Positions 1 to 64,000 of a DNA stretch of 64,000 nucleotides are shown piece by piece. The notes beneath the pieces are model-generated. The model worked only from the letters and a program-made list of their open reading frames with translations. It was not told the origin of the DNA and did no database searches. Location of the stretch: positions 62,001-126,000 of the forward strand of contig NZ_JABEQE010000006.1 of the NCBI RefSeq assembly GCF_014174375.1, given 5' to 3'. Origin of the DNA: Gluconacetobacter asukensis (GTDB lineage Bacteria > Pseudomonadota > Alphaproteobacteria > Acetobacterales > Acetobacteraceae). The first letter of the stretch is position 1. Each line of letters opens with the position of its first letter. The position numbers and the translations under genes are program-made.

Positions 1-1379
1 TCATGCCCGACCGAGGACGCCAGTGCCCCGTCGCGCAGCCCGAAGCCGCGCACGAAGCCCCGGCCGATATTGCCGTTCAGCCCGTGCCGCGCCACGACCG
101 CGACCTTGGCGATGTCGCGGGGGATGTCGGGGAGTGTTTGGCCGTCCGCTTCGGGCAGGTCGAGGGTCAGGAACTCGGTGATGATCTGGCCGGGGATGAT
201 GCCCATGACCGGGCGGGCGGTGCCGCTGCCGGGTACCATGAAATCGTCCGCTGTTGCCGGCCGGTTCAGGAGGACGCTGTTGCGCCCGGGGGCGGCGATG
301 GGCTGGCGCTGGTCCAGCGCCGGTGCGATCGGCCGGCCGCCGGCCAGCACGTCCGAGACCGTGCAGCGTTCCAGATCGTCGAGGAAGACGATGTCGGCGC
401 GTTTGCCCGGTGCCAGCATGCCGCGATCGGTCAGACCGAAGGCGCGTGCTGCCGTGAGGCTGGCGGCGCGGTAGGCGGCCAGGGGCGGCACGCCGCGCGC
501 GATGGCGCTGCGGATCAGGAAGTCGATATGGCCTTCATGCGCGATTTCCAGCGGGTTGCGGTCGTCGGTGCAGAAGGCGAGGAACGGCGAGGTTTCGACC
601 GTCAGCAGCGGGGCCAGCGCCGCCAGATCCTTGCAGACCGAGCCTTCGCGGATCAGCACGATCATGCCCTTGCGGATCTTCTCCAGGGCCTCGTCGGCGC
701 GGGTGGCCTCGTGATCGGTCGAGATGCCGCCCGACAGGTAGCCGTTCAGCTTCTTGCCGCGCATCAGCGGCGCGTGGCCGTCGATATGGCGGCCGGCGAA
801 GGCGGCCAGCTTGTCCATGCAGTCGGGCGCGCCGGACAGCACGCCGGGCATGTTCATGAATTCCGCCAGGCCGATGACCTTGGGGTGGTTCATCAATGGC
901 GTCAGGTCGTCCGCCATCAGGACGGCGCCCGAGGTTTCGACCGGCGAGGAGGGGACGCAGCTCGACAGATTGACCCGCAGGTCCATCACCATGCGGCTGG
1001 CGGCGTCGAGGAAATAGCGCAGTGCCGGTACGCCCAGCACGTTTGCCATTTCGTGCGGATCGCAGATCGCGGTCGTGACGCCGTGCGGGAGCACGCAGCG
1101 TTCGAACTCGAAGGGTGTGACCAGCGAGGATTCGACATGCAGGTGGGTGTCGATGAAGCCGGGCACGACGATGCGGCCGCGCCCGTCGAGCACATTGGGG
1201 CCGTCGTACCGGTCCAGAGTGCCGACGATGGTGTCGCCGCAGATTGCGATATCGGTGTCGATCAGCGCGCCGGTCACCAGATCGAACAGCCGGACGTCGC
1301 GGACGACCAGATCCGGTGGTTCCTGGCCGCTGCCCTGGCGAATGCGGCGGGCGATCAGGTCGGGAGAGATGCTTGCCAT
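1..1379 (-). CDS. ade: adenine deaminase (partial, C-terminus beyond window)
   Basis: Cytosolic metal-dependent amidohydrolase that converts adenine to hypoxanthine and ammonia in purine salvage. About 459 residues are visible from the ATG at 1379 ([12 protein letters not shown]). The amidohydrolase metal motif DTHLHVE lies near residue 95, followed by [15 protein letters not shown] and the GISTDHE motif typical of the Ade family, then CTDDRNP. The urease-like beta region follows and the adenine-deaminase C-terminal domain has begun when the window ends, so roughly the last 100 or more residues are missing. An MHS transporter lies 34 nt upstream on the same strand, so the two may be co-transcribed; a purine-related substrate for the transporter is only a guess. 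Confidence 0.93.
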
Positions 1380-1413
1380 GTCGTTCTTAAGCACGGACAG
1401 GCGAGGTCGTCCA

Positions 1414-2754
1414 TTATATCCGTGTGGCGTCCTGCCCGGCGAGCGGAAGGGCGGGGTCGGGTGACGGGCGCGGGGTCGTGACGTCGGGCATGGCCCACAA
1501 CGCGGCGCCGCCCGCCAGGGCCGTGGCGATCACGTACAATGCGGGGGCGCGCGGATCGTGCCCCACCAAGGCCGAGACGCAGGCCGGTGTCAGGCCGCCG
1601 AAGACCGCGTAGGAGAGGTTGTAGGAGAAGGACAGGCCGGAGAAGCGGATCGCCGGGGGGAAGGCCCGCACCATCGCGATCGGCACCAGGCTGACATAGC
1701 CGGCGCCGATCCCCGCCAGGGCGGCCAGTGCCGGGAACCATGACGGATGGGCCGGGGCCACCGCATACAGCCCCCAGGCGCCGGCGACCAGCAGGGCGAT
1801 GACCGGCGGGATGACGCCGCGCAGGCCCCAGCGGTCGGTCGCCGCCCCGATCGCCACGGCGGCGATGGTGATGGTCAGCGTGGCGATCAGGCTGGCCTGC
1901 ATGGTGCTGGTGGCGGAGAAACCGTGCAGGCTCTGCAGCAGGGCGGGCATCATGAGCAGCAGGACGACGATGGCGGCGGTCAGCGTCCAGGTGCCGATCA
2001 CCGACAGGATGATGGCGCGGCGGCTGGCGCGCAGCACCGCCAGCAGCGGGGCCTGCCGCGCCAGCGTGTCGCTGGCCTGCATTTCAGCGAAGACCGGGGT
2101 TTCGTGCAGCCAGCGGCGCAGGCGCATGGCGATCAGCCCGAACACGCCGCCCAGGATGAACGGCAGCCGCCACCCCCAATCCGCGATCGCTGTGGGGGAG
2201 AGGGCCGCATTCAGCCCCAGTGCGACCAGCGAGCCGATCAGCATGCCGGCCGTCAGCCCGCCGGTCAGCAGGCCGCAGGCCAGGCCGGTATGCCGGGCGC
2301 TGGCATGTTCCGCGACGAAGACCCAGCCGCCCGGTGCCTCGCCGCCGATGGCGGCCCCCTGGGCCATGCGCAGCAGCAGCAGCGCCAGCGGCGCGCCGAC
2401 CCCCAGCATGTCGAAACCGGGCAGCAGGCCCATCAGCAGGGTGGGGGCGGCCATCAGCAGCACGCTGAAGGCGAACATTTTCTTGCGCCCGTGCAGGTCG
2501 CCGAAATGGGCCATGATCACGCCGCCCAGCGGCCGGGCCAGGTAGCCGGCCCCGAACAGGCCGAAGGTCTCGGTCTGGCGCAGCCAGTCGGGCTGGCTGG
2601 CGGGGAAGAAATGCTGGGCGATGATCTTCGCGAAATAGGCGAAGATGACGAAATCATAGAATTCCAGTGCCCCGCCCAGCGCGGCAAGGGCGAGCGTGCG
2701 CAGGTCCTTCCATGTCAGGCTGGCGGTACGGGACGGGGCAGGGGATACGGGCAT
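1414..2754 (-). CDS. MFS transporter, metabolite:H+ symporter (MHS) subfamily
   Basis: Inner-membrane secondary transporter of 446 residues, the usual size for the family, with about 12 hydrophobic segments. MHS signatures are present: [15 protein letters not shown] in the first helix, then [19 protein letters not shown] for the loop between helices 2 and 3, and [14 protein letters not shown]. This groups it with ProP, ShiA and citrate-type proton symporters. The substrate (an organic acid, a betaine or another small metabolite) cannot be read from sequence. It sits 34 nt upstream of the adenine deaminase gene on the same strand. The N-terminus ([18 protein letters not shown]) is short and cytosolic, as expected, which supports the ATG at 2754. 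Confidence 0.88.
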
Positions 2755-2956
2755 GACGGGGCTTGGTTCGCTGGGGCGTTGATGGGGCGGGCAGACGGCC
2801 CGCGTTCCATATGCTTTGTCAAGAGCCGGGTTTGCGCATCATTTGGAAAAGAATGTCTTGCGTTTGGGTCATATAGACCTCGAAACTGGGGTCCGGCCCG
2901 CCAAAAAGGCGGCCGGTGCAAGCATATAAAAAAAACAAGAACGCGAGTGCATCCCA

Positions 2957-3289
2957 ATGGTCGATACAGGCCTGACCCGTTCCGAGGAACGGTTCATCCG
3001 CTGGTCTTTCGGGACCTATTCCGGCAGCAATCCCTCGCTGTCGGAGGGCATTATCCTGCCGACATGGAAAAGCGGGCCGCAGGTGGGCCAGCCGCGCATT
3101 CCGGCGTCGATCCGCGATCTGGTCGCGCGCGGCCTGTTGCGGGTGGCGGCCGGCGAGGAGCCGCCGCGCGCCTATTTCACGCCCACCGGCATCGACGCGG
3201 TCCGGCGCATGTTCATCAAGCCCCGGTTCGATACGCAGCGCTACGTGCATCTCTGGCGCGAGGTCGAGCATCGACTGGCGGGCGAGTAG
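2957..3289 (+). CDS. small hypothetical protein, possible winged-helix fold
   Basis: I do not recognise a named family for this 110-residue protein. The central part (IPASIRDLVARGLLRV, then YFTPTGIDAVRRMF) follows the pattern of a winged helix: a helix ending in a 'RGLL' turn, a beta wing, and a T-x-x-G-x-x-A helix as in MarR/PadR-like domains. The N-terminus has TRSEERFIRWSFGTYSG and the C-terminus a charged helix (LWREVEHRLAGE). No signal peptide or membrane segment is visible. It is divergent from the MHS transporter and 143 nt upstream of the Nudix gene. A DNA-binding role is an inference from pattern only. Confidence 0.6.
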   Translation: MVDTGLTRSEERFIRWSFGTYSGSNPSLSEGIILPTWKSGPQVGQPRIPASIRDLVARGLLRVAAGEEPPRAYFTPTGIDAVRRMFIKPRFDTQRYVHLWREVEHRLAGE

Positions 3290-3432
3290 CCCGTGATCCG
3301 GGCCGCCCTCTGGATTTATCCACAGAAATGGGGACAATCCTGTGGGCGAAGTCGGGGAAGACGGTCGGACGAATCGGATTCCGGCAGGCAGGCGCACGCA
3401 ACGTCGCGACCCGTTCTGGAGGAGGCAGCCGC

Positions 3433-4149
3433 ATGGTGCCGGTCGATCACATCCCGATCGCATTTTCGGCCGGTGTGCCGGAGGATCGGTGGCCCGACGT
3501 GCGGGCGGCCCCGCATTTCCGCCGCTGGCTGGAGCAGGCCGCCGCGCGCTTCGACCTGCGCCGTGTCGTGGTGCGGGATGTGGTCTTTTTCGGGACGCGG
3601 GTGGGGTTCATCCTGGTCGACGCCGATGCGTGGCATGATGGGCGGAAGGTGCCGGGCGCCGCGCTGTTGCGTGGGGATTCGGTCTCGGTCCTAGTGGTGC
3701 TGCATTGCCCCGGCCACGCGGCGCGGACCATCCTGACCCGCGAGCCGCGCCTGCCCGTGGCCTGTCCCGACCTGCTGGCGCTGCCGGCCGGGATGCTGGA
3801 GGGCGGGAGGCTGGTCAGCACCGCCTTGCGCGAACTGGCCGAGGAAGTCGGCACCGACCTGGCCGTATCCGCCGACCAGATGGTGGAGCTGACGACGGTA
3901 TGGCTGTCGCCCGGCGGCTGCGACGAAGCGATCACGCTCTATGCCGTGGACCTGGAGATCGGCGAGGCGGCGATGCGGGCGCTGGACGGACGGCGGACCG
4001 GAAATGCGGCCGAACATGAATCGATCCGGCTGCATGTGGTCGAACTGGATGACATTCCCCGCATCGGGCGTAGCGATGCCAAGACGCTGCTGTCTTATCA
4101 TCTCTATCGGGCCCGAGACGCGCGCAGGGGCGTGGCGACGCAGTGCTGA
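3433..4149 (+). CDS. Nudix hydrolase, ADP-ribose pyrophosphatase-like
   Basis: A 238-residue cytosolic protein with a C-terminal Nudix domain, likely hydrolysing a nucleoside-diphosphate-linked substrate such as ADP-ribose or a nucleotide sugar. The Nudix box reads LPAGMLEGGRLVSTALRELA followed by EEVG. The catalytic REXXEEXG half is intact, but the upstream Glu of the GX5E half is Arg here. WLSPGGCDEAITLYAVD corresponds to the region after the box in NudF-like enzymes. The N-terminal 100 residues (VFFGTRVGFILVDAD) match the extra strand domain of this subgroup. The ATG at 3433 is the first that gives the expected domain architecture. The next gene starts inside this stop codon region, indicating translational coupling. 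Confidence 0.85.
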   Translation: MVPVDHIPIAFSAGVPEDRWPDVRAAPHFRRWLEQAAARFDLRRVVVRDVVFFGTRVGFILVDADAWHDGRKVPGAALLRGDSVSVLVVLHCPGHAARTILTREPRLPVACPDLLALPAGMLEGGRLVSTALRELAEEVGTDLAVSADQMVELTTVWLSPGGCDEAITLYAVDLEIGEAAMRALDGRRTGNAAEHESIRLHVVELDDIPRIGRSDAKTLLSYHLYRARDARRGVATQC

Positions 4150-4781
4150 CGCGTTTCCTGACCGACCTCGCCGACCAGGATGTCCTTCTTCCGGTCGAGG
4201 CGCTGGTGTTCGTCGCCCTTCTGTCGCTGCGTCTCTGGCGCCCGGCATGGGCCTGGGCGGTGGTGATGGGTGGCGGGGCGGCGCTGACCCTGGTCCTGAA
4301 ACTGGGGCTGGAGGCCTGCGGCCCGGCACCGGACCGGATGCTGTACAGTCCCAGCGGGCATACGATGGCCGGCACGATGGTCTATGGCTGCCTACTGGCC
4401 ATGCTGCGGATCCGGACGCCGGTCGTGGTCGGGGCGGCTGTCGTGATCGCCTGCGTGCTGGGATGGTCGCGCGTCGCGCTCGGCGCCCACACAATCACGG
4501 AGGTGCTGCTGGGCGGCGGGTTGGGTGTGGTGATGGTCGGCCTGTTTCGCCGCCTTGCCGAGCCGCCGTCTGCCATCTCCATGCAGGCGGTTCGTGGCCT
4601 GGTCGTGGCGATGATTGCGCTTATCGCGATCTGCCACGGCCACCGTTCGACAATCGAGCTTGCCATCCAGGATTTTTCGCGTTTCGATCTTGGGCCGCTT
4701 CTGTGCCGTGCGGACGGTCATGTTGCCGTCGCGGAGCGCGAAAGGGGAGGCGGGCTTTTCTCAGGCCAGGAATTTCACTGA
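4143..4781 (+). CDS. PAP2-family membrane phosphatase-like protein
   Basis: Integral membrane protein of 212 residues with PAP2 (type 2 phosphatidic acid phosphatase) motifs PSGHTMAGT (motif 2, catalytic His) and SRVALGAHTITEVLLGG (motif 3, Arg and His). Motif 1 (K-x6-RP) is not clear: only a KLGLEACGPAPDR segment stands at that place, so the substrate-binding Lys/Arg set may be altered. Hydrophobic segments surround the motifs. The GTG start at 4143 overlaps the TGA of the Nudix gene (4147-4149) by 7 nt, so the two are coupled. Possible substrates are undecaprenyl or lipid phosphates. The C-terminal 40 residues are polar and unlike the family. Confidence 0.75.
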   Translation: MLTRFLTDLADQDVLLPVEALVFVALLSLRLWRPAWAWAVVMGGGAALTLVLKLGLEACGPAPDRMLYSPSGHTMAGTMVYGCLLAMLRIRTPVVVGAAVVIACVLGWSRVALGAHTITEVLLGGGLGVVMVGLFRRLAEPPSAISMQAVRGLVVAMIALIAICHGHRSTIELAIQDFSRFDLGPLLCRADGHVAVAERERGGGLFSGQEFH

Positions 4782-4828
4782 TTTTTTCATGATCTGTCGG
4801 GAGGCGCGTTCCGGTTCCCGCCGGCCTT

Positions 4829-6790
4829 TCATGGGCGACCTTCAAGACCATCCAGAAGGGGCCGCAATGTTTCGTCATCGGGGCGCCAACGCCCCACGGC
4901 ATTGCGATAGAGCGGTTTGCGGACCTGTGCTGCGCTCGATGTCTTTACCAGGCGTTGGGTTTCGTGAAAGCGCAGGCAAGCATCGTTCCATGGCAGGCCG
5001 CAATAGGCGATGATACGGCGTGCGTTGGCCGCGAAATCCGCGACGACGTCTTCGTAGCGGACGTCCAGTATCGTGTCGGCCGGCAGGACCTGCCGCCAAT
5101 GGGCCATCTGTTCCTGATATTGGCGGTGATAGCGGCCGAGTTCGCCCAGATCGAACGTGAAATCCAGATTGTCGAAGGCAATCGAGAAACAGGACAGGCA
5201 CGTATCGATCGGATCACGAAATGTGTGGATGATGCGCGCATTGCGCCATAATTGCCGAATGATTCCGATATGGAAGAAATTATCCAGCATCTTGTTCGAA
5301 ATGCGGGCGGGGGGATGGGCGCCCGTCCAGTCGGTCGCCAGCCTGTCCAGCCGATGCAGATAGTCCTCTGCGATGGCATGCCGGTCCTGCTCGCTCAGGC
5401 AGGCCAGGGAGGTACCCAGCGCCCAGGCCGGAAAGCGTCTGGCCGCGTCCTGCAGCGTGTCGGTCAATGTGCTGACCTCGCCGGCACCATAAACGTCCGG
5501 ATGGCTCGCCAGTATCTGTTCGACCAGTGTCGATCCTGATCGCGGCATGCCGACGATGAAGACCGGGCGGGAGGAGGGATGCCCGGTCCCGGCGGTCGCT
5601 GCCATGGCTTCGGGCGTGAAATGTTCGCGGACTGCCCTCGCGGCACTGGCGACCCGTTTTTCGTCATAGGGGACGGCGCGGCGCCGGATGGCGTTTGCCT
5701 TCAGAAGATGGTCGAACGACGCACGATGTTGACCGATATCGGCCAGGGCCTTGCCGAGCGCGAAATGAAGGTTCGTTCTCCTGGTCTCGTCGAATGCGTC
5801 TTCACGTTCGACAAGCGCCAGCATGGCCGGCAGGGCGGGGTCATCGGGCGTCAGCTTCGTCAGGCGTGTCAGGCCCAGATAATAATTCGGCTCATCCGGT
5901 GCCAGGGCGACTGCCTGGCGCAGGTGAGCGAGCGCGGTATCGATCCGCCCGAGCTCCTGAAGGACCAGGGCCAGGACGGCATGGACCGGCGCTTCGTCGG
6001 GCTGCAGCGCGCAGGCCTGTTCCAGATGGTGCCGTGCTTCGGCATGGCGTCCGGCTTTTCGCAGCAGCGTTCCTGTTCCGGCATGGATGGCATAAAGGCT
6101 CGGGTCCTGTTCGAGAACGGAGCGATAGCAGGTGATCGCGTCCTCGATGCGTTCGAGCTCGACCAGAACCTGGACCAGATTGCGTGCCGTCTCCGCACAG
6201 GCTGGCGTGTATGTCAGTGCGGTGCGGAACTGTTCGACGGCCTCCTCGCGCTGTCCGATCGCCCATAAGGCCTTGCCCAGGCCGTTGAGGGCGGACACAT
6301 CCGTTGTGTCGGCCACCAGGGCCGCGCGATGGCGGGCGATCTCCTCGGCGCTGGCTTCGGCTGCCAGTGTGGCGCGATATTGTTCGATCGCGTTCTTGTC
6401 GTGACTGCGGGCGGCCAGGGCCTGTTTCAATCGTGTCAGCGCGCTGGGGAAGTCAGGCCGCAGGTCGATCGCCTTGCAGAAGCTGCGGATCGCTTCCTCT
6501 ATTCTTCCCGATTTGTGCAATGCCAGGCCGAGCGTGTTGAAGGCTTCTGCATTGCCGGGCATCAGGGTCGTGGCGCGTTGCAGGAAGGGGACAGCCTGTG
6601 CGAACTCTCCCTGCCACGTATGGATCGTGCCCATGAGCAGCAAGGCTTCCGGATGATCCGGAACCTGGGTGAGGCATGTGGTGGCGTACTGGATGGCATT
6701 GGCGATGGCGGCGGGGGGCGCGCCCGGGGACGGGCAGCCTGATGCGGCATTGCCATGGCCAGGCTGAATATCCTCGTTGGTTTCCTGCAT
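4829..6790 (-). CDS. TPR-repeat sulfotransferase family protein
   Basis: A 653-residue two-part protein. Residues about 30-400 are tetratricopeptide repeats (for example ALLLMGTIHTWQGEFAQAV, AFNTLGLALHKSGRIEEAI, ALNGLGKALWAIGQREEAV), a protein-interaction scaffold. From about residue 405 a sulfotransferase domain begins with RPVFIVGMPRSGSTLVEQIL, the 5'-phosphosulfate loop for PAPS, followed by ARIIHTFRDPIDTCLSCF, the 3'-phosphate-binding region. The family transfers sulfate from PAPS to a sugar, peptide or other acceptor; the acceptor here is unknown. No signal peptide is visible, so it is probably cytosolic. It stands alone, convergent with the PAP2 gene and divergent from the MYG1-family gene. 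Confidence 0.88.
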   Translation of the reverse strand: MQETNEDIQPGHGNAASGCPSPGAPPAAIANAIQYATTCLTQVPDHPEALLLMGTIHTWQGEFAQAVPFLQRATTLMPGNAEAFNTLGLALHKSGRIEEAIRSFCKAIDLRPDFPSALTRLKQALAARSHDKNAIEQYRATLAAEASAEEIARHRAALVADTTDVSALNGLGKALWAIGQREEAVEQFRTALTYTPACAETARNLVQVLVELERIEDAITCYRSVLEQDPSLYAIHAGTGTLLRKAGRHAEARHHLEQACALQPDEAPVHAVLALVLQELGRIDTALAHLRQAVALAPDEPNYYLGLTRLTKLTPDDPALPAMLALVEREDAFDETRRTNLHFALGKALADIGQHRASFDHLLKANAIRRRAVPYDEKRVASAARAVREHFTPEAMAATAGTGHPSSRPVFIVGMPRSGSTLVEQILASHPDVYGAGEVSTLTDTLQDAARRFPAWALGTSLACLSEQDRHAIAEDYLHRLDRLATDWTGAHPPARISNKMLDNFFHIGIIRQLWRNARIIHTFRDPIDTCLSCFSIAFDNLDFTFDLGELGRYHRQYQEQMAHWRQVLPADTILDVRYEDVVADFAANARRIIAYCGLPWNDACLRFHETQRLVKTSSAAQVRKPLYRNAVGRWRPDDETLRPLLDGLEGRP

Positions 6791-6944
6791 TCTGCCAGCA
6801 TAGGTGTCTGGCGGGTATATGTGTCAATCCACCCCGCCCGTTCAGCCCTGCGGCGCGGTGAAGGCGTGTTGTGTCGCGTCGGCCGGTACGGCATGAGGGG
6901 CGCTTGAAACGATCCCCCCTGAATGTCGGCAGGTCCTTAAGAAT

Positions 6945-7955
6945 ATGACGGAACATACACCCATCGGTCTCGGTCATGAGGCGGCGCCCGTCAGGGCGCT
7001 GACCCATTCGGGCAATTTTCATGCTGACGAGACGCTGGGTTACGTCATCCTTCATTATGCGCTTGCGCCGCGGGGCGACCTGCGGGCGCGGGTTCTGGGC
7101 GCGCAGCCGGATGACCGGCTGACATTCGTACGCTCGCGCGTGCCGGGGCAGATCCAGGCCGCGGATATCGTGTTCGATGTCGGTGGCGTGTACGACCCCG
7201 CCGCCGGGCGGTACGATCACCACATGAAGAACAAGCCGCTGCGCGAGGACGGCACGCCGTATAGCGCGGCGGGGCTGCTGTGGAAGGATTACGGCCTGGC
7301 GGCGATCCGCAACATCCTGGATGAGCCCGTGGAGGAGGCGATGGAAGCCGCCATCTGGCAGGCCGTCGACAAGGCACTGATCATCCCCGTCGACCAGGAC
7401 GATAATGGCGTGGCGAAGATGGGCCGGCTGTCGCTGGCGGAAATCGTGTCGACCTGCGGCGCGCCGTGGGACACCGCCGAACGTTATGGCGTTGAAGAGG
7501 CCGGAAGGCGCGAGATGTCGGCCTTCGCGGACGCGGCCGCGATTGTCGGCCGGTATCTGGTCGGCGTCGTCGATCGGGCGCGGGCCAGCCTGAAGGCCAC
7601 GGATCGCGTGCTGGGGGCCTACGAGCAGGCCGACGACAAGCGCATTCTGGTGCTGGAGACCGGCATGCCGGCCGAGAAGGTGATTTTCGAGCGCGAGCTG
7701 CCGGTCGTCTATGTCGTCTCGCCGGCCGGTGGCGGCCAGTGGAACGTCAAGGCCGTGCCGCCGGCGCGCGGTGAGTTCGGGCAGCGCGTGCCGCTGCCGG
7801 AGGCCTGGGGCGGGCTGGAAGGCCGGGCGCTGGCCGAGGTCTCGGGGATTGCCGACACGGTCTTTGCCCATCCGGCACGCTTTATCTGCGGTGCGGCCAG
7901 CCGCGAGGGGGCGCTGGCCATGGCCCGTCGGGCGCTGGAAATCGCTGCCGCCTGA
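6945..7955 (+). CDS. MYG1 family protein (DHH-like phosphoesterase / exonuclease)
   Basis: A 336-residue cytosolic protein of the MYG1/UPF0160 family. The N-terminal metal motif HSGNFHADETLG, the Asp in DIVFDVGGVYD and the DHH motif (GRYDHHMKN) are intact, followed by YSAAGLLWKDYG. The eukaryotic homologue is reported as a 3'-5' RNA exonuclease; bacterial members are little studied, so nuclease activity here is inferred from family and metal residues. The size matches the family. The ATG at 6945 places HSGNFHADE about 20 residues from the N-terminus, as usual. It is followed by an SDR gene 79 nt later on the same strand. Confidence 0.9.
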   Translation: MTEHTPIGLGHEAAPVRALTHSGNFHADETLGYVILHYALAPRGDLRARVLGAQPDDRLTFVRSRVPGQIQAADIVFDVGGVYDPAAGRYDHHMKNKPLREDGTPYSAAGLLWKDYGLAAIRNILDEPVEEAMEAAIWQAVDKALIIPVDQDDNGVAKMGRLSLAEIVSTCGAPWDTAERYGVEEAGRREMSAFADAAAIVGRYLVGVVDRARASLKATDRVLGAYEQADDKRILVLETGMPAEKVIFERELPVVYVVSPAGGGQWNVKAVPPARGEFGQRVPLPEAWGGLEGRALAEVSGIADTVFAHPARFICGAASREGALAMARRALEIAAA

Positions 7956-8034
7956 GAGGGGCTGACCGGCTCCCCGGTCACGCCTGTGCCGATCCGCATG
8001 CCATGGCCCTTGTCCGGGGGGATGGAGACGGCCC

Positions 8035-8808
8035 ATGATCCTTCCGCGATCAGCGGAGGGAACGAAGGTGGCGGATCATCAGCCGATCATGCTTTTGACC
8101 GGTGCCAGCCGGGGGATCGGTCATGCGACGGTCAAGCTGTTCCAGGAACGGGGATGGCGCATCCTGACCGTATCCCGACAGCCATTCGACCCGGCCTGCG
8201 CATGGCCTGCCGCGCGCATGAGCCATATTACCGCCGACCTGAGCGACCTGTCGGGCATCGAGCGGCTGGCGGAAGATGTGCGGGCCCGTCTGCCGGACGG
8301 CCGGCTGCATGCGCTGGTCAACAATGCCGGCATTTCGCCCAAGGGACCGGATGGGGGGCGGCTGGGCGTGCTGGACAGCGACCTGTCGGTATGGAGCAGC
8401 GTGCTGAACGTCAATCTGGTCTCGATCGCGCTGCTGGTGCGGGCGCTGGCGCCGGAGCTGGAGGCTGCCGCCGGCTCGGTCGTCAATGTGACCTCGATCG
8501 TGGGATCGCGCGTTCATCCTTTTGCCGGCGCGGCCTATGCGGTGTCCAAGGCTGGACTGGCGGCGCTGACCCGGGAAATGGCGCATGAGCTGGGGCAGCG
8601 GAACGTGCGCGTGAACGCGATTGCGCCCGGCGAGATCTCGACCGCGATCCTGTCGCCGGGGACGGACCAGCTTGTGGCGTCGGACGTGCCGATGAAGCGG
8701 CTGGGGGCGCCGCGCGAGGTTGCCGAGACGATCTATTTCCTGTGTTCCCCGGCCTCGTCCTATATCAATGGGGCCGAGATACACATCAATGGCGGCCAGC
8801 ATGTCTGA
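8035..8808 (+). CDS. short-chain dehydrogenase/reductase (SDR)
   Basis: Classical SDR oxidoreductase with the nucleotide motif TGASRGIGHA, the NNAG motif (VNNAGISPKG), catalytic Ser in VVNVTSIVGS and the YAVSK pair, and a C-terminal SYINGAEIHINGG typical of FabG-like members. Two starts are possible: ATG 8035 with GGAG 7 nt upstream, or in-frame GTG 8068 with GGAGGG 7 nt upstream; the latter gives a more usual 10 residues before the TGxxxGIG motif. The stop overlaps the ATG (8801) of the phosphotransferase gene, so the two are coupled. The substrate is unknown; the context with a small-molecule kinase and an aldehyde dehydrogenase suggests oxidation of a hydroxylated metabolite. Confidence 0.9.
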   Translation: MILPRSAEGTKVADHQPIMLLTGASRGIGHATVKLFQERGWRILTVSRQPFDPACAWPAARMSHITADLSDLSGIERLAEDVRARLPDGRLHALVNNAGISPKGPDGGRLGVLDSDLSVWSSVLNVNLVSIALLVRALAPELEAAAGSVVNVTSIVGSRVHPFAGAAYAVSKAGLAALTREMAHELGQRNVRVNAIAPGEISTAILSPGTDQLVASDVPMKRLGAPREVAETIYFLCSPASSYINGAEIHINGGQHV

Positions 8809-9889
8809 AAGCCTGATGGCAAGGACGGATGAGGTGCCGCCCGGTCTGGAGGGGGCTTTTGCCCAGTTCTGCCGTGCCCGCCCTGACATCAGTCTGGAGC
8901 AGGCGCGCGAGATCGCGCGGAGCGTCTATGGCATGGAGGTGTCCGCGACTGCCCTGCCGGGGGAGCGCGATGCCAATTTCCTGCTGTGCGACGGGAACGG
9001 CCGCCGGACGGTGCTGAAAATCATGAACGCGAGCGAGACGGAAGAGGATGCGGCGTTTGTCTCGCGCGTCATGGAGCGTCTGGCCGGAGCGGTGACCGAG
9101 ATCGGACTGGCCGGGATCGTTCCTGCCCTGGGCGGGGATGGCATCGCCATCCTGACGATGCCGGGCGCGGAAGGGTTGATGGCGCGCATGGTCGGGTGGG
9201 TGGACGGTGTGCCGATGGGCGGGCGTGCCGGCTCGCCACGTCTGGCGCATGGTACGGGGCGGGCGGTCGGGCTGATGGCGCGAGCGTTGCAGGGCATGGC
9301 CCCGCCCGAGCAGGCGCGGGCCGTCCTGTGGGATTCGCTTCAGGTGGATGCTCTGGGCGGATTGCTGCCCCATGTGCCGCAGCCGGCGCGCCGGCGGGCG
9401 ATGGCGGGGTTTCTCGACATGTTTCGGGGGCGGGTGCGTCCGCTGGTGGATGCGTTGCCCCGGCAGCCGATCCATAATGATCTGAACGGATCGAACCTGC
9501 TGGTGGCCGCCGACGATGCCGAGCGGGTGGCGGGAATTGTCGATTTCGGCGATGCGGTGTTCGCCCCGCGCATCAATGATCTGGCGGTTGCCGCGTCCTA
9601 CCAGATGGGGAGTGGTCGTGACCCGCTGGCCGGAGTGACGGCGATGCTGGCGGGGTTTGCGACGGTGATGGTGCCGGAGCCGGCGGAAATCGACTTGCTG
9701 TTCGATCTGGTCGTGGCACGGCTGGCCTTGCGCGTGCTGTTGACCGAATGGCGCAGCGTGCTGTTTCCCGACAATCGTGATTATATCCGCCGCAACAGCG
9801 TGCAGGCGGGACAGGCGCTGGACTGGGCGCTGGCCCTGCCGCCGGGATGGGGGCGGGCCGCCATCCGCGAGGCGTGGGCCGGACGGTAG
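8801..9889 (+). CDS. APH-fold small-molecule kinase, hydroxylysine-kinase-like
   Basis: A 362-residue phosphotransferase with aminoglycoside-phosphotransferase/choline-kinase fold. The N-lobe has GERDANFLL and RRTVLKIMNASE (candidate ATP Lys). The catalytic loop is QPIHNDLNGSNLL (HxDxxxxN pattern with catalytic Asp and metal Asn), and AGIVDFGDAVFAPRINDLA carries the metal-binding DFGD. Length and the IHNDLN-IVDFGD pattern fit the hydroxylysine kinase (HYKK) subgroup better than antibiotic kinases. ATG 8801 overlaps the SDR stop by 8 nt. With SDR and aldehyde dehydrogenase neighbours it probably serves catabolism of a hydroxylated amine or amino acid. Aminoglycoside resistance is unlikely. Confidence 0.82.
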   Translation: MSESLMARTDEVPPGLEGAFAQFCRARPDISLEQAREIARSVYGMEVSATALPGERDANFLLCDGNGRRTVLKIMNASETEEDAAFVSRVMERLAGAVTEIGLAGIVPALGGDGIAILTMPGAEGLMARMVGWVDGVPMGGRAGSPRLAHGTGRAVGLMARALQGMAPPEQARAVLWDSLQVDALGGLLPHVPQPARRRAMAGFLDMFRGRVRPLVDALPRQPIHNDLNGSNLLVAADDAERVAGIVDFGDAVFAPRINDLAVAASYQMGSGRDPLAGVTAMLAGFATVMVPEPAEIDLLFDLVVARLALRVLLTEWRSVLFPDNRDYIRRNSVQAGQALDWALALPPGWGRAAIREAWAGR

Positions 9890-9986
9890 GCTGCCGGCGG
9901 GATGTCCAATGCAGGCCCTTTGACCGGCGGGGGCGGATGCTGCAAGCTCCCGCGCCAATTCGTCCAATTGTTGGAGGCCCCCTGAC

Positions 9987-11432
9987 ATGTCGTCTTATCC
10001 GGATACCTTGCTGTTTATCGACGGCCAGTGGACCGCGGCGCGGGACGGGCGGTTTATCGACGTCGTCAACCCCGCGACCGAGCAGGTGATCGGGCGCGTG
10101 GCCCATGCCGGCCAGCCCGACCTGGCTGCCGCCGTGGCGGCTGCCGAACGCGGTTTCGCGCTCTGGAGCCGCATGTCGGTGTTCGAGCGCTATCGGATCA
10201 TGCGTCAGGCGGCGACGCTGCTGCGGGGGCGCGTGGACGAGATTGCTCCGGTCCTGACCCAGGAACAGGGCAAGCCGCTGGCCGAAGCACGGACGGAATT
10301 GCTGGGGGCGGCGGATACGATCGACTGGCTGGCCGAGGAAGGGCGCCGGGCCTATGGACGGCTGATCCCGTCGCGGGCCGTGGGGGTGAGCCAGGCGGTG
10401 ATCCGCAGCCCGGTCGGGCCGGTGGCGGCGTTCTCGCCCTGGAATTTCCCGGTCAATCAGGTGGTGCGCAAGGTCGGCGCAGCGCTGGCGACCGGCTGTT
10501 CGATCATCGTCAAGGCCGCCGAGGAAACGCCGGCCTCGCCGGCCGCGCTGATCCGGGCCTTTGCCGATGCCGGGGTGCCGGCGGGGGTGATCGGGCTGGT
10601 CTATGGCACGCCGTCGGAGATCTCGGAGACGCTGATCGCCCATCCGGCGATCCGCAAGGTGACGTTCACGGGCTCGACTGCGGTGGGCAAGATGCTGGCC
10701 GCGCTGGCCGGGTCGCACATGAAGCGCGCGACGATGGAACTGGGCGGCCATGGGCCGGCCATTATCTGCGCCGATGCCGATATCGACCATGCGGCGGCGA
10801 CGCTGGCGGCGGCGAAGTTCCGTAATGCCGGGCAGGTCTGCGTCTCGCCCACCCGTTTTCTGGTGGAACGTCCGGTTTTCGGCCGGTTCGTGGAGCGGTT
10901 CGCTGCCGTGGCCAAGGAGATTCGGGTGGGCGACGGGTTGCAGCCCGATACAAGAATGGGCCCGCTGGCCAATGTCCGGCGGGTGGATGCGATGGAAAGC
11001 CTGATCGGCGATGCGACGGCCAAGGGGGCGAAGATCGTGACCGGCGGGCAGCGGATCGGCAATGCCGGCTATTTCTTCGCGCCGACGGTGCTGACCGAGT
11101 TGAGCACCGACATGCGCATCATGAACGAGGAACCGTTCGGCCCGGTGGCGCTGATGAACCCGTTCGATACGCTGGACGAGGCGCTGGCCGAGGCCAATCG
11201 CCTGCCATACGGGCTGGCGGCCTATGCCTTTACCGGTGCCGCCCCCACGGCCGCCCGCCTGCGCGATGAGGTGCGGGCCGGGATGCTGACGGTCAATCAT
11301 CTGGGGCTGGCGCTGCCGGAAGTGCCGTTCGGGGGGATTGGTGATTCCGGCTACGGCTCGGAAGGCGGCAGCGAGGCGCTGGATGCCTATCTGGACACCC
11401 GATTCGTGACGATCCGCGACTATGCTGTCTGA
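9987..11432 (+). CDS. NAD(P)-dependent aldehyde dehydrogenase, succinate-semialdehyde-dehydrogenase-like
   Basis: Cytosolic aldehyde dehydrogenase of 481 residues, normal for the GabD/ALDH5 type. It shows the cofactor motif [10 protein letters not shown], the glycine motif FTGSTAVGK, the general-base Glu in MELGGHGP and the catalytic Cys in [25 protein letters not shown] and the [11 protein letters not shown] motif near the C-terminus are also present. The ATG at 9987 follows GGAGG at a spacing of 8 nt. The stop overlaps the nitroreductase start by 11 nt. It likely oxidises a semialdehyde formed in the pathway that includes the kinase and SDR upstream; the exact substrate cannot be read from the sequence. 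Confidence 0.92.
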
Positions 11433-12252
11433 CGCTGCCAGTCTGGCGGCGCTGTGGGCGGCGCGTTACCGCGCGGGAATGGCGCCGGGCGGCCTGCCGG
11501 ACGAGGCGATGCTCCGCCATCTGATGGCGCATCGTTCGGTGCGGGCCTATCGGCCCGATCCGGTCCCGGAGAGCGTGCTGGACGGGGCGGTGGCGGCTGC
11601 CCAGTCGGCTTCGACTTCGTCGAACCTTCAGGTGTGGAGCGTGGTGGCGGTCAAGGATGCCGAGCGGCGCGGGCGGCTGGCGGAACTGGCAGGTGGGCAG
11701 GCGCATATTCGCCAGGCCCCGCTGTTTCTGGCGTGGCTGGTCGATCTGTCGCGGCTGGCGCGGATGGGTGAGGCCCGGGCCCATGCCACCGAAGGGCTGG
11801 ATTATCTGGAAACCTTTCTTGTGGGCGTCGTCGATGCGACGCTGGCGGCGCAGAATGCCGCCGCCTTTCTGGAAGCCCAGGGGCTGGGGATCGTCTATAT
11901 TGGGGGGCTGCGCAACCATCCCGAACAGGTGGCGCGCGAACTGGGGCTGCCGGATCGCTGCATGGCGGTCTTTGGCATGTGCGTCGGCCATCCGGACCCG
12001 GACCGGCCCGCCGCGATCAAGCCGCGCCTGCCGCAATCGGTCGTGCTGCATCGCGAGCGTTACGATATCGCAGGCGAGGGTGAGGCGATCGGCCGGTATG
12101 ACGGGGCCGACGAGGCTTTTCAGTGCGAGCAGGGGCTGGCGCCCCGTGCGTGGTCGGACGTCATGCTGCGCCGCGTCGCCGGTCCGCAATCGCTGAGCGG
12201 ACGCGACCGACTGCGTGAGGCGCTGGATGTGCTGGGATTTGCGCTGCGATAA
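11422..12252 (+). CDS. NADPH-dependent nitroreductase family oxidoreductase (NfsA-like)
   Basis: A 276-residue FMN flavoprotein of the nitroreductase superfamily. [14 protein letters not shown] near residue 33 is the FMN-phosphate binding start of the fold, followed by [15 protein letters not shown]. The central [20 protein letters not shown] and FGMCVGHPD match the NfsA/Frp subgroup, as does the C-terminal basic tail with LGFALR. Members reduce nitroaromatics, quinones or flavins with NADPH; the natural role here is unknown. The start overlaps the aldehyde dehydrogenase stop by 11 nt, so expression is probably coupled to that gene. Confidence 0.88.
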
Positions 12253-12278
12253 GGGCCGGACCTGACGGGGTGACACGT

Positions 12279-13136
12279 ATGCAACGCCGCGCTTTTCTTC
12301 AATCTGCTTCGGCCCTGTTCGTTTCTCCGGCTTCCGCGCGGACGCCGGCGCCCGGTCCGATTGCGGCGTATGAGCAGGCGACCGGTGGGCGGGCTGGCGT
12401 TTTTGCCGCGAATGTCTCCAGCGGAAAGACATTTTCCTGGCGGCAGAACGAACGGTTCGTCATGTGCAGCACGTTCAAGGCGTCGCTGGCGGCGTGCATG
12501 CTGGCGCGTGTCGACCAGGGCACGGCGGATTTGGATGAGGTCATCGCCTTTACGGCTGCGGACATGGGGACGATGTATGCCCCGGTCGCAAAGGCGAATC
12601 TGGGCCGGGGGGCCCTGTCGGTGCGCGAGATGTGCGCCGGGGCGGTCGAATTCAGCGACAATGTCTGCGCCAACAAGCTGCTGGCGCGTGTCGGCGGTCC
12701 GGCTGCGTTGACGCGTTTCTGGCGGGCGATTGGCGACGATGTGACGCGCCTTGACGATATCGAGCCCTATCTCAACCGCACACCGCTGGGGGGTGTGCGC
12801 AACACGACGACCCCCCTGGCGATGGCCGGGATCGCGCGGCGGCTTGTCCTGGGCGACGTGCTGTCGGACGGGTCGCGCGCCACGCTGAAGAGTTGGCTGG
12901 TCAATTGCCAGACCGGAAAGAACCGGCTGCGCGCGGGACTGCCCGGCGATTGGGTCGTGGGGGACAAGACGGGGAATAACGGCAGGGATATTGCCGGTGA
13001 TATCGCCATCGGGTGGCCCGGGACGGGTGGGCCGGTGATCATGGTCGTCTATACGCGTGGCGGTAATCCGACCGATGCGCAGTTTGCCGATGTGTTCGCG
13101 GGGATTGGCCGGCATGTGGCGGCGAGCCTGTCGTAA
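12279..13136 (+). CDS. class A serine beta-lactamase, exported (Tat-like signal)
   Basis: Periplasmic class A beta-lactamase of about 285 residues. All catalytic motifs are visible: CSTFK (Ser70/Lys73, with Cys at position 69 as in CTX-M enzymes), SDN in AVEFSDNVCANKL, EPYLN (the Glu166 loop, usually EPELN) and DKTGNNG (the KTG box). The N-terminus MQRRAFLQSASALF has a twin-arginine-like motif (RRAFL) before a short hydrophobic stretch ending in ASA, so Tat export is likely. The ATG at 12279 gives this signal; an in-frame GTG at 12270 would add three residues. No ampR-like regulator is adjacent. Spectrum cannot be predicted. It may be an intrinsic chromosomal enzyme. Confidence 0.92.
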   Translation: MQRRAFLQSASALFVSPASARTPAPGPIAAYEQATGGRAGVFAANVSSGKTFSWRQNERFVMCSTFKASLAACMLARVDQGTADLDEVIAFTAADMGTMYAPVAKANLGRGALSVREMCAGAVEFSDNVCANKLLARVGGPAALTRFWRAIGDDVTRLDDIEPYLNRTPLGGVRNTTTPLAMAGIARRLVLGDVLSDGSRATLKSWLVNCQTGKNRLRAGLPGDWVVGDKTGNNGRDIAGDIAIGWPGTGGPVIMVVYTRGGNPTDAQFADVFAGIGRHVAASLS

Positions 13137-13279
13137 CCGCTCGCGGGCCTGATGCGTGGGGCGCGGACTTGACGCGCCGCTTGATCTGGGGACTCTGGCC
13201 GGTCGGGACGTGCCGTGGGGCGCGTGCCTGTTGCGTCGTGCATGCGGCACGGAGCGTTTCGTCGTGAGAGAGCAGGATC

Positions 13280-14374
13280 ATGGATAGCGCCGATCAATTC
13301 CGTTTCACGCATATTCCGCACCCCGCGCCGGTATCGGTCGCACAGCGTGTGGAACTGCTGGCCAATCCGGGGTTCGGCCGCGTCTTTACCGACCACATGG
13401 CGGTGATCCGCTACAAGGAAGGGCAGGGCTGGCATAATCCGACGATCGAGGCGCGGGCGCCGATCGCGCTCGATCCGGCTGCTGCGGTGCTGCATTACGC
13501 GCAGGAGATCTTCGAGGGCATGAAGGCCTATCGCGCTGCCGATGGCGGCGTGGTGATGTTCCGCCCCGATGCCAATGCCCGCCGCTTCCGCCAGTCGGCC
13601 GAGCGCATGGCGATGGCGGAGGTGCCCGAGGCGCTGTTCCTGGAGGCGGTGCGCGAACTGGTGAAGGTCGATCGCGACTGGATTCCGTCGGGGGAGAGCG
13701 CCAGCCTGTATCTGCGGCCCTTCATGATCGCGAATGAAGCCTTTCTGGGCGTGAAGCCCTCGTCGGAATATCTGTTCATCGTCATCGCCTCGCCCGTTGG
13801 CGCGTATTTCAGCGGCGGTGCGGTGTCGGTGTGGGTGTCCGAGGATTATACGCGCGCGGCCCCCGGTGGCACGGGTGCGGCCAAGTGCGGCGGCAATTAT
13901 GCTGCCAGCCTGCTGGCCCAGCGCGAGGCGAAGGCGCAGAATTGCGACCAGGTGCTGTTCCTGGATGCCGCCGAGCATCGGTGGATCGAGGAGATGGGTG
14001 GCATGAACATCTTCTTCGTGATGGATGACGGCACGCTGGTCACGCCGCCGCTGGGGGGCACGATCCTGCCCGGTATCACCCGTGATGCGCTGCTGACGCT
14101 GGCGCGCGACAAGGGGCTGACGGTGCGCGAGGAACGCTACAGCATCGAGCAATGCTATGAGGACGCGGCCAGCGGACGCCTGGTGGAGGCCTTTGCCTGC
14201 GGCACGGCGGCGGTGGTGACCTCGATCGGCCGTTTCCGTGGGCAGCGCGGGGAGATCGTGATCGGTGCCGGCAATGGGGCCGATCCGGTGACCGAAGGGC
14301 TGCGTGATGCGCTGATCGGCATTCAGCGCGGTCAGCGCCCGGACCCCTATGGCTGGGTTCAGCGCGTCGACTGA
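13280..14374 (+). CDS. ilvE: branched-chain amino acid aminotransferase
   Basis: PLP-dependent class IV aminotransferase that interconverts Val, Leu and Ile with their 2-oxo acids in the cytosol. The 364-residue length fits the bacterial group II (fold IV) BCAT type. Motifs include EIFEGMKAYR, LYLRPFMIANEAFLGV, the PLP Lys in GTGAAKCGGNYAAS, EEMGGMNIFFVMDDG and the phosphate-binding FACGTAAVVTSIG. ATG 13280 lies after GAGCAGG. It is a single-gene unit followed by a strong hairpin that separates it from the convergent ridA gene. Confidence 0.95.
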   Translation: MDSADQFRFTHIPHPAPVSVAQRVELLANPGFGRVFTDHMAVIRYKEGQGWHNPTIEARAPIALDPAAAVLHYAQEIFEGMKAYRAADGGVVMFRPDANARRFRQSAERMAMAEVPEALFLEAVRELVKVDRDWIPSGESASLYLRPFMIANEAFLGVKPSSEYLFIVIASPVGAYFSGGAVSVWVSEDYTRAAPGGTGAAKCGGNYAASLLAQREAKAQNCDQVLFLDAAEHRWIEEMGGMNIFFVMDDGTLVTPPLGGTILPGITRDALLTLARDKGLTVREERYSIEQCYEDAASGRLVEAFACGTAAVVTSIGRFRGQRGEIVIGAGNGADPVTEGLRDALIGIQRGQRPDPYGWVQRVD

Positions 14375-14385
14375 TTGACGCTAAG

Positions 14386-14442
14386 GGCGGGGCCTTCAGC
14401 CCCGCCTTGCCGGGCTCCAAGGGGCAGAGCCCCTTGGAGCCC
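14386..14442. terminator. tandem GC-rich hairpins between convergent genes (bidirectional terminator / REP-like)
   Basis: Two hairpins sit back to back between ilvE (+) and the convergent ridA (-). The first has 8-bp arms GGCGGGGC/GCCCCGCC with a CTTCA loop (14386-14406), followed by TT. The second has perfect 14-bp arms beginning GGGCTCCAAGGGGC with an AGA loop (14412-14442). Neither has a long T tract. Similar AGA-loop or short-loop hairpins occur at 16248-16290 and 23646-23669, so this looks like a dispersed family used as transcription barriers. Confidence 0.65.
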
Positions 14443-14449
14443 GCGCGGC

Positions 14450-14803
14450 TCAGGGCAATGCCGCGATACCGGTCAACTCGACGCGCCAGGCCGGGTCGGC
14501 CAGACGGGCTTCGACGGTCGCGCGGGCCGGTTTGTTGCCGTGGTCCAGCCATTTGTCCCAGGCGCGGTTCATGTCCGCCAGATCGTCCATGTCGGCCAGG
14601 AAGATCTGGACCGACAGCAGGCGGCTCTTGTCCGTGCCGGCTTCGGCCAGAAGGGCATCGACCTGGTGCAGGATATCGGTCATCTGCACTGCGGCATCCT
14701 GCGACGGATCATCGGCGACCTGTCCGGCCAGATAGACCAGCCCGTTATGGATCGTTGCGCCGCACAGGCGGGTTTCGGGTTGCAGGCGGGTAATCGGACT
14801 CAT
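14450..14803 (-). CDS. RidA family (YjgF/YER057c/UK114) protein, cytosolic
   Basis: A 117-residue protein with no signal peptide. RidA proteins hydrolyse reactive enamine/imine intermediates released by PLP enzymes or amine oxidases. Conserved features are ATIHNGLVYLAGQVADD near the N-terminus, the QVDALLAEAGTDKSRLLSVQ helix-strand, and the imine-binding Arg in KPARATVEARLADPAWRVE. The start at 14803 (MSPITRLQPETRLCG) agrees with the family; a longer reading to 14854 adds 17 unlikely residues. It is convergent with ilvE, and RidA proteins commonly protect IlvE from 2-aminoacrylate damage, so proximity may be meaningful. Confidence 0.92.
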   Translation of the reverse strand: MSPITRLQPETRLCGATIHNGLVYLAGQVADDPSQDAAVQMTDILHQVDALLAEAGTDKSRLLSVQIFLADMDDLADMNRAWDKWLDHGNKPARATVEARLADPAWRVELTGIAALP

Positions 14804-14876
14804 GGCCGGTCTCTCTGTTCGTGGGGCGATGGAACGGACGATAGAATAACACACGCGCCTGTGACAGGGTTGGCCC

Positions 14877-16193
14877 TCAGCGTGCCGGCCGATCGGTCAG
14901 CATGTGCAGGAAGGCGATGATGTCCTGCCGTTCACGCGGGGTCAGGGCCGGTGCGTCGCCCGGGTGGCGGTCGAAGGGGGCATCCGTGACGTCGAGATTG
15001 GGGCGGTAGGGGGGCGGCAGGTCGTCATATCGCAGGACCTGGCCGTCGGTACCCCTGGGGTAGATCCGGTCGGGGGTGGTGTCGCGCAGCATGTAGAAAT
15101 CCAGAACCTGGTCCAGTGTGCGATAGACGCCATTATGGAAAAAGGCATGTCTGGTGGCGCTGTTGCGCAAGGTCGGTGTGATGAACAGGCCGCACATGTC
15201 GGCGCGGGTTGCCATGTCGGTGCGGACCGGCCCGCAGAGGCCCAGATCGTGGAATGAAGGGTCGCGATTGGCGGACAGGGCGCGGTTGCGCGGAACGCCC
15301 AGCGCCTCGAACTGATGGTCGGTCAGGAGCGGGGGCGTGCCGTCTGGGCCTGGACGGTCCGGGTGGCAGGCCGCGCAATTGCCCTTTGCCGGGTCGTTGA
15401 ACAGCAGGTAGCCCCGGCGCTGGGCGGGCGTCATGCGGCGGTGGCCTTCCAGCCAATCGTCGAACGGGCTGGCATAGGGGTGGAAGGACGGGTCCTCGAT
15501 CTGATAGCGCGCGATGGCGAACAGGGCTTCGGAGAGCAGCAGATTGTCCGAACTGGCGACGGCGGGGCCGCCCAGGCGGCGCAGCATGGGGGCGTAGGGG
15601 CCGTGCGTCAGGCGGGCCAGGACGACGGCGCGGCTGGAGGCCATTTCGTCGGGATTGAAGAGGGGGCCGTCGGCCTGCTGTTGCAGGGTATCGGCGCGGC
15701 CGTCCCAGAACAGGCCGCCCTGAGGGACCAGATTGGTGGCGGAGGCGGTGGTGTTCTGCGCGGTCTTGGCGCCGTGGGGGCCGATGGCGGTGGTCGACGG
15801 TGTGGCGGCGGATTCGGTTTCGGCGTCATCGGGACCGATGCTGAAGCCGGGGCGGGTTTCCAGATAGGTCAGGGTCGGGACCGCGCGCAGTCCGTCGCGT
15901 GTCAGGCTGGTGCCGCCCAGCGCCACGGCGGCAGAGCCCGCGGGTGCGTAATGATGGGCGGGGTCGTGGCAGGAGGCGCAGGATTGCCGCCCCGATCCGG
16001 ACAGGGCGGGATCGTGGAACAGGCTGCGCCCCACTTGCGCCATTGCCGAGAGCGGGGCGACGGGTGGGCGATGCAGCGTGACGGGGCAGGGGTTGCTGCC
16101 GTTGGGCGCCGGCAGGCAGGCGGCCGATGGCGCTCCGGCGGCGAGAGCCGGTGTGGCCAGAAGCGCCAGGAATGCGAATATCTTAAAAATCAT
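14877..16193 (-). CDS. periplasmic di-haem cytochrome c peroxidase / MauG-family protein
   Basis: A 438-residue exported protein starting at 16193 with signal peptide MIFKIFAFLALLATPALA. Two c-type haem motifs, CASCH (near residue 72, in SCASCHDPAHHYAP) and CAACH (in NCAACHPDRPGPDG), mark the di-haem CCP/MauG family. Such proteins reduce hydrogen peroxide with electrons from cytochrome c, or perform MauG-like long-range oxidations. The sequence is longer than classic CCPs (about 330 residues), which suggests the larger subgroup seen next to phosphatases or methylamine systems. Upstream on the same strand lies a secreted phosphoesterase separated by two hairpins, so it probably has its own transcript. 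Confidence 0.88.
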   Translation of the reverse strand: MIFKIFAFLALLATPALAAGAPSAACLPAPNGSNPCPVTLHRPPVAPLSAMAQVGRSLFHDPALSGSGRQSCASCHDPAHHYAPAGSAAVALGGTSLTRDGLRAVPTLTYLETRPGFSIGPDDAETESAATPSTTAIGPHGAKTAQNTTASATNLVPQGGLFWDGRADTLQQQADGPLFNPDEMASSRAVVLARLTHGPYAPMLRRLGGPAVASSDNLLLSEALFAIARYQIEDPSFHPYASPFDDWLEGHRRMTPAQRRGYLLFNDPAKGNCAACHPDRPGPDGTPPLLTDHQFEALGVPRNRALSANRDPSFHDLGLCGPVRTDMATRADMCGLFITPTLRNSATRHAFFHNGVYRTLDQVLDFYMLRDTTPDRIYPRGTDGQVLRYDDLPPPYRPNLDVTDAPFDRHPGDAPALTPRERQDIIAFLHMLTDRPAR

Positions 16194-16247
16194 TGGTGAA
16201 TATCGAGATATTTCCCGAAACCGGCGATGCCCATAACCCCAGGGGTG

Positions 16248-16290
16248 AAGGGGACGACTGTCCCCTTCCGGGTGCAGGGCAGAGCCCTGC
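16248..16290. terminator. double hairpin between phosphoesterase and di-haem peroxidase genes
   Basis: First hairpin: AAGGGGAC / GTCCCCTT with loop GACT (16248-16267). Second: GCAGGGC / GCCCTGC with loop AGA (16274-16290). They lie just after the phosphoesterase stop (16304, minus strand) and before the peroxidase start, so they probably end the phosphoesterase transcript. The short AGA loop is shared with the hairpin at 14412-14442. There is no T tract. Confidence 0.5.
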
Positions 16291-16303
16291 ATACTCCATG
16301 TTC

Positions 16304-17953
16304 CTAACGCGCAACCGGCTCGCCGGTCCGAGGATTCAGCAGCAGGCGGCCGATCCGAGGCGGCTGGGTGAAATCGAACAGGTCGCGCAGGTCGGCGGCG
16401 TCGGCGTCGAAGGAGCCGCCGCCCAGACGCGCGCCGTGCAGCCAGTTATCCTCGATGAAGCGGGCGACTGAGCTTTGGGTCAGCAGGACGTGGCTGACAT
16501 GGTTGGTCTTTGCCCATGGCGAGACGACCAGCAGCGGGATGCGGGTGCCGGGGCCGCAGCGGCCGTTGACGGGGCGGCCATCGACGCCCATCGGGCGGGG
16601 GGCGCTGCCGCAGCGGCCCGGGCCGTCCAGTTGGTCGGCCTCCGGATCGCTCGAAGAACGGGTGGGGGGGACGAAGGCGTGGTCGTACCAGCCATCGGAA
16701 TCGTCCCAGGCGATGATGATGGCGGTGTCGCGCCATTCCGGCCGCTGCTGCACCATGTTGACGATCTGGACCAGGCCCTGCTGTTCGTCCAGCGGGTCGG
16801 AATAGCCGGCATGGCCATCCTGATAGGCTGGGAGCTTGAGGAACGAGACGGCAGGCAGGTTGCCCGCGCGCAGGGCGGTGGTGAAGTCGCGCAAATCATA
16901 TTCATGATTGGCCGGATCGCGCGTGACGCCGTCGGCGGCGAAGGTGTGGCCGATGGATGCGACCGAAGCCGGGCGGGCATGGGTCGGGTTGGCGGTGCTG
17001 GGGAAATACTGGAACCAGTTATGGTGGGGGATGTAGTCGGTGATCGTCTCGCCGACCACGGGCGAGGGGGTGGAGCGGGCGCATCCGGTCGTGCCGTTCG
17101 GGTTGCGCGTGCCCAGGTCAAAGCCGCCCATGAAGCCGCCCCAGGTGATGCCGGCCTGGTTCAGCAGGTCGCCGACATTGCGCCCGCGCATCGTGACCTG
17201 GTTGCCGGGCACCGAGCAGACATCATAGGCCGGGTCGATGTCGTTGATCATCGTCCAGCCGCCCTGGCCGTCGGCGATATAGGGGGTGGCGGCGTGTCTG
17301 GTGGCCGGTTTCTGCGAGGTCTTGACGATCTGCATGCCGCCGGTCTGGCCGGAGACCACTTCCAGCGCGCCGGGGGTGGAGGGGCCGTACGTGTCGGTAT
17401 AGGTGGCGTCGCTCATGGCGAAATGCTGGGCGTATTGCCATAGGGCGGTGACGGTGTTGCCATCGAAATAGCCCATCACCTGGCCGCGCGTGGCGAAGGC
17501 GCCCACGCCGCCGGGGGTGCCGCGCCCGGTATGGAGGGGGAACAGGTCGGCCTTGCCGCCATGATAGGCCTTCTGTTCGGCGGTGTAGGCGTGGTTCTGG
17601 TCGGCGGTGGCGGCCTGGGTGCGGTCCAGGCGGAAGGGCAGGCTGGCGTCGGGGCCGTTGGCGGGGCCGGCATTGGGGTTGCTGGTCAGCAGCCCCGCCG
17701 TGACCAGCGTATTGACGGCCGGCGTGTCGGGCCGCGCCGTGAAGGCGGGTTCGCCGGGCGGGTTGGCGGCCTGCGGATAGGTGGCGAAGTAATGGTCGAA
17801 CGAGACGTTCTCGTCATACACGACGATCAGGTGCCTGATCGGTGTTGCGGTCTCTGTCGCCGGTGCGCTCTGCCGGGGGGCGGCCATGGCGGGCGTGGTG
17901 GCCAGCAGGGCCACCAGCGCGCTGGCGAGGCGGACAGGATGGGGGTGAGTCAT
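16304..17953 (-). CDS. secreted phosphoesterase family protein (phospholipase C / acid phosphatase AcpA-like)
   Basis: A 549-residue exported enzyme of the phosphoesterase (PF04185-type) family, covering phospholipases C and AcpA acid phosphatases. The N-terminus has a signal peptide (LASALVALLATTPAMA). The catalytic entry motif is VYDENVSFDHYFATYP, where family members have ENxSFDHYFG; TYTDTYGPSTPG, AWDDSDGWYDHAFVPP and GTRIPLLVVSPWAK are the later conserved blocks. It would act on phospholipid or phosphate esters in the periplasm or outside the cell. Phosphate control (a Pho box) was not seen. A 307-nt gap with a possible FNR-type site separates it from the divergent adhP. Confidence 0.88.
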   Translation of the reverse strand: MTHPHPVRLASALVALLATTPAMAAPRQSAPATETATPIRHLIVVYDENVSFDHYFATYPQAANPPGEPAFTARPDTPAVNTLVTAGLLTSNPNAGPANGPDASLPFRLDRTQAATADQNHAYTAEQKAYHGGKADLFPLHTGRGTPGGVGAFATRGQVMGYFDGNTVTALWQYAQHFAMSDATYTDTYGPSTPGALEVVSGQTGGMQIVKTSQKPATRHAATPYIADGQGGWTMINDIDPAYDVCSVPGNQVTMRGRNVGDLLNQAGITWGGFMGGFDLGTRNPNGTTGCARSTPSPVVGETITDYIPHHNWFQYFPSTANPTHARPASVASIGHTFAADGVTRDPANHEYDLRDFTTALRAGNLPAVSFLKLPAYQDGHAGYSDPLDEQQGLVQIVNMVQQRPEWRDTAIIIAWDDSDGWYDHAFVPPTRSSSDPEADQLDGPGRCGSAPRPMGVDGRPVNGRCGPGTRIPLLVVSPWAKTNHVSHVLLTQSSVARFIEDNWLHGARLGGGSFDADAADLRDLFDFTQPPRIGRLLLNPRTGEPVAR

Positions 17954-18260
17954 ACCGGGCGCGTATCCTGCTGATGTCGGTTTGGTGGCCGGAGCAGGGG
18001 TGAACCGATCGTGCGGGACGATCTCCCCCGGGCCATTGCCGTCCGGCGGCGGCCCCGGCGGTCGGCCCTCGTTCTATAAGGCGTCGTCCGGTCGTTGGCC
18101 AGAATGGAACGGAAGCGGAAGAGTGTGAATTCTTGATGATAGGTGCGGGCCCGGGCTGAAGCAGCGGTGTTGACGTAGATCACGTCCCCCCGGCCGCGGG
18201 CGGGCTAGCATGACCGACAAGGCGCCCCGTGCGCCGCCCCATGCAATGCGAGGAACGAGC
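17954..18260. other. divergent intergenic region between phosphoesterase and adhP
   Basis: This 307-nt stretch holds no convincing gene. It should carry promoters for the phosphoesterase (minus) and adhP (plus). The only clear element is the FNR/CRP-like dyad at 18169-18182, listed separately. GC-rich runs occupy 18040-18065. Confidence 0.6.
18169..18182 (+). promoter_or_regulatory. FNR-type dyad upstream of adhP
   Basis: TTGACGTAGATCAC resembles the FNR consensus TTGAT-N4-ATCAA, matching 8 of 10 defined bases. It lies 79 nt before the adhP start at 18261, a plausible position for an activator. FNR-family regulators commonly control alcohol dehydrogenases under low oxygen. The site is a pattern match only; a single-site match may occur by chance. 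Confidence 0.3.
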
Positions 18261-19289
18261 ATGACCGGAAAGATGAAGGCTGCCGTCGTCCGTGAATTCG
18301 GCAAGCCACTGACGATCGAGGAACTGGATATTCCGACCATCCGCCCCGATCAGATCCTGGTCCGGCTGGATGCGTGCGGTGTGTGCCACACCGACCTGCA
18401 TGCCGCCCGTGGCGACTGGCCCGTGAAGCCGAAGCCGCCCTTTGTGCCGGGACATGAGGGCGTCGGGCATGTGGTGGCCGTGGGAAGTGCCGTCAAATGG
18501 GTGAAGAAAGGCGATGTGGTCGGCGTGCCGTGGCTGTATTCGGCCTGCGGCCATTGCGAGCACTGCCTGGGCGGGTGGGAGACGCTGTGCCCGACGCAGG
18601 ATGATACCGGCTATACCGTCAACGGGTGCTTTGCCGAATATGTGGTGGCCGACCCGAATTACGTGGCGCATCTGCCGAAGAATATCGACCCGTTGCAGGT
18701 CGCGCCGGTGCTGTGCGCCGGGCTGACGGTCTACAAGGGCCTGAAGATGACCGACACAAGGCCCGGCCAGTGGGTCGCGGTGTCAGGGGTTGGCGGGCTG
18801 GGCCAGATGGCGGTGCAGTATGGCGTTGCCATGGGCCTGAACGTCATTGCCATCGATATCGACGACGAGAAGCTGCAGACGGCCAAGGTGCTGGGGGCGG
18901 CGCTGACCGTGAATGCGCGTTCGGTCGATCCTGCGCCCTATATCCAGTCGCAGGTGGGCGGCGCGCATGGCACGCTGGTCACGGCGGTCTCGCGCTCGGC
19001 CTTCGCGCAGGCGATGGGCTTTGCCCGGCGGGGCGGGACGATCGTGCTGAACGGTCTGCCGCCGGGGGAATTCCCGATTTCCATCTTCGACATGGTGATG
19101 GCCGGGACCACGGTGCGCGGTTCGATCGTCGGCACGCGGCTGGACATGATCGAAGCCTTGTCCTTCTTCGCCGACGGCAAGGTCAAGACGGTCATCGAGC
19201 CCGATCGGCTGGAGAACATCAACCAGATCTTCGCCGATCTCGAGACCGGCAACGTGCACGGGCGCAAGGTGCTCGATCTGCGGGACTGA
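18261..19289 (+). CDS. adhP: zinc-dependent alcohol dehydrogenase, AdhP type
   Basis: NAD-dependent cytosolic medium-chain alcohol dehydrogenase of 342 residues, likely interconverting ethanol and acetaldehyde. Catalytic zinc ligands are in ACGVCHTDLHA and PGHEGVGHVV. The structural zinc Cys cluster is SACGHCEHCLGGWETLC. The Rossmann motif is VSGVGGLGQMAVQY. C-terminal NVHGRKVLDL is typical of AdhP. ATG 18261 follows GAGGAACGAGC, while an upstream in-frame ATG at 18210 adds 17 unlikely residues. It stands as a single gene with an FNR-like site upstream. In acetic acid bacteria this soluble ADH is separate from the membrane PQQ-ADH that makes vinegar. Confidence 0.93.
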   Translation: MTGKMKAAVVREFGKPLTIEELDIPTIRPDQILVRLDACGVCHTDLHAARGDWPVKPKPPFVPGHEGVGHVVAVGSAVKWVKKGDVVGVPWLYSACGHCEHCLGGWETLCPTQDDTGYTVNGCFAEYVVADPNYVAHLPKNIDPLQVAPVLCAGLTVYKGLKMTDTRPGQWVAVSGVGGLGQMAVQYGVAMGLNVIAIDIDDEKLQTAKVLGAALTVNARSVDPAPYIQSQVGGAHGTLVTAVSRSAFAQAMGFARRGGTIVLNGLPPGEFPISIFDMVMAGTTVRGSIVGTRLDMIEALSFFADGKVKTVIEPDRLENINQIFADLETGNVHGRKVLDLRD

Positions 19290-19378
19290 GCGCGCCTCCC
19301 CCCGACGGGACCATGGTGGGGTGGTGTCGTTATGGGCTATGACTCCTCCATCACGGATGGATGGGTTGGGAACGGGCG

Positions 19379-20803
19379 ATGCGAAACAGCGCGCGGATCT
19401 GGGAATGTGTCGAGGCGCGCAAGGCGCCGCTGATCGCGTTGAGCGACGCCGTATGGTCGGTGCCGGAGCTGAATTTCGGTGAATTCCGCTCGGTCGCGCT
19501 GCATGACGCGGCCCTGGAGCAGGAAGGTTTTCGGGTGACCCGCGATGTGGCGGGGTTGCCGACCGCGATCATGGGCGAGGCCGGGGAAGGCGGGCCGGTG
19601 ATTGCCTTTCTGGGCGAATATGACGCGCTGCCGGGCCTGAGCCAGCAGGCGGGGGTGATGGAACACCAGCCCCTGGCCGGCGACGGCAACGGGCATGCCT
19701 GCGGGCATAATCTGCTGGGTTCGGCGTCGCTTCTGGCGGCGACGGCGCTGAAGGACTGGCTGGCCGAGACCGGGATGCCGGGGCGGGTGCGCTATTATGG
19801 CTGCCCGGCCGAGGAAGGTGGTGCCGGCAAGGGCTTCATGGTGCGGGCCGGCGTGTTCGACGACGTCGACGTTGCGATTTCCTGGCATCCTTATGCTTTC
19901 GCCACAGTCTTTCCGCCAGCGGCGCTGGCCAACATGCGCCTGGATTTCACCTTCATCGGGCGCTCGGCCCATGCCGCCGCCGCGCCCCATCTGGGCCGCT
20001 CGGCGCTGGACGCGGCGGAGTTGATGAATATCGGGGTGAACTACCTGCGCGAGCATATGCTGCCGAGTTCGCGCATCCATTACGCCTATCAGGACGCAGG
20101 GGGGGCCGCGCCCAATGTGGTCCAATCGCGGGTGGTCATCCGCTATACCGTCCGCGCGGCGGAGCTGGATGACATGCTGGCCCTGGCCGAGCGCGTGCGC
20201 CGCGTGGCCGAGGGGGCCGCGATGATGACCGAAACCCGGGTCGAATGCGAAGTGGTCAGCGGCATGGCGAATCTGCTGCCGAATCCGCCACTGGAAGCGG
20301 CGATGCAGGCGAATCTGGAACGGCTGGGTCCGCCGCCCTTTGACGCGGCGGACCGCGCCTTCGGCCGGGAGATGCAGAAGACCTTCACGCAGGAGGACAT
20401 CGTGGCGGCATTCCGCCAGGTGGGGTTGCCGCCCTCGACCGACCGGCCGCTGTGCGATGTCGTGCTGCCTTATCCGTCGCCGGTCGGGCCGATTCTGCTG
20501 GGGTCGACCGATGTGGGGGATGTCAGCTGGACGGTGCCGACCGTCCAGGCGTTCGGTGCGACCTGTGCCATCGGTACGGCGCTGCATTCGTGGCAGATGA
20601 CGGCGCAGGGTAAATCGTCGGTCGCCCACAAGGGCATGGTCCATGTCGCCAAGGTGATGGCGGCGACGGCGGTGGATGTGCTGTCCGATCCCGAGCTGCT
20701 GGCGCAGGCCCGGCGGGACCATGCCGCGCGGCTGGCCGAGCGCCCCTATGTCAGCCCGATGCCGCCGGACCTCATGCCGCCGATTATACGGCAGGATTCC
20801 TGA
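19379..20803 (+). CDS. M20 family amidohydrolase (AbgB-like)
   Basis: A 474-residue metallo-amidohydrolase of the M20D group, whose members cleave N-acyl or p-aminobenzoyl-glutamate amides. Metal-binding motifs are GEYDALPGLSQQAGV, GNGHACGHNLLGSA and CPAEEGGAGKGFMVRAG; the dimerisation-domain signature ADDVDVAISWHPYA-like segment (DDVDVAISWHPYAFATV) follows. VGDVSWTVPTVQAFGATC is the late conserved block of AbgB-like proteins. No signal peptide is visible. ATG 19379 (MRNSARIWECVEARK) matches family N-termini; ATG 19361 would add six residues. It is followed by an AT-rich 298-nt gap. Confidence 0.88.
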   Translation: MRNSARIWECVEARKAPLIALSDAVWSVPELNFGEFRSVALHDAALEQEGFRVTRDVAGLPTAIMGEAGEGGPVIAFLGEYDALPGLSQQAGVMEHQPLAGDGNGHACGHNLLGSASLLAATALKDWLAETGMPGRVRYYGCPAEEGGAGKGFMVRAGVFDDVDVAISWHPYAFATVFPPAALANMRLDFTFIGRSAHAAAAPHLGRSALDAAELMNIGVNYLREHMLPSSRIHYAYQDAGGAAPNVVQSRVVIRYTVRAAELDDMLALAERVRRVAEGAAMMTETRVECEVVSGMANLLPNPPLEAAMQANLERLGPPPFDAADRAFGREMQKTFTQEDIVAAFRQVGLPPSTDRPLCDVVLPYPSPVGPILLGSTDVGDVSWTVPTVQAFGATCAIGTALHSWQMTAQGKSSVAHKGMVHVAKVMAATAVDVLSDPELLAQARRDHAARLAERPYVSPMPPDLMPPIIRQDS

Positions 20804-21101
20804 CCTATATGGTTTCATGGACGTATTGTAACGATTTTTTTTGTTTCAAAGTTGTATTCAAATCACGCCTTGCTGCGGACGATTTTTTTTCGAGGCCGGA
20901 AAGGTCTGGGAAACAAATGATTTTTCGCCGCAAGGGCGTGGAGGATGCTTAACAAATCGTTACGACAGGGGGATCATGTCATTGCTCATATGGGGCAGAC
21001 CCCTATAACTGGCTTGGTGTTTCTGCCCCCCGGACGGCCGCGCCGCCCGGGGAACGTCCTTGAATGGTAAGGCTTTCTGTCCTGTCTGCTGGGGAAACTT
21101 G
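20804..21101. other. AT-rich intergenic region with inverted repeat, upstream of amine oxidase operon
   Basis: No gene is seen in this 298-nt stretch. The first 160 nt are much richer in A and T than the surrounding DNA, with two runs of eight T. The decamer GTAACGATTT (20828-20837) recurs as its exact reverse complement AAATCGTTAC at 20954-20963. This spacing (about 116 nt between arms) could suit looping by a regulator of the amine oxidase operon, or be a remnant. The last 70 nt are GC-rich with a palindromic CCCGG cluster. Confidence 0.45.
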
Positions 21102-22703
21102 ATGACAAATGCTTTTCGGCGTCCGGTGGCCACCCGCCGCCAGATGCTGACACGAATCGGTATCCTGGGGGGCAGCGCTGCCCTGTACCAGGCCATGACG
21201 AGTCTGGGTCATGCCGCGGGAACGGATTTCAAGGGTGCGCCCGCGCTGACGGGCGGCAAGCCCGGCACGAAGGTCCTGGTGCTGGGCGCCGGCCTGGCGG
21301 GCATGCTGGCGGCGTATGAACTGCGCAAGGCCGGGTATCAGGTCCAGATCCTGGAATTCCAGGACCGTGCCGGCGGCCGCAACATCTCGCTGCGGGGCGG
21401 GGACACGCTGACCGAACTGGGCGGGGCTGTGCAGAAGGTGCAGTTTGCGTCGGGAAACTATATCAATCCCGGCCCGTGGCGGATTCCCTATCATCACCAG
21501 GGGCTGCTGCATTACTGCAAGACTTTCGGCGTCGAGCTGGAACCGTTTGTCGAGCTGAATCACAATTCCTGGTTGCATTCCAGCGACGTATTCGACGGCA
21601 AGCCCGTCCGCTACCGCGATTACGCGGCGGATTTCACGGGCTTTACGGCGGAGCTGCTGGCCAAGGCCATCGACCAGCACAAGCTGGATGAAGTGATCTC
21701 GCCCGACGAGCGCGCGCATGTCGTCTCGGCAATGCGCGGCTGGGGTGGGCTGACGGCCGATGGGGCCTATCGCAAGGGGGCGATCAGCTCGCTGCGCCGT
21801 GGCTTCGCCAAGCCGCAGGGTGGCGGGCTGGATGGTGCGCCCGTGCCGTCCGACCTGTTTGCGCGGGACGACGTCATGCGGTCGGGCCTGTGGCAGTGGA
21901 TGGCGTTCCATGAGCGGCTGGACATGCAGACGACGATGTTCCAGCCGGTGGGCGGCATGGACCAGATCGGCAAGGGCTTCAACCGCCAGGTGCATGACCT
22001 GATCACGTTGAACTGCAAGGTGACGGCGATTCATCAGGACGATCGTCATGTGACGGTCACTTACAACGACATGTCCCATGGCGGCGCGGTGCGGCAGGCC
22101 GAGGCGGATTATTGCGTCTGCACGATTCCGCTGCCGGTGCTGTCGCAGCTGGACGTGCAGGTCAGCGGCCCGATGAAGGCGGCGATCGCGGCGGTGCCCT
22201 ATGCGTCATCGGTCAAGCTGGGGCTGGAATTCAAGCGCCGGTTCTGGGAACAGGACGACCAGATCTATGGCGGCATCAGCTTCACCGACCAGCCGATTAG
22301 CCAGATCTCGTACCCCAGCCATGGCTATTTCTCGGACGGGCCGGCGGTTCTGCTGGGCGGCTACATGTTCGGGCCGGCGGCGTATGATTTCGCCGGCATG
22401 ACCCCGGCCGAGCGGCTGGAGCACGGCCTGGCGCAGGGCCAGGTCATTCATGCCAACTACCGCAAGGAGTTCCGCACCGGCGTGTCGATGGCGTGGAGCC
22501 GCATGCCCTGGACCCTCGGCTGCTGTTCCATGTGGTCGGAACAGGCGCGCAAGACCCATTACAAGGCACTGTGCGACATCGACAACCGGATCGTGCTGGC
22601 CGGCGAGCATGCGTCGCATATCGGCTGCTGGCAGGAAGGCGCCATTCTGTCGTCGCTGGATGCCATCACCCGTCTGCATAAACACGCGCAGGGAGCTGCC
22701 TGA
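21102..22703 (+). CDS. exported flavin amine oxidase / dehydrogenase
   Basis: FAD-dependent amine oxidoreductase of 533 residues (monoamine oxidase/L-amino acid oxidase/NicA2-like superfamily). A Tat-like signal (TRRQML at residues 11-16, then GILGGSAALYQAM) predicts folded export to the periplasm. The FAD Rossmann motif is VLVLGAGLAGMLAAYELRKA (from about residue 58), followed by EFQDRAGGRN and the GGMDQIGKGFNRQV substrate-domain block. The C-terminal FAD block is IVLAGEHASHIGCWQEGAI. It would oxidise an amine or amino acid to an imine. The start ATG 21102 overlaps no gene. The next gene, a cytochrome c, begins at the final base of this stop codon, indicating a functional partnership. Confidence 0.88.
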   Translation: MTNAFRRPVATRRQMLTRIGILGGSAALYQAMTSLGHAAGTDFKGAPALTGGKPGTKVLVLGAGLAGMLAAYELRKAGYQVQILEFQDRAGGRNISLRGGDTLTELGGAVQKVQFASGNYINPGPWRIPYHHQGLLHYCKTFGVELEPFVELNHNSWLHSSDVFDGKPVRYRDYAADFTGFTAELLAKAIDQHKLDEVISPDERAHVVSAMRGWGGLTADGAYRKGAISSLRRGFAKPQGGGLDGAPVPSDLFARDDVMRSGLWQWMAFHERLDMQTTMFQPVGGMDQIGKGFNRQVHDLITLNCKVTAIHQDDRHVTVTYNDMSHGGAVRQAEADYCVCTIPLPVLSQLDVQVSGPMKAAIAAVPYASSVKLGLEFKRRFWEQDDQIYGGISFTDQPISQISYPSHGYFSDGPAVLLGGYMFGPAAYDFAGMTPAERLEHGLAQGQVIHANYRKEFRTGVSMAWSRMPWTLGCCSMWSEQARKTHYKALCDIDNRIVLAGEHASHIGCWQEGAILSSLDAITRLHKHAQGAA

Positions 22704-23122
22704 TGCGGTCCGTATTTCTGCTTCTGGCCGGCCTGGCGGCCGGCGCGTTTCTTGCCCCGCAGGCGCGGGCCGACAGTGCCAGTGCCGTCGTGGGCAAGAT
22801 GCAGCCGTTGAAGGACGGCGCCGACGTCTACAAGCATGTCTGCCAGAGCTGCCACATGCCCGATGCCAAGGGCGCCGAAGGGGCTGGCGCCCGTTTCCCG
22901 GCGCTGGCCGGAAATGCCAAGCTGGCCAGCGCGGACTACCCTGTCTATGTCGTGCTGAACGGTTTCGGCGGCATGCCGTGGTTTTCCGGCATGCTGACCG
23001 ATCAGCAGGTCGCGGACGTGGTGAATTATATTCGCACCCATTTCGGCAATCATTACACCGACATGGTGAAGCCGTCGGATGTCGCGGCCCAGCATCCGAC
23101 CATCAGCTCCGAAGAGGATTGA
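22703..23122 (+). CDS. small periplasmic c-type cytochrome, partner of amine oxidase
   Basis: A 139-residue secreted cytochrome c. Signal peptide MRSVFLLLAGLAAGAFLAPQARA precedes the mature chain. The haem motif is CQSCH at residues 47-51. The distal Met is probably in GGMPWFSGM. LTDQQVADVVNYIRTHFGNHY is the C-terminal helix typical of mono-haem class I cytochromes. The gene overlaps the amine oxidase stop by one base. It likely takes electrons from the reduced flavin and passes them to the respiratory chain, which is an inference from operon structure and from the described NicA2/CycN pair. Confidence 0.9.
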   Translation: MRSVFLLLAGLAAGAFLAPQARADSASAVVGKMQPLKDGADVYKHVCQSCHMPDAKGAEGAGARFPALAGNAKLASADYPVYVVLNGFGGMPWFSGMLTDQQVADVVNYIRTHFGNHYTDMVKPSDVAAQHPTISSEED

Positions 23123-23129
23123 CAGGGAC

Positions 23130-23639
23130 ATGACGATTTTCAAGACATTCCGCATCGCCGCGCTGGCTTCTGTCCTGGCCGGCGGAGCGGTCTCCGCCGC
23201 CGGGGCGGCCGATGTGGTCCGGCATAGCGATCCGGCCGGTCATTTCCCGATCTCCACCGCGATCGAGGTGCCGCCCGGTGCCACGACCATCTATCTGAGC
23301 GGCATGGGTGCGCCGCCGGTCGACAAGACGGCCGATCCGAAGACGCTGGCCGCCTATGGCGACACGGAGACCCAGGTGCGCGGCGCGCTGACCCGCATCC
23401 AGGGCGAACTGGCCAAGCTGAAGCTGACCATGGGCGATGTCGTCAACATGCACATCTACATGGTCGCCGACCCCAAGCTGGGCAAGATCGACTTTCCGGG
23501 GATGATGAAGGCCTACACCGAGTTCTACGGTACGCCGGCCCAGCCGAAGCTGCCGACCCGCTCGGCATTTGAAGTTGCCCATCTGGCCAATCCCGGCTGG
23601 CTGGTGGAAATCGAGGTTGTCGCGGTTCGCACCCACTGA
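23130..23639 (+). CDS. exported RidA family protein in amine oxidase operon
   Basis: RidA-type imine/enamine hydrolase of 169 residues. Unlike the cytosolic RidA at 14450-14803, it carries a signal peptide (RIAALASVLAGGAVSAAGA). The mature part has TIYLSGMGAPPVDKTAD, the LTRIQGELAKLKLTMGDVV helix-strand and the conserved Arg in LPTRSAFEVAHLANPG. ATG 23130 follows ACAGGG and lies 7 nt after the cytochrome stop. It is expected to act in the periplasm on the imine product of the neighbouring flavoenzyme, releasing ammonia and a carbonyl compound. A hairpin follows directly, ending the operon. Confidence 0.88.
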   Translation: MTIFKTFRIAALASVLAGGAVSAAGAADVVRHSDPAGHFPISTAIEVPPGATTIYLSGMGAPPVDKTADPKTLAAYGDTETQVRGALTRIQGELAKLKLTMGDVVNMHIYMVADPKLGKIDFPGMMKAYTEFYGTPAQPKLPTRSAFEVAHLANPGWLVEIEVVAVRTH

Positions 23640-23645
23640 CGCCGG

Positions 23646-23669
23646 CCCCCGGGGGCTTGCCCCCCGGGG
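23646..23669 (+). terminator. GC-rich hairpin after exported ridA gene
   Basis: Runs of C and G around a TT loop (CCCCCGGGGGC-TT-GCCCCCCGGGG) form a strong stem 7 nt after the RidA stop. There is no T tract. It likely terminates the amine oxidase-cytochrome-RidA transcript. It resembles the hairpin families at 14386-14442 and 16248-16290 in composition. Confidence 0.55.
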
Positions 23670-23810
23670 ATACCCGATGATCGGCCCGTGATGGGAACCC
23701 GATGATATGTCCGGGCATTAAGAGCCTGATTGGAAACGTATGTCGGATCGCCGCCAGTGCGCAGTTCCAGTCGGCTTCAGGCGGGGATATGTGGCGGGGA
23801 GGGCCGACGG

Positions 23811-24308
23811 GTGACGGATCTGGTAAGGCGCGCGGCAATCTTTGCGACATCGATCCATGCCGCGACCGGTCAGCGCCTGCCTTATACCGACGAGCCGTTT
23901 ATTGCCCACCCGATGCGCGTCGCCGAACTGGTTGCCGGGACCGGGGCCCGGCCAGAAGTTGTGGCGGCGGCATGGTTGCATGATGTGCTAGAGGATACGC
24001 CGGTGACGCTGGAGGAAATCGCCTCGGTCTTCGGGCCGGAGGTGGCGTCTCTGGTGGATATGGCGGCGATGTTGCCTCATTGCCTGGCCGACGACCTGCC
24101 GGGAGCGGTCGATCACGCGCAACTGGCCCGGGCTTCGGCCGAGGCGCAGACCATCTGCATTGCCAGCCTGATCGACCATACGACACAGATCCTGCGCTAC
24201 GAAACCAGGCGGCGCAGCCTTCTGCTGCATGAAAAGCGTGAGATTCTGCGCGGCCTCGGCAAGGGCGATGCCGGGTTATACATGATGGCGGCACTGGTCG
24301 TCAGTTGA
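23811..24308 (+). CDS. small HD-domain protein, SpoT/MESH1-like
   Basis: A 165-residue stand-alone HD domain related to the (p)ppGpp hydrolase domain of SpoT and to MESH1. AIHPMRVAELVAG-like sequence (PFIAHPMRVAELVAGTG), WLHDVLEDTPVTLEEI and FGPEVASLVDMAA reproduce the H...HD...ED signature. The later Asp block, ADKxxN in SpoT, is IDHTTQ here, keeping only the Asp. No synthetase, TGS or ACT domain is present. GTG 23811 follows GGGGAGGG with about 8 nt spacing and is preferred to the ATG at 23730, which adds 27 unlikely residues. It may hydrolyse (p)ppGpp or another nucleotide; this is inferred. Confidence 0.8.
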   Translation: MTDLVRRAAIFATSIHAATGQRLPYTDEPFIAHPMRVAELVAGTGARPEVVAAAWLHDVLEDTPVTLEEIASVFGPEVASLVDMAAMLPHCLADDLPGAVDHAQLARASAEAQTICIASLIDHTTQILRYETRRRSLLLHEKREILRGLGKGDAGLYMMAALVVS

Positions 24309-24451
24309 GGAAGTTTGTAGAGCCGCTTTGCCTACGAACAGTCGGAAGCAGGATCTGTACTGCTGACGGGCGCGCCCGAACAGGAGCGGGGGGCGGAACG
24401 AAGACGCGTTCACCGTGACCGGTGGGGCCGCAGGCGGCGGGTCGCGCCGAA

Positions 24452-24478
24452 CCGGCCACGAATTTACGACGTGGCCGG
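24452..24478. terminator. hairpin between convergent HD and S10 peptidase genes
   Basis: CCGGCCACG and CGTGGCCGG (9-bp arms) are separated by a 9-nt loop. It lies in the gap between two convergent genes, 24309-24503, where a bidirectional barrier is expected. There is no T tract. Nothing else was recognised in this gap. Confidence 0.45.
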
Positions 24479-24503
24479 CTGGCGTCAATGAAAATCGCCT
24501 GTC

Positions 24504-26156
24504 TTACGGCGTGGTCGATCCTGCCGCCGGCTGGTTGTCGGTGCGGCGGATGAAGTCGGCGATATTGTCGTGCAGTTCGGTCAGGGCCGGGATGTTGGCG
24601 TAGACCATGTGGCCTGACTGGTACTGGCGGAATTCGATATTCTTCTGCAAGGCGGCCGGGATCGGCAGGTGGCGCATTTCGTAGATCCCCTCGTAATACG
24701 GGGTCGCCAGGTCGAAATAGCCGGCGTTGAGCATGATCTTCAGCGTCGGGTTGGTCTTCATCGCCTGGGCGAGGTCGGGCATCACGTTGGCCGGGCCGTC
24801 GGATTCCGTCGCTTCGGGGCCGCCGGCGGCGTGGTGGAAGTTCCAGTGCTGGATGTCGATTTCCGGACGGTAGGTCAGGCCGTCGCCGTAATTCAGCGTC
24901 TTGCGCACATAGTCGTTGAACAGTGACACATAGGCCGAGCTGATGGCGGTCGATTGCGGGTCGTATCCGGCTTCCTCGCTCAGCGGGTCCAGCGCGGGGC
25001 CGGAGAAGCGGGTATCCAGCCGGCCGGTCGTCATGCCGTCATCCGATTGCAGGGTCTTGGAGAATTCGCCGCCGTCGATGCGCAACTCGGCACGGCGGAT
25101 ATAGTCTGCGGGCAGGCCGGTATAGGCATGCAGGCGCTCGACGATCCGTGTCCGGTCGGCGTCGGGCAGCCCTGCGCCCTGCTGCAATGCCGCCAGATAA
25201 TCGGTGCTGGCGAAATGCTCGACCTCGGCCAGGAAGGTTTTGAGATCCGCGGGCTGCTGCGGCAGCTTGTGATGATACCAGGCCGTCGCGGCATAGGTCG
25301 GCAGGGCCAGCACGAACGGCTCGTCCATGCCGGGGTTCAGCGCCGGTTCGTCCACACTGTTGTCGTAGCTGAGGATCTGCGACAGCAGGATCACGCCGTT
25401 GAAATCGATGTTTTCCTGATTTTGCAGATCGTTGACCAGGACGGCCGAGCGCATGGTGCCGTAGCTTTCGCCGAACAGGTATTTCGGCGAGTTGTAGCGG
25501 CCATATTTCGCCAGGAACTGGGTGACGAAGCTGGTAAAGGCCTGGCCGTCGGCATCGACGCCCCAGAACAGCTTTTCCTTGTCCTTGCCGTTGATGCGGC
25601 CGAAGCCGGTGCCCGGCGCGTCGACGAACACCAGGTCGGTGACGTCCAGCAGGCTCTGCGGGTTGTCGATCAGCCGGTAGGGGCTGGCGGGGGTGTGGGT
25701 GTCGTCGTTCGTCACCACGCGGCGCGGGCCGAAGGCGCCCATATGCAGCCACACCGTGGACGAGCCCGGTCCGCCATTATAGATGAAGGTGACGGGGCGG
25801 GATTCCGCCCGGCTGTCCTTGCGGAAATAGGCGACATAGAACATCGATGCCGTGGCATCGGGATTGCCGTCGATGGCATGGGCGTCGCTGCCCGGGGTCT
25901 GGTGCTGGACGGTTTCGTCGGAATCGTCCCATCCATGGGGATGGACCACCAGCGTGCCGGCCACGGCCTGGTAGGCGACGGGTTTGCCGTCGATCGTGAT
26001 CGTGCCGCTGCTGGTCCGTTCGATGGGCTGTGCAGGGTGGGCGGCGTGCGTGGTGTCAGCATGGGCCGTGTCGGGATGGTCGATGGCGGCGCGGGCCGGC
26101 GACAGGCCCAGGCAGATGAGCGACGCGGACAGCAGCAGGGACAGGCGTGTGGTCAA
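24504..26156 (-). CDS. serine carboxypeptidase-like protein, S10 family, exported
   Basis: A 550-residue exported alpha/beta hydrolase of the peptidase S10 family. The oxyanion region is TFIYNGGPGSSTVWLHMG. The nucleophile Ser is in LFGESYGTMRSAVL, the Asp in NAGYFDLATPY and the His in YQSGHMVY. I place the start at TTG 26156: GGAGGA lies 4 nt upstream, and translation gives MTTRLSLLLSASLICLGLSPARA, a clean signal peptide. Reading from ATG 26273 instead adds 39 proline- and charge-rich residues that overlap the upstream MBL gene. The upstream MBL gene is on the same strand, 16 nt away from this TTG. Substrate is unknown, probably peptides in the periplasm. Confidence 0.85.
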   Translation of the reverse strand: MTTRLSLLLSASLICLGLSPARAAIDHPDTAHADTTHAAHPAQPIERTSSGTITIDGKPVAYQAVAGTLVVHPHGWDDSDETVQHQTPGSDAHAIDGNPDATASMFYVAYFRKDSRAESRPVTFIYNGGPGSSTVWLHMGAFGPRRVVTNDDTHTPASPYRLIDNPQSLLDVTDLVFVDAPGTGFGRINGKDKEKLFWGVDADGQAFTSFVTQFLAKYGRYNSPKYLFGESYGTMRSAVLVNDLQNQENIDFNGVILLSQILSYDNSVDEPALNPGMDEPFVLALPTYAATAWYHHKLPQQPADLKTFLAEVEHFASTDYLAALQQGAGLPDADRTRIVERLHAYTGLPADYIRRAELRIDGGEFSKTLQSDDGMTTGRLDTRFSGPALDPLSEEAGYDPQSTAISSAYVSLFNDYVRKTLNYGDGLTYRPEIDIQHWNFHHAAGGPEATESDGPANVMPDLAQAMKTNPTLKIMLNAGYFDLATPYYEGIYEMRHLPIPAALQKNIEFRQYQSGHMVYANIPALTELHDNIADFIRRTDNQPAAGSTTP

Positions 26157-26172
26157 CGGTTCCTCCGGTTCA

Positions 26173-26952
26173 TCAGGGGCACGGGCGGGCCGGGGCCTGG
26201 GAAGGCGGGGGCTCTCCGTGGGCGGTGGTGGCGCGCCAGCCAGCGCGATCGTGAATGGCGCGATCGTCATCACGTAATTTTTCCAGATGCGCCAGCAGAT
26301 TCAGCTCCGCCGCCCGGCGCAGTGTGGCCGGTATGGCGCGGTAGACACGCCGCATCATCTCTTCGAGCGTCGCGGGACCCTGGTGCAGGGCGGCGAGGAT
26401 CCTTTCCTCGCGCGACAGGCGATGCGCGATCAGGGCCCGGATGCAGGATTCGGGTGTCGGGATCGGCGGCCCGTGGGCCGGCAGCAGCAGGGACGGTGCC
26501 AGGGCATCGATGCGGACCAGACCGTCGAGGAACTGGCGCACCGATCCATCGGGCGCGGGCGGGACCATGGTCGTCGACCAGCCCATGATGTGATCGCCGG
26601 TGAAGACGATCCCGTCCGCCGTCAGGAAGCACAGATGGTCGGTCGCATGGCCCGGCGTGTGCAGGGCCGTCAGCCCCGCCACGACCGACCCGTCATCGAG
26701 CGCGATGTCGGGCGTGAAGGAGGGGACCGCGCTATGGCGGAAGCCGCAGACCGGTGCGCCCGCCATCTGGCCCAGCGGACGGGCGCCGGTCAGATGGTCG
26801 CGGTGGGTGTGGGTCAGCAGGATATGCGTGATCCGCCCGCCAGCCGCTGCGAGGAGGGCTTCGAGATGGGCAGGGTGGTCCGAGCCCGGGTCGATGATGG
26901 CCGTGCCGCCGGGGTGATCGACCAGCCAGCTATTGGTGCCATGCCCGGTCAT
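26173..26952 (-). CDS. metallo-beta-lactamase fold hydrolase (LACTB2-like)
   Basis: MBL-fold metal hydrolase. The zinc motif is LLTHTHRDHLTGARPL, with the further His in LHTPGHATDHLCF, Asp in VFTGDHIMGW and His in PAHGPPIP. After the MBL domain is a winged-helix-like tail (LAALHQGPATLEEMMRRVY), which is characteristic of LACTB2-type proteins. The ATG at 26952 gives MTGHGTNSWLV, but homologous-looking sequence (LRRVVAPNPGP directly upstream) continues in frame to the ppc stop without a standard start codon, so the true N-terminus may be longer. It lies between the S10 gene and the PEP-carboxylase homologue, all on the minus strand. Possible roles are RNA or thioester hydrolysis. Confidence 0.85.
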   Translation of the reverse strand: MTGHGTNSWLVDHPGGTAIIDPGSDHPAHLEALLAAAGGRITHILLTHTHRDHLTGARPLGQMAGAPVCGFRHSAVPSFTPDIALDDGSVVAGLTALHTPGHATDHLCFLTADGIVFTGDHIMGWSTTMVPPAPDGSVRQFLDGLVRIDALAPSLLLPAHGPPIPTPESCIRALIAHRLSREERILAALHQGPATLEEMMRRVYRAIPATLRRAAELNLLAHLEKLRDDDRAIHDRAGWRATTAHGEPPPSQAPARPCP

Positions 26953-27083
26953 GGGGCCGGGATTGGGGGCGACGACGCGCCGCAGCCCCGGCAGGTGCGC
27001 CGCCGCCTGCAGGGGGCGGCCCGTGGGCGGCGGCGGTTCGCGGACCTGCCAGGAGGGGCGTGGGCGGGAGTCGCGCGAAATAC

Positions 27084-29924
27084 TCAGCCGAAGGCTCCGA
27101 CATGATGCATTACCGCGACGCTGGTTTCGCGCAGCAGATTGAACAGGCGCAGCATGGGCGCGAAGATTTCGGCATGTTCGCGGACATAGGCCCCCTCGGA
27201 GCGGGGGCTGTGGTCCTCGTGATAATCCAGTTCGAGCCCGCTGCGCGTGACCGAGGGGAAGACCTGGTCCAACTCACGCAGGGCTGCCGGGATTTCCAGG
27301 CACAGCACGCGCGTCGTCAATGCTTCCCGCGAGAAGGCGTTGCGCGGCGAGAAATAGGGGATGCGCGTCGACAGCAGCCAGAGCTGCTCGATCATGGCGA
27401 TGCGGATGGCGTGCAGGAGCTTTTCCTCGGTGCCCATGGTGGGGGCCTGTGCCCAGGCGCGGCGCAGGGCCAGGTGGTCGGACTGGATGCGGCGGAACAT
27501 GGCCTGGGTGCTGGCCCAGAAATTCAGCCGCTCCAGCCCCTGCATCAGGGCCAGATAGGCGTCGCGCCGGGCCGGGTCGGTCTCGGCCGTTGCGCGGTTC
27601 AGCCACATATCCGGGTCCAGCATGTAGATCACGGCGCGCAGCACCATGTCGTCGGAATGGGCCAGGGCGTGGGCCGCGAAATCCAGCGCGCGGCGAAAGC
27701 GCGGGCTGCGGTCGAGGAATTCCTCGAACGTTTCGGGGTGGCGGGCGGAGGCGGTGCCCAGCCCCTGGATGGTGTTGGCGCACCAGCCGAGCTGCTGGAG
27801 GATCGCATTGTTGGGGATGGCGCGCAACTGGCTGGGATGGCTGATGCGCGTGGTGGCGGCGCCGGCATCGCTCTGCCGGGCCGAGGGGCGCGATCCGGTC
27901 TTGTCGATCAGCGAGGGGCCGAAGGCGCCCAGCAGGGCGGCATAGCCCGGGTCCTCGACCAGGGCCGCCATGCCCGCGCCGATGGTCGAGAAGAAATCGG
28001 CGGAAAAATCGGGCTCGTCATAGACCGGGTCGCGGTCGCGGGGCGCGTGGGCGAAGGCATGTTCGGCGATGATGCTGACGGTGGCGTCGGCCAGGGCCTT
28101 GGTGCCGAACAGCAGGTAGCCGTCGCCGCCTTGGAAGGCGGTTTCCTCGCGGATATGCAGGCCGGCATCGGCGAAGATGGCGCGTGCCTGCGGCGGCGAC
28201 AGATAGTCGAGCCGGTCGGCCAGGCGGAACGGGTGGGCGCCGCGGCCGATGCTCTCGCCATGGGTGTCGAACAGGATGACCTCGACCTCCGTCAGGTCCC
28301 AGCGCCGCAGGAGGTCGCAGATCTTCAGCCGCAGGCGTTCGATCAGGTAGGTGGCGGCGAGCTGCCCGACATAGCGGCCGGAATCCGAATAGCCGAATTG
28401 CAGGCTCATCCGCCCGGTGCGGCGCAGATAGTCGCGCCAGTGGGGGGAGCGCAGGGCCTCTTCGACGATATGGGCGCCGTTTTCCAGCGCCTCCTGCGTT
28501 TCGAAGAGCGGCGAGATCTCGACCTGGTCGGCGATGCCGAAAATGCGGGCCAGCCAGAGGGCGGCCAGCAGCGTGTAGCCGCTCTCGGTCTCGGCGATCA
28601 GGAAGCGGACCGGGCTCTCATGGTCGATATGGCGGACGATCTGGCGCACCGTCATCATCAGGCGGGCGGCGGTGGCCTGCTCGACCAGTAGCGATCCGAA
28701 ATCGATCTCGACCGGCTGGGCTTCTTCCAGCGCGTCGTTGATGTGCGTCAGCAGCGCGCGGCGCTGTGACGGGTTTTCCGGGTTGTCCTCGATCCCCAGC
28801 CGCTGGCGGGCGACATTGTGGATCTGGGTCGAATTCAGCCGCACATGGGTGTGGGCGGCGCCCATGCCATGGGCCAGCAATCCGGCCCGGGCGACGGACA
28901 GGGCCATCCGGTCGTCGGGCGGAGCGGAGTCGATGGCCTCCTGGAACAAGGCGGCCAACTGGCTGGCTGCCGGGATCGCCTCGTCACTGCGGCCGATCAG
29001 CACGGCGGCGAAGGCGGCCACGGCTTCGGGCTGAACACTGGTGCCGACCGGGCAGGCTTCGATCTGCGCGGTCACGGCGTCCAGCGCGCGTTCGACCTGC
29101 GCATGCAGATCCTGGGCCGGCGGCAGCAGGGGGGCGATCTGCGCGTGCAGCCGTTCCAGTTGCAGCTTCTTCATGCGTAGCCGCAGGCGGATGGTGTCCC
29201 ACCAGCCGATATCGGTGCGCCCGTCCGTGTCGTAGCCGACCCAACTGGTCAGGATCACCGGGCGGGGGCTGAGGACCGACCATTCATGCGGCCAGCGGGC
29301 GCGGGCTTCGGCCAGCAGGGCGCCGGTCAGCCGGTCCACCGCGTCGCGGCCGCGCAGGATCGCGGCCGAGGCGAGGGCGAATTCCTCCTCCAGGGTCGGC
29401 GGGGCGGCGCGGCGGTGGGTTTCAAGCTCCGGCAGGGCGGCGGGGGGCGTGGCGTCGGAAGAGGCCATCGTTGCCAGCAGGTCGTAGACCGGATTGGCCA
29501 GGGCGAAGGTCGGGTGGGCGGTGAAGACGGCCGCGAAGCGGGAGCGTTCCACGGTCTTGCGGAAGGCGCCGAAGGTGGGCGGCGTGCCGTCCGGCCCTGG
29601 TGCGCTGGCCACCGTGCGGGCGACGTCGCGCAGGCGGGTCGCGATCCGCGAATCGTCGGTGCCGTCGACATAGCTGCCCAGGCGCGCGGCCCGGTTGCGA
29701 AAGGCGTCGTCGCGCAGATGACGTATCACGCCGTCGAGCATGTCGGTGGTCAGCGTGCCGGCGGTCAGGCGCCGGCCGATTCGGCGGGCCAGCGTGATGA
29801 TGGGATTGCCCGCGGACAGGTCTTCGGCCCCCGTGACCGATTGCCGTGCGAGGTCGAGCAGCATTTCCGCCGCATCGCTGATGGAGGTGTCGGTCATTAG
29901 CTGGCCTGTCTTTTCCGTAGTCAT
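27084..29924 (-). CDS. divergent phosphoenolpyruvate carboxylase family protein
   Basis: A 946-residue protein of the Ppc family, the usual length. Family blocks are recognisable: VFTAHPTFALA (keeps the TAHPT His), HTHVRLNSTQIHNVARQ, EISPLFETQEALENG, FGYSDSGRYVGQLAATY, FDTHGESIGRGAHPF and LRAIPNNAILQQ. Several differ from active PEPC: SDSAKDAG is SDSGRYVG (Lys to Arg), and FHGRGGTVGRGGGP is FDTHGESIGRGAHP (the His and the first Arg lost). GGDRDGNP appears as VGYDTDGRTD, and the C-terminal NTG is replaced by AFG. Activity as a carboxylase is therefore uncertain. Starts at ATG 29924 or 29897; the sequence upstream is not Ppc-like. Confidence 0.82.
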   Translation of the reverse strand: MTTEKTGQLMTDTSISDAAEMLLDLARQSVTGAEDLSAGNPIITLARRIGRRLTAGTLTTDMLDGVIRHLRDDAFRNRAARLGSYVDGTDDSRIATRLRDVARTVASAPGPDGTPPTFGAFRKTVERSRFAAVFTAHPTFALANPVYDLLATMASSDATPPAALPELETHRRAAPPTLEEEFALASAAILRGRDAVDRLTGALLAEARARWPHEWSVLSPRPVILTSWVGYDTDGRTDIGWWDTIRLRLRMKKLQLERLHAQIAPLLPPAQDLHAQVERALDAVTAQIEACPVGTSVQPEAVAAFAAVLIGRSDEAIPAASQLAALFQEAIDSAPPDDRMALSVARAGLLAHGMGAAHTHVRLNSTQIHNVARQRLGIEDNPENPSQRRALLTHINDALEEAQPVEIDFGSLLVEQATAARLMMTVRQIVRHIDHESPVRFLIAETESGYTLLAALWLARIFGIADQVEISPLFETQEALENGAHIVEEALRSPHWRDYLRRTGRMSLQFGYSDSGRYVGQLAATYLIERLRLKICDLLRRWDLTEVEVILFDTHGESIGRGAHPFRLADRLDYLSPPQARAIFADAGLHIREETAFQGGDGYLLFGTKALADATVSIIAEHAFAHAPRDRDPVYDEPDFSADFFSTIGAGMAALVEDPGYAALLGAFGPSLIDKTGSRPSARQSDAGAATTRISHPSQLRAIPNNAILQQLGWCANTIQGLGTASARHPETFEEFLDRSPRFRRALDFAAHALAHSDDMVLRAVIYMLDPDMWLNRATAETDPARRDAYLALMQGLERLNFWASTQAMFRRIQSDHLALRRAWAQAPTMGTEEKLLHAIRIAMIEQLWLLSTRIPYFSPRNAFSREALTTRVLCLEIPAALRELDQVFPSVTRSGLELDYHEDHSPRSEGAYVREHAEIFAPMLRLFNLLRETSVAVMHHVGAFG

Positions 29925-30082
29925 CCGTGCGTCACGCCCCGGCAGCGTTTCATGTTCGCGTTCCCATCGCAATGTCTCGCGGGGCGGATCACGCCGAATT
30001 TCGGTCGGCGTGCCCCTGGCGGGACAGCGGGTCGCGCGGGCGGCGCTTGGGTCCGTGCGTGCGGAGTGGTATCGAGCGGGGG

Positions 30083-31396
30083 ATGAATACGAGCCCCGAT
30101 GCGGAAAATGCCAGGTCCGACGCGGATCGGGCCGCCTGGCGGACATTGCGCCGATATCGCCGCGCGGCCGGCGGCCTGCTGGCCGGCATGGGGGCGGTGA
30201 CCGTGGCGGCCTACGCCGCGCCGGCCGCCGGCCTGGTGGCCGATGCGCTGTGGCTCGACGTGCTGCGCGCGGGCGCCAAGGCGGGGGTGGTGGGCGGACT
30301 GGCGGACTGGTTCGCGGTGACCGCCCTGTTCCGGCGGCCGATGGGCCTGCCGATTCCCCATACCGCCATCCTGCCCGCGCAGAAGGCGCGCCTGGGCGAG
30401 GCGCTGGGCCGCTTCGTAGCGACGCATGTCTTTACCGAGGCCGATGTGGCCGCGGCACTTGAGCGGATCGACCTGCCGGGAATCGTGGCCGGGCTGCTGG
30501 ACGACCCGGCGACCGCCCAGACAGTGTGCCGCACGCTGGCCGGCGCCGCGCCCGCGGTGATGGCGCGGCTGGAGGACGGGCGGGCCGGATCGGCTGTGGC
30601 GCGGATGCTGCCGCTGATTCTGGGGGGAGAGGAGGTGGCGCCGGTGGTGGCGCGGACCCTGCGGGCCCTGGTGGAAGGGGATCGGCATCAGGAAGTCCTG
30701 TCGTTTCTGCTGGCGCGGATGAAGGACGGGCTGAAAGCCAAGGAAGATTCGCTGCGCGCCATGATCGAGGACCGCGTGCGCGAGCAGGGCGGGCGGATTC
30801 TGGGCTGGGCCATCGGCGGCTCGATCGCGACCAAGGTTCTGATCGCGGTCAATCAGGAACTGGATCGGATCGATCCGCAGAATTCGGAGCTGCGCGAGGG
30901 GTTTACGACCTGGGTGCGGGGCGAGATCGACCGGATCGAGACCGACCCCGAGCGGCGCCGCGAGATCACGGGTGCGATCGCGGGTGTGATGACCCATGAC
31001 AGCATTCGCGACTGGGGCGGGGATGTCTGGCGCCGGATGCGGCAGATGATCGAGGCCGACATGGCCTGTCCCGATGGCTGGGCTGCGTCGATCGTGCGGG
31101 ACACGCTTCAGCGGCTGGCGGACCAGATGCGCACCGACCAGGCCCTGCGTGAGCGCGTGGTCGGGTGGGCACGGCGCATGATCCTGGGCAGCCTGCCCTT
31201 TGTGCGCGAGCGGCTGTCGCGCTTCATTGCCGGGGTGGTGGCGGGCTGGGATACCGACATGCTGGTCTCGCGGCTGGAATTGCGGGTGGGCAAGGATCTG
31301 CAGTTCGTGCGGCTGAACGGCACGTTGGTCGGCTTTCTGGCCGGGGCCGTGCTGTCGCTGGCGCTATACCTGGTTTTCGGAGCGCAGGTGGGATGA
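30083..31396 (+). CDS. DUF445 family membrane protein
   Basis: A 437-residue protein of the DUF445 family (YjiN-like). The family signature is GLADWFAVTALFRRPMGLPIPHTAILPAQ near residue 75. A hydrophobic segment (LLAGMGAVTVAAYAAPAAGL) precedes it and a second (GTLVGFLAGAVLSLALYLVFG) ends the protein, leaving a long helical domain between (with DGLKAKEDSLRAMIEDRVRE). No biochemical function is established for the family. ATG 30083 is preceded by GAGCGGGGG; an earlier in-frame start at 29927 adds 52 unlikely residues overlapping the divergent ppc-like gene's upstream region. Confidence 0.88.
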   Translation: MNTSPDAENARSDADRAAWRTLRRYRRAAGGLLAGMGAVTVAAYAAPAAGLVADALWLDVLRAGAKAGVVGGLADWFAVTALFRRPMGLPIPHTAILPAQKARLGEALGRFVATHVFTEADVAAALERIDLPGIVAGLLDDPATAQTVCRTLAGAAPAVMARLEDGRAGSAVARMLPLILGGEEVAPVVARTLRALVEGDRHQEVLSFLLARMKDGLKAKEDSLRAMIEDRVREQGGRILGWAIGGSIATKVLIAVNQELDRIDPQNSELREGFTTWVRGEIDRIETDPERRREITGAIAGVMTHDSIRDWGGDVWRRMRQMIEADMACPDGWAASIVRDTLQRLADQMRTDQALRERVVGWARRMILGSLPFVRERLSRFIAGVVAGWDTDMLVSRLELRVGKDLQFVRLNGTLVGFLAGAVLSLALYLVFGAQVG

Positions 31397-31482
31397 TCGG
31401 CCTTTGCCATGCGGCCCTGGCGGCCCGGCGTGCGTGGTTTGCACTTGACGCTGGCGCCGTGGGGCATCATCTGGATCGTAAA

Positions 31483-31492
31483 TCAGTACTGA
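31483..31492. promoter_or_regulatory. palindrome TCAGTACTGA upstream of suf regulator
   Basis: A perfect 10-bp palindrome within AAATCAGTACTGAATT, 53 nt before the GTG of the Rrf2-type regulator. Flanking A and T keep partial symmetry. It could be the autoregulatory operator of the suf operon. A possible -35 (TTGACG, 31445-31450) lies upstream. Function is inferred from position only. Confidence 0.35.
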
Positions 31493-31544
31493 ATTGGTCC
31501 GCTATGCGGCGGGCCGCAATCCAGGGACGAAAAGGAGGGGGCGG

Positions 31545-32015
31545 GTGCTGAGACTGTCGAAGCTGACCGACTATGCCGTCGTTGCCCTGGTGCGCCTGGC
31601 GCAGCAGGACGAGGTGACGACGTCGCCGGCGCTGTCGCAGGCCACGGGGATTCCCGAACCCACCGTGGCCAAGGTGCTGAAGATCCTGGCGGCCGACGAA
31701 CTGGTGATTTCCCTGCGCGGCGCGCGTGGGGGATACCGTCTGGCGCTGCCGCTGAACGAAATTTCGGTGGCACGGGTCATCACCGCCGTGGACGGGCCGA
31801 TCTCGCTGACGGCGTGCGTCGATGGCGGGGAGTGCGACGCGCGCACCCTGTGCGGCCTGTGCGGGCAGTGGGATGCGGTCAATGACGCGATCCGGGGGGC
31901 CTTGTCCTCGATCACGCTGGCCGACATGCAGACCCGCGGGCAAGCCGTGCGGGGACCGGGGGCCGCGTGCGCGGCCCATGACATATCCGCTGCCGGCCCG
32001 GCCGCCGCAGTCTGA
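31545..32015 (+). CDS. Rrf2-family SUF operon transcriptional regulator
   Basis: A 156-residue winged-helix DNA-binding protein of the Rrf2/IscR family, SUF-associated subgroup. The N-terminal wHTH ([54 protein letters not shown]) is followed by a Cys cluster in [19 protein letters not shown] that may hold an Fe-S cluster. It is expected to sense cluster status and control the seven downstream suf genes. GTG 31545 follows AAGGAGGGG. It is 14 nt upstream of sufB and shares its strand. Confidence 0.92.
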
Positions 32016-32029
32016 GGGAGCAGGAAGAC

Positions 32030-33520
<1,491 letters not shown>

Positions 33521-33526
33521 ACGGAG

Positions 33527-34309
33527 ATGAGTGACGTGAGCAACGAGTTTTTGCGGATTGCCGGCCTGTGCGCCAAGATTTCGGATAACGGCGCGGACAA
33601 GGAAATCCTGCGCGGCGTCGATCTGGAGATTCCGGCCGGCGAGGTCCATGCCATCATGGGCCCGAACGGGTCTGGCAAGTCCACGCTCTCCTACGTGCTG
33701 GCCGGGCGCGAGGATTACGAGGTGACGGCGGGCAGCGCGACCTTCAAGGGTCAGGATCTGCTGGCGCTGGAGCCGGAAGAGCGCGCGGCGCTGGGTCTGT
33801 TCCTGGCTTTTCAGGCGCCGGTCGAACTGCCGGGCGTCAATAACGCGAACTTCCTGCGCACGGCCGTGAATGCGGTGCGCCGTGCCCGTGGGCAGGACGA
33901 GCTGGATGCGGTGGCCTTCCTGAAGGCGGTGCGGCAGGAGACGAAGCATCTGTCGATGTCCGACGACATGCTGAAGCGCAATGTGAATGTCGGCTTTTCG
34001 GGTGGTGAGAAGAAGCGCAACGAAGTGCTGCAGATGCGCATGCTGAACCCGTCCTTCGCCATTCTGGACGAGACCGATAGCGGGCTGGACATCGATGCGC
34101 TGCGCATCGTGGCCGAAGGCGTGAATTCGCTGCGCGCGCCGGATTTCTCGGCGCTGGTCATTACCCATCATCAGCGGCTGCTGGATTACATCGTGCCGGA
34201 CCGCATCCATGTGATGGCGCGCGGGCGCATCATCCATAGCGGCGGGCCGGAACTGGCCAAGCAGCTCGAGGCCCAGGGCTATGCCCGTTTCCTGGCGGAG
34301 GCCGCGTGA
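33527..34309 (+). CDS. sufC: Fe-S assembly ATPase SufC
   Basis: ABC-type ATPase of the SufBCD scaffold, 260 residues, soluble. Walker A is GPNGSGKSTLSYVLAG, the signature motif is VGFSGGEKKRNEVLQM, Walker B is PSFAILDETDSGLDID, and the switch His is in LVITHHQRLLDYI. ATP hydrolysis drives the structural change that exposes cluster-assembly sites of SufB and SufD. Its stop overlaps the GTG start of sufD by 4 nt, showing translational coupling. Confidence 0.97.
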   Translation: MSDVSNEFLRIAGLCAKISDNGADKEILRGVDLEIPAGEVHAIMGPNGSGKSTLSYVLAGREDYEVTAGSATFKGQDLLALEPEERAALGLFLAFQAPVELPGVNNANFLRTAVNAVRRARGQDELDAVAFLKAVRQETKHLSMSDDMLKRNVNVGFSGGEKKRNEVLQMRMLNPSFAILDETDSGLDIDALRIVAEGVNSLRAPDFSALVITHHQRLLDYIVPDRIHVMARGRIIHSGGPELAKQLEAQGYARFLAEAA

Positions 34310-35571
34310 ACGCGATTGCTCCCGTCGGCGTCAGCGCCGCCGCGTTCCTGAACCGCTATACGGGCGGGGACGGGAACGCCACGCGCGCGCAGGCGGCCGA
34401 CCTGCTGCGTAAGACGGGCCTGCCGCGCTCGGGTGTCGAGGCGTGGAAATATACCTCGCTGCGGACGCTGGCGGACATTCCCTTTGCCGGGGCGCCTGTG
34501 CAGGCGGACGAGGCGGCGGTCGATACGCTGCTGGCCGATGCCGTGCGGGCTTATGATCTGGATGCCGATCTGCCGCGCGCCGTCATGGTCAACGGGCGTT
34601 TTGCGCCGGACCTGTCGCGCCTGCCGGATGGGGTGTCGGTCACGCGGTTTGCTGCCGGCGCGGACCTGACGGCGCATGACGATGTTGCCAGCGCGCTGAA
34701 TGCCCTGTTGGCTGAAGACGGGCTGACGCTGACGGTGGCATCTGGCGTCGATGCCGGGCGGATGGTGCTGCTGTCGGTCGTGGTTGCGCCCGATGGCGTG
34801 GCGCTGTCGGTTCATCCAAGGCATCGTATCGTGCTGGGGGCCGGGGCGCGGCTGTCGGTGCTGGATCTGTCGGTCGGGCGTGGCGATTATCTGAACAATC
34901 CGGTGCTGGATGTTGCGGTTGCCAAGGGCGGCCATCTGATCCACGCGAAGTTGCAGACCGAGGACCCGGCTGCCCGGCATCTGGCGGTGGTTCATGCCGA
35001 GGTCGGGGCCGATGCGTCCTATGACAGTTTCACACTGACGCTGGGCGCGGCCCTGGCGCGGCATGAGGTTCATGCGCGGCTGAATGCCGAGGGTGGCATC
35101 GTGCATGTCAACGGCGCGCAGTTGCTGGACGGGCGGCAGATTGCAGACCTGACCAGCGTGATCACCCATGCCGCGCCCTCGTGCAATTCGCGCCAGACGG
35201 TGAAGAACGTGCTGGCGGGCCATGCCAGGGGCGTCTTCCAGGGGAAGATCCTGGTGGAGCGTGTTGCGCAGAAGACCGATGGCTACCAGATGAATCAGGC
35301 CCTGCTGCTGTCGGACCATGCCGAGATCGACGCGAAGCCGGAACTGGAAATCTATGCCGACGACGTGCGGTGCAGCCATGGCGCGACCGTGGGGGCGCTG
35401 GATGCCGACCAACTGTTCTACCTGCGCAGCCGTGGCGTGGCGGGGGAAGAGGCCCGGGCCATTCTGGTCAAGGCGTTCCTGCACGACGCGGTGGAACTGA
35501 TGGGGGACGAGGCCCTGCGGGCGGTGCTGAACCGCGCGGTCGAGACCTGGTGGACCCGAAAGGACGCGTAA
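34306..35571 (+). CDS. sufD: Fe-S cluster assembly protein SufD
   Basis: The third scaffold subunit, 421 residues, related to SufB but without its Fe-S Cys set. AWKYTSLRTLADIPFAG in the N-terminal helical region and the beta-helix core (VKNVLAGHARGVFQGKILVE, DDVRCSHGATVGALDADQLFYLRSRG with the conserved His) are typical. The GTG start at 34306 overlaps the sufC stop as GTGA. SufS begins 2 nt after its stop. Confidence 0.95.
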   Translation: MNAIAPVGVSAAAFLNRYTGGDGNATRAQAADLLRKTGLPRSGVEAWKYTSLRTLADIPFAGAPVQADEAAVDTLLADAVRAYDLDADLPRAVMVNGRFAPDLSRLPDGVSVTRFAAGADLTAHDDVASALNALLAEDGLTLTVASGVDAGRMVLLSVVVAPDGVALSVHPRHRIVLGAGARLSVLDLSVGRGDYLNNPVLDVAVAKGGHLIHAKLQTEDPAARHLAVVHAEVGADASYDSFTLTLGAALARHEVHARLNAEGGIVHVNGAQLLDGRQIADLTSVITHAAPSCNSRQTVKNVLAGHARGVFQGKILVERVAQKTDGYQMNQALLLSDHAEIDAKPELEIYADDVRCSHGATVGALDADQLFYLRSRGVAGEEARAILVKAFLHDAVELMGDEALRAVLNRAVETWWTRKDA

Positions 35572-35572
35572 C

Positions 35573-36823
35573 ATGGATGTCTCGCCTTCCGTGATGACCG
35601 ACCCTATCGACGCGCTGCGCGACCGGCGTGCCGACTTCCCGATCCTGGGCGAGACGGTGCATGGGCGCCCGCTGGTTTTTCTGGACAGTGCCGCCTCGGC
35701 GCAGAAGCCGGTCCAGGTGATCGATGCGATGGGCGACACCATGCGCACGCAGTACGCCAACATCCATCGCGGCCTGCACTGGATGAGCGAGCGCACCACC
35801 GATGCCTATGAGGCGGTGCGTGACCAGGTGGCGGGGCTGATCGGTGCCACGGCGCGGGAAGAGGTGATCTTTACCCGCAACAGCACCGAGGCGATCAATC
35901 TGGTCGCCCATTCCTTCGGCAGCCTGATGCGGCCGGGGCAGGCGGTGGTGATCTCGGAGATGGAGCACCATGCCAATCTGGTGCCGTGGCAGATGCTGCG
36001 GGACCGGACGGGCATCGAACTGCGCGTGGCGCCGATTACCGATGAGGGCGACATCGCGCTGGACGCGCTGGAGCGGCTGGTGGCGGACGGCAAGGTGGCG
36101 CTGGTGGCCGTCACCCACATGTCGAACGTGCTGGGTACCGTGACGCCAGCGCGGCAGATTGCCGATATCGCCCATGCGGCGGGGGCGCGCGTGCTGTTCG
36201 ACGGCAGCCAGTTCGTCGTGCATCGGCGGGTCGATGTGCAGGCGCTCGATGCCGATTTCTACACCTTCACCGGCCACAAGCTGTATGGTCCCACCGGGAT
36301 CGGCGTGCTGTGGGGGCGGCGGGATCTGCTGGAGGCGATGCCGCCGTTCCTGGGTGGCGGGGACATGATTTCCTCGGTGAGTTTCGAGCGCTCCACCTGG
36401 GCCACCGTGCCGCATAAATTCGAGGCCGGCACGCCTGCGATCATCGAGACGATCGGGCTGGGCGCGGCCATCAGCTATATCGAAGCGATCGGGTATGATG
36501 CCATTGCGGCGCATGAGACGGCGCTGGTGGATTATGCGTTGCCGCGCCTGGCCGAGGTGCCGGGCCTGCGCGTCGTGGGGGCGCCTGCGGAGCGTGGGGG
36601 CGTGATTTCGTTCACGATGGACGATGTGCATCCGCATGACATCGCGACCCTGCTGGACCGTAACGGGATCGCGGTGCGGGCCGGGCATCATTGCGCGGAG
36701 CCGCTGATGCGGCGCCTGGGCCTGTCCGCCACCGCCCGTGCCAGCTTCGCGCTCTATACGACGCGCGAGGACGTGGATGCGCTGGCATCGACGCTGACGC
36801 AGATCCGCAGCTTCTTCGTCTGA
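35573..36823 (+). CDS. sufS: cysteine desulfurase SufS
   Basis: PLP enzyme that removes sulfur from L-cysteine, making alanine and a protein-bound persulfide for cluster assembly. It has 416 residues. The PLP Lys is in FTGHKLYGPTGIGVLWG. The group II catalytic Cys is in VRAGHHCAEPLMRRLG. ISEMEHHANLVPWQ and RRGVDVQ-like segments (VHRRVDVQALDADF) are family blocks. In this layout its sulfur acceptor is probably the SufU-like protein encoded next, as no sufE is visible in the operon. Confidence 0.96.
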   Translation: MDVSPSVMTDPIDALRDRRADFPILGETVHGRPLVFLDSAASAQKPVQVIDAMGDTMRTQYANIHRGLHWMSERTTDAYEAVRDQVAGLIGATAREEVIFTRNSTEAINLVAHSFGSLMRPGQAVVISEMEHHANLVPWQMLRDRTGIELRVAPITDEGDIALDALERLVADGKVALVAVTHMSNVLGTVTPARQIADIAHAAGARVLFDGSQFVVHRRVDVQALDADFYTFTGHKLYGPTGIGVLWGRRDLLEAMPPFLGGGDMISSVSFERSTWATVPHKFEAGTPAIIETIGLGAAISYIEAIGYDAIAAHETALVDYALPRLAEVPGLRVVGAPAERGGVISFTMDDVHPHDIATLLDRNGIAVRAGHHCAEPLMRRLGLSATARASFALYTTREDVDALASTLTQIRSFFV

Positions 36824-36844
36824 GGCGGGAGCGGGCACGGGCCG

Positions 36845-37300
36845 ATGGATCAGGACGGGCTCTATCAGCGGCAGGTGATCGAACGGGCGCGTGCGCCCGT
36901 CCATGCCGGCCCGCTGGAAGGCGCGGCCGGCCGGGGCGAGGGTACGAACCCGATGTGCGGCGACCGGGTGCGGATCGGTGTCTGGCTGGATGCGGACGGG
37001 CGGATCGGGACGGTTCGTCACCAGACGCGCGGATGTGCGATCTGCCTGGCTTCGGCCGACATGATGGCCGGGCTGGTGGCGGGGCAGGACAGGAGCGGGG
37101 CCGCGGCCATGGGGCGGGATTTTACCGCCCTGCTGCAAACCGGGCAGGATGGCGATTCCTGCCCGGAATTGAGGGTCTTCGCGCCCCTGCACCGGCACCG
37201 GTCGCGCATCCGCTGCGCGACCCTGGCATGGTCGGCGCTGGAGGCGGCGTTGATCGAGGCGCCTGCGGGAACGCCGGCGGGTGAGACGAGGGACGGATGA
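36845..37300 (+). CDS. sufU: SUF system NifU-like protein SufU
   Basis: A 151-residue IscU/SufU-fold protein. The three conserved Cys and the Asp are present: NPMCGDRV, GCAICLASADMM and RIRCATLAWSAL. SufU proteins bind zinc and accept sulfur from SufS, acting in place of SufE. The usual GxGCxIS block is TRGCAICLAS here. An extra Cys occurs in DSCPELRV. It follows sufS by 21 nt and its stop overlaps a possible upstream start of the next gene. Confidence 0.9.
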   Translation: MDQDGLYQRQVIERARAPVHAGPLEGAAGRGEGTNPMCGDRVRIGVWLDADGRIGTVRHQTRGCAICLASADMMAGLVAGQDRSGAAAMGRDFTALLQTGQDGDSCPELRVFAPLHRHRSRIRCATLAWSALEAALIEAPAGTPAGETRDG

Positions 37301-37307
37301 GGCGGGA

Positions 37308-37766
37308 ATGATGGTTCAGACCGACAGGATGGCCGCGATGGAAGAGACTGGAAACGGAGCCGAGGGGCACGCCTTCTCGTTCGACGCGCCTGCGGCTGGG
37401 GATAGCCCCGCGGTGGAAGGCTGGACGCCCGACGGGGAGCCTGCGGCGGACGGTGCGGCGGCGGTGCCCGACGAGGAGGCCGTGATCGCGGCGATCGCGT
37501 CGGTCTACGATCCGGAAATTCCGGTGAATATCTATGAGTTAGGCCTGATCTACGCGATCGACCTGCATCGTGACGGCACGGTGCGCATTGAAATGACGCT
37601 GACGGCCCCTAACTGCCCCAGCGCGCAGGAACTGCCGGCCCAGGTGCAGGAGGCGGTTCGCGCCGTCCCAGGTGTGACCGAGGCGACGGTCGAGATCGTC
37701 TGGGACCCGCCATGGGACATGTCGCGCATGAGCGACGATGCCCGCCTGAGCTTGAACATGTTCTGA
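37308..37766 (+). CDS. sufT: SUF system MIP18/DUF59-family protein SufT
   Basis: A 152-residue protein whose C-terminal 100 residues form a MIP18 (DUF59) domain, used in Fe-S cluster maturation or carriage. VYDPEIPVNIYELGLIYAID and TLTAPNCPSAQELPAQV (conserved Cys) are the family motifs, and the ending WDPPWDMSRMSDDARLSL is typical of SufT. The N-terminal 55 residues are Ala/Gly/Glu-rich and probably disordered. ATG 37308 lies after AGGCGGGA, 7 nt past the sufU stop; GTG 37281 would overlap sufU. Confidence 0.9.
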   Translation: MMVQTDRMAAMEETGNGAEGHAFSFDAPAAGDSPAVEGWTPDGEPAADGAAAVPDEEAVIAAIASVYDPEIPVNIYELGLIYAIDLHRDGTVRIEMTLTAPNCPSAQELPAQVQEAVRAVPGVTEATVEIVWDPPWDMSRMSDDARLSLNMF

Positions 37767-37812
37767 CACGTCGCGGCGGGATGCCATGCCCGCCGGGATC
37801 GGGAGATTGCCA

Positions 37813-38196
37813 ATGACTGTTTCCAGCAACGCGACGGCTGCATCGTCCGCTCCGACCCGGCGGGCGCTGCCGCCCCTGATGGCGCTGTCCGACCGCGCGG
37901 CCGATCGGCTGCGGGCATTGTATGCTACGGCCCATGCCGGGCAGTTGCTGCGGATTGCGATTTCGACCAAGGGGTGTTCTGGCCACGCCTACGATATGAG
38001 CTTTGTCGAGGCGGCCGGGCCGGGCGATGAGATCGTGACCGACAAGGGCGTGACGGTGCTGGTCGATCGCAAGGCCACGCTGTTCCTGATCGGCACGACG
38101 ATGGACTACGAGGTCAAGCAGCTCGAATCCGGCTTTACCTTCAACAATCCCAACGAGAAGGGCCGCTGCGGCTGCGGCGAGAGCTTTCACGTCTGA
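37813..38196 (+). CDS. sufA: A-type Fe-S carrier SufA/IscA-like
   Basis: A-type carrier of 127 residues that delivers assembled clusters to apoproteins. The three conserved Cys are in STKGCSGHAY and GRCGCGESF. LTLIGTTMDY-like sequence (LFLIGTTMDYEVKQLESGF) and FNNPNEKGRCGCG match the family. ATG 37813 follows GGGAG; the frame extends upstream to 37786 but those residues are not family-like. It ends the suf operon; the next gene is convergent. Confidence 0.94.
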   Translation: MTVSSNATAASSAPTRRALPPLMALSDRAADRLRALYATAHAGQLLRIAISTKGCSGHAYDMSFVEAAGPGDEIVTDKGVTVLVDRKATLFLIGTTMDYEVKQLESGFTFNNPNEKGRCGCGESFHV

Positions 38197-38270
38197 CGTG
38201 TGAGGCGGCGTTTTCTCTGATTGGCGATCTGATACGCGTCATTCTGTCATCCGAGCCCCGGGGCGATCTC

Positions 38271-39194
38271 TCACTCCTGCGCGCGGATATCCAGCCCGAG
38301 GCAGGCCGCGCCGAGCAGGCCGGCATCGGCCCCTAGCGCCGCGCGCTTGAGCAGCGGGCCGGACGTGGTGGTCAGGATGCGGGCGCGGACGGCCTCATCC
38401 AGCGCGTCGACCAGGGCGTGGGCGTTGCTCAGGCCGCCGGCGACCGGGACGATGGTGCTGCCGGTGACGTTGATCACATGGGCCAGGCCGGCGCCCATAT
38501 AAGACAGCCAGATATCGAGCGTCCTGCCGGCTTGGCGATCGCCTGTCTGCCAGGCTTCGAGGATCGCCCGGCTGGTCTGCGGCGTGCCGCCCGCCCAGAG
38601 ATGCAGCCGTTCCAGCGCGCGGGCGCCCGCGATCGTGTCGAGACACCCCGAGATGCCGCAGCCGCAGCGAAAGAGCGGGACCAGGGTCTCGGCTGCCTCC
38701 TGATCAAGGGGGGCAGGAGGGGGGATGACAACCGGCGCATGCCCCCATTCGCCCGTCACGCCGCCCAGGCCTGGCACGATCCGGCCATCGAGGACGAAAC
38801 CGCCACCGATTCCCGTACCGAGAATCACGCCGAAGACATTGCGATGCCCCCTGGCGATGCCGAAATGGGCCTCGGCCAGTGCAAAACAATCCGCATCATT
38901 GGCGATCCGGACCGCGCGACCGGTTTCGCGGTGGAGATGGGCGGCGAGTGGCAGGGACTGCACGCAGGGAATGTTTGCCGCGCGGATGATGCCGGTATCG
39001 GGACATTCCACGCCCGCAATGGCGATGTGCAGCGGCATGTCGGGCCAGGGCGCGCAGAGCGCGACAAGTGCGCCGATGAAGGCGGGGGCGTTATCAAGCG
39101 GTGTCGGAACGGAGCGGCGGTGTTCGGTCCGTCCATCGGGGTGAACCACCGCGAAATCGATGAACGATCCACCAATATCTGCGCAAAGAATCAT
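38271..39194 (-). CDS. nagK: ROK-family sugar kinase, N-acetylglucosamine kinase-like
   Basis: A 307-residue ROK kinase. The ATP phosphate loop is DIGGSFIDFAVVHPDG, the catalytic Asp is in NDADCFALAEAHFG, and the zinc-binding ROK motif is CGCGISGCLDTI, preceded by GEWGHAPV. Such kinases phosphorylate GlcNAc, glucose or similar; the neighbouring regulator, receptor, transporter, nagB and hexosaminidase favour GlcNAc. ATG 39194 is chosen because the ATP motif is then near the N-terminus; 39254 adds 20 unlike residues. It is divergent from the ROK repressor with a shared operator region between. Confidence 0.87.
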   Translation of the reverse strand: MILCADIGGSFIDFAVVHPDGRTEHRRSVPTPLDNAPAFIGALVALCAPWPDMPLHIAIAGVECPDTGIIRAANIPCVQSLPLAAHLHRETGRAVRIANDADCFALAEAHFGIARGHRNVFGVILGTGIGGGFVLDGRIVPGLGGVTGEWGHAPVVIPPPAPLDQEAAETLVPLFRCGCGISGCLDTIAGARALERLHLWAGGTPQTSRAILEAWQTGDRQAGRTLDIWLSYMGAGLAHVINVTGSTIVPVAGGLSNAHALVDALDEAVRARILTTTSGPLLKRAALGADAGLLGAACLGLDIRAQE

Positions 39195-39253
39195 GAAGGT
39201 TCCACACTGAGATTGCCCGCCCGGACGACAGGCAGGCCCGTCTACCCCGACCA

Positions 39254-39278
39254 TGTTTATAGGCCCTTTTTGTAAACA
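39254..39278. promoter_or_regulatory. second inverted repeat TGTTTA-N13-TAAACA
   Basis: TGTTTA (39254-39259) and TAAACA (39273-39278) form an exact 6-bp inverted repeat about 60 nt upstream of the kinase start and 75 nt before the repressor. It is 22 nt away from the 21-bp palindrome. It may be a second regulator site; short arms make chance possible. Confidence 0.25.
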
Positions 39279-39300
39279 GGCATTTCCCTATCCCGTCAAC

Positions 39301-39321
39301 ATAGTTCATAATATGAACTAT
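39301..39321. promoter_or_regulatory. 21-bp perfect palindrome, likely NagC-like repressor operator
   Basis: ATAGTTCATA-A-TATGAACTAT is a perfect 10-bp dyad with one central base, placed between divergent nagK and the ROK regulator, 32 nt before the regulator start. This is the size and location of a homodimeric repressor site, and TTC/GAA arms are reminiscent of ROK-family operators. It lies where it could control both genes. Confidence 0.6.
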
Positions 39322-39352
39322 TGACCGGCGATTCCTTCAGGGACCTCTCAGC

Positions 39353-40486
39353 ATGCTCTCCACCGGACATTATCTGATTCTGAGCAGCCTCAGTCGCAAT
39401 GGACCGGAGAGCCGGAGCGAACTCGCCTTGCGCCTGGGCATGAGCAAGGCCGCCGTGTCCAGCCTGGTGCGCGATCTGCTGAAGCAGGAAATCCTGTGCG
39501 AGCAGACGCCGGTTCATGGCAGCGGGCGGCCTTCGGTGCCGCTTGCCGTGCGGGCGGAAGCGGCGTGGTTCATCGGCATTTCCCTGCAGGACGATCCGGC
39601 AATCGTGGTGCTGACCGACCTGCATGGGACCGTGCATGACCGCATGGAACTGCCGCGTCATGCCGATCTGGAAACATGCGTGTCGTCCTTGTGCGATGCG
39701 ATCACGCACCTGCGGAAGGGGCTTCGGTCGGCCAAGGTTTCGGGCGTTGGCACGGCTCTTCCGGGTTTTGTGGCCAACGATCGTCAGACCTGCCTGGCAT
39801 GTGCCGCCCTGGGCTGGCGCGATGTCGATATCGGGGGGGTGCTGTCGAAGCGGACCGGCCTGCCGACCTGGATCGAGAACGATGCGAATGCCCTGATCCT
39901 GGGCGAGCAATTGTTCGGAGCCTTGCGAAGCAGCCCCGATTTCAGCGTGATCTTTATCAGCAACGGCATCGGTTGCGCGAACATCGTCAATGGGCGGCTT
40001 CTGCGCGGTTATGCCGGCGGGGCGGGGGAAATGTCGCACGCGCCGATCGTGACGGACATGGCCCATGCCCTGCCGTGTCGCTGTGGCAATCGCGGCTGCC
40101 TGGAGACCGTGGCCTCGCTTCTGGCAATCGGCAATGCCGCCCGGCGGGCGGGGCTGCCCGGAGAGATCGCCGAATTGGCCCGGCTGGCGGCCGGTGCGCA
40201 CCCCGAGGCGCTGTCGATCCTGCATCATGCCGGCGCCTCGATGGGACTTGCCACCGCCCATCTGATCCAGCTGATCGATCCGAGCCATGTCGTGGTGATG
40301 CTGGACCCCAACCTGCGTGACGGGATCTATGGCCATGCCCTGCAACGCGAGACCGAGTCCCACATCCTGCGGCGCCCGGTTTCGCGGGGTATGATCCAGT
40401 TCCGGGATTTTGAGCCCGACAGCTTTGCCTGCGGCGCCGCAAGCCTTGCGGCGCGCTACTTCATTTTCGGCCCGGACGGCGTTTGA
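39353..40486 (+). CDS. ROK-family transcriptional repressor (NagC-like)
   Basis: A 377-residue regulator: an N-terminal winged helix (GPESRSELALRLGMSKAAVS, LVRDLLKQEILCE) followed by a ROK sugar-binding domain (ENDANALILGEQLFGAL, AGEMSHAP, CRCGNRGCLETVAS with the zinc Cys set). It differs from ROK kinases by having the DNA-binding head; the kinase-type ATP loop (DxGGTK) is absent, as in NagC. It probably represses the downstream TonB receptor and nag operon until GlcNAc or GlcNAc-6-P binds. ATG 39353 follows AGGGACC. Confidence 0.88.
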   Translation: MLSTGHYLILSSLSRNGPESRSELALRLGMSKAAVSSLVRDLLKQEILCEQTPVHGSGRPSVPLAVRAEAAWFIGISLQDDPAIVVLTDLHGTVHDRMELPRHADLETCVSSLCDAITHLRKGLRSAKVSGVGTALPGFVANDRQTCLACAALGWRDVDIGGVLSKRTGLPTWIENDANALILGEQLFGALRSSPDFSVIFISNGIGCANIVNGRLLRGYAGGAGEMSHAPIVTDMAHALPCRCGNRGCLETVASLLAIGNAARRAGLPGEIAELARLAAGAHPEALSILHHAGASMGLATAHLIQLIDPSHVVVMLDPNLRDGIYGHALQRETESHILRRPVSRGMIQFRDFEPDSFACGAASLAARYFIFGPDGV

Positions 40487-40683
40487 ACGGCCTGTGTGGC
40501 CGGCGAGATTGTGTCATTCCCGCAACAGTTTTGCGGATGGAGAACGAAAACACTTTGTTTTAAGTTCGAATTAAGTCACCCGGATTAAATTCCTGTTGCG
40601 CATTAAAAACCCGTTTGCGAGCTTGTTTCTGAAGAGCAATGATAAAAACTATTCACCGTCAGCCGGGTCGTGGAGTTGTCACC
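40487..40683. promoter_or_regulatory. leader region of TonB receptor with dyad symmetry
   Basis: Gap of 197 nt before the receptor. CCGCAA (40520-40525) and TTGCGG (40531-40536) form an exact dyad with a 5-nt spacer. About 30 nt later an AT-rich stretch includes AAGTTCGAATT, partly like the half-site AGTTCAT of the 21-bp operator. These could be repressor sites; not conclusive. Confidence 0.35.
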
Positions 40684-43104
40684 ATGCGCATCTCATTCCG
40701 CCAGCTTTCCCTCTCCTGCGTTGCGTTGACCGGTCTTGCCGCGGCAGCCGCGCACGCCCAGACGAAAAAGACGGCCACCGGCCAGGACCGGAAGACCACG
40801 GCGAGCGCGCCGGCGGCCCGGAACGGGTCATCCGGCGGCGATGATCTCAGTTCGTCCGTCCTGGGGCAGTTCACCCGGTCATCAGAAGAAATCTCGGTCA
40901 CCAACCATGCCGTGGCGGCGACCGGCATTACCAACCGTACGCCGGGTGGCGGGCTGATGCCGCCGCAATCCGCGCCGCGTTCGCAGAGCGGCATCACGCG
41001 TGATTTCATCGCCAAACAGGGGCCGTCATCCAACATCACGTCTTTGATCGCCGATCTTCCCGGCGTGACGGTGAGCAGCCAGGACCCGTTCGGCACCACC
41101 GGGGACCATCTTCAGGTTCGTGGCTTGAATGAAACCCAGTTCGGCTATCTGTTCGAAGGTGCGCCGCTGGCGGACCCGATCAATTACGCGCCCTATACGG
41201 CGACGCTGGTCGATACCGAGAATCTTGGTTCCGTCACGATCTCGCAGGGGGCGCCGGACCTGAACGCGCCGTTCTACAACGCCGTGGGCGGGCAGATCAC
41301 GGCATCGGCGATCAACCCGTCGCACCATATGGGCGGATTTGCCGACCTTGCCGGCGGTTCCTATAGTTTCAACAAGGAATTCCTGCGGTTCGATACGGGT
41401 GACATCGGCAATTCCGGCGTGCGCGGCTTCCTGTCCTTCTCCCATACCGGCTACGATAATGGCGCGCGCGGTCCCGGTGGCTTCATGCGCTATCATCTCG
41501 ATACCAAATTCGTGAAGGAGTGGGGGGACGGTAACAATATCGCCGCCATATTCTCCTACAACCGTCAGGAAGCGACCTCCTGGCGGGCGCCCACCATGGC
41601 GCAATGGAAGCAATATGGCGTCGGATTCTCCTACGACCCGAATTTCACTCCGGGCGACGCGCGTTACTACAAGCTGGCTAACCAGAATCTGAACCAGCAG
41701 CTTCTCGTGATGCCGATGAACTTCACGCTGACGGACCGGTTGAAGCTGCATGTGACGCCTTACTACGTCCATCAGTTCGGTCCGTCCCTGGGCGGCGAAA
41801 ACATTCCGGCGGTCGGCGGGTATTACGGAACGCAGCAATATGGCCAGCTTTCGGGCGGAACCGTCGTCAATGGCAGCATCCTGACCGTGGGCCGCGATCC
41901 GTGGAACCAGAAGACGGGCGGGCTGAACATGTCGGCCGACTGGCGGATCAGCAAGAGCAACACGTTCTCCTTCGGCTGGTGGTACGCCTATACCACCCAT
42001 GAGGAACTGTCGGATTTCCTGCCGGTCAATGCCGATGGCAGCGGCTGGTCGGGCACCCCGATCCGCGTGAACGGGCATATCCTGTCCGGGTACGATCTGA
42101 ATTTCATGCAGCAGGTCAACACGCTGTTCATCGCCGATACGCAGCGGCTGCTGAACGACAGGCTGACCCTCAGCGCGGGCTTCCGCGTCGCCATGGTCTC
42201 GCGTCAGGGAACGAACCTGATCCCCGGGGCGGACCCGTACAAGATGCAGGGCAACTACTTCGAACCGCTGCCGCAATTCTCGGCGAGTTACAAGATCACG
42301 CCCCACGACCAGATCTTCCTCAACGGGACGACGGCATTCCGGGCTCCGGCCTCGGTCGAGGCCTATTCGCAGATCTTCGACCCGAATTCGTCGCACGCGG
42401 TGATGCAGCCGCAGACCCTCAAGCCCGAATATTCGATCAGCGAGGAAATCGGTTATCGCCACCAGGGCAGTCTCTATAATTTCTCGATGTCGCTGTTCAA
42501 CATCAACATGACCAACCATCAGGTGACCTCGACGGGCTATATTCCCGGCACCAACCAGATGGTTGCGTCCCCGATCAATATCGGCGGCCAGACCTCGCGC
42601 GGCGTCCAGGCGGAAGTGGGGCTGGCGCGCTGGCATCATTTCAGCCCGTATGTCTCGGGCCAGTTCCTGCATTCGACCTTCGACAATGATTTCAACACCG
42701 GGATGGGCTCGCTGCCGACGGCTGGAAAGGTCGCGGTGGCAGCGCCGAAATTCACCGGCGCCATCGGCCTGAATTACGATGACGGCACCTTCTTCGGCAA
42801 TTTCGACCTGCGCTATGTCGATACCCAGTACACGACCTTCATGAATGACGAGAAAATGCCGTCCTACATTACGTCGAACCTGGCGCTGGGTTATCGGATG
42901 AAGGGCATCGGGCCGATGAAGCACCCGCAGATCCAGCTCAACCTGACCAATCTCGGCGACAATCACTATGTCTCCGGCTCCAGCTACACCGCGAACGCCC
43001 ATCCGCACGTGACCTCGACCGGTCAGATCGCCACCGGCGGCGGGCCCGTCTATTATGTCGGCGGCGTGTTTGCCGCCGTGGTTTCGCTGTCCACCGGGTT
43101 CTGA
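40684..43104 (+). CDS. TonB-dependent outer-membrane receptor
   Basis: Outer-membrane beta-barrel receptor of 806 residues with a signal peptide (LSLSCVALTGLAAAAAHA). The plug domain runs from about residue 100 (ITSLIADLPGVTVSSQDPFG, DHLQVRGLNETQFGYLFEG, VTISQGAPDLNAPFY). The barrel follows and the C-terminus ends in FAAVVSLSTGF, with terminal Phe for BAM-mediated insertion. No N-terminal signalling extension is evident. Its place next to a sugar MFS, nagB and a hexosaminidase suggests uptake of chitin-derived oligosaccharides or GlcNAc rather than a siderophore, an inference. ATG 40684 follows GGAG. Confidence 0.92.
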   Translation: MRISFRQLSLSCVALTGLAAAAAHAQTKKTATGQDRKTTASAPAARNGSSGGDDLSSSVLGQFTRSSEEISVTNHAVAATGITNRTPGGGLMPPQSAPRSQSGITRDFIAKQGPSSNITSLIADLPGVTVSSQDPFGTTGDHLQVRGLNETQFGYLFEGAPLADPINYAPYTATLVDTENLGSVTISQGAPDLNAPFYNAVGGQITASAINPSHHMGGFADLAGGSYSFNKEFLRFDTGDIGNSGVRGFLSFSHTGYDNGARGPGGFMRYHLDTKFVKEWGDGNNIAAIFSYNRQEATSWRAPTMAQWKQYGVGFSYDPNFTPGDARYYKLANQNLNQQLLVMPMNFTLTDRLKLHVTPYYVHQFGPSLGGENIPAVGGYYGTQQYGQLSGGTVVNGSILTVGRDPWNQKTGGLNMSADWRISKSNTFSFGWWYAYTTHEELSDFLPVNADGSGWSGTPIRVNGHILSGYDLNFMQQVNTLFIADTQRLLNDRLTLSAGFRVAMVSRQGTNLIPGADPYKMQGNYFEPLPQFSASYKITPHDQIFLNGTTAFRAPASVEAYSQIFDPNSSHAVMQPQTLKPEYSISEEIGYRHQGSLYNFSMSLFNINMTNHQVTSTGYIPGTNQMVASPINIGGQTSRGVQAEVGLARWHHFSPYVSGQFLHSTFDNDFNTGMGSLPTAGKVAVAAPKFTGAIGLNYDDGTFFGNFDLRYVDTQYTTFMNDEKMPSYITSNLALGYRMKGIGPMKHPQIQLNLTNLGDNHYVSGSSYTANAHPHVTSTGQIATGGGPVYYVGGVFAAVVSLSTGF

Positions 43105-43106
43105 CG

Positions 43107-44477
43107 GTGCAGGACGGATCGGATCTTTCGCCCCGGCCGGTGTCTTCACCGGCCGGGGGATTCAATGGATGGTCGTGGGTAGCCGGTCTCGCGGCACGCA
43201 GCCCCGCCGGGGCCTATGGCTGGCGCCCCATCCTGATCATGGCCACCCTGTTCTTCAGCATCGGTTTCGTGACCTGGCTGAATGGCCCGCTGATCACGTT
43301 CGTCCAGGTTGCTTTCAATCTGGATGATGTCTCGGCGTTTCTGGTGCCCGTCTGTTTCTACCTCGCCTATTTCATCTTTCCGCTGCCTGCGACGGCGCTG
43401 ACGCGGCGGATCGGGCTGCGGCGCGGCCTGTCCATCGCCCTGGTCGTGATGGCGGCAGGGACCGCGCTGTTCGGGGAGTGCGTCAATGCACGATGGTATG
43501 TCGGTGCGCTCAGCGGCCTGACGGTGATCGGCGCCGGATTGTCGTTGCTGCAGATTACGATCAACCCTTATGTCAGCCTGCTGGGGGGGCATGATCGTGC
43601 TGCCCAGCGCATCGCGATCATGGGGATCGCCAACAAATTCGCCGGTATCGTGGCACCTGCGCTTTTCGCGGTCATCGTCATGCCGAATGTCGGGGGTGTG
43701 GCGGCCGATATCGCGCGCACGCCGCCCGGCCCCGCCCGCGAGGCGACGCTGGCGGCCTTTACCCACGCCGTTCATGCACCCTATGCGGCCATGGCTGGCT
43801 TGCTGCTGCTGCTGGCGGTCTTTACCGCGCGTGCCAGGCTGCCCGACATTGCCATGGAGACTGCCGCGCCGCGCGCCCGCGATCGTGGGGCGGCCCAGCC
43901 GGGATGGCTGGTGACCGGCGCCTTTGCCATGTTCCTGTATGTCGGGGTGGAGGTCATGGCCGGGGATGCCATCGGGCTCTATGGCCGCTCCTTCGGCCTG
44001 TCGCTGGACGTGACGAAATATCTGACGGCGTTGACCCTTGCCGCGATGATGGCCGGTTATCTGGCAGGCATGGTCCTCGTGCCGCGTGTCGTTGACCAGG
44101 AACGCTATATGCTGCTGTCCTGTGTCGGTGGAATCCTGCTGTGCATGGTGGCGATGGTGGCACCGGGCGTGCTGCCGGTCTTCTGTGTGGCGCTGCTGGG
44201 ATTTGCCAATGCGATGATCCTGCCGGCGCTTTTCCCCATCGTGCTTGCCGAAGGTGGCCCCGAGGGGGGGAGGACGACTTCGTTCCTGATCATGGCCTAT
44301 TCCGGCGGGGCGGTGCTGCCGCAGGTTTTCGTGCATCTTGTCCCGACGCTGGGCACGACGCCTTCTTTCATGGTGTTGGCCGTTCCATCCTATGTCTTCA
44401 TCGGCGGATGGATCGTCGCGCTGCGCGCGGGGAGGCGACGGCCGGATCTGGCCATGGGAAGGAGCGAAACGCGGTGA
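43107..44477 (+). CDS. sugar MFS transporter, FucP/NagP-like
   Basis: Inner-membrane transporter of 456 residues, 12 hydrophobic segments, FucP subfamily. FSIGFVTWLNGPLITFVQVA, VPVCFYLAYFIFPLPATAL and LSLLQITINPYVSLLGGHD match NagP/FucP proteins (typical: GFVTWLNG and NPYVS). It probably imports GlcNAc by proton symport. The GTG start at 43107 is 2 nt after the receptor stop. Its own stop overlaps the nagB GTG (44474), so receptor, transporter and deaminase appear translationally linked. Confidence 0.88.
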   Translation: MQDGSDLSPRPVSSPAGGFNGWSWVAGLAARSPAGAYGWRPILIMATLFFSIGFVTWLNGPLITFVQVAFNLDDVSAFLVPVCFYLAYFIFPLPATALTRRIGLRRGLSIALVVMAAGTALFGECVNARWYVGALSGLTVIGAGLSLLQITINPYVSLLGGHDRAAQRIAIMGIANKFAGIVAPALFAVIVMPNVGGVAADIARTPPGPAREATLAAFTHAVHAPYAAMAGLLLLLAVFTARARLPDIAMETAAPRARDRGAAQPGWLVTGAFAMFLYVGVEVMAGDAIGLYGRSFGLSLDVTKYLTALTLAAMMAGYLAGMVLVPRVVDQERYMLLSCVGGILLCMVAMVAPGVLPVFCVALLGFANAMILPALFPIVLAEGGPEGGRTTSFLIMAYSGGAVLPQVFVHLVPTLGTTPSFMVLAVPSYVFIGGWIVALRAGRRRPDLAMGRSETR

Positions 44478-45283
44478 AGGTCATCATCTGTCCCGATCCT
44501 GCCCATGTTGCTGAACTGGCGGCGCGGCTGCTGGCCGATCAGGTGCGCGGCAGGCCGGATTCCGTCCTGGGGCTGGCGACAGGGCGGACCATGGAGGCGA
44601 TCTACCGCCTGCTGGTCGGGACTGCCCGTGCGGATGGTGTCGATTTCGGTGCTGTCACGACCTTCAATCTCGACGAGTATGTCGGCCTGTCGGGCGGCCA
44701 TGCCCAGTCCTATCGCCATTATATGCGTGCGCACCTGTTTGCGCATGTCGATCTTGCTCCGGAGCGGAGCCATGTTCCCAATGGCGCGGCGCCTGATGCC
44801 GATGCCGAGGCCGCCGGATACGAGGCGCGTATCGCACAGGCCGGCGGGATCGATCTGCAGCTTCTCGGCCTGGGCGAGAACGGACATATCGGTTTCAACG
44901 AGCCCTTGTCGTCGCTTGCCAGCCGCACCCGCGTCGTCACCCTGGCGCAAGCGACCCTGGCGCAGAATGCCGGGATGTTCGGCGGCGACCTGTCGCGTGT
45001 GCCGACGCGGGCCATCACGATGGGGACGGGCACGATCCTGGAGGCCCGCAAGACGCTGATGGTCGTGACCGGTGCGCGCAAGGCCGCGATCGCGGCGCGT
45101 GCGATCGAGGGGCCGGTCAGTGCGGCGGTGCCGGGTTCCGCGCTGCAATTCCATCCCGATTGCCTGGTCCTGCTCGACCCGGCGGCGGCTTCGGGCCTGG
45201 CCCAGCGCGACGCGATCGAATGGCAGATGCGGCATGATGCGGAACTCGTCGCGATTCAGTCGGCGCAATCGGCAGGACGGTGA
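44474..45283 (+). CDS. nagB: glucosamine-6-phosphate deaminase
   Basis: Enzyme of 269 residues that converts glucosamine-6-phosphate to fructose-6-phosphate and ammonia. Motifs are LGLATGRTMEAIYRLL, the catalytic Asp in TFNLDEYVGLSGGHAQSYR, LLGLGENGHIGFNEP, and MGTGTILEARKTLMVVTG. GTG 44474 overlaps the transporter TGA (44475-44477). Its TGA overlaps the cutC ATG as TGATG. It gives the cluster its amino-sugar assignment, since the substrate is GlcN-6-P. The matching deacetylase nagA is not visible in this window. Confidence 0.94.
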   Translation: MKVIICPDPAHVAELAARLLADQVRGRPDSVLGLATGRTMEAIYRLLVGTARADGVDFGAVTTFNLDEYVGLSGGHAQSYRHYMRAHLFAHVDLAPERSHVPNGAAPDADAEAAGYEARIAQAGGIDLQLLGLGENGHIGFNEPLSSLASRTRVVTLAQATLAQNAGMFGGDLSRVPTRAITMGTGTILEARKTLMVVTGARKAAIAARAIEGPVSAAVPGSALQFHPDCLVLLDPAAASGLAQRDAIEWQMRHDAELVAIQSAQSAGR

Positions 45284-46062
45284 TGCACGCGCGCTCCATC
45301 CTGCTGGAAGTCTGCGTCGATGGGGCTGATGGCCTGGCGGCGGCCGTGGAGGGCGGTGCCGACCGGGTCGAGCTTTGTTCCGCGCTGATGCTGGGCGGAC
45401 TGACGCCTTCGGCGGGGCTGGTGGCGATTGCCGCCCGTGCGCCGTGCCCGGTCTTTACGATGATCCGGCCCCGTCCTGGCGATTTTGTATTTTCTCCGGA
45501 CGAGGAGGCGGTCATGCGCGGCGATATCGCCGCCCTGGCGCAGGCTGGCCTGTCCGGTATCGTACTGGGCGCTTGTCTGGCGGATGGGCGGCTTGACGAG
45601 GCCATGCTGCGCCGGCTGCTCGACCATGCCCGCGCCTGCGGCCTGTCCCGTGCCACGCTGCATCGCGCCTTCGACCAGGCCACGGACCCGGACGCGGCGC
45701 TGGAGATCGCGGTCGGTCTGGGGTTCGAACGTATCCTGACCTCGGGTGGGGGTACCACCGCCTGGGAGGGGCGCGAGAGGCTGCGCCGTCTGGTCGATCG
45801 GGCCGATGGACGCATTGCCGTCATGGCCGGTGGCGGCGTCGCGCCGGCTTCGGCCGCGGCACTTGTCGCGGCCACCGGGGTCAAAGAAATTCACGGCTCC
45901 TGCCGCCGTGGCGATCCGCCGCGAGCCCAGGATGCGCGGAATGCCGGTTTTGGCGACAATCCGGTACCGACCGATGCTGCGGTGGTCGAAGCGATTCGGC
46001 AGGTCCTGGACCAGGCAGGCCGTGTCGCGACGATGTCCGGGGATTGTTCCAGGAGAGGATGA
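45283..46062 (+). CDS. cutC: CutC family protein (TIM-barrel)
   Basis: A 259-residue TIM-barrel protein of the CutC family, once linked to copper homeostasis. LLEVCVDGADGLAAAVEGGA, DRVELCSALMLGGLTPSAGL, VFTMIRPRPGDFVFSPDEE and RATLHRAFDQATDPDAAL, as well as GVKEIHGSCR, are family blocks. The copper role is disputed and no copper-binding Cys/His cluster is obvious. Its TGATG overlap with nagB and ATGA overlap with the hexosaminidase embed it in an amino-sugar operon, suggesting a carbohydrate-linked function. Confidence 0.92.
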   Translation: MHARSILLEVCVDGADGLAAAVEGGADRVELCSALMLGGLTPSAGLVAIAARAPCPVFTMIRPRPGDFVFSPDEEAVMRGDIAALAQAGLSGIVLGACLADGRLDEAMLRRLLDHARACGLSRATLHRAFDQATDPDAALEIAVGLGFERILTSGGGTTAWEGRERLRRLVDRADGRIAVMAGGGVAPASAAALVAATGVKEIHGSCRRGDPPRAQDARNAGFGDNPVPTDAAVVEAIRQVLDQAGRVATMSGDCSRRG

Positions 46063-46064
46063 GC

Positions 46065-48245
46065 ATGAAGTTTTCGACCGCGCGCGCGGCCCTTGTCGGG
46101 TCTTCGCTGCTTGCCGCGACGATGGCCCTTTCGGCCTGCGCGACGCCCTCGGGCGAACAGCCGGCGGCGCCGGAGCCTGTAGCTCCTGCTCCCGCACTGA
46201 TGCCGCTTCCCTCTTCGGTTGCCTTCCCCGGTGGTGCGCTTCCGCTGTCCGAGGGCTTCGTCGTGTCGTGGAGCCATCCGCCTTCCGCGATGCTGCAGGC
46301 TGCGGCCGGGCGCTTCCTGCGCCGTGCCGACGCGCTTGCCGGACGGGTGATGCCCGCGGCCGATCGCCCCGTGGACCCCAAGGTTGCGCCGGTTCCGGTG
46401 CGGATCGAGGCCGGGCAGGATGCGGGCTGGCTGACCACGCGGGCGAAGGAGGATTACCGGCTGGTGGTCGGCCCCGATGGCGCCACGCTGACGGCCGACG
46501 GCCCCGATGGCGTGATGCACGGTCTGGCGACCCTCGTGCAATTGATCGGGCGGGACGAAAACGGCCCGAAAGTCGATTTCGCGACCATTGCCGATCATCC
46601 CCGTTTCGCCTGGCGCGGGATCATGATCGATACCTCGCGCCACTTCGTGACGGTCGAGACCATCAAGCGCCAGATCGATGCGATGGAGATGCTGAAACTC
46701 GATGTTCTGCACCTGCATCTCAGTGACGGCACCGGCTTCCGGGTGGAGAGCCATGTGTTGCCGGAGCTGACGGCGAAGGGATCGCACGGCCAGTATTACA
46801 CCCAGGCCCAGATCCGGGATCTGGTGGCCTATGCGGCGGATCGGGGCATCCGGATCGTGCCCGAATTCGACGTGCCGGGCCATGCCCTGGCCCTGCTGCT
46901 GGCCCATCCGGAGCTGGCGGCGCAAAGCCCGGTCAATCCGGAGCCGAAGAACAAGAATACGGCCGCGCTCGATCCGACCCTGCCGGCGACGCTGCGCCTT
47001 GTGCGCCGGCTCTACGGTGAAATGGGCCGCCTGTTTCCCGATGCCTATTTCCATTCCGGCGGCGACGAGGTCGATCCCGACGAATGGATGAAGAATCCGA
47101 AGATCGTGGCCTGGATGAAAGACCATGGCTATGCGACGCCGCAGGCGCTGCAGGCGGCGTTTACCGCCCAGGTGCAGAAGGTTCTGGCCAGCCAGGGCAA
47201 GATCATGGTCGGGTGGGACGAGGTCAGCGAGGCGGCCATTCCGTCCGACGTGGTGGTCGATGTCTGGCGCGGTTCGAAATTCATCGGCTCGGCCACCGAA
47301 GCCCATCATCCCGTCATCGTTTCCGCCGGATATTATCTCGATCTGCTTCAGCCGGCGGGGCAGCATTATCTGGTCGACCCCTACGATCTGACCGCGAACG
47401 GGATTACCCGTGAGCAGGCCGACAAAATGCTGAAGAAGGGCTCGCGCCCCGATCTGGTCGCTGCCTTCCTGAAGGAGCCCGCGCCACCGCCGTTGACCGA
47501 GGAGCAGAAATCCTTCGTGCTGGGTGGCGAGGCGCCGCTATGGGCGGAACTCGTGACCGACGAGATGCTCGACGCGCGGATCTGGCCGCGCGCCGCCGCG
47601 ATCGCGGAACGGTTCTGGTCGCCTGCCGAGGTGCGGGATGTCGACGATATGTATCGGCGCCTCGCCGTGGTGAATTCCGAACTTCAGATCACGGGATTGC
47701 AGGGCGAGGCGAATAGGTGGCGCATGGCGGCCCGGCTTTCGACGGGCACGGTCGATCCGGTGATGGTGCTGGCGAGTGCCACGGTTCCGCTGCGCAACTA
47801 CAACATGAACCGCTATGTGGGGCGCCACGGCCACAGGCTGGATGAAATCGGGGAAATCGCGTCGCCCGATCCGGTACAGGCGCAGCGGTTCTCGACGCTG
47901 GTGGCGCGCTATGTGGCGGGAGACCACAGCGTGGTCCCGGCCCTGCGGCGGCAGCTTGTGACCTGGCGCGACAATGATGCGGCCTTTGCGCCGGTGGCGC
48001 AGGTCCGTGGCCTGTCCGACGCGCTGGTGACGTCCCGCCATCTGGCGGTCATCGCCGCGGCGGGGCTGAAGGCGCTGGATGGCGGACGGACGCTCTCGGC
48101 GCCCGAGAAGGCGATTTTCGATCAGGAAGATGCCGCCATCAATGGTTCCGCCGATGTCTCCGGTTCCTTCGCGGGCGTGAACCTGCCGCCTGCGGGGCTG
48201 ATGGTCGCAATCGAGCCGGCGGTGAGAAAACTCCTCGCTCTGTGA
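46065..48245 (+). CDS. beta-N-acetylhexosaminidase, GH20, lipoprotein
   Basis: A 726-residue GH20 enzyme that removes terminal beta-linked GlcNAc from chitin fragments or glycans. Its signal ends in the lipobox LSAC (AATMALSACATPSG), so it is a lipoprotein anchored to a membrane facing the periplasm or outside. The catalytic Asp-Glu is in FHSGGDEVDPDEWMK; the substrate-assisted mechanism uses FAWRGIMIDTSRHFV and LHLHLSDGTGFRVES. A C-terminal extension of about 150 residues follows the barrel. ATG 46065 has AGGAGAGG 6 nt upstream. An alternative ATG at 46059 overlaps the cutC stop. Confidence 0.94.
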   Translation: MKFSTARAALVGSSLLAATMALSACATPSGEQPAAPEPVAPAPALMPLPSSVAFPGGALPLSEGFVVSWSHPPSAMLQAAAGRFLRRADALAGRVMPAADRPVDPKVAPVPVRIEAGQDAGWLTTRAKEDYRLVVGPDGATLTADGPDGVMHGLATLVQLIGRDENGPKVDFATIADHPRFAWRGIMIDTSRHFVTVETIKRQIDAMEMLKLDVLHLHLSDGTGFRVESHVLPELTAKGSHGQYYTQAQIRDLVAYAADRGIRIVPEFDVPGHALALLLAHPELAAQSPVNPEPKNKNTAALDPTLPATLRLVRRLYGEMGRLFPDAYFHSGGDEVDPDEWMKNPKIVAWMKDHGYATPQALQAAFTAQVQKVLASQGKIMVGWDEVSEAAIPSDVVVDVWRGSKFIGSATEAHHPVIVSAGYYLDLLQPAGQHYLVDPYDLTANGITREQADKMLKKGSRPDLVAAFLKEPAPPPLTEEQKSFVLGGEAPLWAELVTDEMLDARIWPRAAAIAERFWSPAEVRDVDDMYRRLAVVNSELQITGLQGEANRWRMAARLSTGTVDPVMVLASATVPLRNYNMNRYVGRHGHRLDEIGEIASPDPVQAQRFSTLVARYVAGDHSVVPALRRQLVTWRDNDAAFAPVAQVRGLSDALVTSRHLAVIAAAGLKALDGGRTLSAPEKAIFDQEDAAINGSADVSGSFAGVNLPPAGLMVAIEPAVRKLLAL

Positions 48246-48359
48246 GGGAGCGGGATCCGGGCGATTGGGGCGCGGCGAAGAGGTTCGGAGGACCGCGCTC
48301 CAAGCCCGGGCAGTCAGACCGAGGAAGTCCGCGCATTGAACGCGTATTTCCTGTGATTG

Positions 48360-49368
48360 TCAGATCTGCCCGGATTTCAACCGGTCTGCCAGGTGCGCGC
48401 AGGCCCGCATTGTCACCGCCATGACCGTCAGCGTCGTGCCCAATGTGCCGCCGGTTGGAAAACTCGACGCATCCGTTACGAGGAGGTTGGGTGCCTCCCA
48501 GCATTGTCCGTAGCTGTTGAGGACCGAATCGGCGGGGTTCGTCCCCATGCGCGCGCCGCCGCTTTCATGGACGGCGGCGCCCATGACCATACTCTTGGGG
48601 AACATGTATCGCATCAGCCATCGCTTGATTCGGGGCTCGGTCGCGAATGCCTGTCCCCCAACGTCGCCAGGCCGAGAGGCGAGCCCCAGAGTTTTACCTT
48701 GCCGCCGCGGGATTCGATCATCTCGATGCCGTCGCTGATCTGCCGGTGCAGCATCGCGCGCTCGTTTTCGTGCACCGCGCAGCGGATATGGGGAAGGGGC
48801 ACATATCGATCATGCCCTCCGCATCCTCTCCGTCGCGGCGGCCGATGGACCCTTGATAGCTGTAGCCGCGCTGGAAGGACGGGTTCGCGATATTCCCGAT
48901 ATTGGCATAGCGCGGAATGTAGAACCCTCCGGTGACGCCATGGAAGGGATGGGTGGGCAGCGGCGCTGCCTCTCCCGCCACGGCCCGGGCCGGCCATCTT
49001 CCGTGCATGAGGACGGAGCATTGGTCCATGAAATAGCGGCCGAGTTGTCCGGTGTTGTTTCCCAGACCATGCGGATGCAGGGCCGAACGGGAATTGAGGA
49101 GCAGGCGCACGCTTTCGATGGGCGACGCGCAGAGGACACCGGCACGCGCCCGTACGACGTGACGCGCGCATGTCCGGCGGTCGGCATATTCCACGCCCGT
49201 CGCGCACCCTGTCATGGGGTCGGTCAATACGCGCACCGCGATGGCATCGGAACGGATCGTGGCATGCCCGGTCGCGAGGGGCCTGGCTGCGATGCTGCCC
49301 GTGCCGGCAAGGCGGCCGGCACCGTGGTAAAATGCGGGCTTGGAGCAGCCAAGTCGAGTGACGCGCAC
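48360..49368 (-). pseudogene. GMC oxidoreductase remnant (frameshifted, N-terminus missing)
   Basis: Three reading frames together give a GMC-type flavoprotein. One frame (from 49368 to about 48800) has AIAVRVLTDPMTGCATGVEY, ESVRLLLNSRSALHPHGLGN and GRYFMDQCSVLMHG. A second frame continues through MIESRGGKVKLWGSPLGLAT (about 48800-48660). A third carries the C-terminal FAD block HESGGARMGTNPADSVLN and VTDASSFPTGGTLGTTLTVM to 48360. At least two frameshifts and loss of the N-terminal FAD-binding GxGxxG domain mean it is not functional, unless the shifts are sequencing errors. Its relatives include gluconate, sorbitol and choline dehydrogenases, which suit an acetic acid bacterium. Confidence 0.75.
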
Positions 49369-49406
49369 TGCCCTCCGTTTACGCCTGTCCAGGTGGCTGG
49401 ATGGGT

Positions 49407-50132
49407 TTATTCCGTTCGCTTCCAGGGACTGAACGGAACCGGAAAAACCATCGCGATGCCGGAGATCGGTCTTGTGCTGCTGAACACGGCTTCGGCGGGA
49501 TAGAGGCGGGGCTGGAAGGTGAAGGCATAGGGCCTGTCGGCCTGATTCCGGACCAGGCTGAATATCTTTTTGTTTTCCGTCACGGAAAATTCCGATCGGG
49601 GTGGCAGCGTGACGGTGAGGCTCTTCGTGGCGGGGACGAAGGCCGACAGGAGGAAGCCGGTCTTGTGGCTAATCTGGCGGTCAAGCGTCGATAGCCAGGT
49701 GCGCGCGTCCTGGCCTGTGAAGCGGTTGGCCGGAAACCGGTCCACGCTTGCCGTTGCCTGGAACCTGATTTCCTGGTTCGGGGACAGGGCTGCCACGACG
49801 TTGGGATTTTCCGCCGCCAGGGCCTCGTCGAGGGGCGGAACAAGTTCATTGCCGGCTTCGGGAAACAGGGAAACAGGGCCCCGCTTCGTGTCGAGAAAGA
49901 GATGGGCGTCTTCGGGGGGACGGTCCCCAGGCTCCAGACGTGCCGCGACATGGAGATGAAGGCCGCTTGGCTGGCCGTCCTTCAGGGCGATGGCATCCAT
50001 CGTGTCCTGCATGCGGCGGAGATTCGATACCACGACGGGATGAACCGTCCCGCGAACGGAGATCTCTTCCGCCCATGCCGGAGAGAGCATGAACAGCCAG
50101 GCGAGAAGGGCGAGCCCGAACCTGAAGCGCAT
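49407..50132 (-). CDS. exported protein of unknown function
   Basis: I do not recognise this 241-residue protein. It has a clear signal peptide (MRFRFGLALLAWLFMLSPAWA) and no further membrane segments, lipobox or Cys. The mature part is rich in beta-prone sequence (LTVTLPPRSEFSVTENKKIF, YAFTFQPRLYPAEAVF). A repeated theme of RFQATASVDRFPANRFTGQD suggests an extracellular beta domain. It lies 38 nt upstream of the GMC remnant on the same strand, so both may once have formed an operon. A role in the periplasm is likely but unknown. Confidence 0.6.
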   Translation of the reverse strand: MRFRFGLALLAWLFMLSPAWAEEISVRGTVHPVVVSNLRRMQDTMDAIALKDGQPSGLHLHVAARLEPGDRPPEDAHLFLDTKRGPVSLFPEAGNELVPPLDEALAAENPNVVAALSPNQEIRFQATASVDRFPANRFTGQDARTWLSTLDRQISHKTGFLLSAFVPATKSLTVTLPPRSEFSVTENKKIFSLVRNQADRPYAFTFQPRLYPAEAVFSSTRPISGIAMVFPVPFSPWKRTE

Positions 50133-50224
50133 TCCTCGATCCTCGTTCCGTGGGCGCCCTCGTCTCTATCGGATCGCGCGGCGGGGCCGGCAGGGCGGCG
50201 CCCGCCGATTGTTCCGGACAGGAT

Positions 50225-51505
50225 TTATCGGGTCCGTCGGCGGGGTGCCGGCGGGGCGGTGAAGGTGCAGACGGCTTCGACCTCGGTCGACCACAGGAAC
50301 TGGTCGATGATCGTCACGCCGTCCAGCGTGTATCCTGCCGCCTTCAGCCCGGCGGCGTCGCGAGACAGGGCCTGGGGGTTGCAACTGACATAGATGATCC
50401 GCTGCGGCCGGCCGTCGACGATCTGCGCCATCTGGGCGCCGGCGCCCATGTAGGGCGGGTCGAGGACGATGGCGCCGGCCTCGGCGATCTGGCGGGCCAT
50501 GACCGGCTGGCGGTTCAGGTCGCGCTGCTCGGCCACGACACGGGTGCCGCTGGTGGCGCGGCGCAGGGACGCGACGGCGTCAGGGTGGCCTTCGAAGGCC
50601 AGGACCCGGGCCTTCTCGCTGAGGGCGAAGGAGAGGGTTCCGCAGCCCGCATAGAGTTCGATGATCGCGTCGCGGCGGCCCAGCTTGCGCGGCAGTGCGG
50701 CCAGGACGGCCGCGATGATGGCGGCTTCGCCCGCGCTGCTGGGCTGGAGGAAGGCGCCGGGCGGCGGGGCGACGGCGATGCCCGAGAAGAGGTGGTGCAC
50801 CGGGCCGGTCTGGGCGGCGGTTTCCGGCGTGTCGGTGGTGCCGGCGCGGCGCCAGGCGATGCGGGGGATGCGCTGGCTGCGCGCGAATTCCGCCAGTTTG
50901 GCGCGGTCGCTCGGCTCCAGCGGTCCGTCGGTTGCCAGCAGCAGGTCCGGCCCCGAATCGAGCAGGTTGATCAGCACGTCGCCGCTCTGCCGCAGCGCGC
51001 CCAGCGAGCGGGCCACGTCACGCAATGCGGGCAGCAGGGCGAACAATGCGGGGGCGAGGATCGAGCAGGTCGTGAGGTCGACCACGTCGCCGCGCCGTGC
51101 GTGCAGCCCGATGGCTACGCCGTCGGGCCGGCGGCGGATTGCCAGATCGACGCGCCGGCGCGAGGCGGGCGGGCTCTGGAACCGTGCGGTGACGAGGGGA
51201 TCGGCAAAGCCGGCCCGTTCCAGGGCATGGACGACCGTTTCGGTCTTCCAGTCCAGTGCGGCCGGCAGGGACAAATGCTGGATGGCACAGCCGCCGCATT
51301 GGCCGAACAGGGGGCAGGGCGGCGCGACCCGGTCCGGGCTGGGGCGCAGCACGGACAGGAGATGGGCCGAGCGGGCATCGACCTGCTGGACGCTGACGCG
51401 CTCGCCGGCCAGGGCGCCGGGGACGAACAGGCGCTCGCCGTCCGGCATGCGGGCAATGCCATCCCCGTCCACGCCGAGCGCGCTGATATCGATTTCGGTG
51501 TTCAT
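50225..51505 (-). CDS. class I SAM-dependent RNA methyltransferase (RlmD/TrmA family)
   Basis: A 426-residue enzyme that makes 5-methyluridine in 23S rRNA (U1939-type site). A TRAM-like N-terminal domain (IDISALGVDGDGIARMPDGE) is followed by the Fe-S cluster Cys motif CPLFGQCGGC and FLQPSSAGEAAIIAAVL. The SAM site is IELYAGCGTLSFALSE. The catalytic Cys is in IIYVSCNPQALSRD, after ILDPPYMGAG-like sequence (AIVLDPPYMGAGAQM). The start at 51505 (MNTEIDISALG) matches the family; 51544 adds 13 residues. It is convergent with nothing and separated from the exported protein by 92 nt. Confidence 0.9.
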   Translation of the reverse strand: MNTEIDISALGVDGDGIARMPDGERLFVPGALAGERVSVQQVDARSAHLLSVLRPSPDRVAPPCPLFGQCGGCAIQHLSLPAALDWKTETVVHALERAGFADPLVTARFQSPPASRRRVDLAIRRRPDGVAIGLHARRGDVVDLTTCSILAPALFALLPALRDVARSLGALRQSGDVLINLLDSGPDLLLATDGPLEPSDRAKLAEFARSQRIPRIAWRRAGTTDTPETAAQTGPVHHLFSGIAVAPPPGAFLQPSSAGEAAIIAAVLAALPRKLGRRDAIIELYAGCGTLSFALSEKARVLAFEGHPDAVASLRRATSGTRVVAEQRDLNRQPVMARQIAEAGAIVLDPPYMGAGAQMAQIVDGRPQRIIYVSCNPQALSRDAAGLKAAGYTLDGVTIIDQFLWSTEVEAVCTFTAPPAPRRRTR

Positions 51506-51644
51506 CGGTTTTCTATCCACGCTGTCCCGACCGGCGTGCGCCAATCAGGACGCCGGGGGCCTGGAGCCTGATTGTGGGCTGGTGGGCGGGAGCGGCCGGG
51601 CATGCGCGTCGGATCGTCATCGACGCGCATGCCCGGCCAGGCTG

Positions 51645-53294
<1,650 letters not shown>

Positions 53295-53550
53295 AATTCT
53301 CTCGAACGTGTCAGTGGTGTGGTCCCGTCCATTCCGCCACGATGTGGTTGGGCAGGCTTTTTTCGGCCTGTTTTCCTGCGACGAAGCAGGGCCTTGCGAA
53401 AATGAAGGCGAATCCTCCGATTCCGCGTGACTGTCCGTATCGAGAAATGGGACGAAAATCAAGCGCGGAGCATCGGGGAGGGCGGGGCAGCCTTCCGGCG
53501 CCGCGTTGTGTTGGGTGTCATGTCTCTGGCGTCTTGTCTCTGGAGGAACC

Positions 53551-55383
53551 GTGGTCACAGTCACGCCGTTGAAAATCGAGGATTATGGCCTGATCGGCGA
53601 CGGGCGCAGCTGCGCCCTGGTGGGGCGGAACGGGTCGATTGACTGGCTCTGCTGGCCGCGCTTCGACAGTCCGGCCTGTTTTGCCGCCTTGCTGGGCGAC
53701 GGCGAGAACGGACATTGGCAGTTGGCGCCGGACGAGGAGCGGGGCGGCACGCCGATTACCGTGACACGGTCGTATCGTAACCATGGCATGGTGCTGGAAA
53801 CGGTGTTCGAGACCCATACCGGTGTGGTCGCGATCCTGGATTTCATGGCCATCGGCGCTGCCGAGCCGACCCTGATCCGGATCGTCGAGGGGCGGCGCGG
53901 GGCGGTGCCGATCCTCAACTGGCTGGTGATGCGGTTCGATTACGGGCTGTCGGTGCCGTGGGTCACGCGCCTGCCGGACAATATGGGCATCAGTGCCATC
54001 GCCGGGCCGTCGCGCTGCGTGCTGCGCTGTCCGGTCGCGCTGCATGGCGAGGATCGCCATACCGTATCGCGCTTCATCGTGTCCGAGGGCGATCAGGTGC
54101 CCTTCGTGCTGACCTATATGGATTCGCACGGCGCGCTGTCCCAGCCGATCGACGCGCTGGCGGCGTTGCACCGGACGGAACAGTTCTGGTCGGACTGGAT
54201 CGGGCGCTGCACCTATCAGGGTGAGCATGCGGCCATGGTGCGGCGCTCGCTGCTGACGCTCAAGGCGCTGATCTACCAGCCCACGGGGGGAATCGTCGCG
54301 GCGCCGACCACCTCGCTGCCCGAGGAACTGGGGGGCGGGCGCAACTGGGATTATCGCTATTGCTGGCTGCGCGATGCCTCGCTGACGCTGATCGCGATCA
54401 TGGCCGGCGGTTATTTCGAGGAGGCGATGGCGTGGCGTGACTGGCTGCAGGCGGCCGTCGCCGGCAGCCCCGACCAGGTGCAGATCATGTACGGGATCGC
54501 CGGCGAGCGGCTGCTGAATGAATGGGAGGCCGGCTGGCTGCCGGGCTATGAGGCGTCGAAGCCGGTGCGGGTGGGCAATGCGGCGGCCGGTCAGCTTCAG
54601 CTCGACGTGTATGGCGAGGCCATTGCGGCGCTGCATGTGGCCCGGCAGACGCGCCTGTGCGCGATTACCGACGGCTGGCGGCTGCAGGTGGGGTTGTTGC
54701 AGCATCTGGCGACGATCTGGAAGGAGCCGGACGAGGGGATGTGGGAGGTTCGCGGGGGACGGCGCCAGTTCACCGTGTCCAAGATCTCGTGCTGGCTGGC
54801 GTTCGACCGGGCGATTCGCGATGTCGAGAAATACGGGCTGGAGGCGCCGCTGGAGGAATGGAAGGCTCTGCGGCAGGATATTCATGACACGGTGTGCCGG
54901 GAGGGGTTCAACGCGGACAAGAACTGCTTTGTCCAGTATTTCGGCGGCACGGGACTGGATGCGGGATTGCTGCTGATCCCGGTCGTGGGCTTTCTGCCCG
55001 CAGATGATCCGCGCGTGAGCGGCACCATCGCGGCGATCGAGCGCGAATTGCTGGACGAGCATGGATTCGTCCGCCGCTATCTGCCTGATCGGGTGATCGA
55101 GGGGGTGACCGGGGACGAAGGGGCGTTCATTGCCTGCTCGTTCTGGCTGGTGAACGCTTATGTCGCCCAGGGGCGGATGGAAGAGGCCCATGCCCTGTTC
55201 AACCGGCTGCTGGCGTTGTGCAGCGACCTGGGCCTGCTGGCGGAGGAATATGACGCCACCACCGGGCGGCAGGTGGGGAACTTCCCGCAGGCGTTCTCGC
55301 ACCTGTCGCTGATCAACTCGGCATCGATCCTCAACGCCGGCCGAATCACCACCATGGGCGCGGCGCCGTTACCTGTTTTGTAG
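53551..55383 (+). CDS. glycoside hydrolase family 15 protein (glucoamylase/trehalase-like)
   Basis: A 610-residue GH15 enzyme of the bacterial type that hydrolyses alpha-glucosides such as trehalose, maltose or dextrins. N-terminal KIEDYGLIGDGRSCALVGRN and GSIDWLCWPRFDSPACFA are the family signature. The catalytic acid is in SLPEELGGGRNWDYRYCWLR and the base Glu in EEYDATTGRQVGNFPQAFSH. No signal peptide is visible, so cytosolic. GTG 53551 follows GGAGGAACC; the frame extends to 53506 without a better site. It is divergent from the DEAD helicase, with 256 nt between starts. Confidence 0.92.
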   Translation: MVTVTPLKIEDYGLIGDGRSCALVGRNGSIDWLCWPRFDSPACFAALLGDGENGHWQLAPDEERGGTPITVTRSYRNHGMVLETVFETHTGVVAILDFMAIGAAEPTLIRIVEGRRGAVPILNWLVMRFDYGLSVPWVTRLPDNMGISAIAGPSRCVLRCPVALHGEDRHTVSRFIVSEGDQVPFVLTYMDSHGALSQPIDALAALHRTEQFWSDWIGRCTYQGEHAAMVRRSLLTLKALIYQPTGGIVAAPTTSLPEELGGGRNWDYRYCWLRDASLTLIAIMAGGYFEEAMAWRDWLQAAVAGSPDQVQIMYGIAGERLLNEWEAGWLPGYEASKPVRVGNAAAGQLQLDVYGEAIAALHVARQTRLCAITDGWRLQVGLLQHLATIWKEPDEGMWEVRGGRRQFTVSKISCWLAFDRAIRDVEKYGLEAPLEEWKALRQDIHDTVCREGFNADKNCFVQYFGGTGLDAGLLLIPVVGFLPADDPRVSGTIAAIERELLDEHGFVRRYLPDRVIEGVTGDEGAFIACSFWLVNAYVAQGRMEEAHALFNRLLALCSDLGLLAEEYDATTGRQVGNFPQAFSHLSLINSASILNAGRITTMGAAPLPVL

Positions 55384-55438
55384 AAGTGCCGGAGGGGGCG
55401 GGGGTAGGCTGGTGCGGCGGCGTCGATCCTGAGCGAGA

Positions 55439-55456
55439 GCGGCCCGTCAGGGCCGC
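55439..55456. repeat. hairpin GCGGCCC-GTCA-GGGCCGC in convergent gap
   Basis: Perfect 7-bp dyad with a GTCA loop in the 181-nt gap between convergent GH15 and CopD-like genes. A related, shorter dyad (CGGCC-TTGAT-GGCCG) follows about 35 nt later (near 55489-55504), both within GAGCGG-like sequence. The tandem similarity suggests a small repeat element or bidirectional terminator. There is no T tract. Confidence 0.4.
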
Positions 55457-55564
55457 GCCCGTCGTGTGTTTCCGAGCATCGGAGCGGAGCGGCCTTGATG
55501 GCCGAGAGCACCGAAGCGCAGGAAACGCGCGTCGGATCGCCAGGAGCGGCGCTGCCGCGCCAGC

Positions 55565-56017
55565 CTACAGGCCGCGGGCCATGGCGGCGGATAGAATGGT
55601 GAGAACGCCCAGGCCGATATTGATCGTTACCAGCGAGCGGATGGTGTCGAACAGGGCGGGCTGGGGGCGGATGGCGCGGCGGGCCTTCTGGAACGGGCCG
55701 AAATAGATCCGTGCGAACACGGCCGCCATGGCCAGGCCCAGCAACTGCATCACGTTCACCTGCCACGGGATGGTGGCGAAACCGCCCTCGTGCAGGATCA
55801 TCAGCCAGCCGGTGACCAGGACGGTGGGCATTGTGTGCCAGACGAGGCGGAAGAAGCGGGTGAGGGTCTGCAGGTGGACCGACGCGCGCTGGGTTGCATC
55901 CAGCAGCCCCAGGCTGGGGCGCAGGACGAACACGGCGTAAACCATGCCGCCGACCCAGGCGGTCATGCCGAGCAGGTGGATCGCGAGCACGAGGCTCCAG
56001 AGGATCGAGGAGGTCAT
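55565..56017 (-). CDS. CopD-like integral membrane protein
   Basis: A 150-residue protein with four hydrophobic segments: ILWSLVLAIHLLGMTAWVGG, FFRLVWHTMPTVLVTGWLMI, MQLLGLAMAAVFARIYFG and a C-terminal LVTINIGLGVLTILSAAMA. The AIHLLGMTAWVGGMVYAVF start with conserved His and Trp-Gly-Gly resembles CopD/DUF2269-type proteins, implicated in copper export or haem-linked electron transport. Function is unproven. ATG 56017 follows GGGAGC. It is divergent from nnr. Confidence 0.75.
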   Translation of the reverse strand: MTSSILWSLVLAIHLLGMTAWVGGMVYAVFVLRPSLGLLDATQRASVHLQTLTRFFRLVWHTMPTVLVTGWLMILHEGGFATIPWQVNVMQLLGLAMAAVFARIYFGPFQKARRAIRPQPALFDTIRSLVTINIGLGVLTILSAAMARGL

Positions 56018-56167
56018 GTCAGCTCCCGGCCAGGGGTAAGGGATGGCCCGCGTGACGGGACGCGGACGTCGAGGTATGCTTGATCGCCAATTCCGCCCCG
56101 GCGCGCAAGACGGCGGTGCGCGAGCGGCGCCCGCGAGAGGCCGCCCTTGACCGGAGGAGATTGTCCG

Positions 56168-57667
56168 ATGGACCAGCTGCCGCTTCAGGCGTCGAACGCG
56201 CTGCTGTTGCCTGACCCGGCCGAGATGGCCCTGATCGACAAGGCGGGCAGCCGGACGGTGCCGGTGCGCGACCTGATGGAGCATGCCGGCCGGGCGGTGG
56301 CGCGTACCGTGATGCGCCATGTCGCGCCGTGCCGGGTGCTGGTGCTGTGCGGGCCGGGGAATAATGGCGGGGATGGCTATGTCGCGGCGCGGCGCCTGGC
56401 GCAGGCCGGCTGGCCGGTGGCCGTGGCGAGCCTGGCGCCGCCTCGGCCGGGTGGTGATGCGGCGAGTGCTGCCGCCGAATGGTGTGGGCCGCGCGTGGCT
56501 TTTACGGCGGAAGAGGTTGCGCGGGCTGACCTTGTGATCGATGCGGTGTTCGGCGCCGGGCTGAGTCGTGCGATCGACCCGGAACTGGCATCGGTGCTGG
56601 CGGCGGCCCGGCGGGTGGTGGCGGTGGATATGCCCAGCGGCATCGATGGCGCGACCGGGCTGGTCCTTGGCTATGCGCCTTCGGCGGAAATGACCGTGAC
56701 CTTCGTGCGGGCCAAGCCCGGCCATCTGCTGCTGCCGGGGCGCGAGAAGCTGGGGCGGCTGGTGGTTGCCGATATCGGCATGCCCGATACGGTGTGGGAC
56801 GCGGTGCCGGTCCGTACCTGGCGCAACGAGCCGGGATTGTGGCAGGTGCCGGGCCAGACGGTGGACAGTCACAAATATGCGCGCGGCGTGGTCAGCATCT
56901 GCGGGGGCGGCACGATGCCCGGCGCGGCGCGGCTGGCCGCCGGCGCGGCACGCATGGCGGGGGCGGGACTGGTGCGGCTGGCGGCCGGCCCGGCGGCGGG
57001 GCTGTATAGAATGACCGAACCCGGGCTGGTGGTGGATGACGGCGATCTGTCCTGCCTGCTGGAGGATCGGCGCCGGACGGTGTGGGTGTGCGGGCCGGGC
57101 CTGACGGAAGAGGAGGTGGGCCGGGTGCTGCCCGCGTTGCTGGGGGCGGGGCGGACGGTGCTGGCCGATGCCGGGGCGTTCGCCTGGGCCGCGGGGCAGC
57201 CGGAGCGTCTGGCCGGGGTGGGGGTCATCACGCCGCATGAGGGGGAGTTCGCCCGGGTCTTCGGGGCGCCCGCGGCCGGGCGGCTGGATGCGGCGCGGGC
57301 CGCGGCGCGCCGGATCGGGGCCGTGGTGGTGCTGAAGGGGCCGGATACCGTGATCGCGTCGCCCGACGGCCGGGCGGCGATCAACGCCCATGCCACGCCG
57401 GCGCTGGCCACCGCCGGTTCGGGCGATACGCTGACCGGAATCATTGCCGCCCTGCTGGCGGCGGGGATGGAGCCGTGGCATGCGGCCTGCGCCGGTGTGT
57501 GGATCCACGGCGAGGCCGGGATGCGCGCGGGGCCCTGGCCGGTGGCCGAACAATTCGACCAGCATCTGGGCGCGGCACGGGCTGAGGCGGTGGCGTTGGG
57601 CGTGCGGGCGCGCCGGAGCGCGGACTCGCGCCATTGTCGGCTTGCCGGATCAGGCGGCGTGCGCTAA
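56168..57667 (+). CDS. nnr: bifunctional NAD(P)HX epimerase/dehydratase
   Basis: Repairs hydrated NAD(P)H. The first half is the NnrE epimerase (LCGPGNNGGDGYVAARRLA, AVDMPSGIDGATG). The second half is the ADP-dependent dehydratase NnrD: GVVSICGGGTMPGAARLAAG, ITPHEGEFARVFG, LKGPDTVIASPDGRAAIN and ATAGSGDTLTGIIAALLA. It is a 499-residue fusion of both, the normal bacterial form. ATG 56168 has GGAGGA 8 nt upstream; a TTG 21 nt earlier would precede that site. A tRNA-Leu gene follows 29 nt downstream. Confidence 0.95.
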   Translation: MDQLPLQASNALLLPDPAEMALIDKAGSRTVPVRDLMEHAGRAVARTVMRHVAPCRVLVLCGPGNNGGDGYVAARRLAQAGWPVAVASLAPPRPGGDAASAAAEWCGPRVAFTAEEVARADLVIDAVFGAGLSRAIDPELASVLAAARRVVAVDMPSGIDGATGLVLGYAPSAEMTVTFVRAKPGHLLLPGREKLGRLVVADIGMPDTVWDAVPVRTWRNEPGLWQVPGQTVDSHKYARGVVSICGGGTMPGAARLAAGAARMAGAGLVRLAAGPAAGLYRMTEPGLVVDDGDLSCLLEDRRRTVWVCGPGLTEEEVGRVLPALLGAGRTVLADAGAFAWAAGQPERLAGVGVITPHEGEFARVFGAPAAGRLDAARAAARRIGAVVVLKGPDTVIASPDGRAAINAHATPALATAGSGDTLTGIIAALLAAGMEPWHAACAGVWIHGEAGMRAGPWPVAEQFDQHLGAARAEAVALGVRARRSADSRHCRLAGSGGVR

Positions 57668-57696
57668 AGCCGCGCGCTTGGAGGCCGGGCGCCGAT

Positions 57697-57781
<85 letters not shown>

Positions 57782-57853
57782 GCCCGGCCAGTGTCCTGCC
57801 CGAGAGGTTCTTGCGAGAATTTTTCGGATCAGCAGGCCGCTAGCATATTGATT

Positions 57854-57911
57854 CTAGTGCTCTTCCGATGCCGGAATGCGCTTGCGCCTTCCGGCATCGG
57901 AAGAGCACTAG
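57854..57911. repeat. 58-nt near-perfect palindrome between tRNA-Leu and tig
   Basis: Two 28-nt arms (57854-57881 and 57884-57911) are reverse complements with one mismatch, around a TT centre. The left arm begins CTAGTGCTCTTCCGATGCCG. No T tract follows, so it is not a standard terminator, though it lies where the tRNA transcript should end. It contains GCTCTTC on both arms. It could be a dispersed palindromic repeat (REP/MITE-like) or processing site. Confidence 0.85.
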
Positions 57912-58047
57912 GCACTGATTGAATTGGTGTGGGGGGTGGCGCGCGTGCGGCCGCCGCTCGTGCCGGCTGCTTTTGCGTGCGGATGTCGCCGTCCCGGGTG
58001 GACTCGTGCGTTCTTTGGAAGTTCTGACCGAGAGGATGGCCTGGCAG

Positions 58048-59385
58048 ATGCAGGTTACTGAAACGCTTTCCGACGGCCTGAAGCGCGGCTTCACCGTCAC
58101 GGTGCCCGCCGGCGAACTGGAGAGCAAGCGGACCGCCCGCCTGAAGGAAGTGGGGCAGTCCATGAATCTGCCGGGTTTCCGTCCCGGCAAGGTGCCCATG
58201 AGCCTGATCAAGCAGCGCTATGGCGCCGCCGTGCAGGGTGAAGTGCTGGAGCAGGCCGTCAGCGACGCCACCCGTGCGCTGCTGGAGGAACGCAACCTGC
58301 GCCCGGCGCTGCAGCCGCGAGTCGACCTGGTTTCCGGCGCCGAGCCGGACGGGAAGACGGACCTGGAATTCAAGGTCGAGATGGAAGTGCTGCCCGAGAT
58401 CGCGCAGCCCGATCTGTCGGACCTGGCCCTGACGCGCCTGAAGGCGACGGCCGATGCCGAGACGGTCGACAAGGCCCTGAAGGACATTGCGAGCCGCCAG
58501 CGCAACTTCGTGACGGTCGAAGAGATCCGTCCGGCCGCGCAGGGTGATATCGTGGTCGTCGATTTCGTGGGCAAGCTGGACGGTGTGCCGTTCGAAGGCG
58601 GCACCGCCGACGACGTGAATGTCGAGATCGGCGGCGCGGGCTTCATCCCCGGTTTCGCCGAGCAGATCGAGGGCCTGTCGCCGGGCGAGGAGAAGGTGAT
58701 CACCGTTACCTTCCCGGCCGATTATTCGGCTGAGAACCTGGCGGGCAAGGAAGCGACCTTCGACATCAAGGCCAAGGGGCTGAAGCGCCCGGTCGATGTC
58801 GAGATCGACGACGAGCTGGCCAAGAAGATGGGCTTCGAGGGGCTGGAGAAGGTCCGCGAGCTGATCACGAAGCAGGTCGAGCAGGAATACGAGCAGCTGT
58901 CGCGCCTGCGCATCAAGCGCGAGCTGCTGGATGCCCTGGCCGAGAAGACCGATTTCGAGGCGCCGCAGGGCATGGTCGATGCCGAGTTCGGCCAGATCTG
59001 GCAGCGCGTCGAGGCCGACCGCAAGGAAGGGCAGCTCGACGAGGAAGACGAGGGCAAGGACGAGGAAACCCTGCGGGCCGACTATCGCAAGATTGCCGAG
59101 CGCCGGGTGAAGCTGGGCCTGCTGCTGGCCGAGATCGGCCGTGCGAACGCCATCACGGTCTCGCAGGACGAGATGCTGCAGGCGATCCGGGCCGAGGCCA
59201 TGCGCTATCAGGGCCAGGAACAGGCGGTGTTCGACTTCTTCCGCAAGAACCCCCAGGCGGCCGAGAGCCTGCGTGGCCCGATCTTTGAAAACAAGGTCGT
59301 CGATTATGTGATCGAGCTGGCCACCGTGACCGACAAGGACGTGACGCCCGAGGAACTGGCCGAGATCCCGCCCGCCGATCTCTGA
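58048..59385 (+). CDS. tig: trigger factor
   Basis: Ribosome-bound chaperone and peptidyl-prolyl isomerase of 445 residues. Ribosome-binding motif is MNLPGFRPGKVPMSLIKQRY near residue 40. The central FKBP-type PPIase domain has GDIVVVDFVGKLDG, and FIPGFAEQIEGLSPGEE. The helical C-terminal arms follow (from PVDVEIDDELAKKMGF). Start ATG 58048 (MQVTETLSDGLKRGF) matches proteobacterial trigger factors; in-frame ATG 58036 adds MAWQ. It leads the conserved tig-clpP-clpX-lon block. Confidence 0.97.
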   Translation: MQVTETLSDGLKRGFTVTVPAGELESKRTARLKEVGQSMNLPGFRPGKVPMSLIKQRYGAAVQGEVLEQAVSDATRALLEERNLRPALQPRVDLVSGAEPDGKTDLEFKVEMEVLPEIAQPDLSDLALTRLKATADAETVDKALKDIASRQRNFVTVEEIRPAAQGDIVVVDFVGKLDGVPFEGGTADDVNVEIGGAGFIPGFAEQIEGLSPGEEKVITVTFPADYSAENLAGKEATFDIKAKGLKRPVDVEIDDELAKKMGFEGLEKVRELITKQVEQEYEQLSRLRIKRELLDALAEKTDFEAPQGMVDAEFGQIWQRVEADRKEGQLDEEDEGKDEETLRADYRKIAERRVKLGLLLAEIGRANAITVSQDEMLQAIRAEAMRYQGQEQAVFDFFRKNPQAAESLRGPIFENKVVDYVIELATVTDKDVTPEELAEIPPADL

Positions 59386-59584
59386 TCGGTCCGGTATCCC
59401 GCCATCGGCACCCCATCGCTTTTATCGCCGCGAAATGATGGCGGTGGGGTGGTATCCGCTCGGTTTATCTCTATCTTGTGTGAGGTAACCGGGGAACGAC
59501 CCGGCCACCTTCCCCGATGGACGCTCAGGCGCCGCCGGGGGTGGTGAGTCGGGTCTTCGCGTTTTCAGGAACGGGAATGAGACT

Positions 59585-60223
59585 ATGAGGGATCGGGATC
59601 CCGTGGAGATCTTCAGCAACGCCCTAGTACCCATGGTGGTCGAGCAGACCTCACGCGGGGAGCGGGCTTTCGATATCTATTCCCGCCTGTTGCAGGAACG
59701 GATCATCTTCCTGACCGGACCGGTCTACGATCAGGTGGCCGCCCTGGTGTCGGCGCAGCTCCTGTATCTCGAGAGCGTGAATCCGACCAAGGAGATCTCG
59801 TTCTACATCAACAGCCCGGGTGGCGTGGTGTCGGCCGGCCTGGCCATCTATGACACCATGCAGTACATCCGCAGCCCGGTGAGCACGGTGTGCATCGGCC
59901 AGGCGGCCTCGATGGGGTCGCTGCTGCTGGCGGGTGGCGAGAAGGGGCGGCGCTTCGCCCTGCCGAACGCGCGGGTCATGGTGCATCAGCCTTCGGGCGG
60001 GGCGCAGGGGCAGGCCAGCGACATCGAGATCCAGGCGCGGGAGATCCTGACGATCCGCCAGCGCCTGAACGAGATCTACGAAACCCATACCGGCCAGACG
60101 CTCGAAGAGATCGAACGCAAGCTGGAGCGCGACAGCTACATGTCGGCTGACGAGGCCCTGGCCTTCGGCATTGTGGACGAGGTGGTGCGCAATCATGCGA
60201 CGACGGTTGCGGCCAAAAGCTGA
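59585..60223 (+). CDS. clpP: ATP-dependent Clp protease proteolytic subunit
   Basis: Serine protease subunit of 212 residues that assembles as a 14-mer and degrades proteins fed by ClpX or ClpA. The N-terminus [20 protein letters not shown] is highly conserved. The catalytic Ser is in [15 protein letters not shown], the His in [11 protein letters not shown], with [19 protein letters not shown] near the end. ATG 59585 has weak purine-rich sequence upstream (GGAACGGGAATGAGACT). It is 199 nt after tig and 208 nt before clpX. Confidence 0.97.
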
Positions 60224-60260
60224 GGCCTGACACCGATATATTGATTTATTTAATGTTTTT

Positions 60261-60286
60261 GATCTGAAGTCTTCGGGCTTCAGATC
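60261..60286. other. UUCG-capped hairpin between clpP and clpX
   Basis: GATCTGAAGTC and GGCTTCAGATC pair over 11 positions (one G-U wobble) around a TTCG tetraloop closed by C-G, a very stable RNA hairpin. A T-rich stretch (TAATGTTTTT) lies before the left arm, so on the plus strand it lacks a terminator tail. A second dyad (CCCGCC/GGCGGG, 60329-60346) follows. They may moderate readthrough from clpP to clpX or stabilise the mRNA. Confidence 0.5.
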
Positions 60287-60431
60287 CGGGGCATGAGGGG
60301 TGGGGGCGCTTTTTTCTGTTCGGCGCAACCCGCCGGCTTGGGCGGGCTTGATGGAAGGCCTGTCCTGAGTCAAGATTTTCGACCCCGGTCCGGGCAGTAC
60401 GCGGCCTGGCATTCCGGGGGTAGGAGCGGTT

Positions 60432-61691
60432 ATGAATAACAAGTCCAGCGATTCCAAGAACACCTTGTATTGCTCGTTCTGCGGCAAGTCGCAGCATGAG
60501 GTCCGGAAGCTGATCGCTGGTCCGACTGTCTTCATCTGTGACGAATGCGTCGAACTCTGCATGGATATCATCCGTGAGGAGCATAAGACGCATCTGGTGA
60601 AGTCGCGCGATGGCGTGCCGACTCCCAAGGAGATCTGCAAGGTTCTGGACGATTATGTGATCGGGCAGTTCCACGCGAAGAAGGTGCTGTCGGTCGCGGT
60701 CCATAACCATTACAAGCGCCTGGCCCACAGCCAGAAGAACAACGACGTCGAAATCGCGAAGTCGAACATCCTGCTGGTCGGGCCGACCGGATCGGGCAAG
60801 ACGCTGCTGGCGCAGACGCTGGCGCGGATTCTCGACGTGCCCTTCACCATGGCCGACGCGACCACGCTGACCGAGGCGGGCTATGTCGGCGAGGATGTCG
60901 AGAACATCATCCTCAAGCTGCTCCAGGCTGCCGACTATAATGTCGAGCGGGCGCAGCGGGGCATCGTCTATATCGACGAAATCGACAAGATCTCGCGCAA
61001 GTCCGACAATCCGTCGATCACGCGCGATGTCAGCGGCGAGGGTGTGCAGCAGGCGCTGCTGAAGATCATGGAAGGGACGGTGGCTTCCGTCCCGCCGCAG
61101 GGCGGGCGCAAGCATCCGCAGCAGGAATTCCTGCAGGTGGACACCACCAACATGCTGTTCATCTGCGGCGGTGCCTTTGCCGGGCTGGACAAGATCATCG
61201 GTGCGCGCGGCAAGGGGTCTGGCATCGGCTTCGGCGCGGATGTCCAGTCGCCCGACGAGCGGCGGACGGGTGCGATCCTGCGCGACGTCGAGCCTGAGGA
61301 TCTGCTGAAATTCGGCCTGATCCCGGAGTTCATCGGCCGTCTGCCGGTGGTGGCGACGCTGGAGGATCTGGACGAGGCGGCGCTGATCGAGATCCTGACC
61401 AAGCCGAAGAACGCGCTGGTGAAGCAGTATGCCCGCCTGTTCCAGATGGAAGGGGTCAAGCTGACCTTTACCGAGGATGCGCTGAAGCAGGTGGCGCTGC
61501 GGGCGATCGCCCGGCGCACCGGCGCGCGCGGCCTGCGTGCGATCATGGAGAGTATCCTGCTGTCCACCATGTTCGACCTGCCCGGGCTGGAGAACGTGGA
61601 GGAAGTGGTGATCAACAAGGAGGTCGCCGAGAACAAGACCAGCCCGGTCTATGTCTATGGCAAGGAAAAGCCCGCTGAACAGTCGGCCTGA
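60432..61691 (+). CDS. clpX: ATP-dependent Clp protease ATP-binding subunit ClpX
   Basis: AAA+ unfoldase of 419 residues that recognises tagged substrates and threads them into ClpP. The N-terminal zinc-binding domain has [11 protein letters not shown] and CDECVELC. Walker A is [15 protein letters not shown], the pore-loop region follows, Walker B is [11 protein letters not shown], and the ClpP-docking IGF loop appears as IGFGADV. Sensor and C-terminal [15 protein letters not shown] are conserved. ATG 60432 follows GGTAGGAGCGGTT. Downstream is lon after 212 nt. Confidence 0.98.
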
Positions 61692-61903
61692 CCGACTGTT
61701 CGCCCTGGCCTTTTCTCCGGGACTGCCGTCCCGCATCGGGGGCGGTGCCCCATGCGGGCGGCGTTTCCCCATCGTCCGGGGTCTTGCCGTGGCGGCCCCG
61801 AATGACGACATGATATTATCCGTGATCGCGTCAGCGACACACCGGGCGGGGCGTGCCGCGAATGGGCGCCCACCCGCGATCGTCCTTCAGGAGGTCACAC
61901 GAT

Positions 61904-64000
61904 ATGCCCAAATCCATCCGACCCGATTCTGATCGTCCCGAGAGCGGCTCCGCGGCGGACGAGAACCAGGATCTGCCCCTGACCGCCGCCGACTCCGATG
62001 TGGAAGGGGTGGGGATTGCCGATTCCGAGACGATGGCGGTGCTGCCGCTGCGCGATATCGTCGTCTTTCCGCACATGATCGTGCCGCTGTTCGTCGGGCG
62101 CGAGAAATCGGTCCGGGCGCTGGAAGCGGTGACCAAGCATGACAAGCAGATCCTGCTGGTCGCGCAGAAGAACGCGTCGCAGGACGATCCGTCGGCGGAC
62201 GATATCTATCGCTACGGCACGGTTTCGACGATCCTGCAGCTGCTGAAGCTGCCCGACGGCACGGTGAAGGTGCTGGTCGAGGGGGTGCGCCGGGCGCGGA
62301 TTACCGCGCTGCACGATATCGACGGGCATTTCGAGGCCGAGATCACGCCGGTGACCGAGGAGCCAGCGGCCGATAACGAGGGCGAGGCGCTGGGGCGCAC
62401 CGTGGTCTCGCAGTTCGAGCAATATATCAAGCTGAACAAGAAGATCGCGCCCGAGGTCCTGGTTTCGCTGAACCAGATCGAGGATCTGTCGAAGCTGGCC
62501 GACACGATCGCCAGCCATCTGAACCTGAAGATCGCCGAGAAGCAGGAGATCCTGGAGATCCCCGGCGTCAATGCCCGGCTGGAGCGTGTGTTTGCGCATA
62601 TGGAGGCCGAGATCGGCGTCCTGCAGGTGGAAAAGCGCATCCGCAACCGCGTCAAGCGGCAGATGGAGAAGACGCAGCGCGAGTACTATCTGAACGAGCA
62701 GCTGAAGGCGATCCAGAAGGAACTGGGCGAGGGCGAGGAAGGTCGGGACGAGACCGCCGAGCTTGAGGAAAAGATCGCCAAGGCCCGCCTGCCCAAGGAA
62801 GCCCGCGACAAGGCCATGGGGGAGCTGAAGAAACTGCGTGCCATGAGCCCGATGTCGGCCGAGTCGACGGTGGTGCGCAATTATCTGGACTGGATCCTGA
62901 GCCTGCCGTGGAAGAAGCGGTCCAAGGTGCGCCGCGACCTGACCGAGGCCGAGAAGGTGCTCGATACGGACCATTACGGGCTGGAGAAGGTCAAGGAGCG
63001 CATCCTGGAATATCTGGCGGTCCAGAGCCGGGCGCAGAAGGTCAAGGGGCCGATTCTCTGCCTCGTTGGACCGCCGGGCGTGGGCAAGACCTCGCTGGCG
63101 CGGTCGATCGCCAAGGCGACGGGGCGCCATTATGTGCGCATGTCGCTGGGCGGCGTGCGTGACGAGGCCGAGATTCGCGGCCACCGGCGGACCTATATCG
63201 GCTCGATGCCCGGCAAGATCATCCAGGGGATGAAGAAGGCGAAGGCCTCCAATCCGCTCTTCCTGCTGGACGAGATCGACAAGCTGGGGGCCGACTGGCG
63301 CGGTGATCCGTCTTCGGCACTGCTGGAGGTGCTGGACCCGGAGCAGAACGGGACCTTCGCCGACCATTATCTGGAGGTCGATTACGACCTGTCGGATGTG
63401 ATGTTCGTCACCACCGCCAACAGCCTGAACATGCCCCAGCCGCTGCTGGACCGCATGGAGATCATCCGCCTGTCGGGCTACACCGAGGACGAGAAGGTCG
63501 AGATCGCCAAGCGCCACCTGCTGAACAAGCAGGCGGAAGCGCACAGCCTGAAGGCGGACGAATGGTCGGTCAGCGACGATGCGCTGCGTGAACTGGTGCG
63601 GAGTTACACGCGTGAGGCCGGCGTGCGGAACCTGGAGCGCGAGATTGCGACCCTGGCCCGCAAGGCGGTGCGCGAGATCGTGACCGGCAAGGCCAAGAAG
63701 GTGGCGATCACCCGCAAGAACCTGGAAAAATACGCGGGCGTGAAGCGGTTCCGCTACGGCGAGACCGAGGCCGAGGACATGGTCGGCGTCGTGACCGGCC
63801 TGGCGTGGACCGAGGTCGGGGGCGAGATCCTGACCATCGAGAGCGTGATGGTGCCGGGCAAGGGCGCGATCAAGCAGACGGGCAAGCTGGGCGACGTGAT
63901 GCAGGAGAGTGTTGCGGCGGCCCTGTCCTATGTCCGCAGCCGGGCCGTGACCTTCGGCATCAAGCCGACCCTGTTCGAGAAGCGCGACCTGCATGTGCAT
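61904..64000 (+). CDS. lon: ATP-dependent Lon protease (partial, C-terminus beyond window)
   Basis: The N-terminal 699 residues of Lon are visible. The LON substrate-binding domain begins at [20 protein letters not shown], followed by a coiled-coil region ([20 protein letters not shown]). The AAA+ module has Walker [16 protein letters not shown] and Walker [14 protein letters not shown]. The protease domain has begun ([17 protein letters not shown]), but the catalytic Ser and Lys lie beyond the window end. ATG 61904 follows CAGGAGG with 9 nt spacing. Lon degrades misfolded and regulatory proteins in the cytosol. Confidence 0.97.

Follow-up and report, generated by a model that had tools for sequence, protein, structure and literature searches.

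A short operon that appears to export three proteins, a flavin-dependent oxidase, a cytochrome c and a Rid protein, raises the question of what the enzyme oxidises, where its electrons go and what the Rid protein contributes. The operon lies in a 64,000-nucleotide stretch of the Gluconacetobacter asukensis genome, referred to here as the window, and consists of three genes on the plus strand in the order enzyme-cytochrome-Rid. The first, lao (21102..22703), encodes a 533-aa L-amino acid oxidase-type flavoenzyme predicted to be exported by the Tat system, the second, cccA (22703..23122), encodes a Sec-exported one-haem cytochrome c of 139 aa that is the probable electron acceptor, and the third, ridA (23130..23639), encodes a signal-peptide Rid protein of 169 aa. 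The TGA stop of lao (22701-22703) and the ATG of cccA (22703) overlap by 1 nt, while 7 nt (23123-23129) separate cccA from ridA. Inspected by eye, Lao carries a Tat signal with the twin-arginine motif ATRRQMLTRIG at residues 10-20 (21129..21161, plus strand), in which R12 and R13 are invariant in 16 aligned rows, window included; CccA carries the export signal MRSVFLLLAGLAAGAFLAPQARA followed by a single CxxCH haem-binding motif (CQSCH; 22841..22855, plus strand), and RidA the signal peptide MTIFKTFRIAALASVLAGGAVSAAGA. The protein start MTNAF.RP also occurs in the four same-genus relatives inspected. Thus, the open reading frames and signals bear out the original prediction of a three-gene operon with a 1-nt overlap and a 7-nt gap, encoding a flavoenzyme with a Tat-like signal, a cytochrome with one CxxCH and a Rid protein with a signal peptide. 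The arrangement is more than chance, as the trio is kept in all 13 other same-genus genomes searched. An upstream gene for an M20 amidohydrolase is not supported as a member of the operon, since it lacks a signal peptide (by eye) and its spacing varies: among 14 same-genus genomes (window counted) it lies ~300 nt from the trio in seven and ~3 kb away in three, and in the remaining four, which include the short contig L070, the stretch taken showed no such gene. An Rfam search of the window at gathering thresholds returned nothing but a tRNA, and the trio had no relative in the viral contigs searched.

The flavoenzyme had been proposed to dehydrogenate an unspecified amine in the manner of NicA2. 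Lao matches PF01593 (3.5e-51), and its best sequence match in the PDB is the L-amino acid oxidase (LAAO) of Rhodococcus opacus (2JAE; 1.9e-86). The same structure ranks first in a Foldseek search with the predicted model of Lao (pLDDT 81.8), with by-target and by-query TM-scores of 0.84 and 0.76 at ~35% identity, and the top 12 fold matches are all L-amino acid oxidases. In addition, R127 of Lao, invariant in 16 aligned rows, aligns with the arginine of the GATRIP stretch of the R. opacus enzyme, which we take to be the carboxylate-binding residue. As the top sequence, profile and fold matches are L-amino acid oxidases, membership of the NicA2/Pnao subfamily is rejected on these matches, and judged by its sequence Lao is L-amino acid oxidase-like, not NicA2-like. 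Its substrate is therefore likely an L-amino acid, as is tryptophan in the published orthologue, and not a generic amine. NicA2 and Pnao share with the window the combination of a Tat flavoenzyme and an adjacent Sec cytochrome c (PMC12224317, PMC9396064), and NicA2 is kept here for how it works, not as kin: the proposed parallel stands for cytochrome c use by analogy and fails for kinship. The genome carries three lao-cytochrome pairs in all, and the two outside the window, which lie on contig C4 and have no Rid gene alongside, could have tryptophan activity as well.

The published orthologue is the lao-cccA-ridA cluster (GDI2456-GDI2454) of Gluconacetobacter diazotrophicus PAL5, described by Rodrigues et al. 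in 2016 (PMC5053998). Protein identity between the two trios supports this orthology, at 88, 82 and 85% (Rid over residues 26-169; 81% for the whole Rid). Five of the six published RT-qPCR primers for GDI2456, GDI2455 and GDI2454 match the PA1 5 locus (L146) exactly, the exception being ccc_F; against the window sequence, three primers match best, with 2-4 mismatches, precisely at the gene offset published for them, the two rid primers, with 3 and 1 mismatches, are displaced from it by 9 nt, and ccc_F has no match there. The PAL5 cluster and that of the window share the three genes, their order, the Tat signal, the 533-aa enzyme and the genus group, but they belong to different species, and the function is known in one and predicted from sequence in the other. 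Furthermore, a 13-kb stretch around the PA1 5 cluster yielded neither of the ADH and M20 genes that lie upstream of the trio in the window. In G. diazotrophicus, Tn5 insertion in lao left tryptophan in the medium and no IAA, with indoles at 2.0-3.9% of wild type by HPLC, and the mutant gave smaller rice roots (PMC5053998). The insertion lowers all three transcripts, and the polarity of the 2016 insertions means that they did not probe cccA and ridA singly; the same study already proposed what the cytochrome and RidA do (PMC5053998). Coupling of an exported Rid to such chemistry had been thought unusual, yet the cluster with both ideas was published in 2016, and a periplasmic LAO1/RidA pair has been described in Chlamydomonas (PMC10805672); the trio is thus a good but largely known system, not a new one. 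In the excerpts of PMC10805672, Chlamydomonas LAO1 and LAO2 (RidA) likewise pair a Rid protein with a periplasmic L-amino acid oxidase and convert tryptophan to indole-3-pyruvate and IAA, but the organism is a eukaryote, LAO1 is described as H2O2-forming, and these excerpts name no cytochrome in the cluster.

Taken with the published work, lao-cccA-ridA probably encodes a periplasmic L-amino acid dehydrogenase unit, in which electrons pass to the cytochrome and Rid clears the imine. Lao, an FAD enzyme exported folded via Tat, would oxidise L-amino acids, among them tryptophan, by hydride abstraction to the corresponding 2-imino acid. The reduced flavin would then hand its electrons to Sec-exported CccA, which would feed them into the respiratory chain, with O2 not the main acceptor, while the exported Rid3-type protein would accelerate the hydrolytic release of keto acid and ammonia from the imino acid. 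Were tryptophan the substrate, this would yield indole-3-pyruvate, the auxin precursor. What this chemistry serves is a separate matter, and there is slightly less than an even chance that it chiefly serves to scavenge nitrogen and energy from many different L-amino acids, with indole-3-pyruvate and auxin as by-products of supplied tryptophan. Such a role can be compatible with the dehydrogenase explanation, as it does not concern the chemistry. It accords with the spread of the Lao lineage across many genera of Pseudomonadota, with the three lao-cytochrome pairs of the genome and, in the excerpts of PMC10805672, with Chlamydomonas LAO1 serving growth on most amino acids; wild-type G. diazotrophicus without added tryptophan also yields less than 1.5 ug/mL indoles, although indole-3-pyruvate accumulates in its supernatant and the smaller rice roots of the lao mutant likewise speak against a by-product (PMC5053998). 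A substrate panel for Lao was not found in the literature.

CccA itself matches PF13442 (9.5e-14) and PF00034. In a survey of loci from public genomes covering the best 80 of 568 relatives, where L104 and L124, which each have two copies of the enzyme gene, were counted once by the first-listed copy, a cytochrome gene lies within 300 nt of the enzyme gene, on either side, in 78/80 loci, the two others being L136, at a contig end, and L166; a loose RR pattern is present in the N-terminal stretch of the enzyme in 79 of the 80. Among more distant LAAO loci (~36-42% identity), two of 12 (L067, L077) have an adjacent cytochrome and ten have none, with the provision that cytochrome and Rid genes were sought by profiles grown from the lineage of Lao and more distant ones can be missed. 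A Tat signal together with an adjacent cytochrome c was reported in 2025 as a good predictor of cytochrome-c-using dehydrogenases (PMC12224317), which lends indirect support to the prediction of periplasmic dehydrogenation with electrons passing to the cytochrome. In clades 2 and 3 of that study, where the neighbour is a one-haem class I cytochrome, one-haem as CccA is, the cytochrome oxidised the enzyme faster than O2 did. The predictor is not absolute, because clade 1 pairs, with two-haem cytochromes, reacted only modestly with cytochrome, and the reactivities of the B. anthina enzyme with O2 and with its own cytochrome lay within about one order of magnitude (PMC12224317). Moreover, the enzymes studied were a NicA2-seeded set, unlike the window enzyme with its LAAO matches in the PDB, and the text of PMC12224317 contains none of the terms 'L-amino acid', 'amino acid oxidase' and 'RidA'. 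A literature search found no electron-acceptor measurement or kinetics for the Lao lineage, and by analogy with clades 2 and 3 CccA would be the electron acceptor of Lao. Enzyme distances correlate with cytochrome distances over 103 pairs and with Rid distances over 53 pairs, r being 0.81 in both cases, values that were not used as evidence because common ancestry alone can give such r; L062 and L055, copies of L087 and L146, were left out of this run.

The R. opacus LAAO, the nearest solved relative, is known as an oxidase, and Lao could itself be a true periplasmic oxidase that reduces O2 to H2O2, with the cytochrome serving respiration at large or the handling of peroxide, and Rid clearing the imine. 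This is unlikely given that a cytochrome gene accompanies lao on one side or the other in 78/80 loci (best 80 of 568 relatives). The lysine near flavin N5, on the flavin side, is kept in Lao (K372 by alignment) and would suit an oxidase, but its retention does not separate oxidase from dehydrogenase. Comparison with tested enzymes cuts both ways, as most Tat enzymes without a cytochrome neighbour reacted fast with O2 and clade 1 is modest with cytochrome, while the one-haem clades 2 and 3, like CccA in this respect, prefer the cytochrome (PMC12224317). Finally, cytochrome c maturation (ccm) mutants made IAA at 5% of wild type (Lee 2004, as told in PMC5053998), which also argues against an oxidase, although the phenotype is not specific, since the loss in such mutants would extend to c-type cytochromes in general.

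The Rid protein matches PF01042 (1.8e-14), and its nearest solved structures are PFL_1385 (9BKC; 4.6e-30) and PSPTO_3006 (9BKA; 7e-27), the two proteins studied in PMC5619798. In an alignment of 57 rows, comprising the window and 56 Rids encoded no more than 1.1 kb from lao, with near-copies included, R144 and E160 are each kept in 56/57 rows and Ile41 in 57/57; R144 aligns with the TdcF arginine, and I41 stands at the tyrosine place by MAFFT alignment. The Rid3 subfamily keeps the catalytic Arg and Glu and replaces Tyr by Ile (PMC4433059), and on these residues RidA belongs with Rid3. In the excerpts of PMC5619798, the Rid3 proteins PFL_1385 and PSPTO_3006 lower semicarbazone formation from LAAO-made imines, that is, they hydrolyse them, in line with the imine hydrolysis originally predicted; by analogy RidA would act in this way on the imine made by Lao in G. 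asukensis.

Across the survey (best 80 of 568 relatives), 71 loci were testable, lao being flanked by 1.5 kb or more in each direction, and a Rid gene lies within 1 kb in 31 of these, on either side of the enzyme gene, and is absent in 40. All 31 adjacent Rids look exported: 30 pass a crude hydropathy rule, whose threshold of 1.7 was chosen after inspection of the data, and L127 (1.59) is signal-like by eye. Rid is thus not universal in the lineage, and because 40/71 loci have none within 1 kb, it appears dispensable for the lineage's chemistry. The expectation that the three genes stay together in most relatives holds for enzyme and cytochrome and not for Rid; a near-constant cytochrome beside the enzyme and an optional exported Rid are what the present comparison adds. 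On the LAAO tree, a quick build with long branches flagged from which L062, L055 and most same-genus near-copies were left out, Rid adjacency switches no fewer than 19 times, and this, with the either-side position, is as expected if Rid repeatedly joined or was lost. That exported Rid acts elsewhere in the periplasm and owes its place in the operon to regulation alone is improbable: the 40 loci without Rid and the genome's two other pairs lacking one agree with it, but the catalytic Arg and Glu are kept, adjacency has changed repeatedly and on either side, and of 249 Acetobacteraceae genomes searched, 32 have a close homologue of this Rid, which in 28 of them lies 427-846 nt downstream of a lao on the same strand.

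On the minus strand, a separate RidA gene occupies roughly 14450-14803, as had been noted. Five of the genome's six other Rids were scored for a signal and one passed (C2:403758-404096), ruling out that Rid export is unique to the lao locus. This second signal-peptide Rid lies ~1.5 kb from a TPP enzyme gene, which was dropped as an indolepyruvate decarboxylase since the PDB entries it matches best are pyruvate decarboxylases and it reaches 352 bits, far short of the NCBIfam indolepyruvate decarboxylase cut-off of 946.

Beyond this locus, it is about an even bet that the Pseudomonadota-wide, Tat-exported 'L-amino acid oxidase' lineage represents separate, unrecognised cytochrome-c-linked L-amino acid dehydrogenases, with exported Rid as a recurring optional add-on. 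If so, the bacterial auxin precursor made by the Lao route would be a product of respiration, not of H2O2-forming oxidation, which would explain the auxin loss in cytochrome c maturation mutants, and the ten-year-old auxin operon and the ccm phenotype would share one explanation. Auxin output of Gluconacetobacter should in that case depend on cytochrome supply and respiration, and exported Rid would make the step from imine to keto acid fast in the periplasm. The operon joins three matters studied separately, namely auxin of plant-associated bacteria, 'amine oxidases' as cytochrome c dehydrogenases and imine clearing by Rid, and the survey yields test material in the form of enzyme-cytochrome pairs with and without Rid, even within one genome.

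A GC-rich stem (23647..23669, plus strand) comes after the Rid stop, 3' of the operon, and had been predicted to end it. The stem is present, but its folding energy is unexceptional (z -0.95) and, having no T run, it was not listed by a terminator scan. Minimum-energy folds of ~70 nt past the Rid stop, judged by eye with no shuffle control, gave a strong stem-loop of differing sequence in 12/13 relatives, L053 being the exception; L062 and L055 were again left out as copies. The stem-loop is followed by a T run in L088 and by a T-rich tail in L092, and the hairpin after ridA is a likely terminator.

The unit consists of three plus-strand genes: lao for a flavin amine oxidase (21102-22703; Pfam PF01593), cccA for a cytochrome c (22703-23122; PF13442/PF00034) and ridA for a Ribonuc_L-PSP/Rid protein (23130-23639; PF01042). 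ORF reading bore out the original prediction of this arrangement, with a 1-nt overlap between lao and cccA and a 7-nt gap between cccA and ridA. The predicted export signals, judged by eye, were also seen again: the flavoenzyme begins with the Tat-type signal MTNAFRRPVATRRQMLTRIG, and Sec-type signals stand at the start of the Rid and of the cytochrome, which has one CxxCH. The hairpin said to end the unit is present 3' of the trio and GC-rich, but it is without a T run and of ordinary energy. In 12 of the 13 relatives folded, the 70 nt downstream of the Rid stop codon contain a strong stem-loop of differing sequence (by eye, no shuffle control), with a T run in locus L088 and a T-rich tail in L092.

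The system is already known. Rodrigues et al. 2016 describe lao-cccA-ridA (GDI2456-2454) of Gluconacetobacter diazotrophicus PAL5 (PMC5053998). Of the six primers that the paper gives, five exactly match the G. diazotrophicus PA1 5 cluster (L146), whose Lao, CccA and RidA share 88, 82 and 85% identity with those of the window (whole Rid, 81%); the window trio is therefore the known operon, found in a sister species that is placed in the same genus as G. diazotrophicus. The lao stretch of L146 equals that of L055 (genome G003, also of this genus) letter for letter. Two Tn5 insertions in lao of the orthologue left tryptophan in the medium and abolished IAA, showing that both tryptophan use and IAA depend on lao there; indoles fell to 2.0-3.9% by HPLC, and in Gdiaa01, the mutant measured, transcripts of all three genes were lowered (PMC5053998). 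The same paper cites ccm mutants whose IAA is 5% of that of the wild type, and its authors suggested that the cytochrome may carry Lao's electrons and that RidA may hydrolyse the imine from Lao. The original prediction of periplasmic oxidation, cytochrome reduction and imine hydrolysis had thus largely been proposed before.

By sequence, profile and predicted fold, the flavoenzyme is L-amino acid oxidase (LAAO)-like. Its best sequence match is 2JAE (1.9e-86), the profile match gives the same placement, and the predicted structure (pLDDT 81.8) retrieves 2JAE at Foldseek rank 1, ranks 1-43 being oxidases of L-amino acids, L-glutamate or L-lysine. The Arg of the roLAAO stretch GATRIP, which binds the carboxylate, has its aligned counterpart in R127, a residue that does not vary across 16 rows. 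Together, the LAAO-like matches and R127 favour alpha-amino acids over plain amines as substrates, and so point away from the amine first proposed.

As for the electron acceptor, Akram et al. 2025 conclude that, in this superfamily, a Tat signal plus an adjacent cytochrome c gene predicts well which enzymes are dehydrogenases that use cytochrome c, and that the Lys near the flavin does not separate oxidases from dehydrogenases (PMC12224317). Both genetic features are found in the window unit. Cytochrome use has been shown for such relatives in other clades: clade 2 and 3 enzymes react faster with cytochrome than with O2, though by a small margin in the B. anthina enzyme, and clade 1 pairs with two-haem cytochromes react only modestly (PMC12224317). 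The clade 2 and 3 cytochromes are one-haem class I, like CccA of the window. The enzyme set was NicA2-seeded, and the window Lao is LAAO-like; the terms 'L-amino acid' and 'RidA' are absent from the available text. The open-licence papers searched yielded no measured electron acceptor for the Lao lineage.

The distribution of the trio was followed in a collection of one genome per species (84,980 species), counting one enzyme copy per locus in 80 loci, the best of at least 568 relatives. Among these 80, lao carries a loose RR pattern in 79 and has a same-strand cytochrome gene within 300 nt in 78 (73 downstream, 5 upstream), the exceptions being L166 and L136, whose contig stops 85 nt after lao. 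Where lao has 1.5 kb on either side (71 loci), a Rid gene lies within 1 kb in 31 (26 downstream, beyond the cytochrome gene; 4 upstream on lao's strand; 1 on the opposite strand), so the predicted trio holds widely for enzyme and cytochrome but not for Rid. Where Rid does adjoin lao, the anticipated signal peptide-like start is found in 31 of 31 (30 by score, 1 by eye). Twelve more distant LAAO loci include such a cytochrome gene in two (L067, L077); the other ten lack it, and have a Rid in the locus in two cases, adjacent in one. Rid adjacency switches at least 19 times across a tree of 108 enzymes, with 15 changes forced by the starred branches alone. Within 249 Acetobacteraceae genomes, lao occurs in 44 (E <= 1e-100) and a close Rid in 32 (E <= 1e-25), and in 28 of the 32 it follows a same-strand lao at a distance of 427-846 nt; the remainder are G026, which has no lao, G519, and G443 and G554, with the genes on different contigs. 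Enzyme and cytochrome thus form the core unit, with Rid as an exported optional partner gained or lost repeatedly. In L122, L124, L126, L129 and L141 (Novosphingobium and another Sphingomonadales genome), the cytochrome gene adjoins the LAAO gene upstream, not downstream. Rids with a lipoprotein-like signal (lipobox) lie ~3 kb from the LAAO-cytochrome pair in L073, L075 and L159, and the adjacent Rid of L165 has a similar signal by eye.

The solved structures nearest to the window Rid are PFL1385 and PSPTO3006, both Rid3, which have been shown to act on imines from snake LAAO (PMC5619798). The Rid3 marks, a kept Arg and Glu with Tyr replaced by Ile (PMC4433059), hold at R144 (56/57 rows), E160 (56/57) and I41 (57/57), near-copies included. 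FAD amine oxidase genes cluster with RidA, sometimes Rid3, genes (PMC4433059). It is quite probable that, in the periplasm, Lao would convert an L-amino acid to an imino acid with reduction of FAD to FADH2, which would pass its electrons to CccA in two one-electron steps and on to the respiratory chain, while RidA would hydrolyse the imino acid to keto acid and ammonia; from tryptophan, the keto acid would be indole-3-pyruvate. The original interpretation thus stands in part, the lao role being established in the orthologue and the acceptor and Rid step inferred.

The 4.39-Mb genome that holds the window (G000) has two further Tat-LAAO and cytochrome c pairs on contig C4 (L051:6363-8377 and L052:5931-7900; enzyme identity 73% in one pair and 57% in the other), neither with a Rid beside it, and a second signal-peptide Rid at C2:403758-404096 (L003, L167; signal MRYVAPTLLAMLFATASQA). 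That one cell has a Rid outside any pair and two pairs lacking a Rid weakens the idea that each enzyme strictly has its own Rid, though the three enzymes could share a periplasmic one. A pyruvate decarboxylase gene lies ~1.5 kb from the second Rid. Upstream of one C4 pair is a TonB receptor gene; the other is preceded by a flavin reductase-like gene and has a POT-family transporter close by.

Around the window trio, an M20 amidohydrolase gene (19361-20803, plus strand; TIGR01891, over cut-off) precedes lao by ~300 nt. Counting the window's own, 7 of 14 genomes of the genus show this placing; in the others the gene sits elsewhere or was not found. A di-haem MauG/cytochrome c peroxidase-like gene (14877-16292, minus strand; PF03150) adjoins the window's other Rid gene. 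Directly downstream of the trio lies a gene for a short, stand-alone RelA/SpoT-type HD domain protein of 192 aa (23730-24308, plus strand).
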